NCBI RefSeq assembly: GCF_002797915.1 | Contig: NZ_PGTY01000001.1 | Coordinates: 496,001 to 560,000 of the forward strand | Origin: Yoonia maricola | Lineage (GTDB): Bacteria > Pseudomonadota > Alphaproteobacteria > Rhodobacterales > Rhodobacteraceae | Direction of reading: 5' to 3' | Length of the DNA: 64,000 nt | Shown here: one piece after another, positions 1-64,000 of the stretch | How positions within the stretch are numbered: the stretch's first letter is position 1 | Layout: every line of letters begins with the position of its first letter | Notes under the pieces: model-generated | The model's database searches: none | Seen by the model: only the letters and a program-made list of their open reading frames with translations | What the model was told of the DNA's origin: nothing | Position numbers and translations under genes: made by a program

Positions 1-602
1 ACGACCCATACGTGAAGCGGGCGCAGACCGAAGGGTATCGGGGCCGTGCAGCCTATAAGATATTGGAACTGGACGATAAATATCGCTTTCTGGTGCCGGG
101 CGCGCGCATTGTCGATCTGGGCTGTGCGCCGGGGGGATGGCTGCAAGTTGCGGTCAAACGCGCGAATACACTGGGTGAGCGGACAAGCAAGGCGCAAGGG
201 TATGTGCTGGGTGTTGACCTGCAAGAGGTGGAGCCTGTGGCTGGGGCAGAGATTCACCAGTTGGATTTCATGGAAGATGACGCTGATCTGAAAGTGAAGG
301 ACTGGCTGGGCGGCAAAGCCGATGTGGTGATGTCGGATATGGCCGCCTCCGCCTCTGGTCATAAACAGACCGATCACTTGCGGATCATCGCCCTTTGCGA
401 AGCGGCGGCTTACTTTGCGTTCGATGTGCTGGAAGAGGGTGGGACTTTTGTTGCCAAGGTGCTGGCTGGCGGGGCCGAAGGGGATTTGCAGAAACTACTG
501 AAGGCAAGGTTTACGAAGGTGGCGAATGTGAAGCCGCCCGCGTCGCGGTCGGATAGTTCAGAGAAGTTTGTGGTGGCGACGGGGTTTAAGGGCGCTGTTT
601 AA
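1..602 (+). CDS. rlmE: 23S rRNA (uridine-2'-O)-methyltransferase RlmE, 5'-truncated by window edge
   Basis: RlmE (FtsJ/RrmJ) methylates the ribose of U2552 in 23S rRNA within the large ribosomal subunit, using S-adenosylmethionine. The frame is open from base 3, so the true start lies outside the window; the GTG at 12 is internal because conserved residues DPYVKRAQ run through it. Seen: catalytic K in [15 protein letters not shown] motif [10 protein letters not shown], catalytic D in MSDMAAS, catalytic K in FVAKVLAGG and E in [12 protein letters not shown], so the K-D-K-E tetrad is complete. About 200 residues are visible of a usual 220-240. The gene ends with TAA at 600-602. Confidence 0.95.
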
Positions 603-731
603 GTTGTGTGGTCGTCGATATAGCTGATTGGTAGGCGATGACGGCTATCATTTAATGCGCAAAGTTGAAGGCGTTGATTCAGAAGCCATACGGCCCTGCA
701 AGCCGATACATTGCAGCGAGGAAAATAGCAC

Positions 732-1277
732 TTGGATTTATCATGGCTTCTTTTGATTTGTTTGATGGTTGGTCCGGCGGTCGCACACCTTAAGCATTTG
801 CAACCAGCCGCGTTATTTGCAATTGTCGCAATCGTTTACGCGTTTTTCGGTAGTATTGGTTTTTTGGGCGACCAGGTAACTTCGGGTGATCCTTTGGACG
901 TGCAAACCCCTTTCTCTTCGTATGATGTTGCGAAGGACTGGTGGCTTGCAATTCGTCTTGGTGCCGTCATGGCGTTTATGTCTGGGGTCATCTGGATGCA
1001 AACTTACGTGGGTGCGATGCAATACCCGCGTGTCACCAAAATGCTTTTCTGGCTGTTTCATCTTGGGATAATTACTGACAATTCGGCAGCGAAGTTCATC
1101 CTGTTCTTTTTCCCCGTGCCACAGCGATACACAGATTATGACACTTTTGCCGAACTCCTGTATCACATCACTCTGGTGGCTGAGTTGGTCGTAATTCTAG
1201 CGTTTTTAAGCCTAACATGTCTTCTGATGTGGTCCGCTGTTCGAAATTGGAAAAGACGCGGTTCACGTTCTATATGA
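732..1277 (+). CDS. Small membrane protein of unknown function
   Basis: A 181-residue protein I do not recognise. It starts with TTG, supported by a GAGG ribosome-binding site about 9 nt upstream; the first internal ATG is at codon 12. It has roughly five hydrophobic stretches: residues 4-18, 25-45, 72-93, 102-125 and 145-170. A short basic tail (KRRGSRSI) follows the last, so it is an inner-membrane protein. It stands alone between rlmE and the convergent glpR. No catalytic motif or metal-binding cluster is visible. Its base composition looks a little more AT-rich than that of its neighbours, which is weak evidence for a separate origin. Confidence 0.6.
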   Translation: MDLSWLLLICLMVGPAVAHLKHLQPAALFAIVAIVYAFFGSIGFLGDQVTSGDPLDVQTPFSSYDVAKDWWLAIRLGAVMAFMSGVIWMQTYVGAMQYPRVTKMLFWLFHLGIITDNSAAKFILFFFPVPQRYTDYDTFAELLYHITLVAELVVILAFLSLTCLLMWSAVRNWKRRGSRSI

Positions 1278-1320
1278 GGTGTTTAAAAACTGATCGTTTG
1301 CAAACAAGGACGGCCATACA

Positions 1321-2082
1321 TTAAGCGGTTGAGCAGATTTGCGTCTCCCAATCGCTGCACCGATTGATCAGCGCCTCTGACGTCACCCGGTCGGTCACGA
1401 AGTGATCCACCTGCGCCAGTGACGCGATCTTGACCGGGGCTTTGCGCGTGAACTTCGTGCTGTCGGCGACAAGGATCGTTGCCCGTGCCGCTTTGATCAC
1501 CTGTTGGCTGACCCGTACTTCCTCGGGGTCGAAATCCAGCAGATCGCCGCTGAGGTCGATGGCCGAGGCGCCAATCACGGCGAAATCGACCTTGAACCGA
1601 TCAATCGCCAGGGCGGCAAGATCGCCCACCAGCCCGCCGTCTGACCGCCGCAGACTGCCGCCTGCCACCACCACATCGCAGCTGGGGTTTTGCGCTAAGA
1701 TGTTCGCTACGTTCAGGTTATTGGTCACCACCATCAGGTTACGGTGGGCGTGCAGGGCGTGGGCCACTGCCTCTGTCGTTGTTCCAATGTTGAGGAACAG
1801 CGAGGCGTTATCGGGGATCAGCTGGGCCGTGCGCCGTGCGATCCTGATTTTGATATCGCGGTTCAGCGCGCGTCTGTCGCCATAGCCGATGTTGCTAACG
1901 CCAGAGGGCAGGACGGCACCGCCGTGGATGCGCTCTAACAACCCCGCAGCACAAAGCTGGCGCAGGTCACGGCGGATGGTTTGCACGGCAACGCCTAATT
2001 TGGTGGCCAGGTCGGTCGCCAAGACCTTGCCTTCGGTCTGGGCGAGGGCGCGGATGTGGGCAAGGCGGGTTTCGGTATCCAT
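1321..2082 (-). CDS. glpR: Glycerol-3-phosphate regulon repressor, DeoR family
   Basis: A 253-residue DeoR-family repressor. The N-terminal DeoR helix-turn-helix covers about residues 6-57 (recognition region VAVQTIRRDLRQL, then the GLLERIHGGAV wing). The C-terminal sugar-phosphate-sensing domain runs from about 75 to 235 (LNIGTTTEAVAHAL, VVAGGSLRR). It is divergent from glpD-glpK, the arrangement expected of GlpR, so the effector is probably glycerol-3-phosphate (inference from context). A perfect inverted repeat begins 3 nt upstream of its start codon, suggesting autoregulation and control of glpD-glpK. The family alone could be another sugar-phosphate repressor; the neighbours make GlpR the best name. 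Confidence 0.88.
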   Translation of the reverse strand: MDTETRLAHIRALAQTEGKVLATDLATKLGVAVQTIRRDLRQLCAAGLLERIHGGAVLPSGVSNIGYGDRRALNRDIKIRIARRTAQLIPDNASLFLNIGTTTEAVAHALHAHRNLMVVTNNLNVANILAQNPSCDVVVAGGSLRRSDGGLVGDLAALAIDRFKVDFAVIGASAIDLSGDLLDFDPEEVRVSQQVIKAARATILVADSTKFTRKAPVKIASLAQVDHFVTDRVTSEALINRCSDWETQICSTA

Positions 2083-2085
2083 ATA

Positions 2086-2107
2086 TTCGTTTATGAAATT
2101 AAACGAA
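2086..2107. promoter_or_regulatory. Candidate GlpR operator (inverted repeat)
   Basis: Perfect 8-bp arms TTCGTTTA and TAAACGAA separated by 6 nt, lying between divergent glpR and glpD. The TTCG core and palindromic layout resemble the GlpR boxes of other proteobacteria. The site lies against the glpR start codon and about 145 nt upstream of glpD, so it would most directly block glpR transcription. The rest of the glpR-glpD gap is AT-rich and may hold the glpD promoter and further half-sites. No binding data. Confidence 0.55.
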
Positions 2108-2251
2108 CACAGTGCAACTTGAATAATATGAAAATATGATATTCAACCGTTTCGGTTCATTTTCGTATGTGAAGGCGCGAACAGCAAAAACGTTGCGACT
2201 TGCGCCTGCCCACCATGCGTCTAAACCATCCGCAAATTAATGGGGAACGAC

Positions 2252-3793
2252 ATGGACGCGGACTTTGACATCTTTATCATTGGCGGCGGGATCAATGGCT
2301 GCGGCATCGCGCGCGATGCGGCAGGGCGTGGGCTGAAAGTTGGGTTGGCCGAGATGAATGATCTTGGTTCGGCGACCTCTTCAGCATCGACGAAGCTGTT
2401 TCATGGTGGCTTGCGCTATCTGGAGTTTTTTGAGTTTGGTTTGGTCAAGAAAGCTTTGGTTGAGCGCGAAGTATTGCTCAAGAACATGCCCCACATCTCT
2501 TGGCCAATGCGTTTTGTTCTGCCTTATCACGCCGACATGCGGTTCGAGAACGATACGCCAACATCGAAACTGCTCTCGACGGTCATGCCATGGATGAAGG
2601 GCCGGCGACCAGCGTGGCTGATCCGCCTAGGACTGTTCATGTATGACAATCTGGGCGGGCGAAAAATCCTGCCCGGCACCCATGTGGTCGATCTGACCAA
2701 GCGCGAGACTGGTGAGCCGCTGAAAGGTAAATTCAAGAAAGCCTATGAATACTCTGACTGCTGGATCGAAGACTCGCGTCTGGTGGTTCTCAATGCCCGT
2801 GATGCAGACGAACGCGGTGCCACGATCATGACCCGCACCAAAGTGGTGAGTGCGACCCGTGTTGATGGTGTTTGGCAGATTGTCACTGCGCATGGCGGTG
2901 TTCAGCATACGCATACCGCCCGCGCACTGGTTAATGCCGGTGGCCCATGGGTGGAAAACATCGTGCGCGATGTGGCCCGGCTGAACACATCAGAGGGTGT
3001 GAGGCTGGTCCGGGGCAGCCATATCGTGACCAAGAAGCTTTTTGATCACGACAAGAGCTACTTCTTTCAAGGTGAGGATGGCCGGATTATCTTTGCTATT
3101 CCCTATGAGACAGATTTCACACTGATCGGGACAACTGATGCCGAGCATGAGAACCTGTCAGAACAGCCCTATGCGACCGATGAGGAACAGGATTATCTTT
3201 GTGCCTTCGCGTCCCAATATTTCGAAAAATCAGTCACCCGCGATGATATCGTCTGGACTTATTCAGGTGTTCGCCCGCTCTATGATGACGGGGCAAAGTC
3301 GGCGACTGCGGCGACCCGTGATTATGTGCTGTCTTTGGATGAGAATGGCGCGCCGCTCTTGAATATCTTCGGTGGCAAGATCACGACCTATCGCAAATTG
3401 GCCGAGAATGCGTTGAAGAGGCTTGAGCCACTGGTGGGCGGAGGCGCACCCTGGACGGCAGATGCACCATTGCCCGGTGGGGACTTCAGGGTGAAGGAAC
3501 GCGATCAACTGGTTGCGGACTTGCAGGCGGCGTATCCATTCGTGGATGCAAACTGGGCGCTGCGTCTGATCAAAGGTTATGGGACAGAGGCGCGGACAGT
3601 CTTGGGCGACGCCAAATCTGCCGCCGATCTTGGGCGCGATTTTGGGGGCACATTGACCGAGGCCGAGGTGAAATGGCTGATGGCCAAGGAATATGCTCTC
3701 AGCGCCGAAGATGTCGTTTGGCGACGCTCCAAGCTGGGTTTGCGCCTGACCTCTGATCAAGTTGCTACCCTTGACGCCTTTATGGCGGCTTGA
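2252..3793 (+). CDS. glpD: Aerobic glycerol-3-phosphate dehydrogenase
   Basis: A membrane-associated FAD enzyme that oxidises sn-glycerol-3-phosphate to dihydroxyacetone phosphate and passes electrons to quinone. The ADP-binding fold is at the extreme N-terminus ([20 protein letters not shown]), followed by the family's [13 protein letters not shown] segment and, near residue 365, [16 protein letters not shown]. Length is 513 aa from ATG 2252, which has GGGGA just upstream; an ATG at 2240 is in frame but lies inside that ribosome-binding site. It is followed after 26 nt by glpK and divergent from glpR. No glycerol-3-phosphate transporter or glpF lies next to it, unlike the larger glp clusters of many relatives. 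Confidence 0.95.
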
Positions 3794-3819
3794 AACAAAA
3801 CGACAAACGGGGGGACACC

Positions 3820-5310
3820 ATGACTTACATTCTGGCTATCGACCAAGGCACGACATCAAGCCGCGCGATCATCTTTGACGCTGACATGCAGATCAAGGCG
3901 ACCGCGCAGGAGGAGTTTACCCAGCATTTCCCGCGGTCAGGATGGGTGGAGCATGATCCATCCGACATATGGTCATCGGTTGCCTCGACCTGCCGAGGTG
4001 CGATTGAGAAGGCAGGGATTACCGCCGCCGAGATCGCCGCGATAGGGATTACCAACCAACGTGAGACGACACTGGTTTGGGATAAGAACACGGGTGAGCC
4101 GATCCACAATGCGATTGTCTGGCAGGACAGGCGAACAGCACCCTTTTGCGAGGAACTGCGTAAGGAAGGGTTTGAGGCGACCATCACACAGAAAACAGGG
4201 CTTCTGGCGGATCCTTATTTCTCAGGGACGAAGGTGAACTACATCCTCGACAAGGTTGAGGGTGCGCGGGCGCGCGCCGAAGCTGGCGAGCTGCTTTTCG
4301 GGACTGTCGACTGCTATCTGATCTGGAAGCTCACGGGCGGCAAGCGCCATGTGACCGACGCCACAAATGCCGCCAGAACAATGCTTTACGACATCCGCAA
4401 CGGGCGGTGGAGTACAACGATTTGTGAGCGTTTCGGTATCCCTATGTCTATGCTGCCAGAGGTATTGGATTGCGCGGCAGACTTTGGGGTGACCCGCGCG
4501 GATCTCTTTGGCACAGAGCTTCCGATTCTTGGCGTTGCGGGCGACCAGCAAGCGGCCACAATCGGGCAGGCCTGCTTCGCGCCGGGGATGTTGAAATCGA
4601 CCTATGGCACAGGATGTTTTGCATTGCTCAACACCGGCGACACGCTGGTGGAAAGCAAAAAGCGGCTGTTGGGCACGATTGCCTATCAGTTTGACGGCAA
4701 GCCGACCTATGCGCTGGAAGGGTCGATCTTTATCGCTGGCGCGGTTGTGCAATGGCTGCGCGACGGATTGAAGATCATCCGTGACGCCAAGGAAACACAG
4801 CCCTTGGCAGAGACTGCTGATGCAGCGCAGGAACTCTATATGGTGCCGGCTTTTACAGGCCTTGGCGCGCCTTACTGGGATGCGGAGGCACGCGGAGCAA
4901 TCTACGGCTTAACCCGCAACTCCGGCCCGGCAGAGCTCGCGAAGGCGGCGCTTGAAAGTGTCGGTTTTCAGACGCGTGATTTGTTAGAGGCGATGAAGAG
5001 CGATTGGCAAGCCTCTGATACAGATGGCATTTTGCGGGTTGATGGGGGCATGAGCGCATCGGATTGGTCGATGCAGTTCCTGTCCGATATCATTGGCGCG
5101 CCGGTGGACCGGCCAACGGTGTTGGAGACAACGGCTTTGGGTGTGGCGTGGCTGGCGGGCAGCCGGGCTGGTGTTTATCCCGATCAGGCCGGTTTTGCGG
5201 CCAATTGGGCGCTGGATCAGCGGTTTGAACCGCAGATGGATGAGGTAACGCGGGAGCGGCGGTATGCGGGCTGGCAGGATGCGGTGAAAAGGACTTTGAG
5301 CGGAAGGTAG
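3820..5310 (+). CDS. glpK: Glycerol kinase
   Basis: An FGGY-family kinase that phosphorylates glycerol to glycerol-3-phosphate, feeding GlpD. It starts at ATG 3820 behind a GGGGGA ribosome-binding site; the frame is open further upstream into the glpD end. At 496 aa it matches the family. Seen: ATP-binding start [15 protein letters not shown], glycerol-binding GITNQRETT (the R-E pair), [11 protein letters not shown], a second catalytic segment [13 protein letters not shown], and the C-terminal FGGY signature around [16 protein letters not shown]. It is cotranscribed with glpD, probably under GlpR. No anomaly seen. Confidence 0.96.
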
Positions 5311-5337
5311 ATGTCGGCTTTGCGAATGAAGCTGACC

Positions 5338-5946
5338 TTACCCCAATACGATTTCGACAATATGGTTCACGATCTTTTGCCCGCCTTGGTTGGATGGCTC
5401 AATCGGCGATACTATCGAAAAGTCGTTGGTATCGGTGCACACTTCTTGCAATGAGAGCACCGGAATTCCTTGAGCGCTTGCTTGTGCTACTATGACTTCG
5501 TTGAATTTGCCGATAGCGAGCGGAGCAAACTGCCGCCAGATAGGATCTTCAAACGGTACAGCAGTGTAAATTGTACACACATAAACCTTTAAACCGGTTG
5601 CTTTCGCAGCATCAAGCATAAGCCTATAGTCAGAAGTGAATTCAGCCAAAGGACCGCATAGAAGGGTGTCTAAGTCATTGATATGTTGTATTTTTGAAAG
5701 AAGCGCAGAATGGTAGCGCGCGTCGTTTCCGCCAACGCTAACGATCAAGTCGGTCGCGTTTGAAGGCAAGTCTGCGATCTGGTCTTTAACATGCCTAATA
5801 CAATCACCATCAACAGCGACTTTGGATGCCGAGCATGCTGCAGGAAGCGTACAGCGCAATTGTTCAATCACACCAGCTTCACCCAGAACGTAACCGTCGT
5901 TATCAAAGATCGAGTCGCCTGCCAGAACTAAGTGCTTAGATTTCAT
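5338..5946 (-). CDS. SGNH/GDSL-type hydrolase
   Basis: A 202-residue protein with an SGNH-hydrolase layout: block I LAGDSIFDN near residue 8 (nucleophile Ser) and block III VSVGGNDARYH near 90. The position where the family normally has the D-x-x-H dyad instead reads SPIEPSNQGGQKIV with no histidine. Either the histidine is supplied elsewhere or the catalytic machinery differs; I recall other SGNH-like proteins with a similar EPS-x-x-GG ending. There is no signal peptide, so it is cytoplasmic. The substrate is unknown; esterase or lipase-like hydrolysis is inferred from the fold only. It is convergent with glpK and followed upstream by a same-strand sulfotransferase-like gene. Confidence 0.7.
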   Translation of the reverse strand: MKSKHLVLAGDSIFDNDGYVLGEAGVIEQLRCTLPAACSASKVAVDGDCIRHVKDQIADLPSNATDLIVSVGGNDARYHSALLSKIQHINDLDTLLCGPLAEFTSDYRLMLDAAKATGLKVYVCTIYTAVPFEDPIWRQFAPLAIGKFNEVIVAQASAQGIPVLSLQEVCTDTNDFSIVSPIEPSNQGGQKIVNHIVEIVLG

Positions 5947-6057
5947 ACCGACGTTCTCCTGCGGGCTACTGGCTGGAACAAACTACATGGGAAAGCCTAT
6001 GGAGAAAATCATTGGAAAGGTCAATTTGGGCTCATGGCGCTCTTTAGGCATTAGTTA

Positions 6058-6654
6058 TCATGACTTCGACATCTCCCACACCGCAAACTCCGCCGCCCGT
6101 TTATCCCGCAACTTTGCCTCCACCTCTGCCGACAAAGTCAACTCCATCTTCGGCGACACATTCTTTTGCTTCAGCATGATCTGCACCGCTAGCCGCTCTT
6201 CCAGATACCCGATCACCTTGTCCCATTGCTCATATTGAAACAGATGTTGCGCGCCCATCTCGCCATCGTTGATCCGCAGAAACTTGTTTTGTGAGCCGAC
6301 GTTTGCAAACGGGGCGGGCGTACCCTTGCAGTACTCCAGCACAAAATCGTCAAAACTGACGTCACGTGTACTGTTTTCATGCCCGATCAGATCGGCGCGG
6401 GTGCGATACCGATACCAGCTGCCCAGCCAGTCAATCGGGTTGCGCACGATGGCCATCAATTCGGGGTTTTGCCCGCCGACCTGCTTGAACATCGGTTTAA
6501 GGAATCGTTTATAGCGGTAGCATGGCGCATGTTTCAGCTCTGGCGGATCGCGTAGCACCAGTGACGCACGCGGGGCCAGCGCGCCTTCCAATGCGGTGGA
6601 CCCTGTCTTGGGCACTGCCATCAGCACCAGATTTTCTTTCCAGAAAACAAGCAT
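6058..6654 (-). CDS. Sulfotransferase-family protein
   Basis: A 198-residue protein resembling PAPS-dependent sulfotransferases. The N-terminal P-loop-like 5'-phosphosulfate loop is AVPKTGSTALEGAL (residues 13-26), and the 3'-phosphate-binding segment is AIVRNPIDWLGSWYRYR near residue 88. It is at the small end for the family. The acceptor (glycan, lipid or small metabolite) cannot be told. It is on the opposite strand to recA, with their 5' ends facing, and the intergenic gap carries the recA control region. A short open frame on the other strand (5987-6238) overlaps it and is not credible. Confidence 0.72.
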   Translation of the reverse strand: MLVFWKENLVLMAVPKTGSTALEGALAPRASLVLRDPPELKHAPCYRYKRFLKPMFKQVGGQNPELMAIVRNPIDWLGSWYRYRTRADLIGHENSTRDVSFDDFVLEYCKGTPAPFANVGSQNKFLRINDGEMGAQHLFQYEQWDKVIGYLEERLAVQIMLKQKNVSPKMELTLSAEVEAKLRDKRAAEFAVWEMSKS

Positions 6655-6783
6655 TTATTCGCTGTCTTTCGTCTGTTTCGCAGCTAATGCTAGGCCATAA
6701 ACCTTTCCTTAACCACCTTTGGATGAGGGTGAGTGATGAAAATTTATGTTGCAATGTTCTGCTTTTGATCTCATTAACAATGA

Positions 6784-6798
6784 GAACACAATGAGAAC
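6784..6798. promoter_or_regulatory. SOS (LexA) box upstream of recA
   Basis: Direct repeat GAAC-ACAATGA-GAAC, which is GTTC-N7-GTTC on the other strand, the alphaproteobacterial LexA-binding consensus. It lies 51 nt upstream of the recA ATG. A weaker second match, GTTC-N7-GATC, lies at 6756-6770. Both would place recA under SOS control. The motif is seen directly; LexA binding is inferred. Confidence 0.78.
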
Positions 6799-6848
6799 AA
6801 AAGCAGTGATTGCCGCCCTTTGGACGGCGTGAAATAAGGACAGGACAC

Positions 6849-7931
6849 ATGGCAACGGCAGAACTCCTCAAAATGACTGACAAGAAGACCGCGGATAAAG
6901 AAAAAGCGCTGGAAAGCGCGCTGGCGCAGATCGAACGGCAGTTCGGTAAAGGCTCTATCATGAAGCTCGGCGGTCAGAATCAGATGGCCGATATCGAGGC
7001 GACATCGACCGGTTCGCTGGGTTTGGATATCGCACTGGGGATTGGTGGATTGCCCAAGGGCCGCGTGATAGAGATTTATGGTCCTGAATCGTCGGGTAAA
7101 ACCACGTTGACCCTGCACGCGATTGCGGAAGAGCAGAAAAAAGGCGGGGTTTGCGCCTTTGTCGATGCGGAACACGCGCTGGACCCGCAATATGCGAAGA
7201 AACTGGGCGTGAATCTGGATGAACTGCTGATTTCGCAGCCTGATACCGGTGAGCAAGCGTTGGAAATTGTCGACACGCTGGTGCGGTCCGGTGCGGTGAA
7301 CATGGTGATCGTGGATTCGGTAGCTGCCTTGACGCCAAAGTCCGAATTGGAAGGCGATATGGGCGACAGCTCTGTCGGTGTGCATGCGCGCTTGATGTCC
7401 CAGGCGATGCGCAAGCTGACAGGTTCGATCAACCGTTCAGGCTGCATGGTGATTTTCATCAACCAGATCCGGATGAAGATTGGTGTGATGTTTGGCTCTC
7501 CTGAAACCACGACTGGTGGTAATGCGCTGAAATTCTACGCCTCTGTCCGTCTGGATATCCGCCGGATCGGTGCGATTAAGGATCGTGACGAGGTTGTGGG
7601 GAACGCCACTCGTGTGAAGGTAGTAAAGAACAAGGTGGCGCCGCCGTTCAAACAGGTGGAATTCGACATCATGTATGGCGAAGGCATCTCGAAGATGGGT
7701 GAATTGCTTGATCTGGGTGTGAAGGCCGGTGTGGTCGAAAAATCTGGTGCTTGGTTCAGTTATGGCGACGAGCGGATCGGGCAGGGGCGTGAGAATTCCA
7801 AGATTTTCCTGCGTGAAAACCAGAACATCGCGCTGGAGATTGAAGATAAAATCCGTGCGGCGCATGGGTTGGATTTTGATCTGCCGGAAGGCGTCAACGA
7901 TGACGGCGACGACGACTTGGTCGAAGTTTAA
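6849..7931 (+). CDS. recA: Recombinase A
   Basis: The DNA strand-exchange ATPase of homologous recombination and co-protease of LexA. It starts at ATG 6849 ([13 protein letters not shown]) behind AAGGACAGG; a longer in-frame start at 6810 lacks conservation with RecA. At 360 aa it is typical. Seen: conserved [10 protein letters not shown], Walker [10 protein letters not shown], Walker B segment [14 protein letters not shown], the L1/L2 DNA-binding loops around [15 protein letters not shown] and [18 protein letters not shown], and an acidic tail ([10 protein letters not shown]). A rho-independent terminator follows at 7993-8030. Confidence 0.98.
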
Positions 7932-7992
7932 GGTTGCAGACTGCAACTGCTGAAAATGTATCCGCCGTAAGTGGTTGGTAGAGAATATCCGG

Positions 7993-8030
7993 AAAAGGGT
8001 GCCGTAAAATACGGTGCCCTTTTTCGTTTT
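7993..8030 (+). terminator. Rho-independent terminator after recA
   Basis: A 10-bp stem, GGGTGCCGTA with TACGGTGCCC (two G-U pairs in the RNA), around a 3-nt loop, followed by TTTTTCGTTTTT. It begins 65 nt downstream of the recA stop. Confidence 0.85.
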
Positions 8031-8153
8031 TGCAATGCCTTGTTTGATCCGTTTGATGGCATGAGGAAATTCAGGGGGTGTTTGTCTGTGGACAGTGTGC
8101 TGGTGCGGGGCTATTTCTGCGGTTCAACAGAAAACCTTGCCTGAAAGCACGCT

Positions 8154-10811
8154 ATGACAAGTCTTGCTGACATCCGTTCGACCTTTCTGAATTACTTTGG
8201 CAAACAAGGCCATGAGGTTGTGACCTCTAGCCCGCTTGTGCCGCGCAACGACCCCACGATGATGTTTGCCAATTCGGGCATGGTGCAGTTCAAGAACCTG
8301 TTTACCGGGGTTGAAACCCGCGACTACGCGCGTGCGACCACCAGCCAGAAATGTGTGCGCGCCGGCGGCAAGCATAATGATCTGGACAATGTCGGTTATA
8401 CCGCGCGCCACCATACGTTTTTCGAGATGCTGGGTAACTTTAGCTTTGGTGATTACTTCAAGGCAGAAGCCATTGCTTTTGCATGGGAATTGCTGACGCA
8501 GGACTTTGGCATCGATAAGGACCGTTTGCTGGTAACGGTCTATCACACCGACGATGAAGCGGCTGATATCTGGAAAAAAGTCGCCGGTCTGCCGGATGAC
8601 CGGATCATCCGCATTGCGACCGACGATAATTTCTGGCGCATGGGGCCCACTGGCCCTTGCGGCCCATGTACCGAGATCTTCTATGATCATGGCGATCATA
8701 TCTGGGGTGGTCTGCCGGGATCACCCGAGGAAGATGGCGATCGGTTTATTGAGATTTGGAATATCGTGTTCATGCAGAACGAACAGTTCGCGGATGGCAC
8801 TATGACACCGCTTAAGATGCAGTCGATTGACACAGGCATGGGGCTGGAACGGATCGCGGCGCTGTTGCAAGGCAAGCATGACAACTATGATATCGATGTG
8901 ATGCGTGCCTTGATTGAGGCGTCGGCCGATGTGACATCAAGCGACCCCGACGGTCCGGGCAATACCCACCACCGGGTGATTGCGGATCATCTGCGATCGA
9001 CTTCTTTCCTGATTGCTGAGGGTGTTCTGCCCTCCAACGAAGGGCGCGGTTACGTGCTGCGCCGCATCATGCGCCGGGCCATGCGCCATGCGCATCTGTT
9101 GGGTAGTAAAGACCCGGTCATGCACCGTTTGGTGCCTGCGCTGGTGCAGCAGATGGGGGCCGCTTATCCTGAGTTGGGTCAGGGTCAGCGCCTGATTGAA
9201 GAGACGCTTTTGAACGAAGAGGTCCGCTTTAAGCAAACGCTGGATCGTGGTTTGAAACTCTTGGATGAAGAACTGGCCGGTTTGCCAGCGGATGCGGCAC
9301 TGCCCGGCAAGGCGGCCTTCAAGCTTTATGATACATACGGCTTCCCCCTTGATCTGACGCAGGACGCCCTGCGTGAAAAGGGACGGGCGGTTGATACCGA
9401 TGGGTTTGATGCGGCCATGGCAGAACAGAAAGCGAAGGCCCGCGCGGCGTGGTCTGGCATCGGGGATGCGGCTGAGAGTGCTGTTTGGTTTGATATCGCT
9501 GATGAAAGCGGTACGACGGATTTTCTGGGATACGATACGCTGAGTGCTGAAGGACAGATTGCGGCATTGGTTGTTGATGGGGCCACGGTTGATCAGGCGG
9601 AGGGCACCGTTCAAATTGTGCTGAACCAGACACCATTCTATGCCGAAGCGGGTGGTCAGGTTGGCGACGCGGGTATGCTGATAACAGAGACCGGCAAGGC
9701 CGCTATTTCGGACACCAAGAAGATTGCCGGTGTTTATGTTCATATCGCAAAGGTCATGGAAGGCCACATCGGCAAAGGGCAGGGTGCTGAACTTTCTGTC
9801 GATGCGGCACGCCGCAGTGGCATTCAGGCAAATCACTCTGCCACGCATTTGTTGAACGAGGCGCTTCGCGAAGTGTTGGGCGATCATATCGCGCAGCGTG
9901 GGTCGCTGAATGCACCAGATCGTTTGCGCTTTGATTTCAGCCATACCAAGGCTCTGTCCGAGGATGAACTGGCACAGGTCGAACGTGATGTGAATGCGAT
10001 TATTCGTCAAAATAGCACGGTTGAAACCCGGATCATGACACCTGATGATGCCCGCGCCATGGGCGCACAGGCGCTTTTTGGTGAAAAATACGGTGATGAG
10101 GTACGCGTTGTATCGATGGGCTGGCAGGATGGCTCTGGCAAGGGCACAGATGGCAATACATATTCGTTGGAGCTTTGCGGCGGCACACATGTATCGCAAT
10201 TGGGCGAGATCGGGGCCTTTGTCACTTTGGGCGATAGCGCGTCAAGCGCCGGTGTCCGCCGGATTGAGGCGCTGACCGGTCAGGCGGCGCTGGATTATCT
10301 GCGCGAACAGGATGCGCGCCTGGGGCAGGCGGCAGCGGTGCTAAAGGCGCCTGCGGCTGAGGTCGCTGAACGCGTGAAAGCTTTGATGGATGAGCGTAAG
10401 GCGCTTGCAAATGAAGTGGCGCAATTGCGCCGTGAGGTGGCCATGGGCGGCGGCGCCGGCAGTGACGCGGTGCAGGTGGATGTGAACGGTATCTGCTTTA
10501 TGGGACAGGTAATGTCAGGCGTGTCTGGCAAAGATCTTCCGTCGCTTGTTGATCAGTTCAAGGAAAAGATCGGCTCTGGCGTGGTTGTTCTGATTGCGGA
10601 TGCAGGCGGTAAGGCTGCCGTCGCTGCTGGGGTGACAAGTGACCTGACAGATCGGGTCTCTGCGGTGGATGTCTTGCGCGCTGTGACGCCTGAGTTGGGC
10701 GGCAAGGGTGGCGGTGGTCGCCCTGATATGGCGCAGGGTGGCGGTGCATCCGCTGAGAACGCAGAGGCCGCGATCGCGGCGGCCAAAGCTGTTTTGGAGG
10801 GAGTAAAATGA
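8154..10811 (+). CDS. alaS: Alanyl-tRNA synthetase
   Basis: Charges tRNA(Ala) with alanine and edits mischarged Ser/Gly. At 885 aa it is full length. The N-terminal class II catalytic core has the [16 protein letters not shown] start, [13 protein letters not shown] and [14 protein letters not shown]. The editing domain has the zinc-binding [11 protein letters not shown] motif (HxxxH) near residue 560 and the CGGTHV motif (Cys-x3-His) near 680. The C-Ala domain is present with an Ala/Gly-rich end ([16 protein letters not shown]). The start ATG 8154 has only a weak ribosome-binding site. The stop overlaps the DUF1330 gene start by 4 nt. Confidence 0.97.
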
Positions 10812-11095
10812 GCGCACTTTGGATTGCACATGTGACGGTGACGGATGAAGCCGCCTACGGCGAATACGCCAAGCGGGCGACGGGCGCGATTGCAGATCAC
10901 GGCGGCGTCTTTTTGGCCCGCGGTGGCGCATATGAGCAGTTGGAAGGGCCTGATCGGCCGCGCAACGTTGTGGCGCGCTTTCCCAGCCTGCAGGCAGCCC
11001 ACGATTGCTATTACTCGGATGCGTATCAAGAGGCGCTTGGCTTTGCCAAAGGGGCCAGCCAACGTGAACTGAGCATCGTTGAAGAGATCGATTGA
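10808..11095 (+). CDS. DUF1330 family protein
   Basis: A 95-residue protein of the ferredoxin-like, dimeric alpha/beta-barrel class: [20 protein letters not shown], then [10 protein letters not shown], the conserved [26 protein letters not shown], and a C-terminal strand ELSIVEEID. The function is unknown; the fold is related to small monooxygenase-like stress proteins. Its ATG overlaps the alaS stop (ATGA) and its stop overlaps the next start, so it is translationally coupled in an alaS-DUF1330-MOSC operon. Confidence 0.85.
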
Positions 11096-11562
11096 AAGGT
11101 CAGCTTGGCGAAATGATGGCCCGCCATGCGCGGGCCGGACGGTTAGACTGGATAGGGCTGCGGGCAGAACGCTATGCGCCCATCGATATCGTTCAAAGCG
11201 TCGATGTCATAGACACTGGCTTGGTTGGTGATCATGGGCGTGCCGGTAAGCGTGCTGTGACCTTGATCCAAGCGGAACATTTACCTGTTGTCGCGGCCCT
11301 GTCAGGTCATGATGTTATCAAGCCAGAGGTGTTACGCCGCAATCTTGTTGTGTCGGGATTAAACCTGCTGGCTTTGCGCAAAGGCCTGCTGCGTGTCGGC
11401 GATGTTGTGTTAGAAATCCATGGGCCGTGCCCGCCCTGTTCCCGCATGGAAAAAGAGCTGGGGCCCGGCGGTTATAACGCGATGCGTGGGCATGGCGGCT
11501 GGTATGCCAGCGTCGCCACGCCCGGTAGGCTGCATGTTGGCGATAAGATCTTGCCTGTATGA
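11092..11562 (+). CDS. MOSC domain-containing protein
   Basis: A 156-residue stand-alone MOSC domain (molybdenum cofactor sulfurase C-terminal-like). Seen: LVGDHGRAGKRAVTLIQAEHL, the conserved RRNLVVSGLNLLALR, and the cysteine segment HGPCPPCSRMEKELGPGGYNAM that family members use for metal or sulfur binding. Such proteins can bind molybdenum cofactor and reduce N-hydroxylated compounds; the substrate here is unknown. The likely start is TTG at 11092, overlapping the DUF1330 stop, which fits coupled translation. It is convergent with typA. Confidence 0.85.
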   Translation: MKGQLGEMMARHARAGRLDWIGLRAERYAPIDIVQSVDVIDTGLVGDHGRAGKRAVTLIQAEHLPVVAALSGHDVIKPEVLRRNLVVSGLNLLALRKGLLRVGDVVLEIHGPCPPCSRMEKELGPGGYNAMRGHGGWYASVATPGRLHVGDKILPV

Positions 11563-11586
11563 CCCGGATTTTTCTAAGAATCCGGG
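11563..11586. terminator. Inverted repeat between convergent MOSC gene and typA
   Basis: Arms CCCGGATT and AATCCGGG with an 8-nt loop, starting immediately after the MOSC stop and lying 28 nt beyond the typA stop. There is no clear T-run on either strand, so it could be a bidirectional terminator or only a 3'-end stabilising hairpin. Confidence 0.4.
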
Positions 11587-11613
11587 CCAAAATCTTGGGA
11601 GATTCTGTCTGGC

Positions 11614-13431
11614 TTAACTGGCGCGCGCTTGCCGTTTGCGCTCATGCGGGTCCAGATAGCGCTTGCGCAGGCGGATCGCGTTGGGTGTGACCTCAACCAG
11701 TTCATCGTCGTCAATATAGGCAATCGCCTGTTCCAGCGACATCGTCACGGGCGTCGTCAGGCGCACCGCTTCGTCGGTGCCAGAGGCGCGGACGTTTGTC
11801 AGTTTTTTACCCTTGAGCGGGTTCACTTCCAGATCATTCTCGCGGCTATGTTCGCCGATGATCATGCCTGTATAGACGGCTTCCTGCGCGCCGATGAACA
11901 TCTTGCCGCGGTCTTCGAGGTTCCACAGGGCGAAGGCAACCGATGTGCCATTTTCCATTGAGATCAGAACACCTTGGCGGCGTCCGTCGATCTTGCCTTT
12001 ATAGGCTGTCTGACCGTGGAACAGGCGGTTTAGTACGCCAGAGCCGCGGGTGTCTGTCAGGAATTCACCGTGATAGCCGATGAGGCCACGCGACGGGACA
12101 TGTGCGATGATGCGTGTCTTGCCAGCGCCAGCGGGCTTCATCTCGACCAGTTCGCCTTTGCGGGGGCCGGTTAGCTTTTCAACCACGACGCCAGTGTATT
12201 CGTCGTCCACGTCAATGGTCACTTCCTCAACCGGCTCCATGCGCTGCCCGTCTTCTTCTGTGAAGATGACCTGCGGGCGCGAGATGGACAGCTCAAACCC
12301 TTCGCGGCGCATGTTTTCGATCAGAACACCCATTTGCAATTCGCCACGACCCGAGACTTCAAACGCGTCACCACCGGGGGTGTCGGCGATTTTGATTGCG
12401 ACATTGACCTCAGCTTCTTTCATCAGGCGTTCACGGATGACACGGGATTGTACCTTTTTACCATCACGGCCCGCCAGCGGGCTGTCGTTGATGCCAAAGG
12501 TTACGGTGATCGTGGGCGGGTCAATCGGTTGTGCGGGGATTGGTGTTTCAATAGCCGGGTCACAGAGAGTGTCAGCAACCGTCGCTTTGGTCATACCTGC
12601 GATTGTGACGATGTCACCGGCCTCTGCCACATCGATTGGCTGTTGCATCAGGCCCCGGAAGGCAAGGATTTTGGAAACCCTGAACTGTTCGATCTTCTCT
12701 CCCTCGCGGGACAGGGCCTTGATTGTGTCACCGGCCTTCAGCGTGCCAGCCTCAACACGGCCTGTCAGGATGCGCCCGATGAATGGGTCGGCGGACAGGG
12801 TGGTTGCCAGCATCTGGAACGGTTCATCCTTGCGGGTGATTTGTTTTGGTGTGGGCACGTGGTCGACGATCAGATCGAATAGCGCATCCAGGTTCTCGCG
12901 TGGGCCATCAAGCGCGGCATCGCACCAGCCTGCGCGGCCAGAGGCGAACATTGAGGGGAAGTCGAGCTGATCATCAGAGGCTTCCAGAGCGGCGAAGAGG
13001 TCAAACACTTCATCCACGGCGCGGTCAGGCTCCCCATCGGGTTTGTCGACCTTGTTGACCACCACGATAGGGCGCAGACCCAAGGCCAGTGCCTTGGATG
13101 TCACGAATTTTGTTTGTGGCATCGGCCCTTCGGCGGCATCCACCAGCAGCACAACACCGTCCACCATCGACAAGATCCGCTCAACCTCGCCGCCGAAGTC
13201 AGCGTGGCCGGGGGTGTCAACGATATTGATACGCGTGCCTTTCCACTCAACGGACGTACATTTCGCCAGAATGGTGATCCCGCGCTCGCGTTCGATATCA
13301 TTGCTATCCATTGCGCGTTCGGACACGGCCTCATTATCCCGGAATACGCCGGACTGTTTGAGAAGTTCATCAACAAGTGTCGTCTTGCCGTGGTCAACGT
13401 GTGCGATGATCGCAATATTGCGGATATCCAT
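11614..13431 (-). CDS. typA: Ribosome-associated GTPase TypA/BipA
   Basis: A translational GTPase related to EF-G/EF4 that acts on ribosome assembly and stress adaptation. The preferred start is at 13431 ([19 protein letters not shown]), with AAGG about 9 nt before it; a longer frame reaches 13476. At 605 aa it is typical. Seen: G1 [10 protein letters not shown]2 around [12 protein letters not shown]3 [13 protein letters not shown]4 VVNKVDKPD; then EF-Tu domain II, the EF-G domain V-like part ([20 protein letters not shown]) and the BipA-specific C-terminal domain ([20 protein letters not shown]). It is single and monocistronic. Confidence 0.96.
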
Positions 13432-13834
13432 GGGATCAGCCTTTAAGGGTAAGTTGCCGCGCGGATAGCGCGGCAACGCAGCAATGGCTAGCCCTAAATG
13501 CGTGCTGATGTAGCGGGCTTGGGGGAATGGTCACAGAACCAACGAATGTGGATACCATTCATATTGTGGTCAATGATGACAGTGAGTGGCAATGGACCGA
13601 TCGGTTCCCCGATTACGCAGGACAAAAATCTTACTCAAGCTGATGACGTTAAAGTCGGTATTGTGCCTACCATTTCTTTATCACCCTTTCGCTGAGCGTG
13701 CATCTCACTCACACGACTAATCACACGTCCCGTCACAAATAAGCCTTATATACAAAATTTTTAACGGAAGATGGGCCACACTCCGGGCCTATTTCGAGGT
13801 GATTAATATTCTATTAACTAATTTGGAGATTGAC
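13432..13834. other. Intergenic region between divergent typA and a lipoprotein gene
   Basis: About 400 nt without a credible gene. A small hairpin from CCGCG arms lies near 13460. A 65-codon frame (13498-13695) has no ribosome-binding site or recognisable content. The last 100 nt are AT-rich (CTTATATACAAAATTTTTAA near 13744-13763) and probably contain the promoter of the downstream lipoprotein gene. Confidence 0.5.
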
Positions 13835-14872
13835 ATGATTCGTACTTACCGGAAATTTGGGCTTATCGGCATGGGGCTGGCCCTTACCGCTGCTTGCAGC
13901 AGCGGAGGGAGTGATAGCGACGTCACCCGCAACTCTCTCAATCTGGGCACCACGAGCACGGAAGAAGCCCGTAACGGCCTGCCCTTTGCAAGCGAAGGTG
14001 GGCTTGAGGGTGCATTCGAAGAGGTGCTTGATCAGGTTGACGACCTGGAGGTAGGTGAAAGTGCGGTTGTCACATTGAGCCTGCTGCGTGTCATCGCACC
14101 TGAGGGCGGTTCTGCACCAGCAGTTCAGGTCACCGATGAAACAGTGACACTCACACGGACAGGTCCTGAGGAATTCGATTTCACGCTGGCAGTTACTTAT
14201 GCCGGAGAAGAGGTTGAAGTTGATATCGCGCAAGTTGTCGAGGATGAGTCGACCGAGAGCATTGATCTGTCCGAACTGCCTTTCTTTCCTATCCCGGCTG
14301 ATGCGCGTGCTAAAGAGAATGTAGCCCTCGTGCAATTCTTCGAATTTACTGATGAAGAAGAATTAGTCGGTTTCGGCCATGTTATTGCTGGTCTTGAGAC
14401 CAATCCCGATGATCTGGTTGCTTTGGGCGCAACACCAGACGGGGGTAGCGTCTTTTATCAAGGAGATTTCCTTGGCGCGGCAACACGTTTGGATAGCAAC
14501 GATGAGCCAATTCTGGCCGATGGACAACCCGTTCAGGTTTTTGGTGACGTATCCATCGAAGCGAGCTTTAGCGACATGTCGTTGGGCGGTGAATTGGAAA
14601 TCGGAACATATGATGGCGCATCTTTTGGTGTTGAATTTGATGACGTGGACATCGTGGGAAATGGTTTTGAAACATCGAATACCGGTGTATCCTGCGGCGA
14701 AGCTGTCACGTCATGCAGCGGGACAGCGCAAGTCGGTGGGGCTTTCTTCGGCGTAGATGCCGCAGAAGTAGCCGGTCTTGCCGAGTTTGACCTGTCGGGC
14801 TTTGACGATGAAGGCAACGGTGAACGCCTTGTTGGCGGCGGCGGCTTTGTCGCAGAACAAGAAGTGGAATAA
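13835..14872 (+). CDS. TbpB-like lipoprotein
   Basis: A 345-residue secreted lipoprotein. The signal peptide, residues 1-20, ends in the lipobox LTAA|C with Cys21, followed by SSGGSDSD. The mature part is acidic and beta-rich. Its C-terminal third (FGDVSIEASFSDMSLGGELEIGTYDG, then a Cys pair SCGEAVTSCSG and GGAFFGVDAAEVAGL, residues about 240-320) looks like the small barrel domain of transferrin-binding-protein-B-like lipoproteins. The function is unknown; ligand or metal capture at the surface is only inferred from fold resemblance. The start ATG 13835 has TTGGAG upstream. A strong terminator follows, and a second protein of similar type lies 1 kb downstream. Confidence 0.72.
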   Translation: MIRTYRKFGLIGMGLALTAACSSGGSDSDVTRNSLNLGTTSTEEARNGLPFASEGGLEGAFEEVLDQVDDLEVGESAVVTLSLLRVIAPEGGSAPAVQVTDETVTLTRTGPEEFDFTLAVTYAGEEVEVDIAQVVEDESTESIDLSELPFFPIPADARAKENVALVQFFEFTDEEELVGFGHVIAGLETNPDDLVALGATPDGGSVFYQGDFLGAATRLDSNDEPILADGQPVQVFGDVSIEASFSDMSLGGELEIGTYDGASFGVEFDDVDIVGNGFETSNTGVSCGEAVTSCSGTAQVGGAFFGVDAAEVAGLAEFDLSGFDDEGNGERLVGGGGFVAEQEVE

Positions 14873-14916
14873 TGCTCTTGGTGCATGTCGTCGGCTTGGC
14901 TTGCACGCAATAATTG

Positions 14917-14944
14917 AAGGGGCAGCTTTTGCTGCCCCTTTGTT
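14917..14944 (+). terminator. Rho-independent terminator after lipoprotein gene
   Basis: A perfect 10-bp stem, AAGGGGCAGC with GCTGCCCCTT, a TTTT loop, then TGTT. It is near-symmetrical, so it could also serve the convergent DUF4328 gene on the other strand. Confidence 0.85.
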
Positions 14945-15008
14945 ATTAGGTCTGTCCTGTTCTTATGCGACGCGACAGTTCACAGCCAACTGTGCGATTG
15001 CTTGGCTT

Positions 15009-15653
15009 CTAGGCAAAAACCTCTGCCGGATTGTGTTCAGCCTGAGCCAACCTGCGGATGATGGTGATAAAAAATGCCGATGGAATGAGCCAGAGAAAGC
15101 CTGAGATGATGACGCTCTGATTATACGCAATATAGTCTGGCAGGGCATTGGGCGTTGATTGGTTTGAGGTAAAACCATCGTAAAAATTCATACCGATCCA
15201 AGAGAACCACCAAAGCGGAAGCAACAATGGTGTCCCGCCTTCGGATGGGATCAGGCGTGCCCATGTTTGTTTCATTGCTGTAAATGGCATCCACAGGTTG
15301 GCAAATGGCACGAAATACCAGCCAACCGCCCATCCGGGTTTAATTGCGTCGGGGTCAAAATGGATCGCGGCCGCGTTGCGGCTTGCCAGATATATAAAAC
15401 GACCATTGATTATAATGGCAATCAACAAGGTCGCCATAAATGCGATTGCGGTATAGCCGACGATTGTATCACTTTGCTCTAATGCGCCGATATCGGCGCT
15501 ACCATCGAGGAACCGGGTGATCACACCGTTTTGGTACACGTGAACCAGTGAAAACGCGACCTGCAACGCAGCAAAGACCCCGGTGGCCCAAACTGCGCGC
15601 CGACCGGGTTTTGTGAGATCGGTGAAGATGTCGTTTGTCAAAGTGTGGTCCAA
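15009..15653 (-). CDS. DUF4328 domain membrane protein
   Basis: A 214-residue inner-membrane protein with about five hydrophobic helices. It carries the DUF4328 signature AVGWYFVPFANLWMPFTAMKQTW near residues 110-135, together with RFIYLASRNAAA before it. The function is unknown; family members are small predicted membrane proteins of bacteria. The start appears to be TTG at 15653 without a good ribosome-binding site, so the N-terminus is uncertain; a second TTG is four codons in. It lies between two TbpB-like lipoprotein genes and convergent with the first, with no evident operon partner. Confidence 0.75.
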   Translation of the reverse strand: MDHTLTNDIFTDLTKPGRRAVWATGVFAALQVAFSLVHVYQNGVITRFLDGSADIGALEQSDTIVGYTAIAFMATLLIAIIINGRFIYLASRNAAAIHFDPDAIKPGWAVGWYFVPFANLWMPFTAMKQTWARLIPSEGGTPLLLPLWWFSWIGMNFYDGFTSNQSTPNALPDYIAYNQSVIISGFLWLIPSAFFITIIRRLAQAEHNPAEVFA

Positions 15654-15747
15654 TCACTGCGGTGGTCAGGTGTGTGAACGGTTAACAAACACTCAACTAT
15701 GGCAGACGTGAGGCGGTACGCCGCTGACCTGTGGGCAATACGTGGCC

Positions 15748-15834
15748 TTAAATCGCCTTATTCAGGTTTTCATCTATGCTTTCAAGGAACCCCATCATGG
15801 ACAACGGGCCTTTATCGGACCCGACCCGAAGTAT
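15748..15834 (-). pseudogene. Remnant of the 3' end of an icd-like gene
   Basis: The minus strand encodes 28 residues ending in a stop: VGSDKGPLSMMGFLES followed by IDENLNKAI. This matches the last residues of the intact isocitrate dehydrogenase nearby ([25 protein letters not shown]) with about two thirds identity and the same stop position. Upstream of the match the frame is broken by stops and no further icd homology is seen, so only the C-terminal tail survives. Nucleotide divergence is substantial, so it is not a recent duplication. It sits just upstream of the second lipoprotein gene, in the same orientation as icd. Confidence 0.75.
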
Positions 15835-15941
15835 CGGATTTCATCGGGGTAAATAAAAGTGCGGCGTTTGGTGTTTTTAGGATGTGTGTTGTCGGTTAAG
15901 AGCTTATACGAAATACAACCCTTGGTTTTGGAGCACGATTA

Positions 15942-16754
15942 ATGACCCTCAAGAAGTTACCACTGGCCCTTGGGCTTTTTGTTATGATTAGCGCCTGCGG
16001 AGGCTCATCATCCTCGGACGGTGGTGGCAGTGGCGGCGGGGATACGCCTGTTGGCGCCACGAGCGCGTCACAAGGGCTGAACGAGGCTGGCTTGACGGGT
16101 AGGATCGGTGAGTTTGGTAACTTTATTGCATCGAATGATGCTAACTCATTCACCTTTTTTGCGGACGGCGAAAATGATTTTGAGATTGAGGGGTTTGGGG
16201 TTTTTACCCGTAGGGTAGTTTCAAGCGGGGGATCTAGTGGACCAGACTACGCGATATTTGGTGAAACAGAGAGCGGGTCAGGGCAAGCGCAAGTCTTTGG
16301 TGTGGATTTCTCCGATGCGAATGCCGCTACCGCCGATGTCTTCAGAATTGGCTCAACCTTGGTGCCAACATCGGGCGATATAACATACACTGGCAACTAC
16401 GGGGCCTTGCTGTTTCGGGTTGAAGGTACGACCAACACGACAACGGCCATAATTGAAGGCGACGTCGAGCTTACCGCAAGTTTTGCAGATTCTAGCGCCA
16501 TATCTGGCAGCATTTTCAATAGAGAACGTATAGACGCGTCAGGTAGCTATGAGGATATCCTTTTTGAGACATCCACGATTTCCGATGGCGCGTTTAGCGG
16601 AACAGCTACCAGCGAAGATAGCGCGACTGATGGTGATTATACAGGTTTGATTGTCGGCTCGGATGGGTCCGAGGTCGTTGGATCGGTTCTGATTGAACAC
16701 GATAGTAGCTCAACGGAGCTTTTGGAAGTCGGCGTTTTTACCGCTGAAGAGTAG
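15942..16754 (+). CDS. TbpB-like lipoprotein
   Basis: A 270-residue lipoprotein. The signal peptide MTLKKLPLALGLFVMISA ends at lipobox Cys19, followed by a Ser/Gly/Asp-rich linker. The C-terminal half has the repeated-strand pattern of TbpB-like barrel domains: ITYTGNYGALLF, IIEGDVELTASFAD, SAISGSIFNRERI, DGAFSGTATSED, DGDYTGLIVGSDGSEVVGSV and LLEVGVFTAEE. Related proteins are common in Rhodobacterales; the ligand is unknown. It is followed by a terminator and convergent with icd. With the lipoprotein at 13835 and the icd remnant between them, it may be part of an old lipoprotein-icd block duplication. Confidence 0.75.
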   Translation: MTLKKLPLALGLFVMISACGGSSSSDGGGSGGGDTPVGATSASQGLNEAGLTGRIGEFGNFIASNDANSFTFFADGENDFEIEGFGVFTRRVVSSGGSSGPDYAIFGETESGSGQAQVFGVDFSDANAATADVFRIGSTLVPTSGDITYTGNYGALLFRVEGTTNTTTAIIEGDVELTASFADSSAISGSIFNRERIDASGSYEDILFETSTISDGAFSGTATSEDSATDGDYTGLIVGSDGSEVVGSVLIEHDSSSTELLEVGVFTAEE

Positions 16755-16823
16755 CCCTAATCATATGAATCCGGCTCGGCCGACATTGCGCAGCCGGCCC
16801 CCTTATCAGTAAGAAGGCTTCTG

Positions 16824-16846
16824 GGGCAGCGACCGCTGCCCTTTTC
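16824..16846 (+). terminator. Rho-independent terminator after second lipoprotein gene
   Basis: Stem GGGCAGC with GCTGCCC around a GACC loop, followed by TTTTCC. It lies 70 nt after the lipoprotein stop and 90 nt before the convergent icd stop. Confidence 0.75.
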
Positions 16847-16935
16847 CTCATCTGCATTTTCACCAACACCCTACCGCGCTGTTAGGTTTATGGCGCGCTG
16901 CCTCTTTCTACTGTGTCAGGATCAACAACCGCACT

Positions 16936-18144
16936 TTAGATGGCCTTATTGAGGTTCTCATCGATCTTCTCAAGAAAGCCCATCGTCGTCAGCCACCCCT
17001 GATCGGGCCCAACCAGCAGGGCAAGGTCTTTGGTCATGAAACCGCTTTCCACAGTATCCACGATCACCTTTTCCAATGTATCGGCAAATGTCATCAACTG
17101 CGCGTTATCATCCAGCTTTGCGCGATGCTTGAGCCCGCCGGTCCATGCAAAAATCGAAGCGATGGAGTTGGTGGACGTCGCCTGACCCTCTTGATGCTGC
17201 CGGTAGTGACGGGTGACGGTGCCGTGGGCCGCTTCGGCCTCTACAATCTTGCCGTCTGGTGTCATCAACTGGCTGGTCATTAAGCCAAGCGATCCGAACC
17301 CTTGTGCAACCGTATCGGACTGCACGTCGCCGTCATAGTTCTTGCAGGCCCAGACAAATTTGCCCGACCATTTCATTGCTGATGCGACCATGTCATCGAT
17401 CAGCCGGTGCTGGTATTCGATCCCGGCTTCGTCGAACTTGTCTTTGAATTCTTCGTCAAAGACCTGCTGGAACAGGTCCTTGAACCGCCCGTCATAGGCC
17501 TTGAGGATTGTGTTCTTGGTGGACAGATAGACAGGCCAGCCAAGGTTCAGCCCATAGTTGAACGACGCGCGTGCGAAGTCGATGATTGATGCATCAAGGT
17601 TATACATCCCCATCGCCACACCAGCGGCGGGGCTGTCAAAGACCTCTTTCTCGATCACGGTGCCATCTTCACCGACGAATTTCATCGTCAGTTTGCCGGG
17701 GCCCGGCATCAGGAAATCGGTCGCCTTGTATTGATCGCCAAAGGCATGCCGCCCGATCACAATCGGATCGGTCCAGCCGGGCACAAGCCGGGGTACGTTT
17801 TTGCAGATAATGGGCGCACGAAATACTACGCCGCCAAGGATGTTGCGGATCGTGCCATTGGGCGAGCGCCACATCTGTTTGAGGCCGAACTCTTCAACCC
17901 GCTGTTCATCGGGGGTGATTGTCGCGCATTTCACGCCAACGCCGATTTCCTTGATCTTTTCGGCGGCGTCGATCGTGATCTGGTCGTTCGTCTCATCCCG
18001 GACCTCCATCGCGAGGTCATAGTAAAGCAGATCAATGTCCAGATAGGGCAGAATCAGTTTGTCTTTGATGAACTGCCACATGATGCGGGTCATCTCATCA
18101 CCGTCGAGTTCGACGATGGGGTTTTCTACCTTGATCTTGGACAT
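16936..18144 (-). CDS. icd: NADP-dependent isocitrate dehydrogenase
   Basis: A TCA-cycle enzyme that oxidises and decarboxylates isocitrate to 2-oxoglutarate with NADP+. The start is at 18144 ([23 protein letters not shown]) with GGAG upstream; the frame extends to 18228. At 402 aa it is the eukaryote-like homodimeric type found in alphaproteobacteria. Seen: [12 protein letters not shown], the substrate-binding [12 protein letters not shown], the metal-binding aspartates around [30 protein letters not shown], and [18 protein letters not shown] (NADP site). It ends in IDENLNKAI, the same ending as the remnant at 15748-15834. Confidence 0.96.
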
Positions 18145-18248
18145 GCGTGTCTCCGTGGCGAAGGGAATCTGACTTTGAGATAGCCTATCATGGACGCGAC
18201 GGAAAGCCCTGTATGCATTTGTATACAAAAAGACTCATGTCGGCGATT

Positions 18249-19418
18249 CTACCTTTTGGCTTCTGGTGCTTCTCGGCTGTTTGTACGGAATTCTCGTTGT
18301 AGGCTTCGTACTTGCAACCAGTAGCGCACCTGAAAAGGTTTTCTCAGCGCGACCACATACCAAGGCGGCCCTTTTAGAGCCTTCACGATCCCGCGCCGAC
18401 TGCCCAGTTTTCCCCTCATTTTGGTGAGTCGCCCAGGAGTTAGCATTGTCAATTGCGGGCTGGCCGCGCCAAGGTTCGGTACGTCCGAGGTTGTTATAGG
18501 GCCGCTGGCATGGCTAATCCACGTGGCGCGAAGTTTCTTCATATGCAGCCGGTTCCTTGATCGTGCGAGCAACTTGCATTTCTTCAAGATTAATCCCTGA
18601 ATGCTGGCAGCAAGCCGATCATGTTCTGCCGGCGTGATGCGCTTGAGGTCGCGAGCATCGCTGGTGGTTTCCAGCATGTAAATCAATTGCGTGACCGACT
18701 CTGAATTGTTTTCGACAGCGAAAATATCATTATCATCGGTGTTGCGTCCTATGGCCCCGCGGCTGGCTGCGTGAACCCGCCGGTCGAATGTCGGTGTCTT
18801 GAGGTAGCGTACGCCTTTCAAGAGTGATGCACGATAGGGAATAATCCAGTCGGACGCCCTCGCGGTGCCGCGGATATCAATGGGGCCGAACTGGTCGAAT
18901 ACCTCGCGGTGCCAACTGAGCGCCGGACCATAAACCATCTGCGTCCAACCAGTCGCCGCAAATTCTTCTGCATTAAAGAATGCGTCGGTGGCATTGTCGC
19001 GATCAAGGCCGATGACATCGCCTGCCGCTGTTATGCGCCGCGCATTTGACGTTACCATGCTGACGTCATGAGCAAGAAATGCTTCCATGATCAAAGAGAT
19101 ACGGTTGGGATATTGGATGTCATCATCATGTGCGGCGACAATGTAATCGGCGGTGGCCTTGCGCATTAAAACGTTGAAATTCGCCATGGAAAGATTCTGG
19201 TCGTTCTTCCCAATCTTGATGCTGTGAGGCCCGTCATAGGCATCTGTCACGCGCTTGACGACGTCGAACGCATCATCTGGTGACGCATCATCCTGAATGA
19301 TGATTTCCAGCTTGGGATAGTCCAGCGCCAGAATACTGTGTAATGCGGGTTCCAGATAGGGTTGGTGGCGGAAAACCGGCACAATGACCGAAACCGGGGG
19401 GCGGGCGGCGTTGTTCAC
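18249..19418 (-). CDS. Family 2 glycosyltransferase
   Basis: A 389-residue GT-A fold glycosyltransferase. The N-terminal domain has PVSVIVPVFRHQPYLEPALHSIL, LEIIIQDDASPDDAF and the metal-binding DxD-type AAHDDDIQYPNRI near residue 100. The C-terminal third is basic and carries no clear domain. There is no transmembrane segment, so it is probably cytoplasmic and acts on a surface polysaccharide or glycolipid; donor and acceptor are unknown. The start is taken as GTG 19418, overlapping the epimerase stop (GTGA); a longer frame to 19466 exists. It is translationally coupled to the upstream epimerase gene. Confidence 0.82.
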   Translation of the reverse strand: MNNAARPPVSVIVPVFRHQPYLEPALHSILALDYPKLEIIIQDDASPDDAFDVVKRVTDAYDGPHSIKIGKNDQNLSMANFNVLMRKATADYIVAAHDDDIQYPNRISLIMEAFLAHDVSMVTSNARRITAAGDVIGLDRDNATDAFFNAEEFAATGWTQMVYGPALSWHREVFDQFGPIDIRGTARASDWIIPYRASLLKGVRYLKTPTFDRRVHAASRGAIGRNTDDNDIFAVENNSESVTQLIYMLETTSDARDLKRITPAEHDRLAASIQGLILKKCKLLARSRNRLHMKKLRATWISHASGPITTSDVPNLGAASPQLTMLTPGRLTKMRGKLGSRRGIVKALKGPPWYVVALRKPFQVRYWLQVRSLQREFRTNSREAPEAKR

Positions 19419-20473
19419 TCCATCGCGTCCATGGCTTCTTGGGTCAGCCGGTGCCGGTTTTCCCAAGTGTAGCGCATCGTATCTTCCAGCAGGTCTTTGA
19501 GCATAATCCTTGGTGTCCAGCCCAACCCCTTGATCTTGTCGATGTTTGGCATCCGCCGCTCGGTATCTTCAAAGCCTTCGCCATAAAACTCTTGCCCGTC
19601 CACCGTGACGATATCAGAACGGACGCTGCTCATCTCGAAATTTGCTGCAAAGATATCGCGCATCAGTGTTGCGAGATCAGCGATCCTGATCTCGTTCTGG
19701 GGCGTGCCAATATTGAAGATTTCACCATTGGATTTGGCCGGATTGTCCAGAATAGCGATCAGCGCATTCACCAAGTCATCCACATGGATAAAGGTTCTAA
19801 GTGCCTTGCCGCCGTCGACAAGGCGCAACGGTTCTCCGTTCATCAGCGCCGACATGAAGTAAGAGAAAACCCGTGGCGCGCCATCATCTGGGCCAACCAT
19901 CACATGGTCAATCAGCGGGCCAACCACGTTGAAGGGGCGCACAATGGTAAATTTGAGTCCGCTTTGGCGCCCATGTGCGAATATCATTCGGTCCAGCAGT
20001 TGTTTCGTTGTGGAATAGATCCAGCGATGGTTTCTGATCGGACCTGTCACGCAGTTAGATAGATCTTCGCTAAACGGCTCTGTGGAGCCGAGCGCTTTGC
20101 CATAGACCTCTGACGTCGAAAAATGAACGAGTTTTTTGCGATGTTTGACGCAGGCATCAATCACCTTGGAGCCATCAAACAAATTGAGTTTTGCAACTGC
20201 CAGCGGGTCCTGAACGTAGAGCCGGGGCGACGCTTTTGAGGCGAGATTGAAAATGATATCATGATCCGCCACGAGGGCGCTGAGTTCATCGTCATCTGAA
20301 CTGATGTCTATGTGATGGAAGGCAAATGGTTTGTTCTCAAACCGGATCTTGAGCTTGGCACTCCAGATATCGGCTTGTGCCACCGAATAGTTGTCCGAAT
20401 TTGCAAGTTTGTGGGACATATGGCTACCAATAAAGCCCGCGCCCCCGACACATAGAATTTTCTGCTTAACCAT
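19415..20473 (-). CDS. NAD-dependent epimerase/dehydratase (extended SDR)
   Basis: A 352-residue nucleotide-sugar-modifying SDR. It starts at ATG 20473 (MVKQKILCVGGAGFIGSHM) behind GAGAG. Seen: Rossmann GGAGFIGSH, the catalytic Ser-Thr region VHFSTSEVYG, the YSTTKQLLDRM active-site Tyr-x3-Lys, FTIVRPFNVVGP and RTFIHVDDLVNAL. It resembles UDP-glucuronate decarboxylase/4,6-dehydratase-type enzymes; the exact sugar is not determined. It is followed by an overlapping glycosyltransferase, so the pair probably makes and transfers a modified sugar for an envelope glycan. It lies downstream of a tRNA gene on the same strand. Confidence 0.85.
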   Translation of the reverse strand: MVKQKILCVGGAGFIGSHMSHKLANSDNYSVAQADIWSAKLKIRFENKPFAFHHIDISSDDDELSALVADHDIIFNLASKASPRLYVQDPLAVAKLNLFDGSKVIDACVKHRKKLVHFSTSEVYGKALGSTEPFSEDLSNCVTGPIRNHRWIYSTTKQLLDRMIFAHGRQSGLKFTIVRPFNVVGPLIDHVMVGPDDGAPRVFSYFMSALMNGEPLRLVDGGKALRTFIHVDDLVNALIAILDNPAKSNGEIFNIGTPQNEIRIADLATLMRDIFAANFEMSSVRSDIVTVDGQEFYGEGFEDTERRMPNIDKIKGLGWTPRIMLKDLLEDTMRYTWENRHRLTQEAMDAME

Positions 20474-20557
20474 AAATGCTCTCTCAAAATAAACACTGGT
20501 TTTGGATTTCACCCCACACATGAGAAGATTACAAGCCATTATGACAGAAGGAGAGGT

Positions 20558-20634
20558 TGGTAGGCCCGGCAGGACTTGAACCCGCAACCAAAGCGTTATG
20601 AGCGCTCTGCTCTAACCAGTTGAGCTACAGGCCC
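20558..20634 (-). tRNA. tRNA with CAT anticodon (probably tRNA-Ile2, possibly elongator Met)
   Basis: A 77-nt cloverleaf on the minus strand. The acceptor 5' strand is GGGCCTG, with two G-U pairs to CGGGCCT. The D arm is GCTC/GAGC, the anticodon stem GAGCG/CGCTT with loop CTCATAA, and the T arm GCGGG-TTCAAGT-CCTGC. The discriminator is A and CCA is encoded. The CAT anticodon with a TTGGT-type variable region and this acceptor look more like lysidine-modified tRNA-Ile(CAU) than elongator tRNA-Met, whose alphaproteobacterial version I remember as GGCGGGG-. It is not the initiator. Confidence 0.9.
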
Positions 20635-20761
20635 CCTTGATGACAATCGCATTATCAGACCGGTGTGTTGCGTCAAGCGAGGAATGATACCACGTTCCAA
20701 TTCCTGTTCCCTTTGGCAAAGCGATGCGGTAACGAACGCCAAACACGACAGGAGCTGCCCG

Positions 20762-21805
20762 ATGACCAAAGAGAACGGCCTGACTTATGCTGATGCAGGT
20801 GTCGATATTGATGCGGGCAACACGCTGGTTGAACGGATCAAGCCTGCGGCCAAGCGCACGGCGCGCCCCGGTGTGATGGCGGGGTTGGGCGGCTTTGGTG
20901 CGCTGTTCGATCTTAAGGGGGCAGGCTATACTGATCCGGTTCTGGTGGCGGCAACCGATGGTGTGGGCACCAAGCTGCGGATCGCGATCGATACAGGCAA
21001 TGTAGATACGATCGGCATTGATCTGGTTGCCATGTGCGTGAACGATCTGGTGTGCCAAGGGGCAGAGCCTTTGTTTTTCCTGGATTATTTTGCGACCGGC
21101 AAGCTGGAACTAGATCAGGCGACCCGCATCATTGAAGGTATTGCTGCGGGGTGCGCGGCCTCTGGCTGCGCGCTGATCGGTGGTGAAACGGCTGAAATGC
21201 CGGGCATGTATCACGCCGGTGATTTCGATCTGGCCGGCTTTGCCGTGGGTGCGATGGAACGCGGGACGGAACTGCCCGCAGGCGTACAAGAAGGCGATGT
21301 CTTGCTTGGGTTGGCATCTGACGGGGTGCATTCAAACGGGTATTCGCTTGTGCGCCGCATCGTGGATGTTTCCGGCCTTGCTTGGGCAGACGATGCGCCC
21401 TTTACCGACGGTACGTTGGGCACAGCCCTGCTGGCACCGACACGTTTATATGTGAAACAAGCGCTGGCTGCCGTACGCGCTGGCGGTGTGCATGCACTGG
21501 CCCATATCACCGGCGGTGGTCTCACCGAAAACTTGCCGCGGGTTCTGCCCAAGGGTTTGGGCGCGCAGGTTGATCTGGATGCTTGGGAGCTACCACCGGT
21601 GTTTCGCTGGTTGGCAAAGACTGGTGGCATGGCCGAAGCAGAGCTGCTGAAGACATTCAACGCAGGCATCGGGATGGTGCTGGCGGTCGACGCAACACAA
21701 GCCGATGTGCTGTCCGCGGTTTTGACCGATGCAGGCGAAACGGTGCATCAATTGGGCATGGTGACGGGCGGCGAAGGCGTCAGCTATACAGGTGCGCTTT
21801 TGTGA
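20762..21805 (+). CDS. purM: Phosphoribosylformylglycinamidine cyclo-ligase (AIR synthetase)
   Basis: The fifth step of purine synthesis: ATP-dependent closure of FGAM to aminoimidazole ribotide. It starts at ATG 20762 ([20 protein letters not shown]) behind ACAGGAG; the upstream extension is not conserved. At 347 aa it is typical. Seen: ATP-binding [69 protein letters not shown] and [16 protein letters not shown]. The stop overlaps the purN start by 3 nt, so the two are coupled. It is divergent from the tRNA gene. Confidence 0.97.
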
Positions 21806-22398
21806 CCAAACGGGTTGCGATCCTGATATCGGGCGGGGGATCAAATATGGTCGCCTTGGCGCAATCCATGTGCGGTGATCATCCCGCCCGGCCTGTTTTG
21901 GTCCTGTCGAACAATCCGCAGGCCGGAGGGCTGGCCAAAGCCCGCGGTTTGCATATTCCGACAATGGCGATCGATCATGAGACTTATGGGGTAGACCGTA
22001 CCGGGTTTGAAGCGGCTTTACAAAAAGCCCTGGAGACGGCGCGCCCGGATATCATCTGCCTTGCAGGTTTTATGCGGATTTTGTCGCCGCAGTTTATGGA
22101 GAAATGGGATGGGCGGATGCTGAATATTCACCCCTCGCTTTTGCCGAAATACAAGGGGTTGCACACCCATGCGCGCGCGCTTGAAGCAGGTGATGCAGAG
22201 CATGGCTGCACCGTGCATGAGGTCACTGCTGCCTTGGATGATGGGCCGATTTTAGGGCAAGCGCGCATCAAGGTGCAGCCGGATGACACGCCACAGACGC
22301 TTGCCGACCGGCTTTTGCCGCTGGAGCATGCGCTTTATCCTGCTGTGCTTGCGCGTTTTGCTTGCGGTGATCGGACCCCGGTGATTTTGCCCGCCTGA
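21802..22398 (+). CDS. purN: Phosphoribosylglycinamide formyltransferase
   Basis: Transfers a formyl group from 10-formyl-THF to GAR in purine synthesis. The likely start is GTG 21802 (then [15 protein letters not shown]), overlapping the purM stop (GTGA); 198 aa, typical of PurN. Seen: [15 protein letters not shown], the catalytic [33 protein letters not shown] and the [19 protein letters not shown] active-site Asp segment. It forms a purM-purN operon. The frame is open well upstream inside purM in another register, but that extension is not PurN-like. Confidence 0.96.
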
Positions 22399-22477
22399 GG
22401 CTGCGCTTTCCATCGCTGCAGCAATCGCCTATCAGTACGAGACCGCTTAACACGCTCTTGAATACTGACGGACTGAC

Positions 22478-23635
22478 ATGAAGAAAATCACTACGACCGA
22501 AGACTTGGCCGCATTCTGCCAAGAGGCCGCGAAACGGGCCTATGTGACTGTCGATACAGAATTTCTACGCGAGCGGACTTATTACTCCAAGCTTTGCCTT
22601 GTGCAGCTGGCCTACCAGGATGAAAACGGTGCGGATGCTGTCCTGGTCGACCCGCTGGTTGATGGGTTGTCGTTGGAGCCGCTTTACGATCTTTTCAAAG
22701 ACCACGGCGTTGTGAAAGTCTTTCACGCGGCACGTCAGGATCTTGAGATTTTCTATGTTGATGCGGGTGTCATTCCGGAACCGCTGTTTGACACGCAGGT
22801 GGCCGCGATGGTCTGCGGGTTTGGTGAACAGGTTGGCTATGAAACGCTGGTGCGTAAGATCACCAAGTCAGATTTGGATAAATCCTCTCGTTTTACCGAT
22901 TGGTCGCGCCGCCCGCTGACGGATGCGCAGGCTAAATATGCCGTGGCGGATGTCACCCATCTGCGTGATATCTATGAATACCTGTCAGATCGTTTGGCCA
23001 AGTCGGGCCGCAGTAAATGGGTCGCCGAAGAAATGGCGGTATTGGAAGACCCCGCAACCTATCAGGCGGACCCGGATAATGCATGGAAGCGGGTCAAAAC
23101 CCGCACGCAGTCGGGCAAATTTCTGGCGATGGTGCGTGAATTGGCGCGGTTTCGCGAAACCTATGCGCAAGAACGTAACGTGCCGCGCAACCGTGTGTTC
23201 AAAGATGATGCGCTGGTCGAACTGGCATCAACGAAACCCCAGTCTGAAAAAGATCTTGGACGCTCTCGCTTGTTACTGCGCGAGGCGCGCAAGGGGGACA
23301 TCGCGGCTGGTATTCTGGCGGCGATCAAGGCCGGTATGGCTGTCCGACCCGAAGATATGCCCAAAGTCGATAACACGCGCGCCAAAATGCAGGTGAACCC
23401 TGCCTTGGCCGATATGCTGCGTGTGTTGCTGAAGGCCAAGACGGATGATGCAGAAGTCGCACCCAAGCTGATCGCCACCTCTGCCGATCTGGATGCGTTG
23501 GCCAGCGGTCAACGGGATGTGGCCGCGTTGAAAGGCTGGCGGCGCGAGGTCTTTGGCAAGGATGCGCTACAGCTTTGCGAAGGACAGGTCGGACTGGCTG
23601 TGAAAGGCCAAAAGGTTGTGACTGTCGCGCTTTGA
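22478..23635 (+). CDS. rnd: Ribonuclease D
   Basis: A 3'-5' exoribonuclease for tRNA 3'-end maturation. 385 aa. The N-terminal DEDDy exonuclease domain shows Exo I VDTEFLRERTYYSKLCLVQLA (D, E), Exo II FHAARQDLEIFYVD and Exo III KYAVADVTHLRDIYEYL (Y...D). A first HRDC domain covers about residues 205-290 (ELARFRETYAQERNVPRNRVFKDDALVELA) and a weaker second HRDC-like part follows. The start ATG 22478 follows GACGGACTGAC. It sits between purN and sufE on the same strand, separated by 79 and 61 nt. Confidence 0.94.
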   Translation: MKKITTTEDLAAFCQEAAKRAYVTVDTEFLRERTYYSKLCLVQLAYQDENGADAVLVDPLVDGLSLEPLYDLFKDHGVVKVFHAARQDLEIFYVDAGVIPEPLFDTQVAAMVCGFGEQVGYETLVRKITKSDLDKSSRFTDWSRRPLTDAQAKYAVADVTHLRDIYEYLSDRLAKSGRSKWVAEEMAVLEDPATYQADPDNAWKRVKTRTQSGKFLAMVRELARFRETYAQERNVPRNRVFKDDALVELASTKPQSEKDLGRSRLLLREARKGDIAAGILAAIKAGMAVRPEDMPKVDNTRAKMQVNPALADMLRVLLKAKTDDAEVAPKLIATSADLDALASGQRDVAALKGWRREVFGKDALQLCEGQVGLAVKGQKVVTVAL

Positions 23636-23696
23636 TCTGGACGTTGGCGGGCAGGGGACCTACATCCTTAATAGGCGCAAAATCCTAGGACATCCC

Positions 23697-24107
23697 ATGG
23701 CTAATCCTGACTTTGAAGAGCTTGTCGAGACCTTTGAATTCCTTGACGATTGGGAAGACCGCTATCGCCATGTGATTGACATGGGCAAGGCGATGGACCC
23801 GCTCGAAGACGCTTTGCGCGTCCCTGCAACCAAGGTGGACGGCTGCGCCAGCCAAGTGTGGCTCGTACCCAAGATTGAAGGCGATGTGTTCACCTTTCGC
23901 GGCGAAAGCGACGCCATGATTGTGCGCGGGCTGATTGCGGTGCTGGTGGCGCTTTATGACAACCAACCAGTTAGTGAGATCGGCAAGATTGATGCAGCGG
24001 CTGAGTTGGGCCGGTTAGGGTTGAATGATCACCTGTCGGCGCAACGCTCAAACGGGTTGCGTGCGATGGTAGAACGTATTCGCGAAACGGCGGCGTCGGC
24101 TTCGTAA
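23697..24107 (+). CDS. sufE: Cysteine desulfuration protein SufE
   Basis: 136 aa. SufE accepts persulfide sulfur from the cysteine desulfurase SufS and delivers it to the SUF Fe-S scaffold. The conserved catalytic cysteine is Cys50 in KVDGCASQVWLVP, preceded by the family's EFLDDWEDRYRHVIDMGK. GLIAVLVALYDNQ is the conserved helix after the central sheet. It is separate from any suf operon; only rnd lies upstream. It is convergent with the DUF1638 gene, with no obvious terminator in the 7-nt gap. Confidence 0.95.
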   Translation: MANPDFEELVETFEFLDDWEDRYRHVIDMGKAMDPLEDALRVPATKVDGCASQVWLVPKIEGDVFTFRGESDAMIVRGLIAVLVALYDNQPVSEIGKIDAAAELGRLGLNDHLSAQRSNGLRAMVERIRETAASAS

Positions 24108-24114
24108 TTCCTTT

Positions 24115-24741
24115 TCAAGTAATTGTCGTCAGTGCCTTTTTCAGATCGCCGTAACCAGTGAACCGCCGTTCAAACGCAAGGCCAAGTCGTGCGGCGCAAT
24201 CTTGCGCCTTCTCAGTCAGGTCAGGGTCGTCGGTCTGCGCCTGATAGACCAACTTTTCGTAGCTTCCGAAATACATATCCCGCAGGTCGGGGTGACGCCC
24301 AAGCCCCAATGGCTCCCAGACGAAAGCATCAAACTGGCGTACCAGAAAATCCGTCAGATAAAAGGCTGTTATCTCATCGTGCGCTGCAAAGATGTCATTG
24401 CCCTCAAAAAAGGAATAGCAATGCGGGCCGGCGACCATCTGAATGCCCATGTCTGCGCAGGCAGCCTGCAGCTGACCCCCTGTGCCGCAATCAGCGTAAA
24501 CCACGAAAAGCTGATCATAGGCGTCACGATGCTTGGCGACGGCGTCACGCACAGCAGGTACAATCCGTTCGGGATGGTTGTGCAGGATCGCTGGCAGGCA
24601 CTGTAGATCAAGATGGTCCAAAGTATTGGCCGTTTTGATCGCAAGAATTTCGCGGGCCAATGCACCGCAGGCGATCAGCAGCACACGGCCTTCACCTTTT
24701 GGCGCAACCCCTTCGGTCGTCAGGGTCGCGTCGGTGGTCAT
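24115..24741 (-). CDS. DUF1638 family protein
   Basis: A 208-residue cytoplasmic protein of the DUF1638 family: LLIACGALAREILAI, LPAILHNHPERI, VVYADCGTGGQLQ, GPHCYSFFEGND and EPLGLGRHPDLRDMYFGSY. Conserved Cys and His residues suggest metal binding. The biochemical role is not established. Family members occur near corrinoid methyltransferase genes, as here, so a role in corrinoid-protein activation or methyl-group metabolism is inferred. The start is placed at ATG 24741 because it overlaps the preceding stop (ATGA); in-frame starts exist at 24777 and 24792. Confidence 0.8.
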   Translation of the reverse strand: MTTDATLTTEGVAPKGEGRVLLIACGALAREILAIKTANTLDHLDLQCLPAILHNHPERIVPAVRDAVAKHRDAYDQLFVVYADCGTGGQLQAACADMGIQMVAGPHCYSFFEGNDIFAAHDEITAFYLTDFLVRQFDAFVWEPLGLGRHPDLRDMYFGSYEKLVYQAQTDDPDLTEKAQDCAARLGLAFERRFTGYGDLKKALTTIT

Positions 24742-24932
24742 GGCTGGTCGTGCTTGCGGGTGCTGATCTTGCGCCATGCGAAAGACGCACAAAGGGCAAG
24801 AAGACTGAGAACGGAAAAGCCCACCGCCGATGACGTCAACGATGTGCCAAGCACAGCAAACACGACAGCAATGGTGGCCGCCGCTGCGGCGATCACCAAT
24901 ACAATAAGAAAGATCAGTCGTTCAATTGGCAT
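24738..24932 (-). CDS. Small two-helix membrane protein
   Basis: A 64-residue protein with two predicted membrane helices (about residues 5-29 and 34-53) and a basic C-terminal tail ISTRKHDQP. An excellent AGGAGG ribosome-binding site precedes ATG 24932, and the stop overlaps the DUF1638 start, so it is a real gene in a corrinoid protein-membrane protein-DUF1638 operon. I do not recognise a family. It may anchor or stabilise the products of its neighbours; that is a guess from position only. Confidence 0.7.
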   Translation of the reverse strand: MPIERLIFLIVLVIAAAAATIAVVFAVLGTSLTSSAVGFSVLSLLALCASFAWRKISTRKHDQP

Positions 24933-24982
24933 GTTATCCTCCTGAAATTATCAGATAAGAACGCCACGCCACTTGTTGAAGG

Positions 24983-25690
24983 TCAAACGGCTGCGGCACC
25001 TTGGTTATGTTTGCGCGCCATAAAGGTTTTAGCCGTCTCAACCGCAACAGCCGCGTCACGGCAGTAGGCATCGGCACCAATGGCTTTGCCGAACTCTTCG
25101 TTCAGCGGCGCACCACCAACAAGGACGACATAATCATCGCGCAAGCCTTTTTCGACCATCGTGTCGATGACGACCTTCATGTAGGGCATTGTTGTGGTCA
25201 GCAGGGCAGACATGCCAAGGATATCGGGCTGTTCGGTTTCCAACGCTTCAAGATAAGCCTCGACCGCGTTGTTGATCCCCAGATCGACGACTTCGAAACC
25301 GGCACCTTCCATCATCATTGAGACAAGGTTCTTGCCGATGTCGTGGATATCGCCTTTCACGGTACCGATGACCATCTTACCAACGCGTGGCGCACCGGTT
25401 TCGGCCAGTAGCGGTTTGAGGATCGACATGCCGCCCTTCATCGCATTGGCCGCGAGTAGGACCTCAGGCACAAAGAGGATACCGTCGCGGAAGTCATGGC
25501 CCACAATGGTCATGCCTCCAACAAGTGCCTCGGTCAGGATACGATAAGGGGCCCAATCGCGTTCCAGAAGGATGTTCACACCTTCTTCGATCTCTTCCTT
25601 CATCCCGTCATAAAGGTCGTCAAACATCTGTGCGACGAGGTCTTCGTCATTCAGTTCGGACAGGATGATGTCATCTTCTTCGTCGGACAT
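24983..25690 (-). CDS. Corrinoid (B12-binding) methyltransferase protein
   Basis: A 235-residue methyl-carrier protein. The N-terminal four-helix cap domain spans about residues 18-100 (LVAQMFDDLYDGM, VPEVLLAANAMKGGM). The C-terminal Rossmann B12-binding domain has the cobalt-ligand motif GTVKGDIHDIGKNLV near residue 110, MSALLTTTMPYM and the nucleotide-tail motif VLVGGAPLNEEFG. With the homocysteine methyltransferase gene 1.3 kb away, it is best read as the corrinoid subunit of a split cobalamin-dependent methionine synthase, as described in Phaeobacter; MtbC-like carriers for other methyl donors are the alternative. It heads an operon with the small membrane protein and DUF1638. Confidence 0.88.
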   Translation of the reverse strand: MSDEEDDIILSELNDEDLVAQMFDDLYDGMKEEIEEGVNILLERDWAPYRILTEALVGGMTIVGHDFRDGILFVPEVLLAANAMKGGMSILKPLLAETGAPRVGKMVIGTVKGDIHDIGKNLVSMMMEGAGFEVVDLGINNAVEAYLEALETEQPDILGMSALLTTTMPYMKVVIDTMVEKGLRDDYVVLVGGAPLNEEFGKAIGADAYCRDAAVAVETAKTFMARKHNQGAAAV

Positions 25691-25824
25691 GGGCCAAGCC
25701 TTTGCAGTAGTTGTAAAAGCAGTAGTGCGCTGAATTGTCCCAAACTACCTGTTATTTTCCGACACGTCCACGATCATGACCGACCTGTCGTTGCTTGTGT
25801 TCCTGAATTGTTCTAATAAAGTTT

Positions 25825-26907
25825 ATGGATGATTTGCCACTTCAGAAACCGTACCGCACGCCGGGGCGGGCGGCGGCCTCTAACCCCGACGTGCGTTTTG
25901 ATATTCTGCGGGCAGAGGCCGTTGACGACGGCTGGGAGCGAGAGGATGAACTGCCCGTCTTGCGCACCGAAGTGACAGACGAGATGGCCCGGTCTGTTAT
26001 CTCCAAAAACACATCCCCTGATCTGTCTTTTGATCGATCAATCAATCCTTACCGCGGGTGCGAGCATGGGTGCATCTATTGCTATGCGCGCCCAAGTCAT
26101 GCGTTCCTGGGGCTGTCGCCGGGTTTGGATTTTGAAACGAAACTGATTGCGCGTCCGAATGCAGCGGCACAGCTGCGTAAAGAGCTGTCAAATCCGCGCT
26201 ATGCGCCAAAGATGATTGCGCTTGGCACCAATACAGACCCCTATCAGCCGATCGAGAAAACACGCAAGATCATGCGTGAGGTGTTGGAGGTGCTGCGTGA
26301 TTTCAACCATCCGGTTGCGATCGTCACCAAGGGGACATTGATTGAACGAGATATTGACATTCTGACGCCGATGGCCGCGAAAGGCCTTGTGCGCGTTGGC
26401 ATTTCAATCACGACGCTTGATTGCGCAACCGCGCGCGCGATGGAACCGCGGGTGCCGATGCCCGCGGCCCGTTTGCGCACGATCCGGCGCTTGACGGATG
26501 CAGGCATACCTGTGCGGGTTATGGTATCGCCGGTGGTGCCCGCGCTGACCGATCATGAATTAGAGGCAATACTGGCAGCCGCGAAAGAGGCAGGGGCCGT
26601 CGCGGCTTCATCCATCATGCTGCGTCTGCCGCGAGAGGTCGCAGGGTTGTTTCGGGATTGGTTGGCGGAACACTATCCCGACCGGGCCGCGCGCGTCATG
26701 GGTCGGGTGCGCGAATTGCATGGCGGCAAGGATTACGATCCTGATTTCGGCAAACGGATGGTCGGGCAGGGCGAATGGGCTGCGATGATGCAACAGCGGT
26801 TCAAGCTGGCCACAAAGAGGCTTGGTTTGGACAGGTCACTGCCGCCTTTGCGTATCGATCTTTTTGCAAAACCAGCGGCACCGGGTGATCAGCTTGCGCT
26901 TTTTTGA
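25825..26907 (+). CDS. PA0069-family radical SAM protein
   Basis: A 360-residue radical SAM enzyme of the PA0069/Rv2578c family, distantly related to spore photoproduct lyase. The [4Fe-4S] motif is GCEHGCIYCYARPSH near residue 78 (Cys-x3-Cys-x2-Cys), preceded by FDRSINPYRGC. Other segments are KMIALGTNTDPYQPIEK, AIVTKGTLIERDIDIL and RVMVSPVVPALTD. No reaction is established for the family; nucleic-acid repair or modification has been suggested. The start ATG 25825 is unambiguous. It lies between two parts of the split methionine synthase and is divergent from the corrinoid gene; whether it is linked to B12 metabolism is unknown. Confidence 0.88.
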   Translation: MDDLPLQKPYRTPGRAAASNPDVRFDILRAEAVDDGWEREDELPVLRTEVTDEMARSVISKNTSPDLSFDRSINPYRGCEHGCIYCYARPSHAFLGLSPGLDFETKLIARPNAAAQLRKELSNPRYAPKMIALGTNTDPYQPIEKTRKIMREVLEVLRDFNHPVAIVTKGTLIERDIDILTPMAAKGLVRVGISITTLDCATARAMEPRVPMPAARLRTIRRLTDAGIPVRVMVSPVVPALTDHELEAILAAAKEAGAVAASSIMLRLPREVAGLFRDWLAEHYPDRAARVMGRVRELHGGKDYDPDFGKRMVGQGEWAAMMQQRFKLATKRLGLDRSLPPLRIDLFAKPAAPGDQLALF

Positions 26908-26957
26908 ACTTGGGCCTGTTGGCAAGGGCCTATCCAACTGACTTTAAGGTCAGGACC

Positions 26958-27974
26958 CTAAGAGCGCCGCCGTCTGCCACGGCGCGGGGATGCTTCGGGG
27001 CCTGCACCATCTGTGCCGTCGGATGCAGAGGAAAAGCCGCCGAGCGCTGCTGCAATAGTATCGAGCGTGGGTGCGGCACCTTTGGGTCGGGTTTCCAGTG
27101 CATCGCGCATGGCGCGCAAATGTTCGGGCGTTGTGCCACAGCACCCGCCGATAATTCTGGCCCCGCAGTCGCGCGCGAGCACAGCATAATCGGCCATCAG
27201 GGCAGGGGTGCCATCATAATGGATATGACCATCGTGATACTTTGGGATACCCGCATTGCCCTTTGCGATGATCGGCAGCGTTGGACCACCAGCGGCAAAC
27301 CCCAGAACGGTACGCAGCAAATCAGATGCGCCCACGCCGCAGTTTGCGCCAAATCCAAGTGGCTGATGCGCCAGCTTGCTCACCTTCTTGACCATATCGG
27401 CAGAGGTCAGCCCCATCATAGTGCGGCCTGCGGTGTCAAAGCTCATTGTGCCGCACCAAGGCATGTCGGCCAATGCGAATGCTTCGGCGGCGGCGGCAAA
27501 TTCTTCGGCTGCGCTGATCGTTTCAACCCAGAGCACATCTGCGCCGCCCGCCTTGAGGCCCTCGGCCTGTTCGTGAAACATTTCAACCGCGATTTCGTGG
27601 GTCAGGCTGCCCATGGGGGCCATGATCTCGCCCGTTGGTCCGACAGAGCCTGCCACCACAATAGACCGACCGGACGCATCAGCGACCTCGCGCCCCAGTT
27701 CAGCTGCCGCTTTATTCAGCTCTATCACACGCCCTTCAGCGCTGTGCAGCTTGAGCCGTGATGCGTTCGCGCCAAAACTGTTCGTCAGGAAAATATCGCT
27801 TCCTGCATCAGCCGCCCCTTTGTAAAGGGCGATGATCTTGGAGGTTTCATCGACGTTCCACATCTCGGGTGCGTCACCAGACATCAGACCCATGTTAAAC
27901 AGGTTCGTGCCTGTGGCACCGTCCGCCATCAACCAATCGCGTGTTTCAAGCAGGGTTGAAAGGGCATTGGTCAT
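26958..27974 (-). CDS. Homocysteine S-methyltransferase (BHMT-like; split methionine synthase subunit)
   Basis: A 338-residue zinc-dependent homocysteine methyltransferase domain. Seen: MADGATGTNLFNMGL, ALYKGAADAGSDIFLTNSFGANASRL, zinc ligands Cys in GFGANCGVGASDL and the CysCys of IIGGCCGTTPEHL. Automated names are usually betaine-homocysteine methyltransferase, but the nearby corrinoid protein makes it likely to be the homocysteine-binding part of a split MetH that takes the methyl group from the B12 protein. The folate-binding and reactivation parts are not in this window. It starts at 27974 (MTNALSTLL); a longer frame to 28016 is less likely. The C-terminus ends in a basic RRGRRRRS tail. 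Confidence 0.85.
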   Translation of the reverse strand: MTNALSTLLETRDWLMADGATGTNLFNMGLMSGDAPEMWNVDETSKIIALYKGAADAGSDIFLTNSFGANASRLKLHSAEGRVIELNKAAAELGREVADASGRSIVVAGSVGPTGEIMAPMGSLTHEIAVEMFHEQAEGLKAGGADVLWVETISAAEEFAAAAEAFALADMPWCGTMSFDTAGRTMMGLTSADMVKKVSKLAHQPLGFGANCGVGASDLLRTVLGFAAGGPTLPIIAKGNAGIPKYHDGHIHYDGTPALMADYAVLARDCGARIIGGCCGTTPEHLRAMRDALETRPKGAAPTLDTIAAALGGFSSASDGTDGAGPEASPRRGRRRRS

Positions 27975-28072
27975 GGCTGGTTCCTGATGGTCATAAATAT
28001 GGGCGTCGGTTCTCACGTCTCGACGTCTTGTGCAATTGCAAACCTTACATGTTCATTATGCAAAAAAGTGAT

Positions 28073-28097
28073 AAACCGCGCTTGATGAGCGCGGTTT
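28073..28097 (-). terminator. Terminator hairpin downstream of the ATPase zeta-subunit gene
   Basis: A 10-bp stem, AAACCGCGCT with AGCGCGGTTT, around a 5-nt loop. It lies 32 nt past the stop of the minus-strand gene at 28129; a six-T run follows about 6 nt beyond the stem on that strand. Confidence 0.7.
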
Positions 28098-28128
28098 TGA
28101 TTGCTTTACCTGTCAGGTATATGTCGTC

Positions 28129-28443
28129 CTAGACTTCGTCCATCAGTTGCGCTTTGGCTTCTGCCATCAGTTCAGCCATCTTGGCGCGGATCGTGGCCTC
28201 ATCGGCTTTATTGCCCAAGTCGCCAGAAACCTTACGATAAACGTCTTCGTGGCCTGCCTCTTCGAAGTCGGACTTGACCACTTCTTTGGCGTAATCTTCT
28301 GCATCGCTGCCTGATTTGCCCAATAGTTCTGCTGCCCAAAGCCCAAGCAATTTGTTACGTCTTGCGTCCGCTTTGAACTGCATTTCTGCATCGTGGGCGA
28401 ATTTGTTTTCAAACGCATTTTCGCGATCGTCAAAGGTGCTCAT
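28129..28443 (-). CDS. DUF1476 protein, F1-ATPase inhibitory zeta subunit
   Basis: 104 aa. DUF1476 is the zeta subunit first characterised in the Paracoccus F1FO-ATP synthase, where its N-terminal helix enters the F1 catalytic interface and blocks ATP hydrolysis. Seen: the conserved N-terminus [39 protein letters not shown], then a four-helix body ([36 protein letters not shown]). It starts at 28443; the longer frame to 28785 runs into purC antisense and is rejected. It is divergent from purC, an association I remember as common in relatives. It is followed by a terminator. Confidence 0.88.
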
Positions 28444-28578
28444 GGGTTCGGCCTCTTGATTGGAACATCTGTTGTTTATGATATGCCCATCCCGGTGCTT
28501 GCCCGCAAGGGGGGCTTGCACTATGACGCGCATATAAGCAGTCCGATTGGGGTTGCGCGCACGGGGCAAGGGGTCAGC

Positions 28579-29343
28579 ATGGCACGCCGTAAGAAGATTT
28601 ACGAAGGCAAGGCAAAAGTTCTGTATGAAGGCCCTGAGCCAGGTACTTTTGTCCAGTATTTCAAGGATGATGCGACCGCTTTCAACGCCGAGAAGAAAGA
28701 AGTCATTGAAGGCAAGGGCGTGTTGAATAACCGTCTGTCGGAGTTCTTCATGACCGGCCTTGGCAACCTGGGAGTCCCTACGCATTTTATCAAACGCCTG
28801 AACATGCGCGAGCAGTTGATCCGTCAGGCCGAGATTATTCCGCTTGAGGTGATCGTGCGCAATTTTGCCGCCGGCACCATGGCAAAGCGTATGGGCATGG
28901 AAGAGGGCACCGCCTTACCGCGCCCGGTTGTCGAGTTTTCCTATAAAGACGACAGCCTTGGTGACCCGCTGGTTCCCGAGGAATACATCATTGCATTCGG
29001 ATGGGCCTCGCAGCAGGAAATGGACGATATCGTCAGCCTCGCGCTGCGCGTGAACGACTGGATGTCCGGTGTTATGTATGGCGTTGGCATCAAACTGGTC
29101 GATTTCAAGATCGAGATTGGCCGCGTCTGGGACAATGACTTCCAGCGCTTAATTTTGGCCGATGAGATTAGTCCCGATAGTTGCCGTTTGTGGGACATCG
29201 AAACAGGTCAGAAGCTGGACAAAGACGTGTTCCGCCGCGATCTGGGCAATCTGACCGACGCCTATACCGAAGTGGCCAAGCGTCTGGGTGTCATGCCATC
29301 CAATGTAACACACGCGGCTGCCAAACCCACCTTGATCAACTAA
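28579..29343 (+). CDS. purC: SAICAR synthetase
   Basis: Phosphoribosylaminoimidazole-succinocarboxamide synthase, which joins CAIR and aspartate using ATP in purine synthesis. It starts at ATG 28579 ([18 protein letters not shown]) preceded by a GGGG run; 254 aa, standard. Seen: N-terminal ATP-binding [53 protein letters not shown], the SAICAR signature [12 protein letters not shown] and [14 protein letters not shown]. It is the first gene of a purC-purS-purQ operon, with purS 14 nt downstream. Confidence 0.97.
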
Positions 29344-29357
29344 AGGACGACGACCCT

Positions 29358-29588
29358 ATGAAAGCCCGTGTACATGTGATGTTGAAAAACGGTGTTCTGG
29401 ACCCACAGGGGGAGGCTGTACGCCATGCCCTTGGCAGCCTTGGTTTTGATGGGGTTGAAGGTGTCAGACAGGGCAAGGTGATTGAACTGGATCTGGCCGA
29501 TGGCACGTCAGAGGCCACAATTGGTGAGATGTGTGAAAAGCTGCTCGCCAATACAGTGATTGAAAGCTACCGCGTGGAGGTGCTGTGA
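29358..29588 (+). CDS. purS: Phosphoribosylformylglycinamidine synthase subunit PurS
   Basis: 76 aa. PurS bridges PurL and PurQ in the three-part FGAM synthetase. Seen: [17 protein letters not shown], then [22 protein letters not shown] and a C-terminal [19 protein letters not shown], the full family pattern. The start ATG 29358 follows AAAGGACGACGACCC. Its stop overlaps the purQ start (TGATG), so the two are translationally coupled. purL is not in this window. Confidence 0.95.
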
Positions 29589-30256
29589 TGCGCGCCGCCG
29601 TCATTGTCTTTCCCGGATCAAACTGCGATCGCGATATGGCTGTGGCGCTGAGAGCGGCTGGCGCTGATGTCAGCATGGTCTGGCACAAGGATGCAAGTCT
29701 GCCCGATGGCGTTGATCTGGTTGCCGTGCCGGGCGGATTTTCCTTTGGGGATTATCTGCGCTGTGGTGCGATTGCCGCTCAATCCCCCATTTGCAAGGCA
29801 GTTGTAGCCCACGCAAATCGCGGCGGGTATGTCCTTGGTGTATGCAACGGGTTTCAGGTTTTGACGGAAACGGGCCTTTTGCCCGGTGCTTTGATGCGCA
29901 ATGCAAACCTTAAGTTCATCTGCAAAACAGTTGATCTGAAGGTGGAAACTTCCGCCTCGGCGTTCACTGAAGGCTATAATGCGGGCGATCTGGTAGGCTA
30001 TCCTGTCGCCCATCACGATGGCAACTACACGGTTGATGACGCCACGCTGGCAACGCTCACATCAGAGGACCGCATCGCTTTTAGCTATGGTGATAACCCG
30101 AACGGGTCTGTTGCGGACATTGCGGGTGTCCTGTCTGAGAACCGTCGTGTCCTTGGCATGATGCCGCACCCGGAACGTGCCGTTGACGAAGGCCACGGCG
30201 GCACTGACGGGCAGGCGCTTTTCCGCGGGTTAGTCGGGCAGTTCGCGCAGGCCTGA
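29588..30256 (+). CDS. purQ: Phosphoribosylformylglycinamidine synthase subunit PurQ
   Basis: 222 aa, the class I glutamine amidotransferase subunit of FGAM synthetase. Seen: N-terminal [30 protein letters not shown], the nucleophile Cys in [12 protein letters not shown] and the catalytic His-Glu in [11 protein letters not shown]. The start is taken as ATG 29588, overlapping the purS stop; a GTG one codon upstream (29585) is also possible. It is the last gene of the visible purC-purS-purQ operon. Confidence 0.96.
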
Positions 30257-30300
30257 TCTGCTTGCTTGCCGCAAATTCACTGTCCGCCTAGACTATCCGC

Positions 30301-32055
30301 ATGATGGGGTTTGCAAAGAGATCTAGAAACAAGAGCCGGGGCAGGTGGTACTTGCGCCTTGCTGTGCTTGTGATCAGCCTTCTTGCGGTCATTGTCATTT
30401 ATGTCTCAAATCAACTTCTGACCCAGCGGTTTACCGAGACGATCAGTAATCGTTCAGAAGTGCGCTTGGCGCTCTATGTGACCAACTTGATGAATGAATT
30501 GCAGCGTAACTCGGTTGTGCCGCAGCTGCTGTCGCGTGATCCAGAACTGATCAACGCTTTGGAAGGCAACAACTATTCACAATCAACCGCGCGGTTGCTG
30601 TCTTTTGTTGATGAAATCGGGGCGGCGTCGCTAACCTTGCTTGACCGGGACGGGCGGGCGGTTGCGGCGACGGACCGAAATGAAATCGGCGCGGTTCATC
30701 GCAATACCCCTTATTTCGTGGATGCCCTGCGTATCAACCAGACCGTTTACACCACCTACCTGAATGACGACGGTGCGTATTCATACGTCTATTCCCGCCG
30801 GATCGAGGTAGGGGACAACTTGCTTGGTGTCATCATGGTGGAGGTGGACGGACAGCGGCTGGAGCGCGGCTGGGCGGGTGTGTCTGACGCTGTGCTCGTG
30901 ATGGATAGCGAAGGCACGATCATCATGGCAACCGAACCCCGTTGGCGTGGTCTGGTCGAGGAAGACGCGCTGGCCCGTCAATCCGCCCCATCCGCAATTG
31001 AGCGCGCGATCCGCGCAACCCAAGGCTGGGCCGCACTGCCAGCGGATGCCTATTTGCGGGGTGAGGCCGTATTGCGCAAGGAAATGCGGGTGCCACATCA
31101 AGGCTGGCGCATGGTGAATTTTACCACCTATGCTTCCGTGCGTGAGCGGGTGAACGGGATTCTGGCGCTAGAGGTGATGGGATTCGCAATCCTTCTGGCG
31201 CTTCTCTTTTGGACGACATCGCGGCGTACCGCGTCGCGTCTGGTGTTCTTTCAACGCGAGTCAGCAGAGCTTCGCGCATTGAACCGCAGGCTACAGCGGG
31301 AAATCGCCGAACGTGAAAAGGTCGAAAAGACCCTCGAAGTGGCCGAACAGACCATCGCGCAATCATCGAAACTGGCGGCTTTGGGCGAGATGTCGGCCGC
31401 CGTCAGCCACGAGTTGAACCAGCCTCTCGCTGCAATGAAAACCTACCTTGCTGGCGCGCGGTTGCTGTTGCAACGCGACCGACCAGAAGAGGCGCTGTCA
31501 TCCTTCCAGCGCATTGATGACCTGTTAGAGCGGATGGGTGCCATTACGCGCCAGTTGAAGTCTTACGCGCGCAAGGGCTCAGAGGCGTTTGAGCCTGTAG
31601 ATACAAGGGCTGCGGTGTCCACGGCACTTGCACTGATGGAGCCACAATTGAAAACGCGCGACGTCAATATTGTCCGTACATTACCCAATGAGCCGGTGAT
31701 GATCATGGGTGATAGGCTGCGGCTGGAACAGGTCATTATCAACCTCTTGCGCAATGCATTGGACGCGACAAAGACGGCTGCCAATCCAACCATAGAGATT
31801 TTGCTGGCCGCCGGTGACACAGTCAGCATTCAGATTCGTGACAACGGTGAAGGCATCGAAAACCTAGATGATCTATTCGAACCATTTTACACAACGAAAC
31901 AACCTGGTGATGGCGTCGGTCTTGGGCTTGCTATCTCTTCGGGCATCGTGAACGATTTGGGCGGGCGCCTGACTGCACGCAATGCGGTTGATGGCGGGGC
32001 TATATTCGAGGTGCAACTGCCAACCATAAAGCAGGATGTCGCCGCGGCAGAGTAA
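30301..32055 (+). CDS. dctB: DctB-like sensor histidine kinase
   Basis: A 584-residue membrane sensor kinase. TM1 spans about residues 19-40, a periplasmic double-Cache-like sensor 41-285 (LDRDGRAVAATDRNEIG, NQTVYTTYLNDDGAYSYVYSRRI) and TM2 about 283-305. A coiled-coil linker is followed by a HisKA domain with His370 in AAVSHELNQPLAAMKTYLAG, then a HATPase with N box NLLRNALDATK, DNGEGIENLDDLFEPFYTTK and GLGLAISSGIV. This architecture is that of DctB, which senses C4-dicarboxylates; the ligand here is inferred. It is followed after 11 nt by its response regulator. No TRAP (DctPQM) genes are adjacent. Confidence 0.82.
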   Translation: MMGFAKRSRNKSRGRWYLRLAVLVISLLAVIVIYVSNQLLTQRFTETISNRSEVRLALYVTNLMNELQRNSVVPQLLSRDPELINALEGNNYSQSTARLLSFVDEIGAASLTLLDRDGRAVAATDRNEIGAVHRNTPYFVDALRINQTVYTTYLNDDGAYSYVYSRRIEVGDNLLGVIMVEVDGQRLERGWAGVSDAVLVMDSEGTIIMATEPRWRGLVEEDALARQSAPSAIERAIRATQGWAALPADAYLRGEAVLRKEMRVPHQGWRMVNFTTYASVRERVNGILALEVMGFAILLALLFWTTSRRTASRLVFFQRESAELRALNRRLQREIAEREKVEKTLEVAEQTIAQSSKLAALGEMSAAVSHELNQPLAAMKTYLAGARLLLQRDRPEEALSSFQRIDDLLERMGAITRQLKSYARKGSEAFEPVDTRAAVSTALALMEPQLKTRDVNIVRTLPNEPVMIMGDRLRLEQVIINLLRNALDATKTAANPTIEILLAAGDTVSIQIRDNGEGIENLDDLFEPFYTTKQPGDGVGLGLAISSGIVNDLGGRLTARNAVDGGAIFEVQLPTIKQDVAAAE

Positions 32056-32066
32056 GGAAGACGAAC

Positions 32067-33398
32067 ATGAGTAAGGCCATGAAGATTGCAATTGTTGATG
32101 ACGAAAAGGATATGCGTCAGTCGATTTCACAGTGGTTGGCGCTGTCCGGTTTCGATACCGAGACCTTCGCCTCCGCGGAGGATGCGCTCAAAGGATTGGG
32201 TAACGACTATCCCGGCATCGTTGTGAGCGACATCAAGATGCCCGGCATGGACGGGATGCAGTTTCTCAAAAAGCTGAAAGGCGTTGATAGCTCTTTACCG
32301 GTCATCATGATTACCGGTCACGGTGACGTGCCTATGGCGGTTGAAGCGATGCGCGTTGGGGCATTTGATTTTCTGGAAAAACCCTTCAACCCCGATCGTA
32401 TGACCGAACTGGCCAAAAAGGCCACATCCGCCCGCCGTCTGACCCTTGATAATCGTGCGTTGCGCAAGGAACTGTCGGATGGCTCTGCCTTGATCAAGAA
32501 GCTGATCGGCCAGTCGCCCCCTATGGAACGCTTGAAAGAAGATATCCTTGATCTGGGGCAGGCTGATGGTCATGTGCTTGTCGAAGGTGAGACCGGGACC
32601 GGGAAAACGTTGGTCGCTCATGCGCTGCATGCTGTGGGTGCGCGTGCCAGCAAGAAATTTGTCCTGCTCAGCTGTTCAGCCTATGACGAAGAAACCCTGA
32701 GCCGTATCATCTTTGGTCCGACCAATGATGATGAGCCGATCCCAGCGATGGAGGAAGCGCGTGGCGGCACGCTGGTGCTTGAGGATATCGAAGCGCTGAG
32801 CCATTCGCTGCAAGCGCGTTTGCTGACGGCCATCAATAACCAGGGCACCCCTGCAGAGACGCGGATTGTGGCGATTTGCAATCTGCAAGAGCAGGATCAA
32901 ACCTGCGAAAGCGTGCTGCGGCCGGATTTGTTTTACCGTCTTGCCGCCTTGCGTATCACGGTGCCGCCTTTGCGCCAGCGTGGTGAAGATATTCTAACGC
33001 TCTTTACCCGTCTGGGTGAACAGTTTGCCGATGAATACGGTTGTGATGCGCCTGAGGTCAGCGCGCAAGAGGCCGCGCAATTGCTGCAAGCACCATGGCC
33101 GGGCAATGTGCGCCAATTAATCAATGTGGCCGAACGGGCTGTGCTGCAGAATCGCCGCGGGACCGGGTCAATCGCGTCGCTGTTGATGGCTGATACCGAA
33201 GAAATGAAGCCTGCGATGACAACCGAAGGCAAGCCGCTGAAGGAGTTCGTTGAAGCCTTTGAACGGATGCTGATCGACAACACCATGCGTCGCCACAAAG
33301 GATCAATCGTGTCAGTGATGGAAGAGCTTTGTCTGCCACGCCGGACGCTGAACGAGAAGATGGCCAAGTATGGCTTGCAGCGGTCTGATTATTTGTAG
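32067..33398 (+). CDS. dctD: DctD-like response regulator lacking the GAFTGA loop
   Basis: 443 aa. The receiver domain, residues 6-120, has phospho-acceptor Asp55 in VVSDIKMPGMDGM. The AAA+ domain has Walker A EGETGTGKT, a Walker-B-like segment GGTLVLEDIEAL (ED instead of the usual DE) and PPLRQRGEDI. The C-terminal Fis-type helix-turn-helix is in KGSIVSVMEELCLPRRTLNEKMAKYG. Where DctD/NtrC proteins carry ESELFGHxxGAFTGA, this one reads LSRIIFGPTNDDEPIPAME, so the sigma54-contacting GAFTGA loop is gone. It may work with another sigma factor, as known for Rhodobacter capsulatus NtrC, or only repress. It is paired with the upstream dctB-like kinase. Confidence 0.82.
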   Translation: MSKAMKIAIVDDEKDMRQSISQWLALSGFDTETFASAEDALKGLGNDYPGIVVSDIKMPGMDGMQFLKKLKGVDSSLPVIMITGHGDVPMAVEAMRVGAFDFLEKPFNPDRMTELAKKATSARRLTLDNRALRKELSDGSALIKKLIGQSPPMERLKEDILDLGQADGHVLVEGETGTGKTLVAHALHAVGARASKKFVLLSCSAYDEETLSRIIFGPTNDDEPIPAMEEARGGTLVLEDIEALSHSLQARLLTAINNQGTPAETRIVAICNLQEQDQTCESVLRPDLFYRLAALRITVPPLRQRGEDILTLFTRLGEQFADEYGCDAPEVSAQEAAQLLQAPWPGNVRQLINVAERAVLQNRRGTGSIASLLMADTEEMKPAMTTEGKPLKEFVEAFERMLIDNTMRRHKGSIVSVMEELCLPRRTLNEKMAKYGLQRSDYL

Positions 33399-33435
33399 GG
33401 CTTTGGGTGCGTCGTTTTGATGGGCTGCAACGTTG

Positions 33436-33771
33436 TCAGACGTAGACAACGTATGCGACTGCCAGCATCGTGATTGGGATTGCAAAGAGCGCGACATTCA
33501 AACCGAGGGTAATTTTCTTAAGGCGAGCTTCTGCGCGCTCTTGTTGATCTTCTCGGCGGCCGGGCAAATCCTTCAGTAACGATACAATCATCCGTGCCGC
33601 CAGAACGCTTACCATTGCAGCCGCAGCGACCCCAATCCAGAAATTGCTGGTCGCATTGGGGTCGTTGGGATCGGGCAAAACCCCGCCAACGATGGCAGGT
33701 CCGAAAGCGGCACCGAGTGCGACAACCGCAGTTAATCCAATGACGATCCCTTTAATCAATGGCGATTTCAT
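33436..33771 (-). CDS. Small three-helix membrane protein
   Basis: A 111-residue protein with hydrophobic segments at about residues 7-30, 44-64 and 89-110, and a charged stretch LPGRREDQQERAEARLKK between the second and third. I do not recognise a family. The start ATG 33771 gives MKSPLIKGIVIGLT; upstream lies AGGATAAAAACCG, which could bind the ribosome. It is convergent with the dctD-like gene and divergent from rne. No catalytic residues can be proposed. Confidence 0.65.
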   Translation of the reverse strand: MKSPLIKGIVIGLTAVVALGAAFGPAIVGGVLPDPNDPNATSNFWIGVAAAAMVSVLAARMIVSLLKDLPGRREDQQERAEARLKKITLGLNVALFAIPITMLAVAYVVYV

Positions 33772-34270
33772 CGGTTTTTATCCTGTAACATTGGATTGGC
33801 ATAACCGTCACCGCTATAGAAGGTCAAATTGTAGGCGCCGTGCCAGAGCGGGTTTGACTGGTGTGGTCGCAAGCTCTGATCCGCACATCAGATGAAATTG
33901 CCATTGTAATGCAACCCCTTCCTCCCTTATGTATTGGGTACGGATGCTCGCGCAGCAGTTGCGCGGTGACAGCCGATAGAGTTTCTCTGTTGCGCTTTTG
34001 AGTGTATATCAAGGCTAACAGCTGATTTGATCCCTCGGGATCAGGAGAACGCCACGGATCGTGTGATACCACCGACCGGGCCATGAATGGGCTTCGCCAC
34101 TGGGTGAGGTCGGAGAAGAAACGCGATGCAAAGCGCGCAGAACATGAGGCACAATGCAGCCGCCCCAAGGGGCGCTGGCACGGCCCGCGCGCAGATCGCC
34201 TTAATCAGACATGTAACACGGACAACAGCGCCCCCAGGGGCGCCCCCGCGGTTATGTGCGAACGGACAAA
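33772..34270. other. Intergenic region with structured rne leader
   Basis: About 500 nt with no credible gene between a small membrane protein gene and rne. The part nearer rne holds three GC-rich hairpins: GATCCC/GGGATC at 34029-34042, CGCCCC/GGGGCG at 34161-34174 and GCGCCCC/GGGGCGC at 34228-34243. Long structured 5' leaders are typical of RNase E genes and mediate autoregulation by RNase E cleavage; that role here is inferred. A short frame at 34083-34289 is antisense-like noise. Confidence 0.5.
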
Positions 34271-36865
34271 ATGCCAAAGAAAATGCTAATAGATGCCACA
34301 CACGCGGAAGAAACCCGCGTTGTTGTGGTCGACGGAAACAAAGTCGAAGAATTTGATTTCGAAAGCCAGTTCAAGCGTCAGCTTGCCGGCAACATCTACC
34401 TAGCCAAGGTAACACGTGTAGAACCATCGCTGCAGGCAGCGTTTGTTGACTATGGCGGCAATCGCCATGGGTTCCTGGCTTTTTCGGAAATCCACCCCGA
34501 TTATTATCAAATCCCGGTCGCTGACCGCGAAGCTCTGATCGCCGAAGAAAAAGCCTATGCCGAAAGCCTCAAGGCCGAAGCAGACGCGGAAGACGAACAG
34601 CCAAAACCAAAACGTCGCCGCCGCAGCAAGGCAAAAGCAGCCGAGGTTGCGGGCGATGACGCGGTTGTAACGGCCGAGGTTGAGACGCCTGAGGATGAAA
34701 CCTCTGGCGATATCGCCGGTATGGAAACCATTGATCTTGACGATAGCGAAGAGGGCAGCTCGCCCATGGAGCTGGTCGCTGAGACGCCTGTAGACACGCC
34801 TGCCGCTGGTGAAGATGAAGATGACGAAGATGATCAGCCAAAGGCCGATCCCAAGTCAAAAGACGACACCATCGAAAGTGTCGCAGAAGAAGACGACTCA
34901 GACGATGTGCGCCCTGTGCGCAAGCCGCGCCCCAAGCGGTACAAAATCCAGGAAGTCATCAACGTCCGTCAGATCCTGCTGATCCAAGTGGTGAAAGAGG
35001 AGCGTGGCAACAAAGGTGCTGCGCTGACGACGTACCTGTCATTGGCTGGTCGCTATTGCGTGTTGATGCCAAACACCGCGCGTGGCGGTGGTATCAGCCG
35101 CAAGATCACCAATGCCGCCGACCGCAAAAAACTGAAAGAGATCGCGAACTCCATGACCGTGCCGGAAGGCGCAGGTCTGATCATCCGCACCGCTGGGTCG
35201 CAGCGCACCAAGGCCGAGATCAAGCGCGATTATGAATACCTGCAACGCATGTGGGAACAAATCCGCGAATTGACGCTAAAATCGACGGCCCCGGCCAAAA
35301 TCTACGAAGAAGGTGATCTGATCAAACGCTCGATCCGTGATCTTTACTCTAAAGAAATTGATGAGGTGATCGTCGCAGGCGAGGCGGGCTATCGTACCGC
35401 TAAGGACTTCATGAAAATGATCATGCCGTCCCACGCCAAGAACGTGAAATTCTACACCGAACAACTGCCGCTTTACGCGCGTTATCAGGTCGAGGGTTAT
35501 CTGAACGGGATGTTCAACCCGACGGTGCAGCTGCCATCAGGTGGTTATATCGTGATCGGGATCACCGAGGCGCTGGTGGCGATCGACGTCAACTCTGGCC
35601 GCGCGACGAAAGAAGGTTCGATTGAGCAGACGGCGACGAAGACCAACCTTGAAGCCGCTGATGAAGTGGCACGCCAGTTGCGCTTGCGTGACCTTGCGGG
35701 TCTAATCGTGATCGACTTTATCGATATGGATGAGCGTCGCAATAACGCGGCTGTTGAGAAGCGTTTCAAGGAAAAACTCAAGACAGATCGCGCCCGTATT
35801 CAGGTGGGCCGTATCTCGGGCTTTGGTCTGATGGAAATGTCGCGTCAGCGTCTGCGCCCGGGCATGTTGGAAGCCACGACACAGATGTGTTCGCATTGCC
35901 ATGGCACCGGGCTCTTGCGGTCGGACGACAACGTTTCCTTGTCCATCCTGCGTGCTTTGGAAGAAGAGGGCGTGCGCGGAAGATCGAAAGAGGTGCTGAT
36001 CAAAGCACCGATCACGATTGCCAACTTCCTGATGAACGGCAAGCGCGAGCATATCGCCGATATCGAAGCGCGATACGGCATGTCTGTGCGGATCGAATGC
36101 GACCCGACGCTGGTGTCCCCGGATTATGCGATTGATAAGTTCAAGACGGCGACACGGATGGTCCCTGATGCGGCCCCCGTAGTGACCTCTGCCGTGATGA
36201 TGGACGATGATGAGGATGAAAACGCCGGAATTATCGTTGATGCGAATGAGGCCCCGGCCGAGGCTGCGGAAGGCGAAGAACGGCCTAAACGCAAGCGTCG
36301 TCGCCGTCGTCGTCGTCGTGGTGGCGGTGGCAATGGTGAGAACCAAAATGGGGACAACCAGAACCAAACGGCTGACACGGAAGACGCCAAAACTGATGCG
36401 GAGCCGCAAGAGGCTGCTGTAGAAGTCACTGCTGCGGAGGTGACGGAAGAGGCACCTGCGCCGGAAGAAAAACCAAAGCGCACGCGGACACGTCGTAAGA
36501 AAGCCGAACCTGCAGCTGAGGAGGCAGCCCCTGCTGACGAACAGCTTGCCGAAGAGGTTGCGGAAGAAAAACCTGCGCCGAAAAAGCGGACCCGACGCAA
36601 GAAAGCCGATCCTGTGGAAGACGCACCTGCGGTTCAGGCAGAGGCCGAAGCGCCTGCGCCTGCCGCTGAGGAAAAGCCAAAGCCCAAGCGCCGTAGCCGT
36701 GCCAAGCCCAAGGCGGACGCAGCCAAGGTTGAAGAGGCGGCGGAGGTTGTCGCCGAAGCACCACCCGCTGCATCTGAACCAGCACCCGCGCCGGAACCTA
36801 CAACCGAGGCCGCGCCTGTGGCGGATAAGCCGAAACGCAAAGGCTGGTGGTCGTTGGGCCGCTAG
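34271..36865 (+). CDS. rne: Ribonuclease E
   Basis: The essential endoribonuclease for rRNA/tRNA processing and mRNA decay, scaffold of the degradosome. It starts at ATG 34271 (MPKKMLIDATHAEETRVVVV); 864 aa. The S1 domain (ITYLAKV-like NIYLAKVTRVEPSLQAAFVDYGG) is split by a long acidic insertion at about residues 95-215, as in other alphaproteobacteria. The catalytic DNase-I-like domain has VAIDVNSGRATK and LAGLIVIDFIDM (the two metal-binding Asp). The zinc link is CSHCHGTG. The C-terminal half is low-complexity: an RRRRRRRRGGGG basic block, then Ala/Glu/Lys/Pro repeats, ending KPKRKGWWSLGR. It overlaps the next start by 1 nt. Confidence 0.96.
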   Translation: MPKKMLIDATHAEETRVVVVDGNKVEEFDFESQFKRQLAGNIYLAKVTRVEPSLQAAFVDYGGNRHGFLAFSEIHPDYYQIPVADREALIAEEKAYAESLKAEADAEDEQPKPKRRRRSKAKAAEVAGDDAVVTAEVETPEDETSGDIAGMETIDLDDSEEGSSPMELVAETPVDTPAAGEDEDDEDDQPKADPKSKDDTIESVAEEDDSDDVRPVRKPRPKRYKIQEVINVRQILLIQVVKEERGNKGAALTTYLSLAGRYCVLMPNTARGGGISRKITNAADRKKLKEIANSMTVPEGAGLIIRTAGSQRTKAEIKRDYEYLQRMWEQIRELTLKSTAPAKIYEEGDLIKRSIRDLYSKEIDEVIVAGEAGYRTAKDFMKMIMPSHAKNVKFYTEQLPLYARYQVEGYLNGMFNPTVQLPSGGYIVIGITEALVAIDVNSGRATKEGSIEQTATKTNLEAADEVARQLRLRDLAGLIVIDFIDMDERRNNAAVEKRFKEKLKTDRARIQVGRISGFGLMEMSRQRLRPGMLEATTQMCSHCHGTGLLRSDDNVSLSILRALEEEGVRGRSKEVLIKAPITIANFLMNGKREHIADIEARYGMSVRIECDPTLVSPDYAIDKFKTATRMVPDAAPVVTSAVMMDDDEDENAGIIVDANEAPAEAAEGEERPKRKRRRRRRRRGGGGNGENQNGDNQNQTADTEDAKTDAEPQEAAVEVTAAEVTEEAPAPEEKPKRTRTRRKKAEPAAEEAAPADEQLAEEVAEEKPAPKKRTRRKKADPVEDAPAVQAEAEAPAPAAEEKPKPKRRSRAKPKADAAKVEEAAEVVAEAPPAASEPAPAPEPTTEAAPVADKPKRKGWWSLGR

Positions 36866-37833
36866 TGGCGGGTTGCGTTGTTATTACCGGGGGCTGCGGC
36901 TTTCTTGGCGCGGCCCTCGCCAAACGCATCGCAGAAAATGGTGTGAGCCTGCCGGATGGTCGGTTTTTGGATGCGCCGGAAATCCACCTTTGGGATCGGC
37001 CAAACACATTCGTGCCGGCGCTGCCAAATACCAGCTTTCACGCCATCGATATCGCCGACAGATCGGCTGTGCTTACCGCGATGCCGGATGATACCGTGCT
37101 GATCTACCATCTTGCTGCTATCGTCAGCGGGCAGGCCGAGGCGGGTTATGACCTTGGTATGCAGGTGAACCTTGGCGGTACAAACGCGATCCTTGAGGCG
37201 GCAAAAACTGTGGTGCCGGGCGTGCCCGTCATCGGTACATCGTCTTTAGCAGTTTATGGTTGTGACGCTACAGAACCGCTGACCGAAGCCACAGAAATCC
37301 AACCGCAAAACACCTATGGTGTGACCAAGGCGATGGCCGAATTGGTGATGGCAGATTATCGCAGGCGCGGCTGGGTCGATGCCAGAACGTTGCGCTTGCC
37401 CACAGTGACAGTACGCCCGGGCAAACCAAATGCTGCCGCATCTTCCTTTGCGTCCGCGATTATTCGTGAGCCGTTGCGCGGTATGCCTGCGATTTGTCCT
37501 GTTGATCCTGACATGGCGCTTTGGGTCGCCTCGCCTGATGCAGCAGTCGCGGCCTTATGCCATGCACAATCTGTCGCAAAAGATGATTGGCCGATGTTTG
37601 GTGCCGTCAACGTGCCGGGTCTGCGTGTTCAGGTCGCAGACATGATCGCCGCATTGCGCGCGCGGGCAGGCGATAGCACGGCTGACCTGATCGAGATGAA
37701 GCCCGATCAACGGATTATCGATATCGTTGGTACTTGGCCCACGCTATTTGATACAAGCCTTGCCAAATCGCTCGGCTTTCGCGGTGACATGGGGCTGGAT
37801 ATGATCCTCGATCAGGCCTTTTTAATGAAGTAA
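36865..37833 (+). CDS. NAD-dependent epimerase/dehydrogenase, DenD-like
   Basis: A 322-residue extended SDR resembling D-erythronate dehydrogenase (DenD). Seen: N-terminal Rossmann VVITGGCGFLGAALAKRI, LIYHLAAIVSGQAEAGYDLGMQVNLGGT, active-site region VIGTSSLAVYG, NTYGVTKAMAELVMADY (Tyr-x3-Lys) and RLPTVTVRPGKPNAAASSF, the last typical of the DenD group. The start is probably GTG 36865, sharing a base with the rne stop; GTG 36847 is an alternative. Its 3' end overlaps tusA on the other strand by 22 nt. The substrate is unproven: no other tetronate-catabolism genes are nearby. Confidence 0.78.
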   Translation: MAGCVVITGGCGFLGAALAKRIAENGVSLPDGRFLDAPEIHLWDRPNTFVPALPNTSFHAIDIADRSAVLTAMPDDTVLIYHLAAIVSGQAEAGYDLGMQVNLGGTNAILEAAKTVVPGVPVIGTSSLAVYGCDATEPLTEATEIQPQNTYGVTKAMAELVMADYRRRGWVDARTLRLPTVTVRPGKPNAAASSFASAIIREPLRGMPAICPVDPDMALWVASPDAAVAALCHAQSVAKDDWPMFGAVNVPGLRVQVADMIAALRARAGDSTADLIEMKPDQRIIDIVGTWPTLFDTSLAKSLGFRGDMGLDMILDQAFLMK

Positions 37834-38039
37834 AGCTGGCCATCGGACGCCTCTTGCGTTCCGATCAATTCATGCCCGGCTTCCGCGCAAAAATGCGGCA
37901 CGTCAACCACCGCCGCAGGATCATCCGCCAGCATGCGCAAAACCTGACCAGAGGTCAGTGCCTGCAAACGTTTGCGCGCTTTGAGAACGGGCAGGGGGCA
38001 TAGCAGCCCTTTGGCATCAAGATCAGCGTCATAGGTCAT
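37812..38039 (-). CDS. TusA-family sulfurtransferase
   Basis: 75 aa, complete TusA/YeeD-type sulfur carrier: DLDAKGLLCPLPVLKARKRL with the conserved Cys14-Pro-x-Pro persulfide site, then LRMLADDPAAVVDVPHFCAEAGHELI. It passes sulfur from cysteine desulfurases to tRNA thiolation or molybdenum-cofactor pathways; the exact route here is unknown. It is convergent with the DenD-like gene and overlaps its end. It is divergent from ccdA. Confidence 0.9.
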   Translation of the reverse strand: MTYDADLDAKGLLCPLPVLKARKRLQALTSGQVLRMLADDPAAVVDVPHFCAEAGHELIGTQEASDGQLYFIKKA

Positions 38040-38145
38040 GCGATGGACCTAGGTGCGATGTTACATTTTGTCCACCAAGTTGTGACATCATGGCCCGTGA
38101 CCTATGGCCGTGGCTGCCATAGGAAGGGTGCAAAGGACAACCTGA

Positions 38146-38901
38146 ATGCTTGATACAGCCCTGATCTTTGATGCAGCACTTCTGCCCGCAATGCTGATTG
38201 CGATGCTGGCCGGTATTCTGTCGTTTCTAAGCCCCTGTGTATTGCCTGTCGTCCCGCCTTATCTTGCCTATATGGGCGGTGTGTCAGTCAGTGAGATGGA
38301 AGAAACCAAGACCGCGCGCAAACGCGTGTTTGTCTCTGCCGTGTTCTTTGTCCTTGGCCTATCCACAATCTTTCTGCTTCTTGGACTGGCGTTTTCCACA
38401 ATGGGGCGGATGATGTTGCAGGTGCAGGATTGGTTCATTGTCGTGGCGGGTGGGCTGATCATGATCCTTGGCGCGCATTTTGTCGGAGTGTTCCGTATTG
38501 GCTTTCTGGACCGCGAGTTGCGCGTTGATGCTGGCGATAAGGGTGGATCGGCCTTTGGCGCCTATCTTCTGGGGCTGGCGTTCGCTTTTGGCTGGACGCC
38601 CTGCCTTGGCCCAATTCTTGGCGCGATCCTGAGCCTTGCAGCGTCAGAGGCCAATGTGTCGCGCGGTACGGTTCTGCTCGCGGTCTACGCCTTGGGTCTT
38701 GGTATCCCATTCTTGTTGGTTGCCGCCTTTTTCCCGCGCTTGAAAGGCGTGATGGGATGGATGAAGCGCCATATGGATCGGATCGAAAAAGTGTCGGGCC
38801 TGCTTTTGTGGACTGTTGGCCTGATGATGATGACTGGTCAATTTGCCGCATTCAGTTATTGGTTGCTTGAGCGCTTTCCAGCGCTGGCCTTAATCGGTTA
38901 A
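38146..38901 (+). CDS. ccdA: Cytochrome c biogenesis protein CcdA
   Basis: A 251-residue six-helix membrane protein of the CcdA/DsbD family that moves reducing equivalents from cytoplasmic thioredoxin to periplasmic thiol proteins for cytochrome c assembly. The paired redox cysteines are in LSFLSPCVLPVVPPYLAYMGG (TM1) and FGWTPCLGPILGAILSLA (TM4). The start ATG 38146 follows AAAGGACAACCTGA. The following gene begins 32 nt later on the same strand and may be cotranscribed. Confidence 0.92.
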   Translation: MLDTALIFDAALLPAMLIAMLAGILSFLSPCVLPVVPPYLAYMGGVSVSEMEETKTARKRVFVSAVFFVLGLSTIFLLLGLAFSTMGRMMLQVQDWFIVVAGGLIMILGAHFVGVFRIGFLDRELRVDAGDKGGSAFGAYLLGLAFAFGWTPCLGPILGAILSLAASEANVSRGTVLLAVYALGLGIPFLLVAAFFPRLKGVMGWMKRHMDRIEKVSGLLLWTVGLMMMTGQFAAFSYWLLERFPALALIG

Positions 38902-38933
38902 CGTGACGCCCAAAGCATTCGCAAGGGGCAGTA

Positions 38934-40208
38934 ATGAGCGTGCAGTCAAGGCCGGTCAGTAAACGGCGTGTATTCCATATTCCAGGCTATGACCCCATGC
39001 CGCCGCGCCGCTATCGTGAGCTTTACCGCAGCGAAGGGGCGGCACAGGCTGATATCAGTGGGTACGAGATCGGGGTGAAGGCCGATACATCTGACGATAC
39101 CTTTCGCTGGACCGTTGGGGCCCGGATTGATGGGCAATCTGTGCTGTCGCAGGTTGATGTGCTGGTCTGGGCCGATATCGTGCGCGAGAGTATGGCGCAA
39201 TCGATCCCGGCAACGTATTGGCAGTTGGCGCAAACGGCATGGATCTACATCAGCACCGGCACGTTTCGCCGCCTCATGTGGATGCGCAAAGGACCAGTGA
39301 TTGCAGCACTTTATCCGATTGTCATGCTGCTGGGGCAGTTGATTGCCGCACTTATTGCCGGTTCGCTGATTGGTGGTTGGGCGCAGAACTTGATCCTTGG
39401 TGCGCTGGCGCTGATCGGTGTAACCGAAGGGGGCTTTTTTAATGCCGTCGATTGGGTCGCCTGGATGATCGGCTGGGCGCTTTTTGTCGGCATCGTGGTG
39501 GTTCTTCTGCGTTGGTTCAAGGCGCGGGATAACAAGCTGTTTGCCTATTATCTGATGCATGACTACGCGTTTTCGGCAAAATTGCGAGGCGAGACGCCGC
39601 CGCAACTGCAAGAACGCATGAAAGCCTTTGAGGCCATCATCTCTGAGGCGCTGGCGATGGACGGTGACGAGGTTCTGATCGTCGGTCATTCCTCTGGCGC
39701 GCATCTGGCGGTGTCTATCATTGCTGATCTTGTTCGGGCCGGACATGTGCGGCCCGACGGGCCAAAGCTTGCGTTTCTGTCATTGGGGCAGGTCGTACCG
39801 ATGGTGTCTTTCCTGCCGCGTGCGCGGCAGTTGCGCAGTGATCTGGCCTATCTGTCGACCTGCGACCAGATCACCTGGGTCGATGTATCCGCACCGGGCG
39901 ATGGCTGCTGCTTTGCGCTTTGTGATCCTGTGACCGTGACGGGTGTTGCGCCAGAGGGTAAGCGCTGGCCCTTGGTCATCTCGGCGGCCTTCACGCAGAG
40001 CCTGTCGTCTGCACGGTGGAATGCCCTGCGGTGGCGCTTCTTCAGACTGCATTTTCAGTATCTTTGTGCTTTTGATCAGCCTAAAGACTATGATTATTTC
40101 CAGATCACGGCTGGCCCTGTGTTGTTGGCTGATCGCTATGCGGGACGTCAACCTTCGGGGTCGCGCATTCATGTGCCAGTGTCGAAATATACGTCGCTGA
40201 TGCCATGA
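38934..40208 (+). CDS. Membrane alpha/beta-hydrolase-like protein of unknown function
   Basis: 424 aa. The N-terminal ~110 residues are soluble and begin HIPGYDPMPPRRYRELYRSE. They are followed by three hydrophobic segments (about 120-145, 150-165, 172-198), then a C-terminal domain with an alpha/beta-hydrolase nucleophile elbow IVGHSSGAHLAV (Ser253 in GxSxG). A plausible acid and histidine follow but cannot be placed by eye. No family name comes to mind. An AAGGGG ribosome-binding site precedes ATG 38934. The stop overlaps the cytochrome P450 start (ATGA), so the two are coupled and probably act on the same hydrophobic substrate (inference). Confidence 0.65.
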   Translation: MSVQSRPVSKRRVFHIPGYDPMPPRRYRELYRSEGAAQADISGYEIGVKADTSDDTFRWTVGARIDGQSVLSQVDVLVWADIVRESMAQSIPATYWQLAQTAWIYISTGTFRRLMWMRKGPVIAALYPIVMLLGQLIAALIAGSLIGGWAQNLILGALALIGVTEGGFFNAVDWVAWMIGWALFVGIVVVLLRWFKARDNKLFAYYLMHDYAFSAKLRGETPPQLQERMKAFEAIISEALAMDGDEVLIVGHSSGAHLAVSIIADLVRAGHVRPDGPKLAFLSLGQVVPMVSFLPRARQLRSDLAYLSTCDQITWVDVSAPGDGCCFALCDPVTVTGVAPEGKRWPLVISAAFTQSLSSARWNALRWRFFRLHFQYLCAFDQPKDYDYFQITAGPVLLADRYAGRQPSGSRIHVPVSKYTSLMP

Positions 40209-41560
40209 CGGCGAGACCACCGAAACCGGCGTCACGGCCTGAAAACGTGTCACTGTGGCAATACATGCGCCTGTTTCGCAAAGATATTCTGTCGGCCCAG
40301 CCCGCCAAGCTTTATCGCGCGTGGATGGCCGAGTTCCGCACGCCGTTCTTTCGCAGCTATCTGGTGAATGATCCCGCCCTGATCAAACAGGTTCTGACTG
40401 AAACGCCGGACGTTTTCCCCAAATCGGGTCGCATTGCTGCGGGGCTGCGCCCCTTGCTAGGCAACAGTGTTTTTCTGACCAATGGGGAGGTCTGGAAACG
40501 ACAGCGCCGGATCATTGATCCGGCCTTTGCCGGTGGGCGGTTGCGCGATACCTATGCGGGCATCTGTGCTGCGGGTGATGCTGGCGTGGCCCGGTTGGCC
40601 AAGAATGCTGACGGCACCCCGCAAGAAATTGAAGCGATCACAAGCCATATTGCGGCGGACGTGATCTTTCGCACTCTGTTTTCGATCCCGATTGAAGATA
40701 AGGTGGCGCAAGAGGTGTTTGAGGCATTCCGCGCTTATCAACGCAGCCAGCCGATCTTGAACCTTGCTGCCTTTGTGCGCGGACCGGCATGGATGCCGCG
40801 ATTTTTTAGGTCAGATACCCGTGCGACGGCGCAGAAAATTCGCAAACTGATCACGCAATTGACGCAAAAGCGTTTAGATCTGATCGCGGCAGGTGATGCG
40901 CCCGACGATCTTGCCACCAAGATACTGACGACCAAAGACCCCGTGACAGGCGAAACCTTCACGCTTGATGAAATGGTTGATCAGGTCGCGATTTTCTTTC
41001 TGGCGGGCCATGAAACCAGCGCCTCTGCGTTGGCTTGGGCGCTTTACCTGTTGGCGACCCACCCCCAATGGCACAGCGCTGTTGCGCAAGAGGCGGCATC
41101 GTTTAGCGGCGCATTTGCTGAACTGTCCGATCTGAAACACACACGCGATGTGTTTCGCGAAACGCTGCGCCTTTACCCGCCCGTGCCTATGATGGTGCGC
41201 GAGGCGACAGAGGCACAGACGTTTCGGGGGCGGGATGTTGCACCTGGGGCGCAGGTTGTCTTGTCGCCCTGGCATCTGCATCGACACACCCGCCTGTGGG
41301 ACAATCCCGATGGGTTTGATCCGGGGCGGTGGGCCACGGAGAATGGCAAGAGTTGCGCGCGCGATGCTTATCTGCCGTTCTCGGCCGGACCGCGGATTTG
41401 CACAGGTGCAGGCTTTGCCCAGATTGAGGGCGTGGTTCTGCTGGCGCGATTGCTTACCACTTTCATTTTTGAACCGGTTGAGGGGCGCGAACCGGTTCCC
41501 GTGGCGCATCTGACCGTACGCGCAAAAGACGGAATTTGGCTGCGAATCCGACCCCGCTGA
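40205..41560 (+). CDS. Cytochrome P450
   Basis: 451 aa, a soluble bacterial P450 monooxygenase. Seen: C helix WKRQRRIIDPAF, I-helix oxygen-binding FLAGHETSASALAWAL, K-helix ExxR in FRETLRLYPPVPMMVREA, the PERF-like FDPGRWATE and the heme-ligand loop LPFSAGPRICTGAGFA with Cys399. The overall pattern resembles fatty-acid or terpene hydroxylating P450s of the CYP102/CYP4-like type rather than camphor-type; the substrate is unknown. No ferredoxin or ferredoxin reductase gene is adjacent, so redox partners must come from elsewhere. Translation is coupled to the upstream membrane hydrolase. Confidence 0.93.
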   Translation: MTARPPKPASRPENVSLWQYMRLFRKDILSAQPAKLYRAWMAEFRTPFFRSYLVNDPALIKQVLTETPDVFPKSGRIAAGLRPLLGNSVFLTNGEVWKRQRRIIDPAFAGGRLRDTYAGICAAGDAGVARLAKNADGTPQEIEAITSHIAADVIFRTLFSIPIEDKVAQEVFEAFRAYQRSQPILNLAAFVRGPAWMPRFFRSDTRATAQKIRKLITQLTQKRLDLIAAGDAPDDLATKILTTKDPVTGETFTLDEMVDQVAIFFLAGHETSASALAWALYLLATHPQWHSAVAQEAASFSGAFAELSDLKHTRDVFRETLRLYPPVPMMVREATEAQTFRGRDVAPGAQVVLSPWHLHRHTRLWDNPDGFDPGRWATENGKSCARDAYLPFSAGPRICTGAGFAQIEGVVLLARLLTTFIFEPVEGREPVPVAHLTVRAKDGIWLRIRPR

Positions 41561-41805
41561 TCTGATTCTGTTTCGAAAATGCGTACAGAATGGGCATTTG
41601 TCGCCAAAATGGCTGTGCTTGGAAACGCAAATGTGGCCATTATGTTCTGGCGTTTTCCCGCTCAATTGCGTGAAATCCTTTAAAAACAGAAAGTTAAGTG
41701 GTGTATGTAACGTTTAACGAAAAATGGCAGAATTGCATGGTTGCCTGATTTGTGTCATACCAATATTAACAACTTAAGTTGGCCCCCAGATGGAGACCGC
41801 AGTTA

Positions 41806-42048
41806 ATGACAATTTCACTTCCAGGTTCCTCGAAGAAGGGTCTGACCGGACTTTTCAAGCGTAAGGCAGACCAGAAATCAGCATCCCCCACAGCCAAAAG
41901 GCAATTGGGCGGTAATGACATCGCGAAGTTGTTTGACAAGAAGGCGCGTACGGCCAAAGCGGTGAAGCCAGCCAAGCTTAGCGATACCGAGATCAACGCA
42001 AGTGAACAGCTGTCAAATTTACGTGGTGCACTTTACTCTGACAAGTGA
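41806..42048 (+). CDS. Small basic protein of unknown function
   Basis: 80 aa, Lys/Ala/Ser-rich and mostly polar: GLTGLFKRKADQKSA, LGGNDIAKLFDKKARTAKAVK, SEQLSNLRGALYSDK. No family recognised. ATG 41806 has a GGAG about 10 nt upstream; an in-frame TTG at 41779 is less likely. The 245 nt before it hold an AT-rich promoter-like stretch but no gene. Its 3' end overlaps the convergent RHH gene by 16 nt. The length, ribosome-binding site and absence of a competing frame support it moderately. Confidence 0.5.
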   Translation: MTISLPGSSKKGLTGLFKRKADQKSASPTAKRQLGGNDIAKLFDKKARTAKAVKPAKLSDTEINASEQLSNLRGALYSDK

Positions 42049-42266
42049 TCGCCGCGCAGCGCACGTTCAAGCACAAAGATACGTATCGCAGAAGCAAGCC
42101 CGAGATCACCTCGGGCTTCATCTATTTTAGCAGCAAGCCCATTGATCGTTTCGCCATCTGCCGTTGCGCAATCGCGGAACGCGTCCCAAAAAATATCTTC
42201 CAGCGACACACTGGTACGGTGCCCGCGCAAAGTGAGTGATCTTTTGACGGGGCGACGGTGTGCCAT
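42033..42266 (-). CDS. Ribbon-helix-helix domain protein
   Basis: 77 aa. It carries the arylsulfotransferase-associated RHH_4-type ribbon-helix-helix: KRSLTLRGHRTSVSLEDIFWDAF, TINGLAAKIDEARGDLGLASAIRIFVLERAL. It is presumably a DNA-binding dimer; the target is unknown. Its ATG overlaps the stop of the upstream DUF4169 gene (ATGA). It is the last member of the fumC-DUF4169-RHH operon; the coupling suggests a regulatory role tied to fumarase expression or simply conserved colocation. Confidence 0.85.
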   Translation of the reverse strand: MAHRRPVKRSLTLRGHRTSVSLEDIFWDAFRDCATADGETINGLAAKIDEARGDLGLASAIRIFVLERALRGDHLSE

Positions 42267-42442
42267 CAGTCGTCTTCGAACTTGAGCTGCGCAAGCCGAT
42301 CACTGGCTTGTTTATCTCGCGCCGCATCAAGCACCTTTTCAGCTTTGGTGCGGCCAAAGCGGACGGCATTCGCATCCGCCTTGGCTTTCGCATCGGCCCT
42401 TGTTCTGGCTTTGCGCGCTTGGTTCAGGTTAGCCGGCTTCAT
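42266..42442 (-). CDS. DUF4169 family small protein
   Basis: A 58-residue gene short enough to be missed. It starts at ATG 42442 ([20 protein letters not shown]), continues [20 protein letters not shown] and ends LAQLKFEDD. The N-x-L-RKA(R)K and FGRTKAEK features match DUF4169, a short charged helical family found next to fumC in Rhodobacterales. It overlaps the fumC stop upstream and the RHH start downstream by 4 nt each, so all three are translationally coupled. The function is unknown. Confidence 0.85.
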
Positions 42443-43830
42443 TTGGGGCCGATCATCTCCTCTGGGCGTACGACCTTGTCAAAAGTCGCCTCATCCACAA
42501 AGCCCAGCTTGATCGCCTCTTCTTTCAGTGTTGTGCCATTTTTATGCGCTGTCTTGGCCACGGTCGTGGCGTTGTCATAACCGATGGTGGGGGCGAGGGC
42601 TGTGACGAGCATCAGTGATTCCCGCATCAGCTTTTCGATCCGGGTCTCATCGGCCTTAATACCAAGCACGCAGTTATCTGTGAATGTCACAGAGGCATCA
42701 CCCAAAAGCTGCATAGATTGCAACACGTTATAGGCCATCATTGGCTTCATTACGTTCAGTTCAAAATGCCCCTGCGAACCGGCGAAACCGACTGCCGCAT
42801 CATTGCCCATCACATGGGCACAGACCTGCGTGAGCGCTTCAACCTGTGTTGGGTTCACCTTGCCTGGCATTATCGAGGAACCGGGTTCGTTTTCCGGCAA
42901 CATCAACTCGCCCAGACCACAACGCGGGCCAGAACCCAGCATGCGGATGTCTGCCGCGATCTTGTAAAGGCTGGCAGCGACGGTCTTCAACGCGCCGGAC
43001 ATTTCGACTAATGCGTCATGGGCTGCGAGTGCTTCGAACTTGTTCGGGGCAGTCACGAAAGGCAGACCGGTGATCTGCGCCATATTGGCCGCAACAGTTT
43101 CGCCCCAGCCTTGAGGTGTATTCAGCCCGGTGCCAACCGCTGTGCCGCCCTGAGCCAGTTCATAAATGGCGGGTAGGGCGGCTTTGATGCGGCGGATCCC
43201 CATAGCAACCTGATGGGTATAGCCAGAGAATTCCTGTCCCAAGGTCAGCGGTGTCGCATCCATTGTATGGGTACGGCCAATCTTGATGATGTCGTTAAAC
43301 TCTGCCTGCTTTTGCTCAAGGGCGGCATGCAGTTTTGCCAAGCCGGGCAGCAGGACGTCATGCGCGGTCATTGCAACCGCGATATGCATCGCGGTGGGGA
43401 AGGTGTCGTTCGAGGACTGCCCCATGTTGCAGTGATCATTCGGATGCACCGGGTCTTTTGACCCGATCGTGCCACCCAGCATCTCAATTGCGCGGTTCGA
43501 GATGACCTCGTTGGCGTTCATGTTCGATTGCGTGCCAGACCCAGTCTGCCAGACAACAAGCGGAAAGTGATCATCAAGCTTGCCCGCAACCACCTCTGCG
43601 GCGGCGGCAATAATCGCGTCAGCGCGATCGGCGTCCAGTTTGCCGCGCTCTTTGTTGGCCATTGCACAGGCTTGTTTGATCACGCCCAACCCGCGCACGA
43701 TCGCGACGGGTTGTTTTTCCCACCCGATGGGGAAATTCATGATCGACCGCTGGGTTTGGGCACCCCAGTACCGGTCGCTGGGGACCTCCAATGGGCCAAA
43801 GCTGTCGGTTTCTGTGCGTGTATCAGTCAT
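42439..43830 (-). CDS. fumC: Class II fumarate hydratase
   Basis: 463 aa, the oxygen-stable fumarase of the TCA cycle that hydrates fumarate to malate. Seen: N-terminal [24 protein letters not shown], the B-site region [13 protein letters not shown], the catalytic-histidine region [20 protein letters not shown] and the signature [17 protein letters not shown]. The start ATG 43830 is preceded by GGGGATC. Its stop overlaps the DUF4169 start. The unknown gene ending at 43899 and sspB lie upstream on the same strand. Confidence 0.97.
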
Positions 43831-43898
43831 GATGATCCCCTGTGGCTAAGTCATAAGACCTATATGCAGCAGGGGTCCAATTCGCAATATCGCAATCC

Positions 43899-44459
43899 TT
43901 ATGCGAGATGCACGAACTGCGCGCCTTGACCAATCGGTTTGCCGCCGGCGATTCCACGCAAGGTCGCTTCTATCGCGGCACCATCGGCACCATGGTAGTA
44001 GAAGAACGTGTAGCGTTCGCCTGCGTTGCTGCCACCATAGCTATAGCCCTCACCAAGGGCCGCGACGATCTCTTCGCTGAATGCGTCGGGGTCAAAGTCC
44101 TCATATGCGCTGTCTGGCAGCCCTGTTCCGTCCAAGCCCACGCCAACCACGCTTACGGTGCCAAACTGCTTGAGCACCTCACCATCGTCATTGAGGAACT
44201 GTGTGTTTTTAGGTGCTCCAAGCTCTGTCAGAATTGCTTGCAGCGCGGTCAAGTGCGCCTCTGACAGGTCCGGCAATGCGATTTCAAGGTCGCAAAACTG
44301 TATCTCCCCGTCTGCGTCCATCATGGTGCCGCCTCCCGAGACCTCTCCCTCACCGGTGGCCTCAAAGCGCTCTTCAAGGGGTTCTTCCCAGAACTCTAGC
44401 CGTTCTAGCGGGCCGATCTTGAGCGGCAACCGCACTGTCAAGAAAGCTGGTTCAGCCAT
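43899..44459 (-). CDS. Hypothetical acidic protein
   Basis: A 186-residue cytoplasmic protein I do not recognise: FLTVRLPLKIGPLERLEFWEE, then CDLEIALPDLSEAHLTALQAILTELGAP, SVVGVGLDGTGLPDSAYED and a C-terminal GERYTFFYYHGADG. It looks like two small alpha/beta units without obvious catalytic residues. An AAGGTAAGAC ribosome-binding site precedes ATG 44459. It lies 33 nt downstream of sspB and 68 nt upstream of fumC on the same strand, so it may belong to one transcript; nothing else points to its role. Confidence 0.7.
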   Translation of the reverse strand: MAEPAFLTVRLPLKIGPLERLEFWEEPLEERFEATGEGEVSGGGTMMDADGEIQFCDLEIALPDLSEAHLTALQAILTELGAPKNTQFLNDDGEVLKQFGTVSVVGVGLDGTGLPDSAYEDFDPDAFSEEIVAALGEGYSYGGSNAGERYTFFYYHGADGAAIEATLRGIAGGKPIGQGAQFVHLA

Positions 44460-44492
44460 GTCTTACCTTTGATATGATGAAGTGTTGGGCGT

Positions 44493-44975
44493 TTACTTGC
44501 GGAATTGATCCAGGCTGACGACTTCGGCTTCTTTCGGGCCGTCATCTTCAGGTTCATCCGGTTCGACCATTTCGTCCATTGGCGCCTCTTCGTCGTTGGC
44601 CAATACGGTGTCGTCATCTTCGTCCTGTGTTTCAAACCGCAGGCCGAATTCGACGGATGGGTCGACAAAGGTTTTGATAGCATCATAGGGGATATACAAT
44701 GTCTCGGGGTTGTCGCCAAAGTTCAGGGTGATCGTAAACCCTTCATTCGTGACGTCCAGATTATCAAACCAATGCTGGATCACCACGGTCATTTCACCGG
44801 GGTAACGGTCAGAGAGCCAATCGGCGATCTCGACATCGGGGTGCATCGTATCGAAGGTCACAAAAAAGTGGTGCTGACCGGGAAGCCCATTTTTTTGTAC
44901 ATCGGTCAAGACTTCCTGAATAAGCCCACGCATGGCGCGGTGCATCAGATTCCCATAATCAATCGTACTGGTCAC
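44493..44975 (-). CDS. sspB: ClpXP adaptor SspB (alphaproteobacterial type)
   Basis: 160 aa. SspB-alpha tethers ssrA-tagged proteins to ClpXP. The start is GTG 44975 with a GGGGAG ribosome-binding site; the protein then reads TSTIDYGNLMHRAMRGLIQE. Seen: the substrate-binding barrel HHFFVTFDTMHPDVEIADWL, YPGEMTVVIQHWFDNL, LNFGDNPETLYIPYDAIKTFVDPSVEFGL; an acidic linker; and the short C-terminal ClpX-binding peptide AEVVSLDQFRK. A much longer frame to 45551 runs through chrA antisense and is rejected. It lies 2.2 kb from the tmRNA gene. Confidence 0.93.
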   Translation of the reverse strand: MTSTIDYGNLMHRAMRGLIQEVLTDVQKNGLPGQHHFFVTFDTMHPDVEIADWLSDRYPGEMTVVIQHWFDNLDVTNEGFTITLNFGDNPETLYIPYDAIKTFVDPSVEFGLRFETQDEDDDTVLANDEEAPMDEMVEPDEPEDDGPKEAEVVSLDQFRK

Positions 44976-45040
44976 AATCCAAATCTCCCCGATTGGTAGG
45001 ACTACCATAAGGGATTCGATGCCGGTTGAAAGGGGGCGTG

Positions 45041-46294
45041 TCAGATCATGCCGGTTGTGGCGGATACGCTCAGGCTGAGTGCTGCTGAAACAAGCAGGAC
45101 AAGAGGCAGGGGCCAATGCCGCCATAGCACAAGTACGCCGGTAATACCGGCAAGTCCAAGGGCCAAAGGTTGCAGTGTCATCAGATTTGGCCAGATCGTT
45201 TGGATCGGTCCCGCAGATATGTTGCTGACCTCGGCAAAAAAAACATGCAGGGCGAACCACAGTGACAGGTTGGCGATGACACCTACTACCGCTGCCGTGA
45301 TGGCGGCCAGCGCACCGCGCAGGCGCGGCCGCCCGTCCAGCCAATCGATCAGCGGCGCACCGGCAAAGATCCAGATAAAGCAAGGCACAAACGTCACCCA
45401 GAGTGTCAGTGCACCAGCCAGCAGCGCCAAAGATACGCCGCCCTCGGCCAATCCTGCAATCATGGCGACGAATTGTGTCACCAGGATAAGCGGACCGGGT
45501 GTGGTTTCCGCCAACCCCAGCGCGTCCATCATTTGCGGGGTGGTCAGCCATGCGTAGGACACAACGACTTCTTGTGTCATATAGGCCAAGACAGCGTAAG
45601 CGCCGCCGAATGTGACGACTGCGAGGGTTGAAAAGAACACTCCGATCTCTTGCAGAAATGTGTTGCCCGAAAGCGCGATTATCCCAAAGGGCGCGGCCCA
45701 GATCGCCGCGCCAATCAGGATAATCCTCATGCTTTGCCGCATCGTACCCGATTGAACCTTACGGGCTGCGGCCTCTCCCGGTTGGCCCAAAGCGCCGATG
45801 ATCGCTGCCAAAAGGATAACCAATGGAAAGGGTAAGGCGAAAAGGAAGAGCGCGATGAAAGCGAAGGTCGCGAGGATCATATGTGCGGGTTTGATCAGCG
45901 CGCGCTTGGCGATCTTGATCAATGCCTCGATCACGATGATCACCACCGTCGCCTTCACTCCAAGAAACAGGGCCTGCACGATGGCCATGTTACCGTAAGA
46001 TCCATAGGCCAGTGCCAGCGCCATGATCACAACAGCACCCGGCAGCACGAATAGCCAACCACCGATCAGCCCGCCTATAATCCCGTGCCGCTTCCACCCT
46101 GCATATGTGGCCAGCTGCATCGCCTCTGGTCCCGGTAGCAGCATGCAAAAGGACAAGGCGCGCAGGAACTGATCTTCACGCAGCCATTGACGTTGTTCGA
46201 CCAGTTCCTTGTGCATCAACGCGATTTGAGCCGCAGGCCCACCAAAGGACAAAAGCCCGATGCGTCCAAAGACGCGGATTAATTCGCCAGTCAT
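45041..46294 (-). CDS. chrA: Chromate transporter ChrA
   Basis: A 417-residue CHR-family membrane protein of the long, bidomain type. The N-terminal half begins LIRVFGRIGLLSFGGPAAQIALMHKE with PGPEAMQLATYAGW. The C-terminal half repeats the pattern with TLAVVTFGGAYAVLAYMTQEVV and ETTPGPLILVTQFVAMIAG. The FGG and PGP motifs are CHR signatures. It exports chromate, driven by the membrane potential. There is no chrB regulator next to it. The start ATG 46294 is clear. It is on the same strand as sspB, 65 nt upstream of it. Confidence 0.92.
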   Translation of the reverse strand: MTGELIRVFGRIGLLSFGGPAAQIALMHKELVEQRQWLREDQFLRALSFCMLLPGPEAMQLATYAGWKRHGIIGGLIGGWLFVLPGAVVIMALALAYGSYGNMAIVQALFLGVKATVVIIVIEALIKIAKRALIKPAHMILATFAFIALFLFALPFPLVILLAAIIGALGQPGEAAARKVQSGTMRQSMRIILIGAAIWAAPFGIIALSGNTFLQEIGVFFSTLAVVTFGGAYAVLAYMTQEVVVSYAWLTTPQMMDALGLAETTPGPLILVTQFVAMIAGLAEGGVSLALLAGALTLWVTFVPCFIWIFAGAPLIDWLDGRPRLRGALAAITAAVVGVIANLSLWFALHVFFAEVSNISAGPIQTIWPNLMTLQPLALGLAGITGVLVLWRHWPLPLVLLVSAALSLSVSATTGMI

Positions 46295-46428
46295 GTATCG
46301 TGACCTTCACCTTGTCCATCACGCGCCCATCGATACAAGGCATCGTAAAGTAGCATCCCTGCATCCAATTGTGCGGTATCATCACGAAACATACGTGACA
46401 AACCAACCGATACCGCAACGCGATTTGC

Positions 46429-47079
46429 TTAGCCGAAAATACGGCTGATCTCGCGCAGGATTTTGGCGCGGATGGTTTGGGGGTATTCGCGGTGGGTCCG
46501 GGCCGTCATGACAAAGCCGTCGCGGGTGATGACCGCACCCCGGAAAAAGTTTGTGATTGCCAAACCCATCGATTCGATCGCGATGCCATTTATGGTGACC
46601 CCGGCGCGCTCTGCTGCGTTACGGGCCGCACGTACATCAGACCCGCCATTGGGTGTGCCATCGCCCGAGACATCTATGACATTGCGGTTGCAGCCCGTCA
46701 CTTGATCAAACAGCCCCAGCGAAAAATAGATCGCCTCGGCTGGGGCGGTATCGGACAGTACAAAGGCCCGTTCCATTAGGCGTGCCTTTTGTGCAAATGC
46801 TTCAACATCCAACGCAGTGCGCATCTGGGTCCATGGGATGGAAATTGTCTGTTTATCGACACCGGACCATTGCACCACAGCCAGATAATTTTCGCCGGCC
46901 ACCATCGTCTCGATAATCTCGGCGTCGCGTAGTGCGTCGGCCAGCCCATCTGTCTGTAGCCGATACTCTGCCATATCAATCGAGTTGGAGACATCTATCG
47001 TAAGGATAAGTGCGGTGTCGCATGCCTGTGACATGACGGGGAACACCGATAAAAGAGATACAAAAGTAAGCCGCAACAT
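46429..47079 (-). CDS. DUF1194 (VWA-like) exported protein
   Basis: 216 aa starting at 47079. The signal peptide MLRLTFVSLLSVFPVMSQA is followed by a von Willebrand A-like domain with the metal-ion site ILTIDVSNSIDMAEY (DxSxS) and VIDVSGDGTPNGGSDVRAARNAA. This is the DUF1194 pattern. The protein is probably periplasmic or secreted, with an unknown partner. An alternative start at 47121 would extend the N-terminus beyond the signal peptide. It ends 135 nt upstream of chrA, with nothing obvious in that gap. Confidence 0.83.
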   Translation of the reverse strand: MLRLTFVSLLSVFPVMSQACDTALILTIDVSNSIDMAEYRLQTDGLADALRDAEIIETMVAGENYLAVVQWSGVDKQTISIPWTQMRTALDVEAFAQKARLMERAFVLSDTAPAEAIYFSLGLFDQVTGCNRNVIDVSGDGTPNGGSDVRAARNAAERAGVTINGIAIESMGLAITNFFRGAVITRDGFVMTARTHREYPQTIRAKILREISRIFG

Positions 47080-47187
47080 CAGCTTATCGTGCGCAGAGCA
47101 AGGTTTTATTGCAAGCCACAAGATTGCCGCGGGAGAGAAAGTGCAGGTTTCTGTTGCCAGGTACCTGCGAACCCCGCCCTAGGTCGC

Positions 47188-47466
47188 AAAACCTAAGGAG
47201 TTAAGGTTCGATATTAGGCACAGCTTACGCTGCGACTGCCATCGGTGCATTGTTGTCATTTGCAACTATACAATTTGTACCGATAACGGTGGTAACTCAC
47301 CGAGACAAAGCTAACACCTTTAGACGTTCGTCGATCCTATTTCGGCCCCATGGCCCCCAAATGAAGGGTGTTTGGTGGAGCCGCCGGGTACCGCCCCCGG
47401 GTCCGATCCGCTTATTACGAGCGCGTTTATGTCCATAGTCCCGAGGGACAGCGTAGATATAAGCAA
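47188..47466 (-). ncRNA. ssrA: Transfer-messenger RNA (circularly permuted, two-piece)
   Basis: Alphaproteobacterial tmRNA on the minus strand. The acceptor piece comes first: about 47466-47373, helix GCTTAT/ATAAGC, a GTCCC/GGGAC hairpin, the T-arm region and the 3' end GGCTCCACCA. After a ~14-nt intervening loop the coding piece starts near 47358 with GGGGCC, which pairs with GGCTCC of the acceptor, followed by GGATCGACGAACG. The tag reading frame at 47263-47225 encodes ANDNNAPMAVAA and a TAA stop, a classic proteolysis tag ending in Ala-Ala. The ends are approximate. It rescues stalled ribosomes; tagged proteins go to ClpXP via SspB, encoded at 44493-44975. Confidence 0.92.
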
Positions 47467-47494
47467 GGTCCGGCACTGCCGCAAGGGGCTGGTG

Positions 47495-47839
47495 TCATAG
47501 GTTCAGTAGGATCGCAGGAACACCAACGGCGGCTTCAACAATGAAATAGATCCATTTCTTTTGTGATGCGCCATCGATGATAATCGAGGTCAAACGTCCC
47601 GTTGCGGCCCCACACCAGCAAAAACCCAACATCACATAGGCCTCTGGTGTCCCCAACCACAGCGCACCAAGACCCATGCCGACAAACAAGCAGCCGACCG
47701 AGGCGCGTACTTCCGATGCGCCCATCGTGGTTTCGCCCATCTGAAGGTCAAGCGCGCCAAGCGTATAGCGTGGCATCAGCCATCCAAAGCAACCCAGCCC
47801 TATGCTGAGTATTGCGAAAATGATGTTGAGAATGTCCAT
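47495..47839 (-). CDS. DUF4345-like membrane protein
   Basis: A 114-residue protein with four predicted membrane helices. Segments such as SIGLGCFGWLMPRYTL, MGASEVRASVGCLFVGMGLGALWLG and CGAATGRLTSIIIDG match the general DUF4345 pattern. The function is unknown. The start ATG 47839 gives MDILNIIFAILS. It ends 28 nt upstream of the tmRNA gene on the same strand and lies downstream of hemN. Confidence 0.72.
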   Translation of the reverse strand: MDILNIIFAILSIGLGCFGWLMPRYTLGALDLQMGETTMGASEVRASVGCLFVGMGLGALWLGTPEAYVMLGFCWCGAATGRLTSIIIDGASQKKWIYFIVEAAVGVPAILLNL

Positions 47840-47904
47840 GGCGAAGCTTTCTTGTTTGCCCGCCGAAACGTGGGGCGGTCGCCTACAAGATCAATGCTGA
47901 CGGT

Positions 47905-49254
47905 TCAGGACGCTTGCGAATACTGCGCGGCGATATCGCCAAAGCTGTCATAGCGTTGCGCGACGATCCGTGTCAGCGGTCGCCCCGCCGGCGTGATCCG
48001 CAGGCCCTGGCCTGTCGCAGTAACATATCCGGCAAACTCTTCGAGGATAGCGTTGTGGATCGGCAAGAGGTCGCGTGCATCGGCATGGGCATCAAGTTTC
48101 TGCAGATCAATCTCAAAATCGCACATCAGCATATTGATCGCAGCTGCGCGCAGCCGGTCTTTGGCTGTCATCTGATACCCGCGATGGCCGGGTAGCTTCC
48201 CTGCCTCAACTCTTTCAACATAGGCGGCTGTGGCCGCCGCATTCTGAACGTAGCCTTGTGCAAATTGCGAAATCGAAGACGCGCCGATCCCGACAAGTGT
48301 GGGGCAGGTGTCATCGGTATAACCCTGGAAGTTGCGGCGCAGATGGCCGCTGTTGGCGGCTATCGTCAGGTTATCGCCCGGTTTGCCGAAATGATCGATG
48401 CCAATCGCCTGATAGCCGCTGCTGGTAAAAGCCACAGCGGCTTGCTGGGCAAGATGGTAGCGCTGTTCTTCGCCGGGCAGCGCATCATCCGGGATCAACT
48501 TTTGTCGTTTGGAAAACGTTGGCACATGGGCATAGCCGAACAGGGCGATGCGGTCAGGGTCCAGCGCGTGGACCTTGGCGATGGTGTTGGCAAGCTTTGC
48601 AGGCGTTTGATGCGGTAAACCATAGACCAGATCAGCGTTTAACGAGGTGATACCAGCGGCCCGCAGGCTATCAACGCAGGCAAGGGTGGTTGCAAAGCTT
48701 TGCTCGCGCCCGATCGCTTGTTGCACATCAACTGCAAAATCCTGAATGCCAATACTGGCGCGGGTCATGCCCACATCTGCAAGCACCGCGATTTTGTCGT
48801 CGTCAACCAGCGTCGGATCAATCTCGACTGAAAAGCTGAAATCGGGGGCAGGGGGGATCACATCCTGGATCGCCTGCGCAAGGTCCCGGATCATATCAGG
48901 GGGCAGGATTGTTGGCGTTCCGCCGCCCCAATGCATTTGCCCCATGCGCACGCCAGCAGGCAATGTGGCGCGCAAAAGTGCCAGTTCTTCTTTCACTACC
49001 CGCAGATAGTTGGCGACCGGTTTCAGCGTCGTCGTTCCTTGTGTGCGGCAGGCACAAAACCAGCAAAGCCGCTCACAAAAGGGTATGTGGATATAGACCG
49101 ACACCGGTGTCGCCGGGTCCAGCGACTTGAGGCAACTGACTTGAAATGTCTCTTCCGTCTGCGGGCAGAAGGCCGTTGCGGGCGGATAGCTGGTGTAGCG
49201 GGGCACGCGGGCGTCAAACAGACCCATGCGGCGCAGGTGATCGATGTGTTCCAT
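47905..49254 (-). CDS. hemN: Oxygen-independent coproporphyrinogen III dehydrogenase
   Basis: 449 aa, a radical SAM enzyme of anaerobic heme and chlorophyll synthesis that decarboxylates coproporphyrinogen III. It starts at ATG 49254 (MEHIDHLRRMGLFD), followed by the HemN-specific RVPRYTSYPPATAF. The [4Fe-4S] motif is YIHIPFCERLCWFCACRTQ, then GGGTPTILPP, SIGIQDFAVDVQQAIGR and DLVYGLPHQT. The longer frame to 49311 is less likely because an FNR-like site lies there. In this group hemN is commonly induced at low oxygen by FnrL. Confidence 0.94.
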   Translation of the reverse strand: MEHIDHLRRMGLFDARVPRYTSYPPATAFCPQTEETFQVSCLKSLDPATPVSVYIHIPFCERLCWFCACRTQGTTTLKPVANYLRVVKEELALLRATLPAGVRMGQMHWGGGTPTILPPDMIRDLAQAIQDVIPPAPDFSFSVEIDPTLVDDDKIAVLADVGMTRASIGIQDFAVDVQQAIGREQSFATTLACVDSLRAAGITSLNADLVYGLPHQTPAKLANTIAKVHALDPDRIALFGYAHVPTFSKRQKLIPDDALPGEEQRYHLAQQAAVAFTSSGYQAIGIDHFGKPGDNLTIAANSGHLRRNFQGYTDDTCPTLVGIGASSISQFAQGYVQNAAATAAYVERVEAGKLPGHRGYQMTAKDRLRAAAINMLMCDFEIDLQKLDAHADARDLLPIHNAILEEFAGYVTATGQGLRITPAGRPLTRIVAQRYDSFGDIAAQYSQAS

Positions 49255-49288
49255 AACGCTTGAGTGCCAGAACAATCCATCGGTTTTA

Positions 49289-49302
49289 TTGCGCCAGATC
49301 AA
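49289..49302. promoter_or_regulatory. Candidate FnrL-type site upstream of hemN
   Basis: TTGCG-CCAG-ATCAA against the consensus TTGAT-N4-ATCAA: 8 of 10 positions fit. The centre lies about 41 nt upstream of the hemN ATG, as expected for an activator site if the transcript has almost no leader. The function fits, as hemN is an FNR target in many proteobacteria, but a single imperfect match is weak evidence. Confidence 0.4.
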
Positions 49303-49317
49303 ATGGTGCAAGAAATC

Positions 49318-49923
49318 CTAGCTGAGTTGGTTTATAAAGCAGGCAGAAACTTCAGCGATTTGTTCGGGCGTGCTATCGCGCCGGAAGAAAGTTTTGAAGC
49401 CTGTTTCGGGGAACATCAGGTAGGTCTGGGTAGAGTGATCGACCAGATAATACTCTGGATCACCCTCTTGGACCCGGTAGTAGGTTTTATAGGCCTGGCT
49501 GGCCGCTTTGACTTGCTCAGGCGTGCCTGTCAGCCCGATCATGTCCTCATGGAAATTATCCGTAAAATCGCGCACCACCTCTACTGTGTCTCGCTGTGGA
49601 TCGACTGATATAAAGACAGTGCCCAGATCAAGCCCCTGATCTTCCAGTATATAAGCTGCTTGCGCGTTACGCGCGCTGTCGAGCGGGCAGACATCGGGGC
49701 AGAATGTATAGCCGAAATAGACTAAAGTCGGTTTGGTGATGACATCGGAATCTGTGACGGTTTCGCCTGTTTCTGAGACCAGTTCAAACGGGCCGCCAAT
49801 GGTGCTGCCAGCGACGGCCGTGTCGCCGCATGGATCGGGTGTGGCGTTCTGCGACTGCCATGCATAGATGCCGATCGCGGCGGCGGCAGCGAGGGTGGTT
49901 GATCCGAATATCACTGCTTTCAT
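49318..49923 (-). CDS. SCO1/SenC family copper chaperone
   Basis: 201 aa, starting at ATG 49923 with an AGGAGG ribosome-binding site. One N-terminal membrane anchor (residues 3-22) is followed by a periplasmic thioredoxin-like domain. The copper ligands are Cys75 and Cys79 in YFGYTFCPDVCPLDS and a later His in YYLVDHSTQTYLM. It also has VFISVDPQRDTVEVVRDF. It delivers copper to cytochrome c oxidase CuA or acts in thiol redox. It lies directly upstream of hemN on the same strand, with the FNR-like site between them. The longer frame to 50085 is not SCO-like. Confidence 0.92.
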   Translation of the reverse strand: MKAVIFGSTTLAAAAAIGIYAWQSQNATPDPCGDTAVAGSTIGGPFELVSETGETVTDSDVITKPTLVYFGYTFCPDVCPLDSARNAQAAYILEDQGLDLGTVFISVDPQRDTVEVVRDFTDNFHEDMIGLTGTPEQVKAASQAYKTYYRVQEGDPEYYLVDHSTQTYLMFPETGFKTFFRRDSTPEQIAEVSACFINQLS

Positions 49924-50098
49924 GAGTGCCTCCTGAAGCGATATGTGAGGTGATGCCACCGCTATCTTATCGCGGCGTACGTCAAAGCGCATTGGCGTAA
50001 TCGCCGCAGCGCGGTCACAACGCTGTGTTACGCGCGCAGTTCCCAAGGTCAAGCGGCATCGCGCAGCTTGGGTAAGGTGGATCATGATCCACCTCGCG

Positions 50099-50833
50099 TT
50101 AGCTGCGCTCGGCCTGCCGTTCGGCGATTACATCCTGTGCCAACTTTTGCGTATATTGGGCGAGTGCGGCCAGACTTTCATCGGCGGCACTGGCATCCTG
50201 TGCCTCAATCGCATCCGCAATACTGGTATGCAGAGATACGATCTTTTCCCGTGATCGCGCGCTGAAGGTGATCATATTCATCAAGGGTTGCATTGCTTCC
50301 ACAGCACCTGCCAGCTGATAGGACAACACCGGATTGCCCGCCGCATCAACCAATGCGCGATGAAATGCAACGTCCGACGCGCAAAAAGCCTCATCCGTGA
50401 GCCCGGGCTGGTTTTGCCTGTGCGCCTCGGCCCGCATGGTAGCAAGGTGGTCGGCAGTGCGACGTGTTGCTGACAGGGGTGCGCAGGCCCGCTCTAGCGC
50501 GTAGCGCGCTTCGCAAGCGGTCGCAAAGCTGATCTCATTCATTGACAACAAAAGCGTCGATGTCGTGATCTGCTGCCCGTAGGCATCTTCAAATTTTAGC
50601 CGGTTCACAAAAGCCCCACCGGTTGCCCCGCGTTGTGTGCGGATCAGGGATTGTGCGGCCAGTCTTTTCAGCGCTTCTCGTACCGTCGGCCGCGACACAT
50701 CAAATTGTTCGGCCAGTTCCGCTTCGGACGGCAAGCGTTCGTCAACCGGCAGGTCACCACAGATAATTGCATCGCGGATGGCTTTGGCAATCTGGGCTGA
50801 CAGATCAGCGGGGTTTTTTGGATCAATTTTCAT
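50099..50833 (-). CDS. GntR-family regulator, FCD (FadR-like) subfamily
   Basis: 244 aa. The winged helix spans about residues 10-75 (IRDAIICGDLPVDERLPSEAELAEQF, VSRPTVREALKRL). The all-helical FCD ligand-binding domain follows, with metal-ligand-type residues in CASDVAFHRALVDAAGN and LHTSIADAI. It is divergent from the DUF2182-DUF1326-DinB-dmdA run, with an operator candidate in the 75-nt gap. FCD regulators lie next to dmdA in other roseobacters, so it probably senses a DMSP-pathway metabolite (inference). The operator abuts its own start, implying autoregulation. Confidence 0.88.
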   Translation of the reverse strand: MKIDPKNPADLSAQIAKAIRDAIICGDLPVDERLPSEAELAEQFDVSRPTVREALKRLAAQSLIRTQRGATGGAFVNRLKFEDAYGQQITTSTLLLSMNEISFATACEARYALERACAPLSATRRTADHLATMRAEAHRQNQPGLTDEAFCASDVAFHRALVDAAGNPVLSYQLAGAVEAMQPLMNMITFSARSREKIVSLHTSIADAIEAQDASAADESLAALAQYTQKLAQDVIAERQAERS

Positions 50834-50858
50834 TTGTCAGACAATTAAACGTCTGACA
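50834..50858. promoter_or_regulatory. Palindromic operator candidate for the FCD GntR regulator
   Basis: Contains the 11-bp palindrome TTGTC-A-GACAA (50834-50844), and in addition perfect 8-bp arms TGTCAGAC and GTCTGACA (50835-50842 and 50851-50858) around AATTAAAC. FCD-subfamily regulators bind short palindromes of this TTGTC/GACAA kind. It lies against the regulator's start codon and 50 nt before the DUF2182 start, so it could control both directions. Confidence 0.65.
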
Positions 50859-50908
50859 TATGATTGTGCAAGTCTTGAGTCGCAGTTGACCGTTTGGGAG
50901 GGCGTCAT

Positions 50909-51676
50909 TTGCCGCATCTGGTGCGATCATCACTTTGGCTAATGTTTTTCGCCGCGATCCTTTTCGCGTGGTGGATGATGTATGTCATGGCGATGGACAT
51001 GGACCTTGATCTGTTGGGACGTCCGGGGCCTATGGGGCAGGCGATGGCGGATATGGACCCGCGTATGCCGATGGATATGCCGATGGCGCGCTTTGGTCCG
51101 CTTTTTGCAATGTGGGCGATCATGATGGCGGCGATGATGCTGCCCACTTTGGCACCCACGTTGACCACTTATGAGCGGCTGATGGTTAGTGCCGATGGGA
51201 CGCGCGCCGGGTGGGTTGGTGTACTGCTGGGTTACTTTATCGTCTGGGTCGGATTTGCCGCTGTGATCACCGCAGTCCAGCTTGCATTGCTTTTTGGTGG
51301 TGTGATCAATATGCTTGGCATCGCGCCAGTCTGGTTATCAGCGATTTTGCTGATCGTTGTTGGTGCTTTCCAATTCAGCCGCGTGAAGGAAGTCTGCCAT
51401 GGTGTGTGCCATGCGCCTATGACGTACTTCCTGGGCCATTGGAAAACCGGTTTCATTGGTGGTTTGCGTATGGGGCTGCGTTTAGGCGCATTTTGTGTGG
51501 TGTGTTGCTGGGGCTTCATGGCTCTCGGCTTTGTTGGTGGCGTGATGAGCTTGGCCTGGATGGGGCTGGCGACGCTGTTGATGGTATTCGAAAAACTGCC
51601 CGACATCGGGCACCGTGTGATCAAGCCGACCGGCGTGGTGCTTATCGCTGCTGGTCTGGGTTTGGCTGTCTTTTAG
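50909..51676 (+). CDS. DUF2182 integral membrane protein
   Basis: A 255-residue polytopic protein of the DUF2182 family (predicted metal-binding membrane proteins), with about six helices. Seen: FAMWAIMMAAMMLPTLAPTL, the Cys/His segment VKEVCHGVCHAPMTYFLGHW, and FCVVCCWGFMALGFVGGVM, which could bind metal. The start is taken as TTG 50909 behind GGGAGG; an in-frame TTG at 50894 is the alternative. It is followed after 13 nt by a DUF1326 gene, a pairing I remember as common. The biochemical role is not established. It is the first gene of a run leading into dmdA. Confidence 0.82.
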   Translation: MPHLVRSSLWLMFFAAILFAWWMMYVMAMDMDLDLLGRPGPMGQAMADMDPRMPMDMPMARFGPLFAMWAIMMAAMMLPTLAPTLTTYERLMVSADGTRAGWVGVLLGYFIVWVGFAAVITAVQLALLFGGVINMLGIAPVWLSAILLIVVGAFQFSRVKEVCHGVCHAPMTYFLGHWKTGFIGGLRMGLRLGAFCVVCCWGFMALGFVGGVMSLAWMGLATLLMVFEKLPDIGHRVIKPTGVVLIAAGLGLAVF

Positions 51677-51689
51677 AAAGGGACGAGAA

Positions 51690-52400
51690 ATGGCTGAAAA
51701 GAAACGCGCACCTGCTGATCGCCTGCCGATCTCGCAACGCATTGACCAGCGGATGGAAAGTAACCCGCTGCGTCGCAAGATGAAGCCGACGGAATGGGCG
51801 ATTAAGGGCGAGCTGTTCTTGAATTGCTCTTGCACCGTCTTCTGCCCCTGTGTCGTCAGCCTTGGCGCGCACCCCCCGACCGAAGGCCATTGCCACGCAT
51901 GGATGGCGATTGCCATTGATGAGGGACATTTTGAGGGCGAAGACCTTTCCGGGCTGAACGTCGGGCTGCTGGTTGATATTCCGGGCCGGATGGCCGAGGG
52001 AAACTGGAAGGTGGCGGCTTATGTCGACGAACGCTCCACTCAAAAGGCCTATAACGGCATTTTGCAGATTTTCAGTGGTGCGGCTGGCGGGACAACAGGC
52101 CTTTTCACTATGCTGGTCTCCGAGATCATCGGGGCAGAGCGCGAGAAGGTCGAGATCGTGCGCGAAGGCACTAAGCGTGGCATCTACATCGGGCGCAAGA
52201 TCCAAGGTGAGATTGAGATGATGAAGGGCGCTAGCCCCGATCATCCTGTCATGATCAGCAACTCCAAATACTGGATGGGTCCGGATATTATCGCGGCGGC
52301 CGGAACAAAGTCGCGGGTGCGTGACTATGGCCGCGTTTGGGATTTTGGCGGAAAATCAGCCGAGATTTGCCCGATTGACTGGAAAGGGCCCAAGCCGTGA
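51690..52400 (+). CDS. DUF1326 family protein
   Basis: 236 aa. The DUF1326 core begins near residue 38 with WAIKGELFLNCSCTVFCPCVVS, a dense Cys-x-Cys-x4-Cys-x-Cys cluster likely to bind metal. It continues HCHAWMAIAIDEGHFEG, DLSGLNVGLLVDIPG and SGAAGGTTGLFTMLVSEIIG. There is no signal peptide or membrane helix, so it is probably cytoplasmic, perhaps meeting DUF2182 at the membrane. The stop overlaps the DinB gene's GTG start, showing coupling. The function is unknown; the association with dmdA is discussed as a finding. Confidence 0.83.
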   Translation: MAEKKRAPADRLPISQRIDQRMESNPLRRKMKPTEWAIKGELFLNCSCTVFCPCVVSLGAHPPTEGHCHAWMAIAIDEGHFEGEDLSGLNVGLLVDIPGRMAEGNWKVAAYVDERSTQKAYNGILQIFSGAAGGTTGLFTMLVSEIIGAEREKVEIVREGTKRGIYIGRKIQGEIEMMKGASPDHPVMISNSKYWMGPDIIAAAGTKSRVRDYGRVWDFGGKSAEICPIDWKGPKP

Positions 52401-52900
52401 TCACGCCAGAGTATTGTCAGACCATGGCGCGCTACAATGCGTGGCAAAACAATGGTCTGCGCGAGATGATTTCGCAGATGGATCGCGCAGAGCTGGACAA
52501 AGACCGTGGTGCCTTCTTTGGGTCAATCATGGCCACACTCAATCATCTTTTGTGGGGCGATACGCTGTGGATGAGCCGATTTGATGGTGGGGCTGGCCCT
52601 GATGTTCCTGCTGAAGATCACAAAGAAATGACGCCAACCCCTGCTGCGTGGGCGGCAGAGCGGTTTCGGATAGATGCGCGCATCAGCCTATGGGCGCAAA
52701 GCCTGCACGCCGTTGATCTTGTTGGCGATCTGACATGGTATTCTGGGCTTTCCAAGCACGAGATGTCCAAGCCCATCGGGCTTTGCGTCATGCAGCTTTT
52801 CAACCACCAAACCCACCATCGCGGCCAGGTCCATGCGATGTTGACCGCTGCAGGGCAGAAACCCAACGACACTGACCTGCCTTTCATGCCTGAGGACTGA
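52397..52900 (+). CDS. DinB family protein
   Basis: A 167-residue four-helix-bundle protein of the DinB/YfiT-like group. The metal-binding histidines are visible in MATLNHLLWGDTLWM near residue 50 and the HHRGQ-type motif QLFNHQTHHRGQVHAML near 135. Family members include thiol-dependent (bacillithiol, mycothiol, glutathione) transferases and many unknowns. The start is GTG 52397, overlapping the DUF1326 stop. dmdA begins 2 nt after its stop codon, so it is tightly coupled to DMSP demethylation; a thiol-transfer or detoxification role is a guess. Confidence 0.85.
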   Translation: MITPEYCQTMARYNAWQNNGLREMISQMDRAELDKDRGAFFGSIMATLNHLLWGDTLWMSRFDGGAGPDVPAEDHKEMTPTPAAWAAERFRIDARISLWAQSLHAVDLVGDLTWYSGLSKHEMSKPIGLCVMQLFNHQTHHRGQVHAMLTAAGQKPNDTDLPFMPED

Positions 52901-52902
52901 CC

Positions 52903-54003
52903 ATGGCTGTGATTGCACCTTCCCGCCGCATTCGGCGTACCCCTTTCACTGACGGCGTCGAAGCTGCGGGTGTGAAAGGCTATACTGTCTATAACCATAT
53001 GCTGCTGCCCACGGTTTTTCGCAGCGTCGAAGAGGACTATCGCCACCTCAAGACCGCTGTGCAGGTCTGGGATGTGGCGGTCGAACGGCAAGTGGAACTG
53101 CGCGGCCCTGATGCGGCCCGCCTGATGCAAATGCTGACGCCGCGTGATCTGCGGGGCATGATGCCGGGGCAGTGTTACTATGTGCCGATCGTTGATGAGA
53201 CAGGGGGCATGTTGAATGATCCCGTCGCATTGAAGCTCTCGGAAGATCGCTGGTGGATTTCGATTGCTGATAGTGACTTGCTATTTTGGGTAAAAGCCCT
53301 GGCCTATGGGTATCGTTTGGATGTGTTGGTGGATGAGCCCGATATCTCGCCGCTTGCGGTGCAAGGTCCGCTGGCCGACGATCTGATGGCGCGTGTTTTT
53401 GGTGATGCGGTCCGTGCGATCAAGTTCTTCCGTTTTGGTTGGTTCGATTTTCAGGGTGTCAGCATGGCGGTGGCCCGTTCGGGATACTCCAAACAGGGCG
53501 GTTATGAGATTTACGTTGATGGTACCAAAAACGGGATGCCGCTGTGGAACGCGCTTATGGAGGCGGGCCGGGATCTGGATGTCTATGCCGGTTGCCCGAA
53601 CCTGATCGAGCGGATCGAGGCGGGTTTGCTGTCTTACGGAAACGATATGACCCGCGAGAACACGCCGCATGAATGTGGGTTGGGGCGGTTTTGTTCGACC
53701 CAGACGGCGATTGGTTGCGTGGGCCGCGACGCGCTTTTGCGCGTTGCCAAGGAGGGGCCGACCCAGCAGATCCGCGCGATAGCCATTGATGGCGAGATAC
53801 CGGCTTGCGATCAGATCTGGCCAATCGTGGCGAAAGGCAAGCGGATCGGGCAGGTTACATCTGCGGCGAAATCGCCGGACTATCATACCAATGTTGCCAT
53901 CGGTATGGTGCGTATGACCCATTGGGATGAGGGCACGCGGGTTGAGGTGCAGACACAGGATGGACCAATGACCGCGACGGTCCACGAGAATTTTTGGATA
54001 TAG
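52903..54003 (+). CDS. dmdA: Dimethylsulfoniopropionate demethylase
   Basis: 366 aa, a GcvT-fold, tetrahydrofolate-dependent enzyme. DmdA removes a methyl group from DMSP, giving methylmercaptopropionate and 5-methyl-THF. It reads as DmdA rather than glycine-cleavage T protein by the N-terminus RRTPFTDGVEAAGVKGYTVYNHM, the single-chain length, TPRDLRGMMPGQCYYVPIVDE, and RSGYSKQGGYEIYVDG. Downstream acuI and the divergent FCD-GntR regulator are the usual dmdA partners in roseobacters. It is closely preceded by the DinB gene (2 nt). The 5-methyl-THF product would feed methionine synthesis, for which part of a split synthase is encoded at 25-28 kb. Confidence 0.9.
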   Translation: MAVIAPSRRIRRTPFTDGVEAAGVKGYTVYNHMLLPTVFRSVEEDYRHLKTAVQVWDVAVERQVELRGPDAARLMQMLTPRDLRGMMPGQCYYVPIVDETGGMLNDPVALKLSEDRWWISIADSDLLFWVKALAYGYRLDVLVDEPDISPLAVQGPLADDLMARVFGDAVRAIKFFRFGWFDFQGVSMAVARSGYSKQGGYEIYVDGTKNGMPLWNALMEAGRDLDVYAGCPNLIERIEAGLLSYGNDMTRENTPHECGLGRFCSTQTAIGCVGRDALLRVAKEGPTQQIRAIAIDGEIPACDQIWPIVAKGKRIGQVTSAAKSPDYHTNVAIGMVRMTHWDEGTRVEVQTQDGPMTATVHENFWI

Positions 54004-54089
54004 TTCCAGACGTGCCGTCGGAGCCTCCGGCGGAAGTTTGATTGGACGAAGAAAGACAGGGCCGTGCGCCCCGAATGAGAGGAAAATGA

Positions 54090-55073
54090 ATGTTTAAGGC
54101 TTTGATGGTTGAAAAAGACGACGACGGCAAAACCAGCGCATCGGTGCAGGAATTGTCGCTGGATCAACTGCCAGAAGGCGATGTGACCGTTGCCGTCGCA
54201 TATTCTACCGTCAACTATAAAGATGGGCTGTGCATTGGTCCGGGCGGTGGATTGGTGCGCAATTATCCCCATGTGCCGGGTATCGATATGGCCGGTACGG
54301 TAGAGGCCTCTGACGATCCACGCTATAAGGCGGGCGACAAAGTGGTTCTGACTGGCTGGCGTGTCGGAGAGGCCTATTGGGGTGGCTATAGCCAAAAGGC
54401 GCGTGTAAGGGCTGATTGGTTGGTGCCCTTGCCGGATGGTTTGGACACACGGCAGGCTATGGCTGTGGGAACGGCTGGTTTTACTGCGATGCTGGCTGTG
54501 ATGGCGCTGGAGGATCACGGCATCAAGGATGGACCGGTTCTTGTAACAGGTGCAGCCGGTGGTGTGGGCTCGGTCGCGACCGCAATTCTGGCGAACCTCG
54601 GCTATGAGGTTGCGGCGGTGACGGGCCGCCCTGAGACGGGTGATTACCTTAAGTCACTTGGCGCGGGCCGGATCGTCGCGCGCGATGAGATCAATGAAAT
54701 TACACGCCGTCCGCTTGAGGCTGAAACATGGGGTGGCTGTGTTGATGCCGTTGGAGGTGAGATGCTGGCCCGTGTGCTGGGCCAGATGAAATATGGTGCC
54801 TCTGTTTCCGCCGTGGGCCTGGCGGGTGGTGCGGGTCTGCCTGCGTCGGTCATTCCGTTTTTGTTGCGGGGCGTGAACTTGCTTGGGATCGACAGTGTGA
54901 TGCAACCTTATGACAACCGCGTGCGCGCCTGGGCCCGGATCGCAAAGGACCTGCCGATGGACAAATTGGAGGCGATGATCCAACCCGCGACCCTGAACGA
55001 TTTGCCGCAGTTGGGTCGGGATATCCTGCAAGGGCAGGTGAAGGGGCGTGTTGTTGTTGATGTGAATGGCTGA
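54090..55073 (+). CDS. acuI: Acryloyl-CoA reductase AcuI
   Basis: 327 aa, a zinc-independent medium-chain dehydrogenase (YhdH/AcuI group). It reduces toxic acryloyl-CoA from DMSP breakdown to propionyl-CoA with NADPH. Seen: STVNYKDGLCIGPGGGLVRNYPHVPGIDMAG, VLTGWRVGEAYWGGYSQKARV, VLVTGAAGGVGSVATAILANLG (cofactor fold) and GLAGGAGLPASVIPFLLRGVNLLGIDS. The start ATG 54090 follows AGAGGAAAATGA. It lies 86 nt after dmdA on the same strand and ends in a strong terminator, which closes the dmdA transcript. Confidence 0.93.
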   Translation: MFKALMVEKDDDGKTSASVQELSLDQLPEGDVTVAVAYSTVNYKDGLCIGPGGGLVRNYPHVPGIDMAGTVEASDDPRYKAGDKVVLTGWRVGEAYWGGYSQKARVRADWLVPLPDGLDTRQAMAVGTAGFTAMLAVMALEDHGIKDGPVLVTGAAGGVGSVATAILANLGYEVAAVTGRPETGDYLKSLGAGRIVARDEINEITRRPLEAETWGGCVDAVGGEMLARVLGQMKYGASVSAVGLAGGAGLPASVIPFLLRGVNLLGIDSVMQPYDNRVRAWARIAKDLPMDKLEAMIQPATLNDLPQLGRDILQGQVKGRVVVDVNG

Positions 55074-55095
55074 TTATAAAAGATGTTATGTCTTG

Positions 55096-55123
55096 AGGCC
55101 GCCCATTTATGGGCGGCCTTTTT
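55096..55123 (+). terminator. Rho-independent terminator after acuI
   Basis: An 11-bp stem, AGGCCGCCCAT with ATGGGCGGCCT, a TT loop and a following TTTT. It lies 23 nt after the acuI stop and separates the demethylation operon from the BCCT transporter gene. Confidence 0.9.
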
Positions 55124-55331
55124 CGTGCCAAACAGAGGCAATCCGATTTGGCATGTCGTGCTGGACGCGGCCCGCGCCTTGATAGCAAAACACCTGTAAA
55201 TGCTGCGGTTGCGCGGTAGACCGTGCGCTTGCAGCGTCGTTTCAACGTGACAATGTGGCGCATTTTCGGGTTAATATGTGGCACCAACCCGTCAAGATGG
55301 TTGGACAATAATAGTCAACAGGGAAATAATC

Positions 55332-57017
55332 ATGGCACCTAAACCTCCTTTATCGGAACTCCCGATTAAGACCGCCGATGTCGGTTTTTATCGAGGGTTC
55401 AGCGTCAATGTGACGGTTATCAGTAAGATCATCATCAGCGTGCTCGTTGTCTGGGCGATTGTCTGGCCGGAATGGGCTGGCGAAGTATTGGGCGCTTGGA
55501 ACGCTGTGATCCTCAATAACTTTGCATCATGGTACATCTGGACGGTGACATTCTTTGTCATTGTTTGTCTTGGCCTTGCTCTTTGGCCGACCGCGGGTCG
55601 TATGAACCTTGGGCAGCCGGGTGAGAAGCCGGAATTTTCGAACTTCTCTTGGTTCTCGATGATGTTTGGTGCCGGTATCGGTGTCGGCATGCTGACATGG
55701 GCCGTGGCTGAACCGGTCGCGCATTTCAAAAACAACCCTTCTGTTATTCAAGGTGTTACAACAGCGCTGGAAGCTGACAACGTGCGCACTGCTTATGTGT
55801 GGTCTTATCTACACTGGGGATTGGGCGCTTGGGCATGTTATGCCGTGGCCGGCCTTGCACTGGCATTCTTTAGCTATCGCCGTGGGCTGCCATTGACGAT
55901 CCGGTCGGCGTTGACGCCATTGTTTGGCAAGGCGCTGTCGGGCACTTTGGGTCATATCATCGATATTGTGGCTGTTGTGGCGACCATCCTTGGTGTGGCA
56001 CAAACCCTTGGCTTCGGGGTTGAGCAGTTCGTTGCCGGTCTGACACGGATCGGGATCGGGGGGCTGGCGCTGGAAGATGGGTCCGCTACGACGCTGGGCA
56101 TCATCGTCGCGCTTTTGGTCATCATGGGTGCGTCGACCCTCTCGGCTTTGTCGGGCGTGGGTAAGGGCATCAAATGGCTGTCGAACATCAACATGGTCTT
56201 GTCGATTGCCTTGCTGAGCTTCTTCATCCTGTTTGGTGCGACATGGTTTGGCGCAACAGCTTTCTTCGTAGGCATTTGGGACTATCTGGTTGCGTTACCG
56301 GGATTGAGCTTCAACGTCTACAAATCTGATGGTGTCGAAGGTTCTGAGGCATTCTTGCTGGCGCAGTGGCAGGGCTGGTGGCCTGTGTTCTACTGGGCAT
56401 GGTGGATTGCTTTTGCACCATTCGTTGGCTTGTTCCTTGCGCGCATTTCACGTGGCCGGACAATCCGAGAGTTCGTGCTGGGTGCGATGATCGTGCCATC
56501 GCTGATGTGCTTTGTCTGGTTTGCATGGGCGGGCGGCACAGCCGTTGATCTTGAGCTAAACGGCAATGCCGGCGGGTTAATCCTTGATGCAGCCAACGGT
56601 GACAAGATCTTTGCGATGACCGAGTTCATGTTGTCACCCATCAGTCAGGTTTTGGCCTGGGGGATGGCCGCCATGATCGTTGTCTTGCTGATGACCTTCC
56701 TTGTCACTTCGGCTGACTCGGCTGTTTTGATCGTGAACACGATCAACGCGGCTGGTGACGAAGGGCCAAAGGCGCGTCCGCATATCTTGTTCTGGGGTGC
56801 AGCGCTTGGACTGGTTGTGGCTGGATTGCTGATATCAGGCGGGACCGGAGCGATCCAAACCGCGATGGTCATCGGCGCGCTGCCGTTCTCAATTGTGATG
56901 GTCTTGATGTGCTTTGCGTTGATCAAGGCGATCTACAATGACGGCCGCCGTGAAGCTGCCGGGGTGCCAACGACCCATGGTGAGATTCAGGCCGCTGCGG
57001 CAACGCCTGCCGAGTAA
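55332..57017 (+). CDS. BCCT-family transporter (DMSP/betaine-type substrate likely)
   Basis: 561 aa with about 12 membrane helices. It belongs to the betaine-choline-carnitine transporter family, which takes up quaternary ammonium or sulfonium compatible solutes. Seen: SWFSMMFGAGIGVGMLTWAVAEPVAHF (the glycine-rich TM with substrate aromatic residues), WSYLHWGLGAWACYAV, and the TM8 signature YWAWWIAFAPFVGLFLARISRGRTIREF. It starts at ATG 55332 behind ACAGGGA. The tail is short, so osmosensing is not obvious. Lying next to dmdA-acuI, it is a good candidate DMSP importer, but glycine betaine or choline are equally possible by sequence. Confidence 0.88.
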   Translation: MAPKPPLSELPIKTADVGFYRGFSVNVTVISKIIISVLVVWAIVWPEWAGEVLGAWNAVILNNFASWYIWTVTFFVIVCLGLALWPTAGRMNLGQPGEKPEFSNFSWFSMMFGAGIGVGMLTWAVAEPVAHFKNNPSVIQGVTTALEADNVRTAYVWSYLHWGLGAWACYAVAGLALAFFSYRRGLPLTIRSALTPLFGKALSGTLGHIIDIVAVVATILGVAQTLGFGVEQFVAGLTRIGIGGLALEDGSATTLGIIVALLVIMGASTLSALSGVGKGIKWLSNINMVLSIALLSFFILFGATWFGATAFFVGIWDYLVALPGLSFNVYKSDGVEGSEAFLLAQWQGWWPVFYWAWWIAFAPFVGLFLARISRGRTIREFVLGAMIVPSLMCFVWFAWAGGTAVDLELNGNAGGLILDAANGDKIFAMTEFMLSPISQVLAWGMAAMIVVLLMTFLVTSADSAVLIVNTINAAGDEGPKARPHILFWGAALGLVVAGLLISGGTGAIQTAMVIGALPFSIVMVLMCFALIKAIYNDGRREAAGVPTTHGEIQAAAATPAE

Positions 57018-57037
57018 TTATACGTGACAACGAAAAC

Positions 57038-57071
57038 AAAGGCCCCGGTGCTTGCGCACCGGGGCCTTTTT
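57038..57071 (+). terminator. Rho-independent terminator after BCCT gene
   Basis: A perfect 14-bp stem, AAAGGCCCCGGTGC with its complement, around TTGC, ending in TTTTT. It lies 20 nt past the BCCT stop. It falls inside the extended open frame of the next gene and therefore shows that the next gene starts later, at 57087. Confidence 0.92.
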
Positions 57072-57086
57072 CTTGATCCTGATGCC

Positions 57087-58304
57087 ATGACTTTAGATAT
57101 CGCATGGGTCCGCGCCCAATTTCCCGCCTTTGATGAGCCTTCCTTGCAAGGTCAGGCTTTCTTTGAAAATGCAGGCGGGTCGTATACCTGCCGTCCGGTG
57201 ATCGACCGGTTGCATCGGTTTTATACCCAAAGGAAGGTGCAGCCTTATGCCCCTTACGACGCCTCACGCGTAGGCGGCGAAGAGATGGATGAGGCGCGTG
57301 CGCGTTTGGCCGACATGCTTGGGGTGAAGACCGATGAAGTGTCGTTCGGCCCATCGACCACACAAAACACTTATGTGCTGGCGCAGGCGGTGCGTCAGTG
57401 GCGCAAACCGGGACAGTCCATTGTCGTCACCAATCAGGATCATGAGGCCAATAGTGGTCCGTGGCGGCGGTTGGCGCAGGAGGGTGTGCCGATCCTTGAG
57501 TGGCAGATCGATGCTGAAACAGGTGAGCTGCATCTTGAGGATTTGACCAAACTGCTAGAGCGGGATGTCGCATTAGTCGTCTTTCCGCATTGTTCCAACG
57601 TTGTCGGGGCCATCAATGACGTAGCCGCGATCTGCAAGCTGGCCAAGGCGGCAGGCGCGCGCACGGTTGTTGATGGCGTGTCTTACGCCCCACATGGGTT
57701 TCCTGATGTGGGCACATTGGGCTGTGACGTATACCTTTTTAGCGCCTATAAGACTTATGGTCCGCACCAAGGGATTATGGTGATCCGCGAAGACTGGGGC
57801 ATGGCATTGCCCAATCAAGGGCATCACTTCAATGGGGGCAGCCTTTACAAGCGGTTCACACCTGCGGGCCCTGATCACGCGCAGGTCGCGGCAAGTGCCG
57901 GAATGGCTGACTACTTTGAAGCGCTCTCTGCCCATCATGGCGGTGGGAAAGGCGCCAATGCGGCGCGCAAATCGCATGATCTGATGCGTGCGCATGAAGT
58001 GGCGGTTTTGCAGCCCTTGCTGGATTATGTATCCGCGAAAAATTCGGTACGGCTTGTCGGTCCTGCGGACGCGTCGCGCCGGGCGCCCACTGTGGCGATG
58101 GCGTTGGAAACCGATGCCGAAGACGCCGCAGCCCGGTTGGCCCCGCATGGCATCATGGCAGGTGGGGGCGATTTCTATGCCCAACGCCCTCTTGAAGCTG
58201 TTGGTGTCGATCTGTCAAAGGGCGTGCTGCGCGTCAGTTTCGTGCATTACACGACAGCTTCGGAGGTTGACGCGCTGATGGCGGCGCTAGATCAGGTTCT
58301 ATAA
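57087..58304 (+). CDS. Class V aminotransferase, cysteine desulfurase-like
   Basis: 405 aa, a PLP enzyme of fold type I. The start is ATG 57087 (MTLDIAWVRAQFPAFDEP), since the frame upstream contains the BCCT terminator. Seen: FFENAGGSYTCRPVIDRLHRFYTQ, FGPSTTQNTYVLAQAV, QDHEANSGPWRRLAQEG, VFPHCSNVVGAINDVAAI, the PLP Lys in LFSAYKTYGPHQGIMVI, and a C-terminal RVSFVHYTTASEVDAL. It resembles the SufS/CsdA-like and VC1184-type proteins, but I see no clear cysteine loop for desulfuration, so the substrate is open. It is followed by phrB after 29 nt. Confidence 0.85.
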   Translation: MTLDIAWVRAQFPAFDEPSLQGQAFFENAGGSYTCRPVIDRLHRFYTQRKVQPYAPYDASRVGGEEMDEARARLADMLGVKTDEVSFGPSTTQNTYVLAQAVRQWRKPGQSIVVTNQDHEANSGPWRRLAQEGVPILEWQIDAETGELHLEDLTKLLERDVALVVFPHCSNVVGAINDVAAICKLAKAAGARTVVDGVSYAPHGFPDVGTLGCDVYLFSAYKTYGPHQGIMVIREDWGMALPNQGHHFNGGSLYKRFTPAGPDHAQVAASAGMADYFEALSAHHGGGKGANAARKSHDLMRAHEVAVLQPLLDYVSAKNSVRLVGPADASRRAPTVAMALETDAEDAAARLAPHGIMAGGGDFYAQRPLEAVGVDLSKGVLRVSFVHYTTASEVDALMAALDQVL

Positions 58305-58333
58305 GCGGGCGCGACGTCCTGCATGGAGGTCTG

Positions 58334-59752
58334 ATGAGTAAATCCCCGATTATAATGTGGTTTCGGCGCGATCTGCGCCTTAGCGATCATGAGGCGCTGA
58401 CAGCAGCCTGCGCGGCGGGTCACCCTGTGATACCGGTGTTCATCCACGATGAATTGACGGAAAGCATGGGTGCGGCCCCCAAGATGCGTTTGGGCCTTTC
58501 TGTTGCTGATTTGGCCCGGTCATTGGGTGACAAGGGCAGTCGGTTGATCCTGCGCCGCGGCGATGCGCTGGCGGTACTGCGCGCGCTGATCAAGAACACT
58601 GGGGCAGGGGCAGTCTATTGGTCACGCCTATATGACCCGCAAAGCCGGGCACGTGATACAAAGCTGAAGGCGGCTTTGAAGGATGATGGCGTCACCGCTG
58701 AGAGTTTCAAAGGGCACGTGTTGTTTGAACCTTGGATGGTTGAGACACAAACGGGTGGGTTTTACAAAGTCTACACCCCGATGTGGAAGTCCGTGCGGGA
58801 CAATGATGTGTCCGCAGCCCTGCCGGCACCGGCCAGCATACCGGCACCCCAAAGCTGGCCCGCGTCTGACGACATTGCGGACTGGCAGATGGATGCTGCG
58901 ATGAACCGGGGTGCGGATATCCTTAGAAGCCATTGCACCGTTGGTGAAACAGCTGCGTCACACAGGCTGGATGCCTTCATTGCCGACAATGTTGCAAACT
59001 ACGTCAAGAACCGTGATCTGCCTGGTGTGGCTGGCACCTCTGGCCTGTCTGAAAACCTGACATACGGCGAGATCAGTCCGCGTAAATGCTGGCATTCTGG
59101 TTGGCAGGCCCTGAATGACGGAAAGGCGGATGCCGAAACCTTTTTGAAAGAACTGGTCTGGCGTGAGTTTGCGTATCACTTGGCATATCACACACCGCGT
59201 ATTACCACCGAGAACTGGAAAGAAGACTGGGATTCCTTTCCATGGAACACCGATGTGCGACGCGTGGAAGTGAAAGCCTGGAAACAGGGCCGCACGGGCA
59301 TCCGCTTTGTTGATGCAGCGATGCGCGAAATGTATGTGACCGGGACCATGCATAATCGGGGCCGTATGATCGTGGCGTCTTATTTGACAAAGCATCTTTT
59401 GTGTCACTGGAAGATCGGTCTGGATTGGTTTGCGGATTGCCTGATCGATTGGGACCCATGCAGCAACGCGATGGGGTGGCAGTGGTCGGCAGGCTCTGGG
59501 CCCGATGCCACACCCTATTTCCGAGTATTCAATCCGGTGACCCAGCTTGATAAGTTCGATAAAGACCGTGCCTATGTGAAACGTTGGATCGCTGAATGCA
59601 CAAAAACACCCAGCGCGACAGCACTGTCATATTATGATATGATCCCATTGCATTGGGGCATGGCTTCGGATGATCGCTATCCTGATCCAATTGTCCCCGC
59701 AGATATCGGACGCAAACGTGCGCTGGACGCGTATCAGAACCGCGGGTTCTGA
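58334..59752 (+). CDS. phrB: Deoxyribodipyrimidine photolyase
   Basis: 472 aa, a class I CPD photolyase that repairs UV-induced cyclobutane dimers with light and FADH-. The N-terminal photolyase domain is IMWFRRDLRLSDHEALTAA. The FAD-binding domain has TSGLSENLTYGEISPRKCW, ELVWREFAYHLAYH, FVDAAMREMYVTGTMHNRGRM, ASYLTKHLLCHWKIGLDWFAD and CSNAMGWQWSAGSGPDA, with Asn and Trp residues for dimer recognition and electron transfer. The start ATG 58334 follows GGAGGTCTG. It may be transcribed with the upstream aminotransferase gene. Confidence 0.95.
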   Translation: MSKSPIIMWFRRDLRLSDHEALTAACAAGHPVIPVFIHDELTESMGAAPKMRLGLSVADLARSLGDKGSRLILRRGDALAVLRALIKNTGAGAVYWSRLYDPQSRARDTKLKAALKDDGVTAESFKGHVLFEPWMVETQTGGFYKVYTPMWKSVRDNDVSAALPAPASIPAPQSWPASDDIADWQMDAAMNRGADILRSHCTVGETAASHRLDAFIADNVANYVKNRDLPGVAGTSGLSENLTYGEISPRKCWHSGWQALNDGKADAETFLKELVWREFAYHLAYHTPRITTENWKEDWDSFPWNTDVRRVEVKAWKQGRTGIRFVDAAMREMYVTGTMHNRGRMIVASYLTKHLLCHWKIGLDWFADCLIDWDPCSNAMGWQWSAGSGPDATPYFRVFNPVTQLDKFDKDRAYVKRWIAECTKTPSATALSYYDMIPLHWGMASDDRYPDPIVPADIGRKRALDAYQNRGF

Positions 59753-59870
59753 TTTCCGCGAGGTCAGGCTAACTATTTTTAAACGTTTTCCGTGACTTCG
59801 CCGTATCAAAGGTTAACTTGGGCTTAAGCCAAGTGACGATGAACGGTCACCTAATACGACAGGACGTAAG

Positions 59871-61079
59871 ATGATTTTAACCAGTACAGAAGGCCAAAAC
59901 GGGCTGCCGCGTTATTTTGCGCGCGTTTTTGATCAGGTCAAAGACCTGCAAAAGGGCCGTGTTGATATCATTTTGTCAGATGGGCGCCATTTCAGAGCCG
60001 AAGGGCCAGAGCCGGGCTATGTTGCGGAGGTCTATGTCCACAATGATGATCTGTTTTCGCGCACCGTACGTGAAGGCGATATGGGGTTTTCCGAGGCCTA
60101 TATGGACGGCTGGTGGACCACGCCTGATCTGATGGCCGTGATGGATTTCATGCATGATGAGGCCGATCACATCTATGACGGGTTTCCCGCCCAAAAGCTT
60201 ATCCAGTTTTACGAACGGGTCCGGTTCTGGATGCAACGCAATTCCAAGTCGCAGGCACGCAAGAACATCAGCTATCACTACGATCTGGGTAATGAGTTTT
60301 ACGGCCTGTGGCTGGATGATACGATGACCTATTCTTCCGCGATGTTTGAAACCGGGCAAGAAAGTACGGAAAGCGCGCAAATCGCCAAATACGCCAGCAT
60401 GGTTGATCAGATGGGCGCCAAAAAAGGTGATCATGTGCTGGAAATTGGCTGTGGCTGGGGTGGCTTTGCCGAATACGCCGCGAAAGAGCGGGGGATTAAA
60501 GTGACCGGGCTGACGATCAGCCAAGAACAGCATGATTATGCTGTGGCGCGTATGGCAAAAGCAGGGCTGTCCGATATGGTTGAAATCAAGATGCAGGACT
60601 ATCGCGATGAAAAAGGCATCTATGACGGGATCGCCAGTATCGAAATGTTCGAAGCGGTGGGCGAGCAATATTGGCCTGCCTACTTTGAAACCGTGCGCGA
60701 GCGGCTGAAACCGGGCAAACACGCAACACTTCAGATCATCACGGTGAAAGAGGAACGGTGGGAAGGTTACCGGAAAGGTGTCGATTTTATTCAGAAGTAC
60801 ATCTTCCCTGGTGGGATGTTGCCTAGCCCGAAAATACTGCGTCAAGAGGTTGAAAAAGCAGGATTAAATGTAAATAGCTCTATTGAATTCGGGGCTAGTT
60901 ATGGTTTGACTTTGCGTCGTTGGCACGAAACATTCAACGAAAAATGGGACCAAGTTGCTGCTTTGGGCTTTGATGCGCGATTTAAACGGATGTGGGATTT
61001 TTATCTGACCTCTTGTGCCGCGACTTTTGATAGCCGAAACTGCGATGTAACGCAGATTACCGTGTCGCGGCCAGGCTAA
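59871..61079 (+). CDS. cfa: Cyclopropane-fatty-acyl-phospholipid synthase
   Basis: 402 aa. It adds a methylene group from SAM to unsaturated membrane fatty acids. Seen: the N-terminal cap (DGRHFRAEGPEPGYVAEVYVHNDDLFSRTV), FSEAYMDGWWTTPDLMAVMDFM, NISYHYDLGNEFYGLWLDDTMTYSSAMF, SAM motif VLEIGCGWGGFAEYAAKE, GLTISQEQHDYA and the EMFEAVGEQYWPAYF region. C-terminal FGASYGLTLRRWHETFNEKWDQ is typical. The start ATG 59871 follows AGGACGTAAG. The 118-nt gap after phrB contains an AT-rich promoter-like stretch. trgA follows after 38 nt. Confidence 0.95.
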   Translation: MILTSTEGQNGLPRYFARVFDQVKDLQKGRVDIILSDGRHFRAEGPEPGYVAEVYVHNDDLFSRTVREGDMGFSEAYMDGWWTTPDLMAVMDFMHDEADHIYDGFPAQKLIQFYERVRFWMQRNSKSQARKNISYHYDLGNEFYGLWLDDTMTYSSAMFETGQESTESAQIAKYASMVDQMGAKKGDHVLEIGCGWGGFAEYAAKERGIKVTGLTISQEQHDYAVARMAKAGLSDMVEIKMQDYRDEKGIYDGIASIEMFEAVGEQYWPAYFETVRERLKPGKHATLQIITVKEERWEGYRKGVDFIQKYIFPGGMLPSPKILRQEVEKAGLNVNSSIEFGASYGLTLRRWHETFNEKWDQVAALGFDARFKRMWDFYLTSCAATFDSRNCDVTQITVSRPG

Positions 61080-61117
61080 GAGTTAGGTCGCGCGCGTCAA
61101 TAAAAGGACGCAATGAC

Positions 61118-61561
61118 ATGCCAACAGCCGGACGTCTTGCTGGTGCAGTTATTTTTGGTTTGTTCGGGTGGTACCTCGCCGGGCTATCAATCCCTTTGTT
61201 CCCAGAATCGAACTCGCCTGATTTTTGGCTTCCTGTGGTTAGCGGGATCAGCTTGGTGATTGGATGGCGCGTTTGCGGCAGCCGTGCTGGGCATGGGTAT
61301 AACCCAGCCATTGGTATCGGCCTGACATGTGGTGCCGCAATCGCCTTTTGTGCAGTGTTCGCAATTTCATTCAATCAAATGATCATCAACGCGTTGGCCA
61401 ATCGCTATAATGGCGGCACGATGGAGGCCGTTATCGACGTCTTTAATCAGATGATCGATTTTGCGATCATGTTTGCTGATATTCCCCTTATCGCCACACT
61501 TTTGATCGGTGGTGTTGTCTGTGCCTGGATCACGGAATATTTCGGCCAGCGTTTTCCTTAG
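61118..61561 (+). CDS. trgA: TrgA family membrane protein
   Basis: 147 aa with four predicted membrane helices: GRLAGAVIFGLFGWYLAGLSIPLFPE, a second at VVSGISLVIGWRVCG, AAIAFCAVFAISFNQMIINALANRYNGG, and LIATLLIGGVVCAWITEYFG. It matches TrgA of Rhodobacter sphaeroides, part of a tellurite-resistance locus trgAB with cysK. The order trgA-trgB-cysK here is the same. The mechanism is unknown. The start ATG 61118 follows AAAAGGACGCAATGAC. trgB starts 3 nt after the stop, implying coupled expression. Confidence 0.88.
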   Translation: MPTAGRLAGAVIFGLFGWYLAGLSIPLFPESNSPDFWLPVVSGISLVIGWRVCGSRAGHGYNPAIGIGLTCGAAIAFCAVFAISFNQMIINALANRYNGGTMEAVIDVFNQMIDFAIMFADIPLIATLLIGGVVCAWITEYFGQRFP

Positions 61562-61564
61562 GAC

Positions 61565-62680
61565 ATGGACCTTTTCGTTTATGGGACGTTACAGTCGCGC
61601 GACCTAATGACGGCTGTGTCAGGTGTGGCACCGCAAAACAGTGTTGCGGCGCAGTTGCATGGATATGGTGTCTTTCCCGTGGAAGGGAATGTGGTCCCTT
61701 TCATTGCAAAAGATGACCGTTTCGCGGCACAGGGTGTCGTTTACGAAAACCTAGATGAAGCGCAGATAGCCCGTCTTGATCTTTATGAGGGTGCATTTGG
61801 CTATCTGTTGGATACGGTTGATGTCCGGACCGAGGCTGGGATGCGGTCCGTGTCCTGCTATCTGCCGCCGGATGATGTCATCGCAGGCGGCGGGTCGTGG
61901 TCATTGCGCATGTGGGAAGAAAACCACCTTGCCCCCGCAATTCTGGCTGCGACCGAGCTTTTTTCGCGCAACCCACCGCCCACACCAGCTGCGGTGCGGG
62001 CCATGTGGCCAATGGTAGAGGCGCGCGCCTGGAGCAAGCATCGCGCAAAACCGGCACCTGCAACCCGGCGGTATGCCGCAAGGCCTGCTGATTTTGCAAT
62101 TGAAAAGGCACAGCCGCCGCAGGGTGGTTTCTTCCTGTTTCAGGCCCTCGATTTACGTCATCGCCAGTTTGACGGCAGTGTTTCAGACACCTTACGGCGC
62201 GAAGCGTTCTTCGGCATCGATGCGGCTATTGTTCTGCCCTATGATGCGGTCAGGGACCGGGTGCTGTTGGTCGAGCAGGCCCGCGTTGGTCCGCGTTTGC
62301 GCCATGATCCAAACCCTTGGATGTTAGAGCCTGTCGCAGGCATTGTTGATGCGCGTGAAACGCCGCAAGAGGCTGCCTTGCGCGAATGCAAGGAAGAGGC
62401 AGGGCTTGAGCTGGCACGTCTGGAACCTGCAGGGTCCTTCTATGTCTCGCCGGGGGCCACGACTGATTACTTCTATACCTATGTTGGCTTGTGTGATCTG
62501 CCTGACCTGAAGACCTATGGCGGTGGGCTTGAGGAGGAGGCAGAGGATTTGCGGTTGCACCCGATGTCTCTTGGGGAAGCGCTTAATCTTGCCGACACAG
62601 GAGAGATTGCCACAGGTCCGGCGCTCTACCTGCTGTATTGGTTGTGTCGCCACAAAGAGCGTCTGCGCGCATTTGCTTGA
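61565..62680 (+). CDS. trgB: TrgB: gamma-glutamylcyclotransferase-like/Nudix fusion
   Basis: 371 aa, two domains. The N-terminal gamma-glutamylcyclotransferase-like domain has LFVYGTLQSRDLM (the YGTL loop) and RLDLYEGAFGYLLDTV with a conserved Glu. The C-terminal Nudix hydrolase domain has the complete Nudix box GIVDARETPQEAALRECKEEAGLE (G-x5-E-x7-REC-KEE-A-GL). This fusion is TrgB of the Rhodobacter trgAB tellurite-resistance locus. The Nudix half resembles ADP-ribose pyrophosphatases. The physiological substrates are unknown; a role in glutathione/thiol or nucleotide-sugar clean-up during oxyanion stress is inferred. Confidence 0.9.
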   Translation: MDLFVYGTLQSRDLMTAVSGVAPQNSVAAQLHGYGVFPVEGNVVPFIAKDDRFAAQGVVYENLDEAQIARLDLYEGAFGYLLDTVDVRTEAGMRSVSCYLPPDDVIAGGGSWSLRMWEENHLAPAILAATELFSRNPPPTPAAVRAMWPMVEARAWSKHRAKPAPATRRYAARPADFAIEKAQPPQGGFFLFQALDLRHRQFDGSVSDTLRREAFFGIDAAIVLPYDAVRDRVLLVEQARVGPRLRHDPNPWMLEPVAGIVDARETPQEAALRECKEEAGLELARLEPAGSFYVSPGATTDYFYTYVGLCDLPDLKTYGGGLEEEAEDLRLHPMSLGEALNLADTGEIATGPALYLLYWLCRHKERLRAFA

Positions 62681-62733
62681 TGTTGGACGGTCGCGGTCCT
62701 ACACAGATATCAAGTGAATGAAAGGGCCGCGCC

Positions 62734-63762
62734 ATGACAATTAAGACCGATCTTGCAGATGCCGTTGGTAACACACCCCTGATCAAACTACGCGCTGCAT
62801 CTGAAGCCACAGGTTGCACCATTCTGGGCAAGGCGGAATTCCTGAACCCCGGTCAATCGGTCAAGGACCGAGCAGCACTTTTCATGATCAAGGACGCCAT
62901 CGCGCGCGGTGATCTGCGGCCCGGTGGCACGATTGTTGAGGGGACGGCAGGCAATACCGGCATTGGTCTGGCGCTGGTTGGGGCTTCAATGGGGTTCAAA
63001 ACAGTGATCGTCATTCCTGAAACACAGAGCCAGGAAAAGAAGGACATGATCCGCGTTGCAGGCGCGCAATTGGTAGAAGTTCCAGCAGTGCCTTACGCGA
63101 ACCCAAACAACTATGTGAAATATTCGGGCCGTCTTGCCGCCGCGCTGAATGATATTGAACCCAATGGTGCGATCTGGGCCAACCAGTTTGACAATACCGC
63201 CAATCGACAAGCCCATATTGAAACGACGGGCCCCGAAATTTGGGAACAAACGGACGGCAAAGTCGATGGCTTCACCTGCGCTTGCGGGTCTGGTGGGACG
63301 CTTGCGGGCGTCGGTCAGGTCTTGCAGCCCAAGGGCGTCAAGGTCGGCTTGTCCGACCCTGATGGGTCTGGTCTTTACAAGCTTTATACAGATGAAGTGC
63401 CACCGGCGGGCAATTCCATCACCGAAGGGATCGGGCAGGGGCGTATTACGGCGAACCTTGAAGGGTTCACCCCCGACTTTGCCTATAAAATTCCGGATTC
63501 CGAGGCTTTGCCAATTGTCTTTGACCTGCTTCAGAATGAAGGGCTGTGCATGGGAGGCTCGACCGGTATCAACATTGCGGGCGCCATCCGGCTGGCCCGC
63601 GATATGGGGCCGGGGCATACGATTGTGACGATCTTGTGTGACTATGGCACGCGTTATCAATCCAAGATCTTCAACCCGTCCTTCCTGCGTGAAAAGGGTT
63701 TGCCTGTGCCGGAATGGATTGAAACCAAAGCTGATGTGCCTGTGGTGTTCGAGGACGTATGA
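62734..63762 (+). CDS. cysK: Cysteine synthase A
   Basis: 342 aa, a PLP enzyme making cysteine from O-acetylserine and sulfide. Seen: DAVGNTPLIKLRAASEATG, the PLP Lys in FLNPGQSVKDRAALFMI, the acetate-binding EGTAGNTGIGLALVGA, VEVPAVPYANPNNYVKYSGRLA, the phosphate loop CGSGGTLAGVGQVLQ and EGIGQGRITANLEGF. It is slightly longer than E. coli CysK owing to extra C-terminal residues. It lies downstream of trgAB as in Rhodobacter, where cysK contributes to tellurite resistance. The stop overlaps the next start (ATGA). Confidence 0.93.
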   Translation: MTIKTDLADAVGNTPLIKLRAASEATGCTILGKAEFLNPGQSVKDRAALFMIKDAIARGDLRPGGTIVEGTAGNTGIGLALVGASMGFKTVIVIPETQSQEKKDMIRVAGAQLVEVPAVPYANPNNYVKYSGRLAAALNDIEPNGAIWANQFDNTANRQAHIETTGPEIWEQTDGKVDGFTCACGSGGTLAGVGQVLQPKGVKVGLSDPDGSGLYKLYTDEVPPAGNSITEGIGQGRITANLEGFTPDFAYKIPDSEALPIVFDLLQNEGLCMGGSTGINIAGAIRLARDMGPGHTIVTILCDYGTRYQSKIFNPSFLREKGLPVPEWIETKADVPVVFEDV

Positions 63763-64000
63763 TCCGCCAAGGCATCGCATTCTGTTTGCTCTGTCTGCTT
63801 TTCGTGGGCAGCCCAATGGTGGTCTATGCGCAAGAGCAGGCCTCGGAAATGGACGAGGCGGTGTTCGAACGCCTTGCCCAACGGGCCGAGGTCCTTGCAG
63901 CGCGTGATGATGCATCTTTGTTCGCAATCAGTAGGTTGCGCGCCGAACTTGTTGTCTGGCGTGATGAATTTCTGGCGCGATCCAACCTGAACGCGGGCCG
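63759..64000 (+). CDS. Mechanosensitive channel family protein with DUF3772 domain (3'-truncated by window edge)
   Basis: Only the first 80 codons are visible. The start ATG 63759 overlaps the cysK stop. A signal peptide (GIAFCLLCLLFVGSPMVVYA) is followed by an acidic helix and the segment AISRLRAELVVWRDEFLARSNLNAGR, which resembles the DUF3772 periplasmic domain found at the N-terminus of large MscS-type channels in alphaproteobacteria. The channel part lies beyond the window, so the assignment rests on the short N-terminal pattern alone. Confidence 0.6.
   Translation, partial: MIRQGIAFCLLCLLFVGSPMVVYAQEQASEMDEAVFERLAQRAEVLAARDDASLFAISRLRAELVVWRDEFLARSNLNAG

Follow-up and report, generated by a model that had tools for sequence, protein, structure and literature searches.

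Across many genera of Rhodobacteraceae, the dmdA unit for DMSP breakdown includes, as a conserved feature, the genes for a DUF2182 membrane protein and a DUF1326 protein. We give about even chances to the reading that the two proteins handle Cu(I) as a pair that was brought a single time, within this family, into a GntR-controlled dmdA-acuI unit, with a DinB-superfamily protein as an optional member.

Organisation of the locus

In the window, which is the whole 64,000 nt stretch of Yoonia maricola DNA analysed, profile searches confirmed the open reading frames and their families, in the order DUF2182-DUF1326-DinB-dmdA-acuI behind a divergent GntR/FCD regulator:

50099..50833, minus strand, divergent GntR/FCD regulator (PF00392 and PF07729)
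50835..50858, no strand assigned, candidate double operator TGTCAGACA-N7-GTCTGACA, between the regulator gene and DUF2182
50909..51676, plus strand, DUF2182 membrane protein of PpoB2 type, predicted to bind Cu(I) (PF09948, 194 bits, cut-off 28.7)
51690..52400, plus strand, DUF1326, soluble, with five invariant cysteines, CxC-x3-CPC...C (PF07040, 169 bits, cut-off 25)
52397..52900, plus strand, DinB-superfamily protein, optional unit member (PF05163, 78.7 bits, cut-off 23)
52903..54003, plus strand, dmdA, DMSP demethylase (equivalog NF009133, 677 bits, cut-off 410)
54090..55073, plus strand, acuI, acryloyl-CoA reductase (TIGR02823, 448 bits, cut-off 297)
55278..57017, plus strand, BCCT transporter (PF02028)

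The coordinates agree with the original prediction of four closely packed same-strand genes opposite an FCD-GntR regulator, with 13 nt between DUF2182 and DUF1326, a 4-nt overlap of DUF1326 and DinB, and 2 nt between DinB and dmdA, and the cysteine motifs that it had pointed out (VCHGVCH and CVVCC in DUF2182, CSCTVFCPC in DUF1326) were found in the translations. The likely start of DUF2182 is the TTG at 50909, preceded by GGGAGGG, with the mechanical start of the reading frame at 50894. The acuI product scored marginally below the stricter AcuI equivalog NF051456 (423.8 against a cut-off of 440), and the BCCT transporter gene is a common, not constant, downstream neighbour across loci.

The candidate operator was the sole site in the genome at ≤3 mismatches, where a reversed-pattern control likewise gave one chance match. 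Its conserved form, TGTCNGACA-N7-GTCTGACA, is as a rule found behind the regulator gene, whether dmdA or the DUF genes are there or not, and TGTCNGACA was present in 151/176 distinct GntR-DUF2182 intergenic stretches (156/182 with duplicates). The candidate operator also preceded dmdA in five of seven loci lacking the DUF genes and was present in 17/20 loci lacking dmdA, the counts differing between tallies because the intergenic stretches were cut differently. In Ruegeria pomeroyi, dmdA-acuI is described as induced about 12–14-fold by acrylate, and by DMSP also, but not by MMPA (PMC3338564). The window operator may by analogy respond in the same way, an extrapolation from a dmdA-acuI unit that belongs to a different genus.

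Conservation of the gene pair beside dmdA

A genus-level survey of Rhodobacteraceae covered 150 dmdA loci from 148 genomes among the matches listed, and likewise 150 listed DUF2182 matches. Among these, DUF2182 lay within 2.4 kb of dmdA in 105/150 loci, always upstream and on the same strand (105/105), and one further listed DUF2182 was located 55 kb from dmdA on the same contig. We fetched 140 of the dmdA loci, leaving out 10 of the 105 with a close listed DUF2182, evenly spread. The DUF2182-DUF1326 pair was present in 110/140 fetched loci and a GntR regulator of the same kind in 102/140, and the linkage that the original prediction had proposed to survey across Rhodobacterales is thus not local to the window. 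AcuI accompanied the pair in 101 of these 110 loci, the other nine showing no acuI, and DinB was encoded in 60/110. The gap between DUF2182 and DUF1326 had a median of 10 nt and was ≤30 nt in 209 of the 212 distinct Rhodobacteraceae loci measured, while the 4-nt overlap of DUF1326 and DinB recurred in 90/130 distinct loci measured; 9 of the 80 named loci come from genomes of the fetched set, and such repeats were discarded when conservation, gaps and operator sites were counted.

At the level of genomes, 144 of 394 had both dmdA and DUF2182, 25 dmdA only, 69 DUF2182 only and 156 neither (Fisher p = 2e-28, relatedness being ignored in this and all other Fisher tests); 21 of the 169 dmdA genomes, whose rows were not among the matches listed, were placed by their best E-value, with a total that agrees with the tally. 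DUF2182 is absent from 25/169 dmdA genomes, and is therefore dispensable for demethylation.

The Ruegeria pomeroyi operon has the same dmdA-then-acuI order, reported for 24/26 dmdA-bearing Roseobacter genomes (PMC3338564), but unlike that operon as described, the window has DUF2182, DUF1326 and DinB between operator and dmdA; the main text of that paper mentions neither 'DUF' nor 'GntR'. The same pair occupies the same place on plasmid pMaD9 of Marinovum algicola DG 898, where MALG_05029 and MALG_05028 carry the depositor labels 'Transmembrane protein involved in DMSP breakdown' and 'protein involved in DMSP breakdown'. These labels carry no mechanism, and the pMaD9 cluster additionally has an acyl-CoA synthetase and MtoX.

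Occurrence of the pair without dmdA and outside Rhodobacteraceae

The pair is not confined to genomes with dmdA, as 69 of the 213 DUF2182 genomes have none. The 28 of these 69 with strong DUF2182 matches (the remaining 41 being weaker matches) hold the pair in 28 loci, of which 23 keep acuI and five show none; some of the pair loci lacking acuI, counted with and without dmdA, lie at contig ends. The fetched and named sets together contained 13 DUF2182 loci in which dmdA and acuI were both missing, several of them at contig ends. In an unrooted DUF1326 tree, built by a quick search and containing some long outside branches, the 73 linked DUF1326 proteins were grouped together by a branch of support 100; the tree included 40 randomly drawn dmdA loci with DUF1326, and was built without the orphan loci that have neither dmdA nor acuI. 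Recruitment into the unit may thus have occurred once. Within this clade dmdA was gained or lost at the locus at least 10 times while DUF1326 stayed, and the pair often remains where dmdA itself has been lost. Because of these changes, and since 23 of the 28 dmdA-less loci keep acuI, a demethylation-specific role of the pair is not supported. The original prediction had tentatively tied the genes to demethylation and to methanethiol or MMPA made during DMSP breakdown, a link not supported by a dmdA that comes and goes, nor by a Ruegeria unit that MMPA did not induce.

Beyond Rhodobacteraceae the two genes are likewise neighbours, in most cases with DUF1326 ahead of DUF2182 (20/23 short loci, and 9/9 non-DMSP plasmid records opened, from alpha- and betaproteobacteria, actinobacteria and a haloarchaeon; 10 of the 117 plasmid records with a DUF1326 match were opened). 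The pair thus occurs in other phyla and an archaeon with no DMSP or acuI genes in view. In two loci of other families, among the 26 genomes viewed of 37 with dmdA matches outside Rhodobacteraceae, it stood with dmdA, with no acuI seen within 4 kb. This wide occurrence, together with the dmdA genomes that lack DUF2182, is what would be expected of a general metal-homeostasis pair caught behind a convenient promoter and unrelated to DMSP. Such mere neighbourhood is rather unlikely in our view, given the close spacing, the single operator, the company of dmdA and acuI kept across about 100 genera, and the pair standing beside dmdA in those two loci of other families.

Candidate metal sites and predicted structures

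The original prediction held that the added families have no settled function. For DUF2182 this is incorrect, because one member, PpoB2, has been studied: Pfam names the family (PF09948) PpoB2, after a copper chaperone known from Marinomonas. Cys163, Cys167, Cys196, Cys199 and Cys200 and Met72, Met76 and Met77 of DUF2182 were present in 215–216 of 216 distinct Rhodobacteraceae proteins and in 28–29 of 29 outside proteins, and both sets have a Met-rich loop that is predicted to be periplasmic; the charge pattern agrees with an external loop 1 and an internal CxxxC loop. The family name, the Met-rich loop and the near-invariant Cys and Met residues make these sites look metal-binding, and specifically copper-binding. 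The Cys sites of DUF2182 and DUF1326 could instead be ligands for zinc, iron or some other soft metal, or could carry out thiol-disulfide chemistry. The AlphaFold model of DUF2182 (pLDDT 83) consists of long helices; a fold search with it gave no outstanding match (best Z 5.4), and a sequence search of solved structures returned two, at chance level only.

In DUF1326, whose Cys-rich site looks metal-binding too, Cys46, Cys48, Cys52, Cys54 and Cys68 were invariant in an alignment of 24 diverse relatives. No solved structure was found for it by sequence search, but its model (pLDDT 73, with block means of 43 and 62 over residues 51–70, part of the cysteine region) resembles an acetoacetate-decarboxylase (ADC)-like fold, matching MppR 4jmd in Foldseek (E 2.7e-5) and 3bgt and 4jmc in VIA-align (Z 10–11, 155–156 residues aligned at 3.4–3.5 Å). 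DUF1326 could accordingly be read as an enzyme of this fold whose substrate would be a small acid or a CoA ester from the DMSP/acrylate route. ADC enzymes work through a Schiff-base lysine, and no alignment column of DUF1326 had Lys in more than 12 of the 24 rows. With an identity to the ADC-fold matches of about 10 percent, Foldseek TM-scores of 0.32–0.42 and rmsd >10 Å, cysteines that stand out among the invariant residues, and a common fold that proves no function, we regard this enzyme as very improbable.

The metal-site histidines proposed for DinB held up well, His50 being invariant and His137 and His141 kept in ≥90 percent of 52 aligned relatives; a sequence search of solved structures returned two weak entries only. 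The DinB superfamily includes thiol S-transferases, and the DUF1326 and DUF2182 cysteines together with DinB might scavenge acrylate-type electrophiles or conjugate them, while AcuI removes acryloyl-CoA and no copper is transferred. The intact DinB metal triad, the frequent company of AcuI and the acrylate induction described for the Ruegeria unit agree with such a defence. It is nevertheless unlikely, as DinB is missing from 50 of the 110 dmdA loci with the pair, the pair occurs in other phyla with no DMSP or acuI genes in view, and electrophile chemistry needs neither Met-rich loops nor membrane Met residues.

Candidate client enzymes and DMSP lyases

If the pair handles copper, it might serve a copper enzyme. 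Tyrosinase, MtoX and cupin DMSP lyases were each searched in 80 genomes, from 153 drawn at random or taken whole; the 80 were hand-chosen, leaning to more complete genomes, and counts were tallied by hand for genomes with both dmdA and DUF2182, dmdA only, DUF2182 only, or neither. PpoB2 (COG5486, PF09948) of Marinomonas mediterranea, a membrane protein of the same Pfam family with a proposed copper role, is the copper chaperone for the tyrosinase PpoB1; unlike that system, DUF2182 here has no adjoining tyrosinase and is paired with DUF1326 inside a GntR-dmdA-acuI unit. Tyrosinase was rejected as client, with 1/26, 1/18, 1/20 and 0/16 genomes in the four groups, or 2/46 of the DUF2182-bearing genomes tested, and PF00264 matched nothing in the window genome, nor was a tyrosinase among the proteins of the operon.

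Closer to the original prediction, the pair might metallate MtoX and so allow oxidation of the methanethiol from DMSP demethylation. MtoX is a copper enzyme, encoded in other bacteria beside the copper chaperone SCO1/SenC, and the mtoX-SCO1/senC-mauG operon as described likewise places a copper chaperone gene in a DMSP/methanethiol operon, but with a chaperone of the SCO1 family, not DUF2182 (PMC5739008). MtoX lies in or beside the unit on pMaD9, in 4/179 family loci (one of which, L030, lacks the pair but has dmdA) and in 8/80 named loci. The window genome encodes it elsewhere, and by eye the surrounding 4.4 kb contained a membrane protein and IclR-like and Crp-like regulators and no SCO1 or MauG. 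MtoX tracks dmdA, with matches over cut-off in 27/44 genomes with dmdA against 10/36 without (p = 0.0035). It does not clearly follow DUF2182, neither given dmdA (18/26 with DUF2182 against 9/18 without, p = 0.22) nor without dmdA (7/20 against 3/16 for any match, p = 0.46; 3/20 against 2/16 for strong matches). As an obligate client it is not supported, because 8/26 genomes with dmdA and DUF2182 and 13/20 with DUF2182 only have none (17/20 discounting weak or fragmentary matches), and metallation of MtoX as the role of the pair seems rather improbable. Neither tyrosinase nor MtoX thus fits as an obligate client, and of the metal or thiol handling originally predicted, the metal-like Cys sites stand, while the methanethiol and MMPA link does not.

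SCO1 beside the regulator was dismissed as a part of the system, as only the window's own region scored among loci L001–L180. Cupin DMSP lyases (PF16867) were likewise set aside as an explanation for the pair persisting where dmdA is missing, since they were not clearly enriched there (13/26 genomes with DUF2182 only against 9/28 with neither gene, p = 0.27); over cut-off they were present in 5/12 genomes with both genes and 7/14 with dmdA only. For loci where no dmdA was listed, nine ORFs adjoining acuI were scanned with Pfam and gave no DMSP lyase; they were Usp (five), a BCCT piece, HIT and two unmatched. In one genome (G211), a PF16867 match lies about 6 kb from its DUF2182.

Proposed role of the pair

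For the Cu(I)-handling pair, we propose that DUF2182 would bind Cu(I) in the inner membrane by its periplasmic Met-rich loop, and pass it along a membrane Met/Cys path (M72/M76/M77 and C196-x2-C199-C200) to the cytosolic CxxxC (C163/C167), where it would be exchanged with the cluster of five cysteines in the soluble DUF1326 protein. The pair may thereby keep copper protein-bound while acrylate/acryloyl-CoA, a thiol-reactive electrophile, is made and cleared by AcuI, and/or may supply copper to a copper enzyme.

Whether DMSP is demethylated or cleaved sets how much oceanic sulfur becomes DMS. There is almost no literature on DUF2182 and DUF1326; neither name was met in the literature searched, and COG5486 scarcely. 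Tentatively, copper handling could belong, so far unrecognised, to the conserved parts of DMSP/acrylate catabolism in bacteria: a general Cu(I) relay of a PpoB2-type membrane protein and a five-Cys protein, present in bacteria and haloarchaea, would have become acrylate-inducible in marine Rhodobacteraceae through its placement at the head of the GntR-dmdA-acuI unit. If the pair handles copper, DMSP catabolism would gain a metal dependence that is testable in cultured strains, and DUF1326 would gain a function as partner of DUF2182, well beyond marine bacteria.

A conserved gene pair in the DMSP unit

The DMSP unit in the window consists of a GntR-FCD regulator and the genes that diverge from it:

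50099-50833, GntR-FCD regulator, divergent from the + strand genes
50909-51676, + strand, DUF2182 (PF09948), start most likely the TTG at 50909
51690-52400, + strand, DUF1326 (PF07040)
52397-52900, + strand, DinB (PF05163)
52903-54003, + strand, dmdA (DmdA 677 bits, cut-off 410)
54090-55073, + strand, acuI

The window sequence agrees with the gene gaps and Cys motifs of the original prediction. A GC-rich stem-loop with a weak T tail is located between dmdA and acuI (54015-54033), and possibly lowers read-through into acuI. The regulator is adjoined by an SCO1/SenC copper protein gene (49318-50085, - strand); among the fetched loci L001-L180, SCO1 scored beside the regulator in the window's own region only, and similarly sized ORFs occupy the SCO1 position in Roseobacter sp. 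CCS2 (L211).

In a genus-level sample of 394 Rhodobacteraceae genomes, 169 had a DmdA over the NF009133 cut-off, 213 a DUF2182 relative and 144 both. Among the matches listed, DUF2182 was found ≤2.4 kb from dmdA in 105/150 dmdA loci, upstream and co-oriented in 105/105, mostly at one of two distance classes (one-gene and two-gene). We fetched 140 of the 150 listed dmdA loci, together with 39 DUF2182 loci from genomes for which no dmdA was listed; a local HMMER search of the 140 detected DinB at 66, acuI at 116 and GntR at 102. The predicted linkage to dmdA held in this gene-neighbourhood survey of relatives, with the DUF2182-DUF1326 pair at 110/140 loci, and the observation is real and stronger than could originally be known. 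The pair was complete at 80/80 named loci found with DUF1326 as query, which include Roseobacter sp. CCS2, Loktanella, Yoonia, Roseovarius, Sulfitobacter and Tateyamaria, with dmdA at 70 and acuI at 74. The spacing within the unit is operon-like: the DUF2182-DUF1326 gap has a median of 10 nt (≤30 nt in 209/212 distinct loci), DUF1326 and DinB overlap by exactly 4 nt in 90/130, the DinB-dmdA gap has a median of 0 nt (n = 116) and the dmdA-acuI gap one of 57.5 nt (n = 178, ≤30 nt in 62).

Recurrent ORF clusters near the unit, mostly behind acuI, included by their representatives a photolyase (63 loci), a CMAS-type methyltransferase (40) and a class V aminotransferase (69) in L002-L180, some of which also carry a universal stress protein gene between acuI and the BCCT transporter gene. 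The depositors of Marinovum algicola pMaD9 had already labelled both pair genes as involved in DMSP breakdown; no paper was tied to the link with dmdA in the literature searched, which covered open-access rather than subscription papers and included parts of PMC2855505 and PMC4334477.

A shared operator

The element TGTCNGACA was present in 151/176 distinct GntR-DUF2182 intergenic stretches, often as the double element TGTCNGACA-N7-GTCTGACA, and the operator, at 50835-50858 in the window, is unique in the window genome at ≤3 mismatches. It precedes DUF2182 at 113/148 loci with both DUF2182 and dmdA and at 17/20 loci without dmdA, and dmdA itself at 5/7 loci without the DUF genes; since the element is kept with or without either, the DUF genes sit between one operator and dmdA.

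Demethylation or acrylate

The pair had been proposed to assist DMSP demethylation by handling a metal or thiol, such as methanethiol or methylmercaptopropionate (MMPA). Within the linked DUF1326 clade, however, the presence of dmdA at the locus requires 21-22 changes, of which well-supported branches impose 10 or more. The dmdA-less genomes comprise 28 with strong DUF2182 hits and 41 with weaker ones; the loci of the 28 carry DUF2182 and DUF1326 in 28/28 and acuI in 23/28. The pair is not demethylation-specific. At dmdA loci, acuI was adjacent in 101/110 with the pair versus 15/30 without DUF2182 (p = 1e-6, uncorrected for relatedness or contig ends). Acrylate upregulates the dmdA and acuI of Ruegeria pomeroyi approximately 12-14-fold and DMSP approximately 10-14-fold, and MMPA does not induce them (PMC3338564). 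The coming and going of dmdA, the retention of acuI and the acrylate induction in Ruegeria together point away from methanethiol and MMPA and towards the acrylate side of the unit. That the pair is tied to acuI alone is countered by pair loci without acuI in view (9/110 with dmdA, 5/28 in dmdA-less genomes), and by L308 and L326, loci from other alphaproteobacterial families lacking acuI in approximately 4 kb around the pair and dmdA.

Protein features and candidate clients

Pfam's present name for DUF2182 is PpoB2, copper chaperone. Of 216 distinct family proteins, 215-216 retain its Cys163/167/196/199/200 and Met72/76/77, as do 28-29 of the 29 from outside; the loop that follows helix 1 is Met-rich in both groups (mean 6.0 of 31 residues in the family, 4.7 of 25 outside). 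By the positive-inside rule, the loop charges would put the Met-rich loop on the outer face of the membrane and the Cys163/167 loop on the inner. The AlphaFold model is helical (pLDDT 83), and no solved structure stood out in fold searches. In DUF1326, Cys46, 48, 52, 54 and 68 were invariant in 24 diverse rows; the model (pLDDT 73) bears some resemblance to an acetoacetate-decarboxylase-like fold (VIA, Z 10-11), but there is no conserved lysine. DinB retains its histidine triad.

Tyrosinase was rejected as a client of the pair, being nearly absent (3/80 genomes). MtoX, described as a copper methanethiol oxidase (PMC5739008, in part), adjoins the DMSP unit in some genomes and tracks dmdA (27/44 dmdA+ versus 10/36 dmdA- genomes, p = 0.0035); given dmdA, it showed no clear association with DUF2182 (18/26 versus 9/18, p = 0.22). 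Cupin DMSP lyases showed no significant enrichment among genomes with DUF2182 but no dmdA. One MtoX type adjoins a conserved membrane protein of approximately 216 aa, with a YHGLNPGMGW motif and no Pfam match, a candidate partner of this type, at L301:1492-3567 (window genome), L291:11481-13626, L058, L069, L238, L248, L258 and L290. No SCO1 or MauG-like ORF was seen by eye in the 4.4 kb surrounding the window-genome MtoX.

Origin of the pair

The pair predates the DMSP unit and is more widely distributed. DUF1326 occurs in 55/397 Pseudomonadota genomes, 24 of them Rhodobacteraceae, and by manual count DUF2182 was adjacent in 20/23 short loci outside the family, where the order is DUF1326-DUF2182, the reverse of that in the unit. 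The genes were side by side in 9/9 non-DMSP plasmid records opened (Polaromonas, where they are divergent, Nocardioides, Cupriavidus pHG1, Natrinema, Leisingera, Streptomyces, Novosphingobium, Rhodococcus and Paraburkholderia). Other lineages may have a third partner, a GDCCVxC-domain (seleno)protein encoded directly after DUF1326-DUF2182 on pHG1 of Cupriavidus necator H16 (L294:5034-6733).

In an unrooted tree built from 102 DUF1326 rows, a long branch (support 100) separates the 73 unit-linked rows from the remaining 29, which include one Rhodobacteraceae member with the outside gene order. A single entry into the DMSP unit, with reversal of the order, would be the simplest reading of these sequences. 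Two of 26 non-Rhodobacteraceae dmdA loci examined, L308 and L326 (f229 and f159), have the pair beside dmdA, which suggests that the unit was transferred en bloc; a third outside locus, L317, contains weak DUF1326-like pieces before dmdA.

We infer the copper, topology and purpose of the pair; Cu(I) handling within a DMSP unit that responds to acrylate is a better reading of the module than thiol-related help in demethylation.
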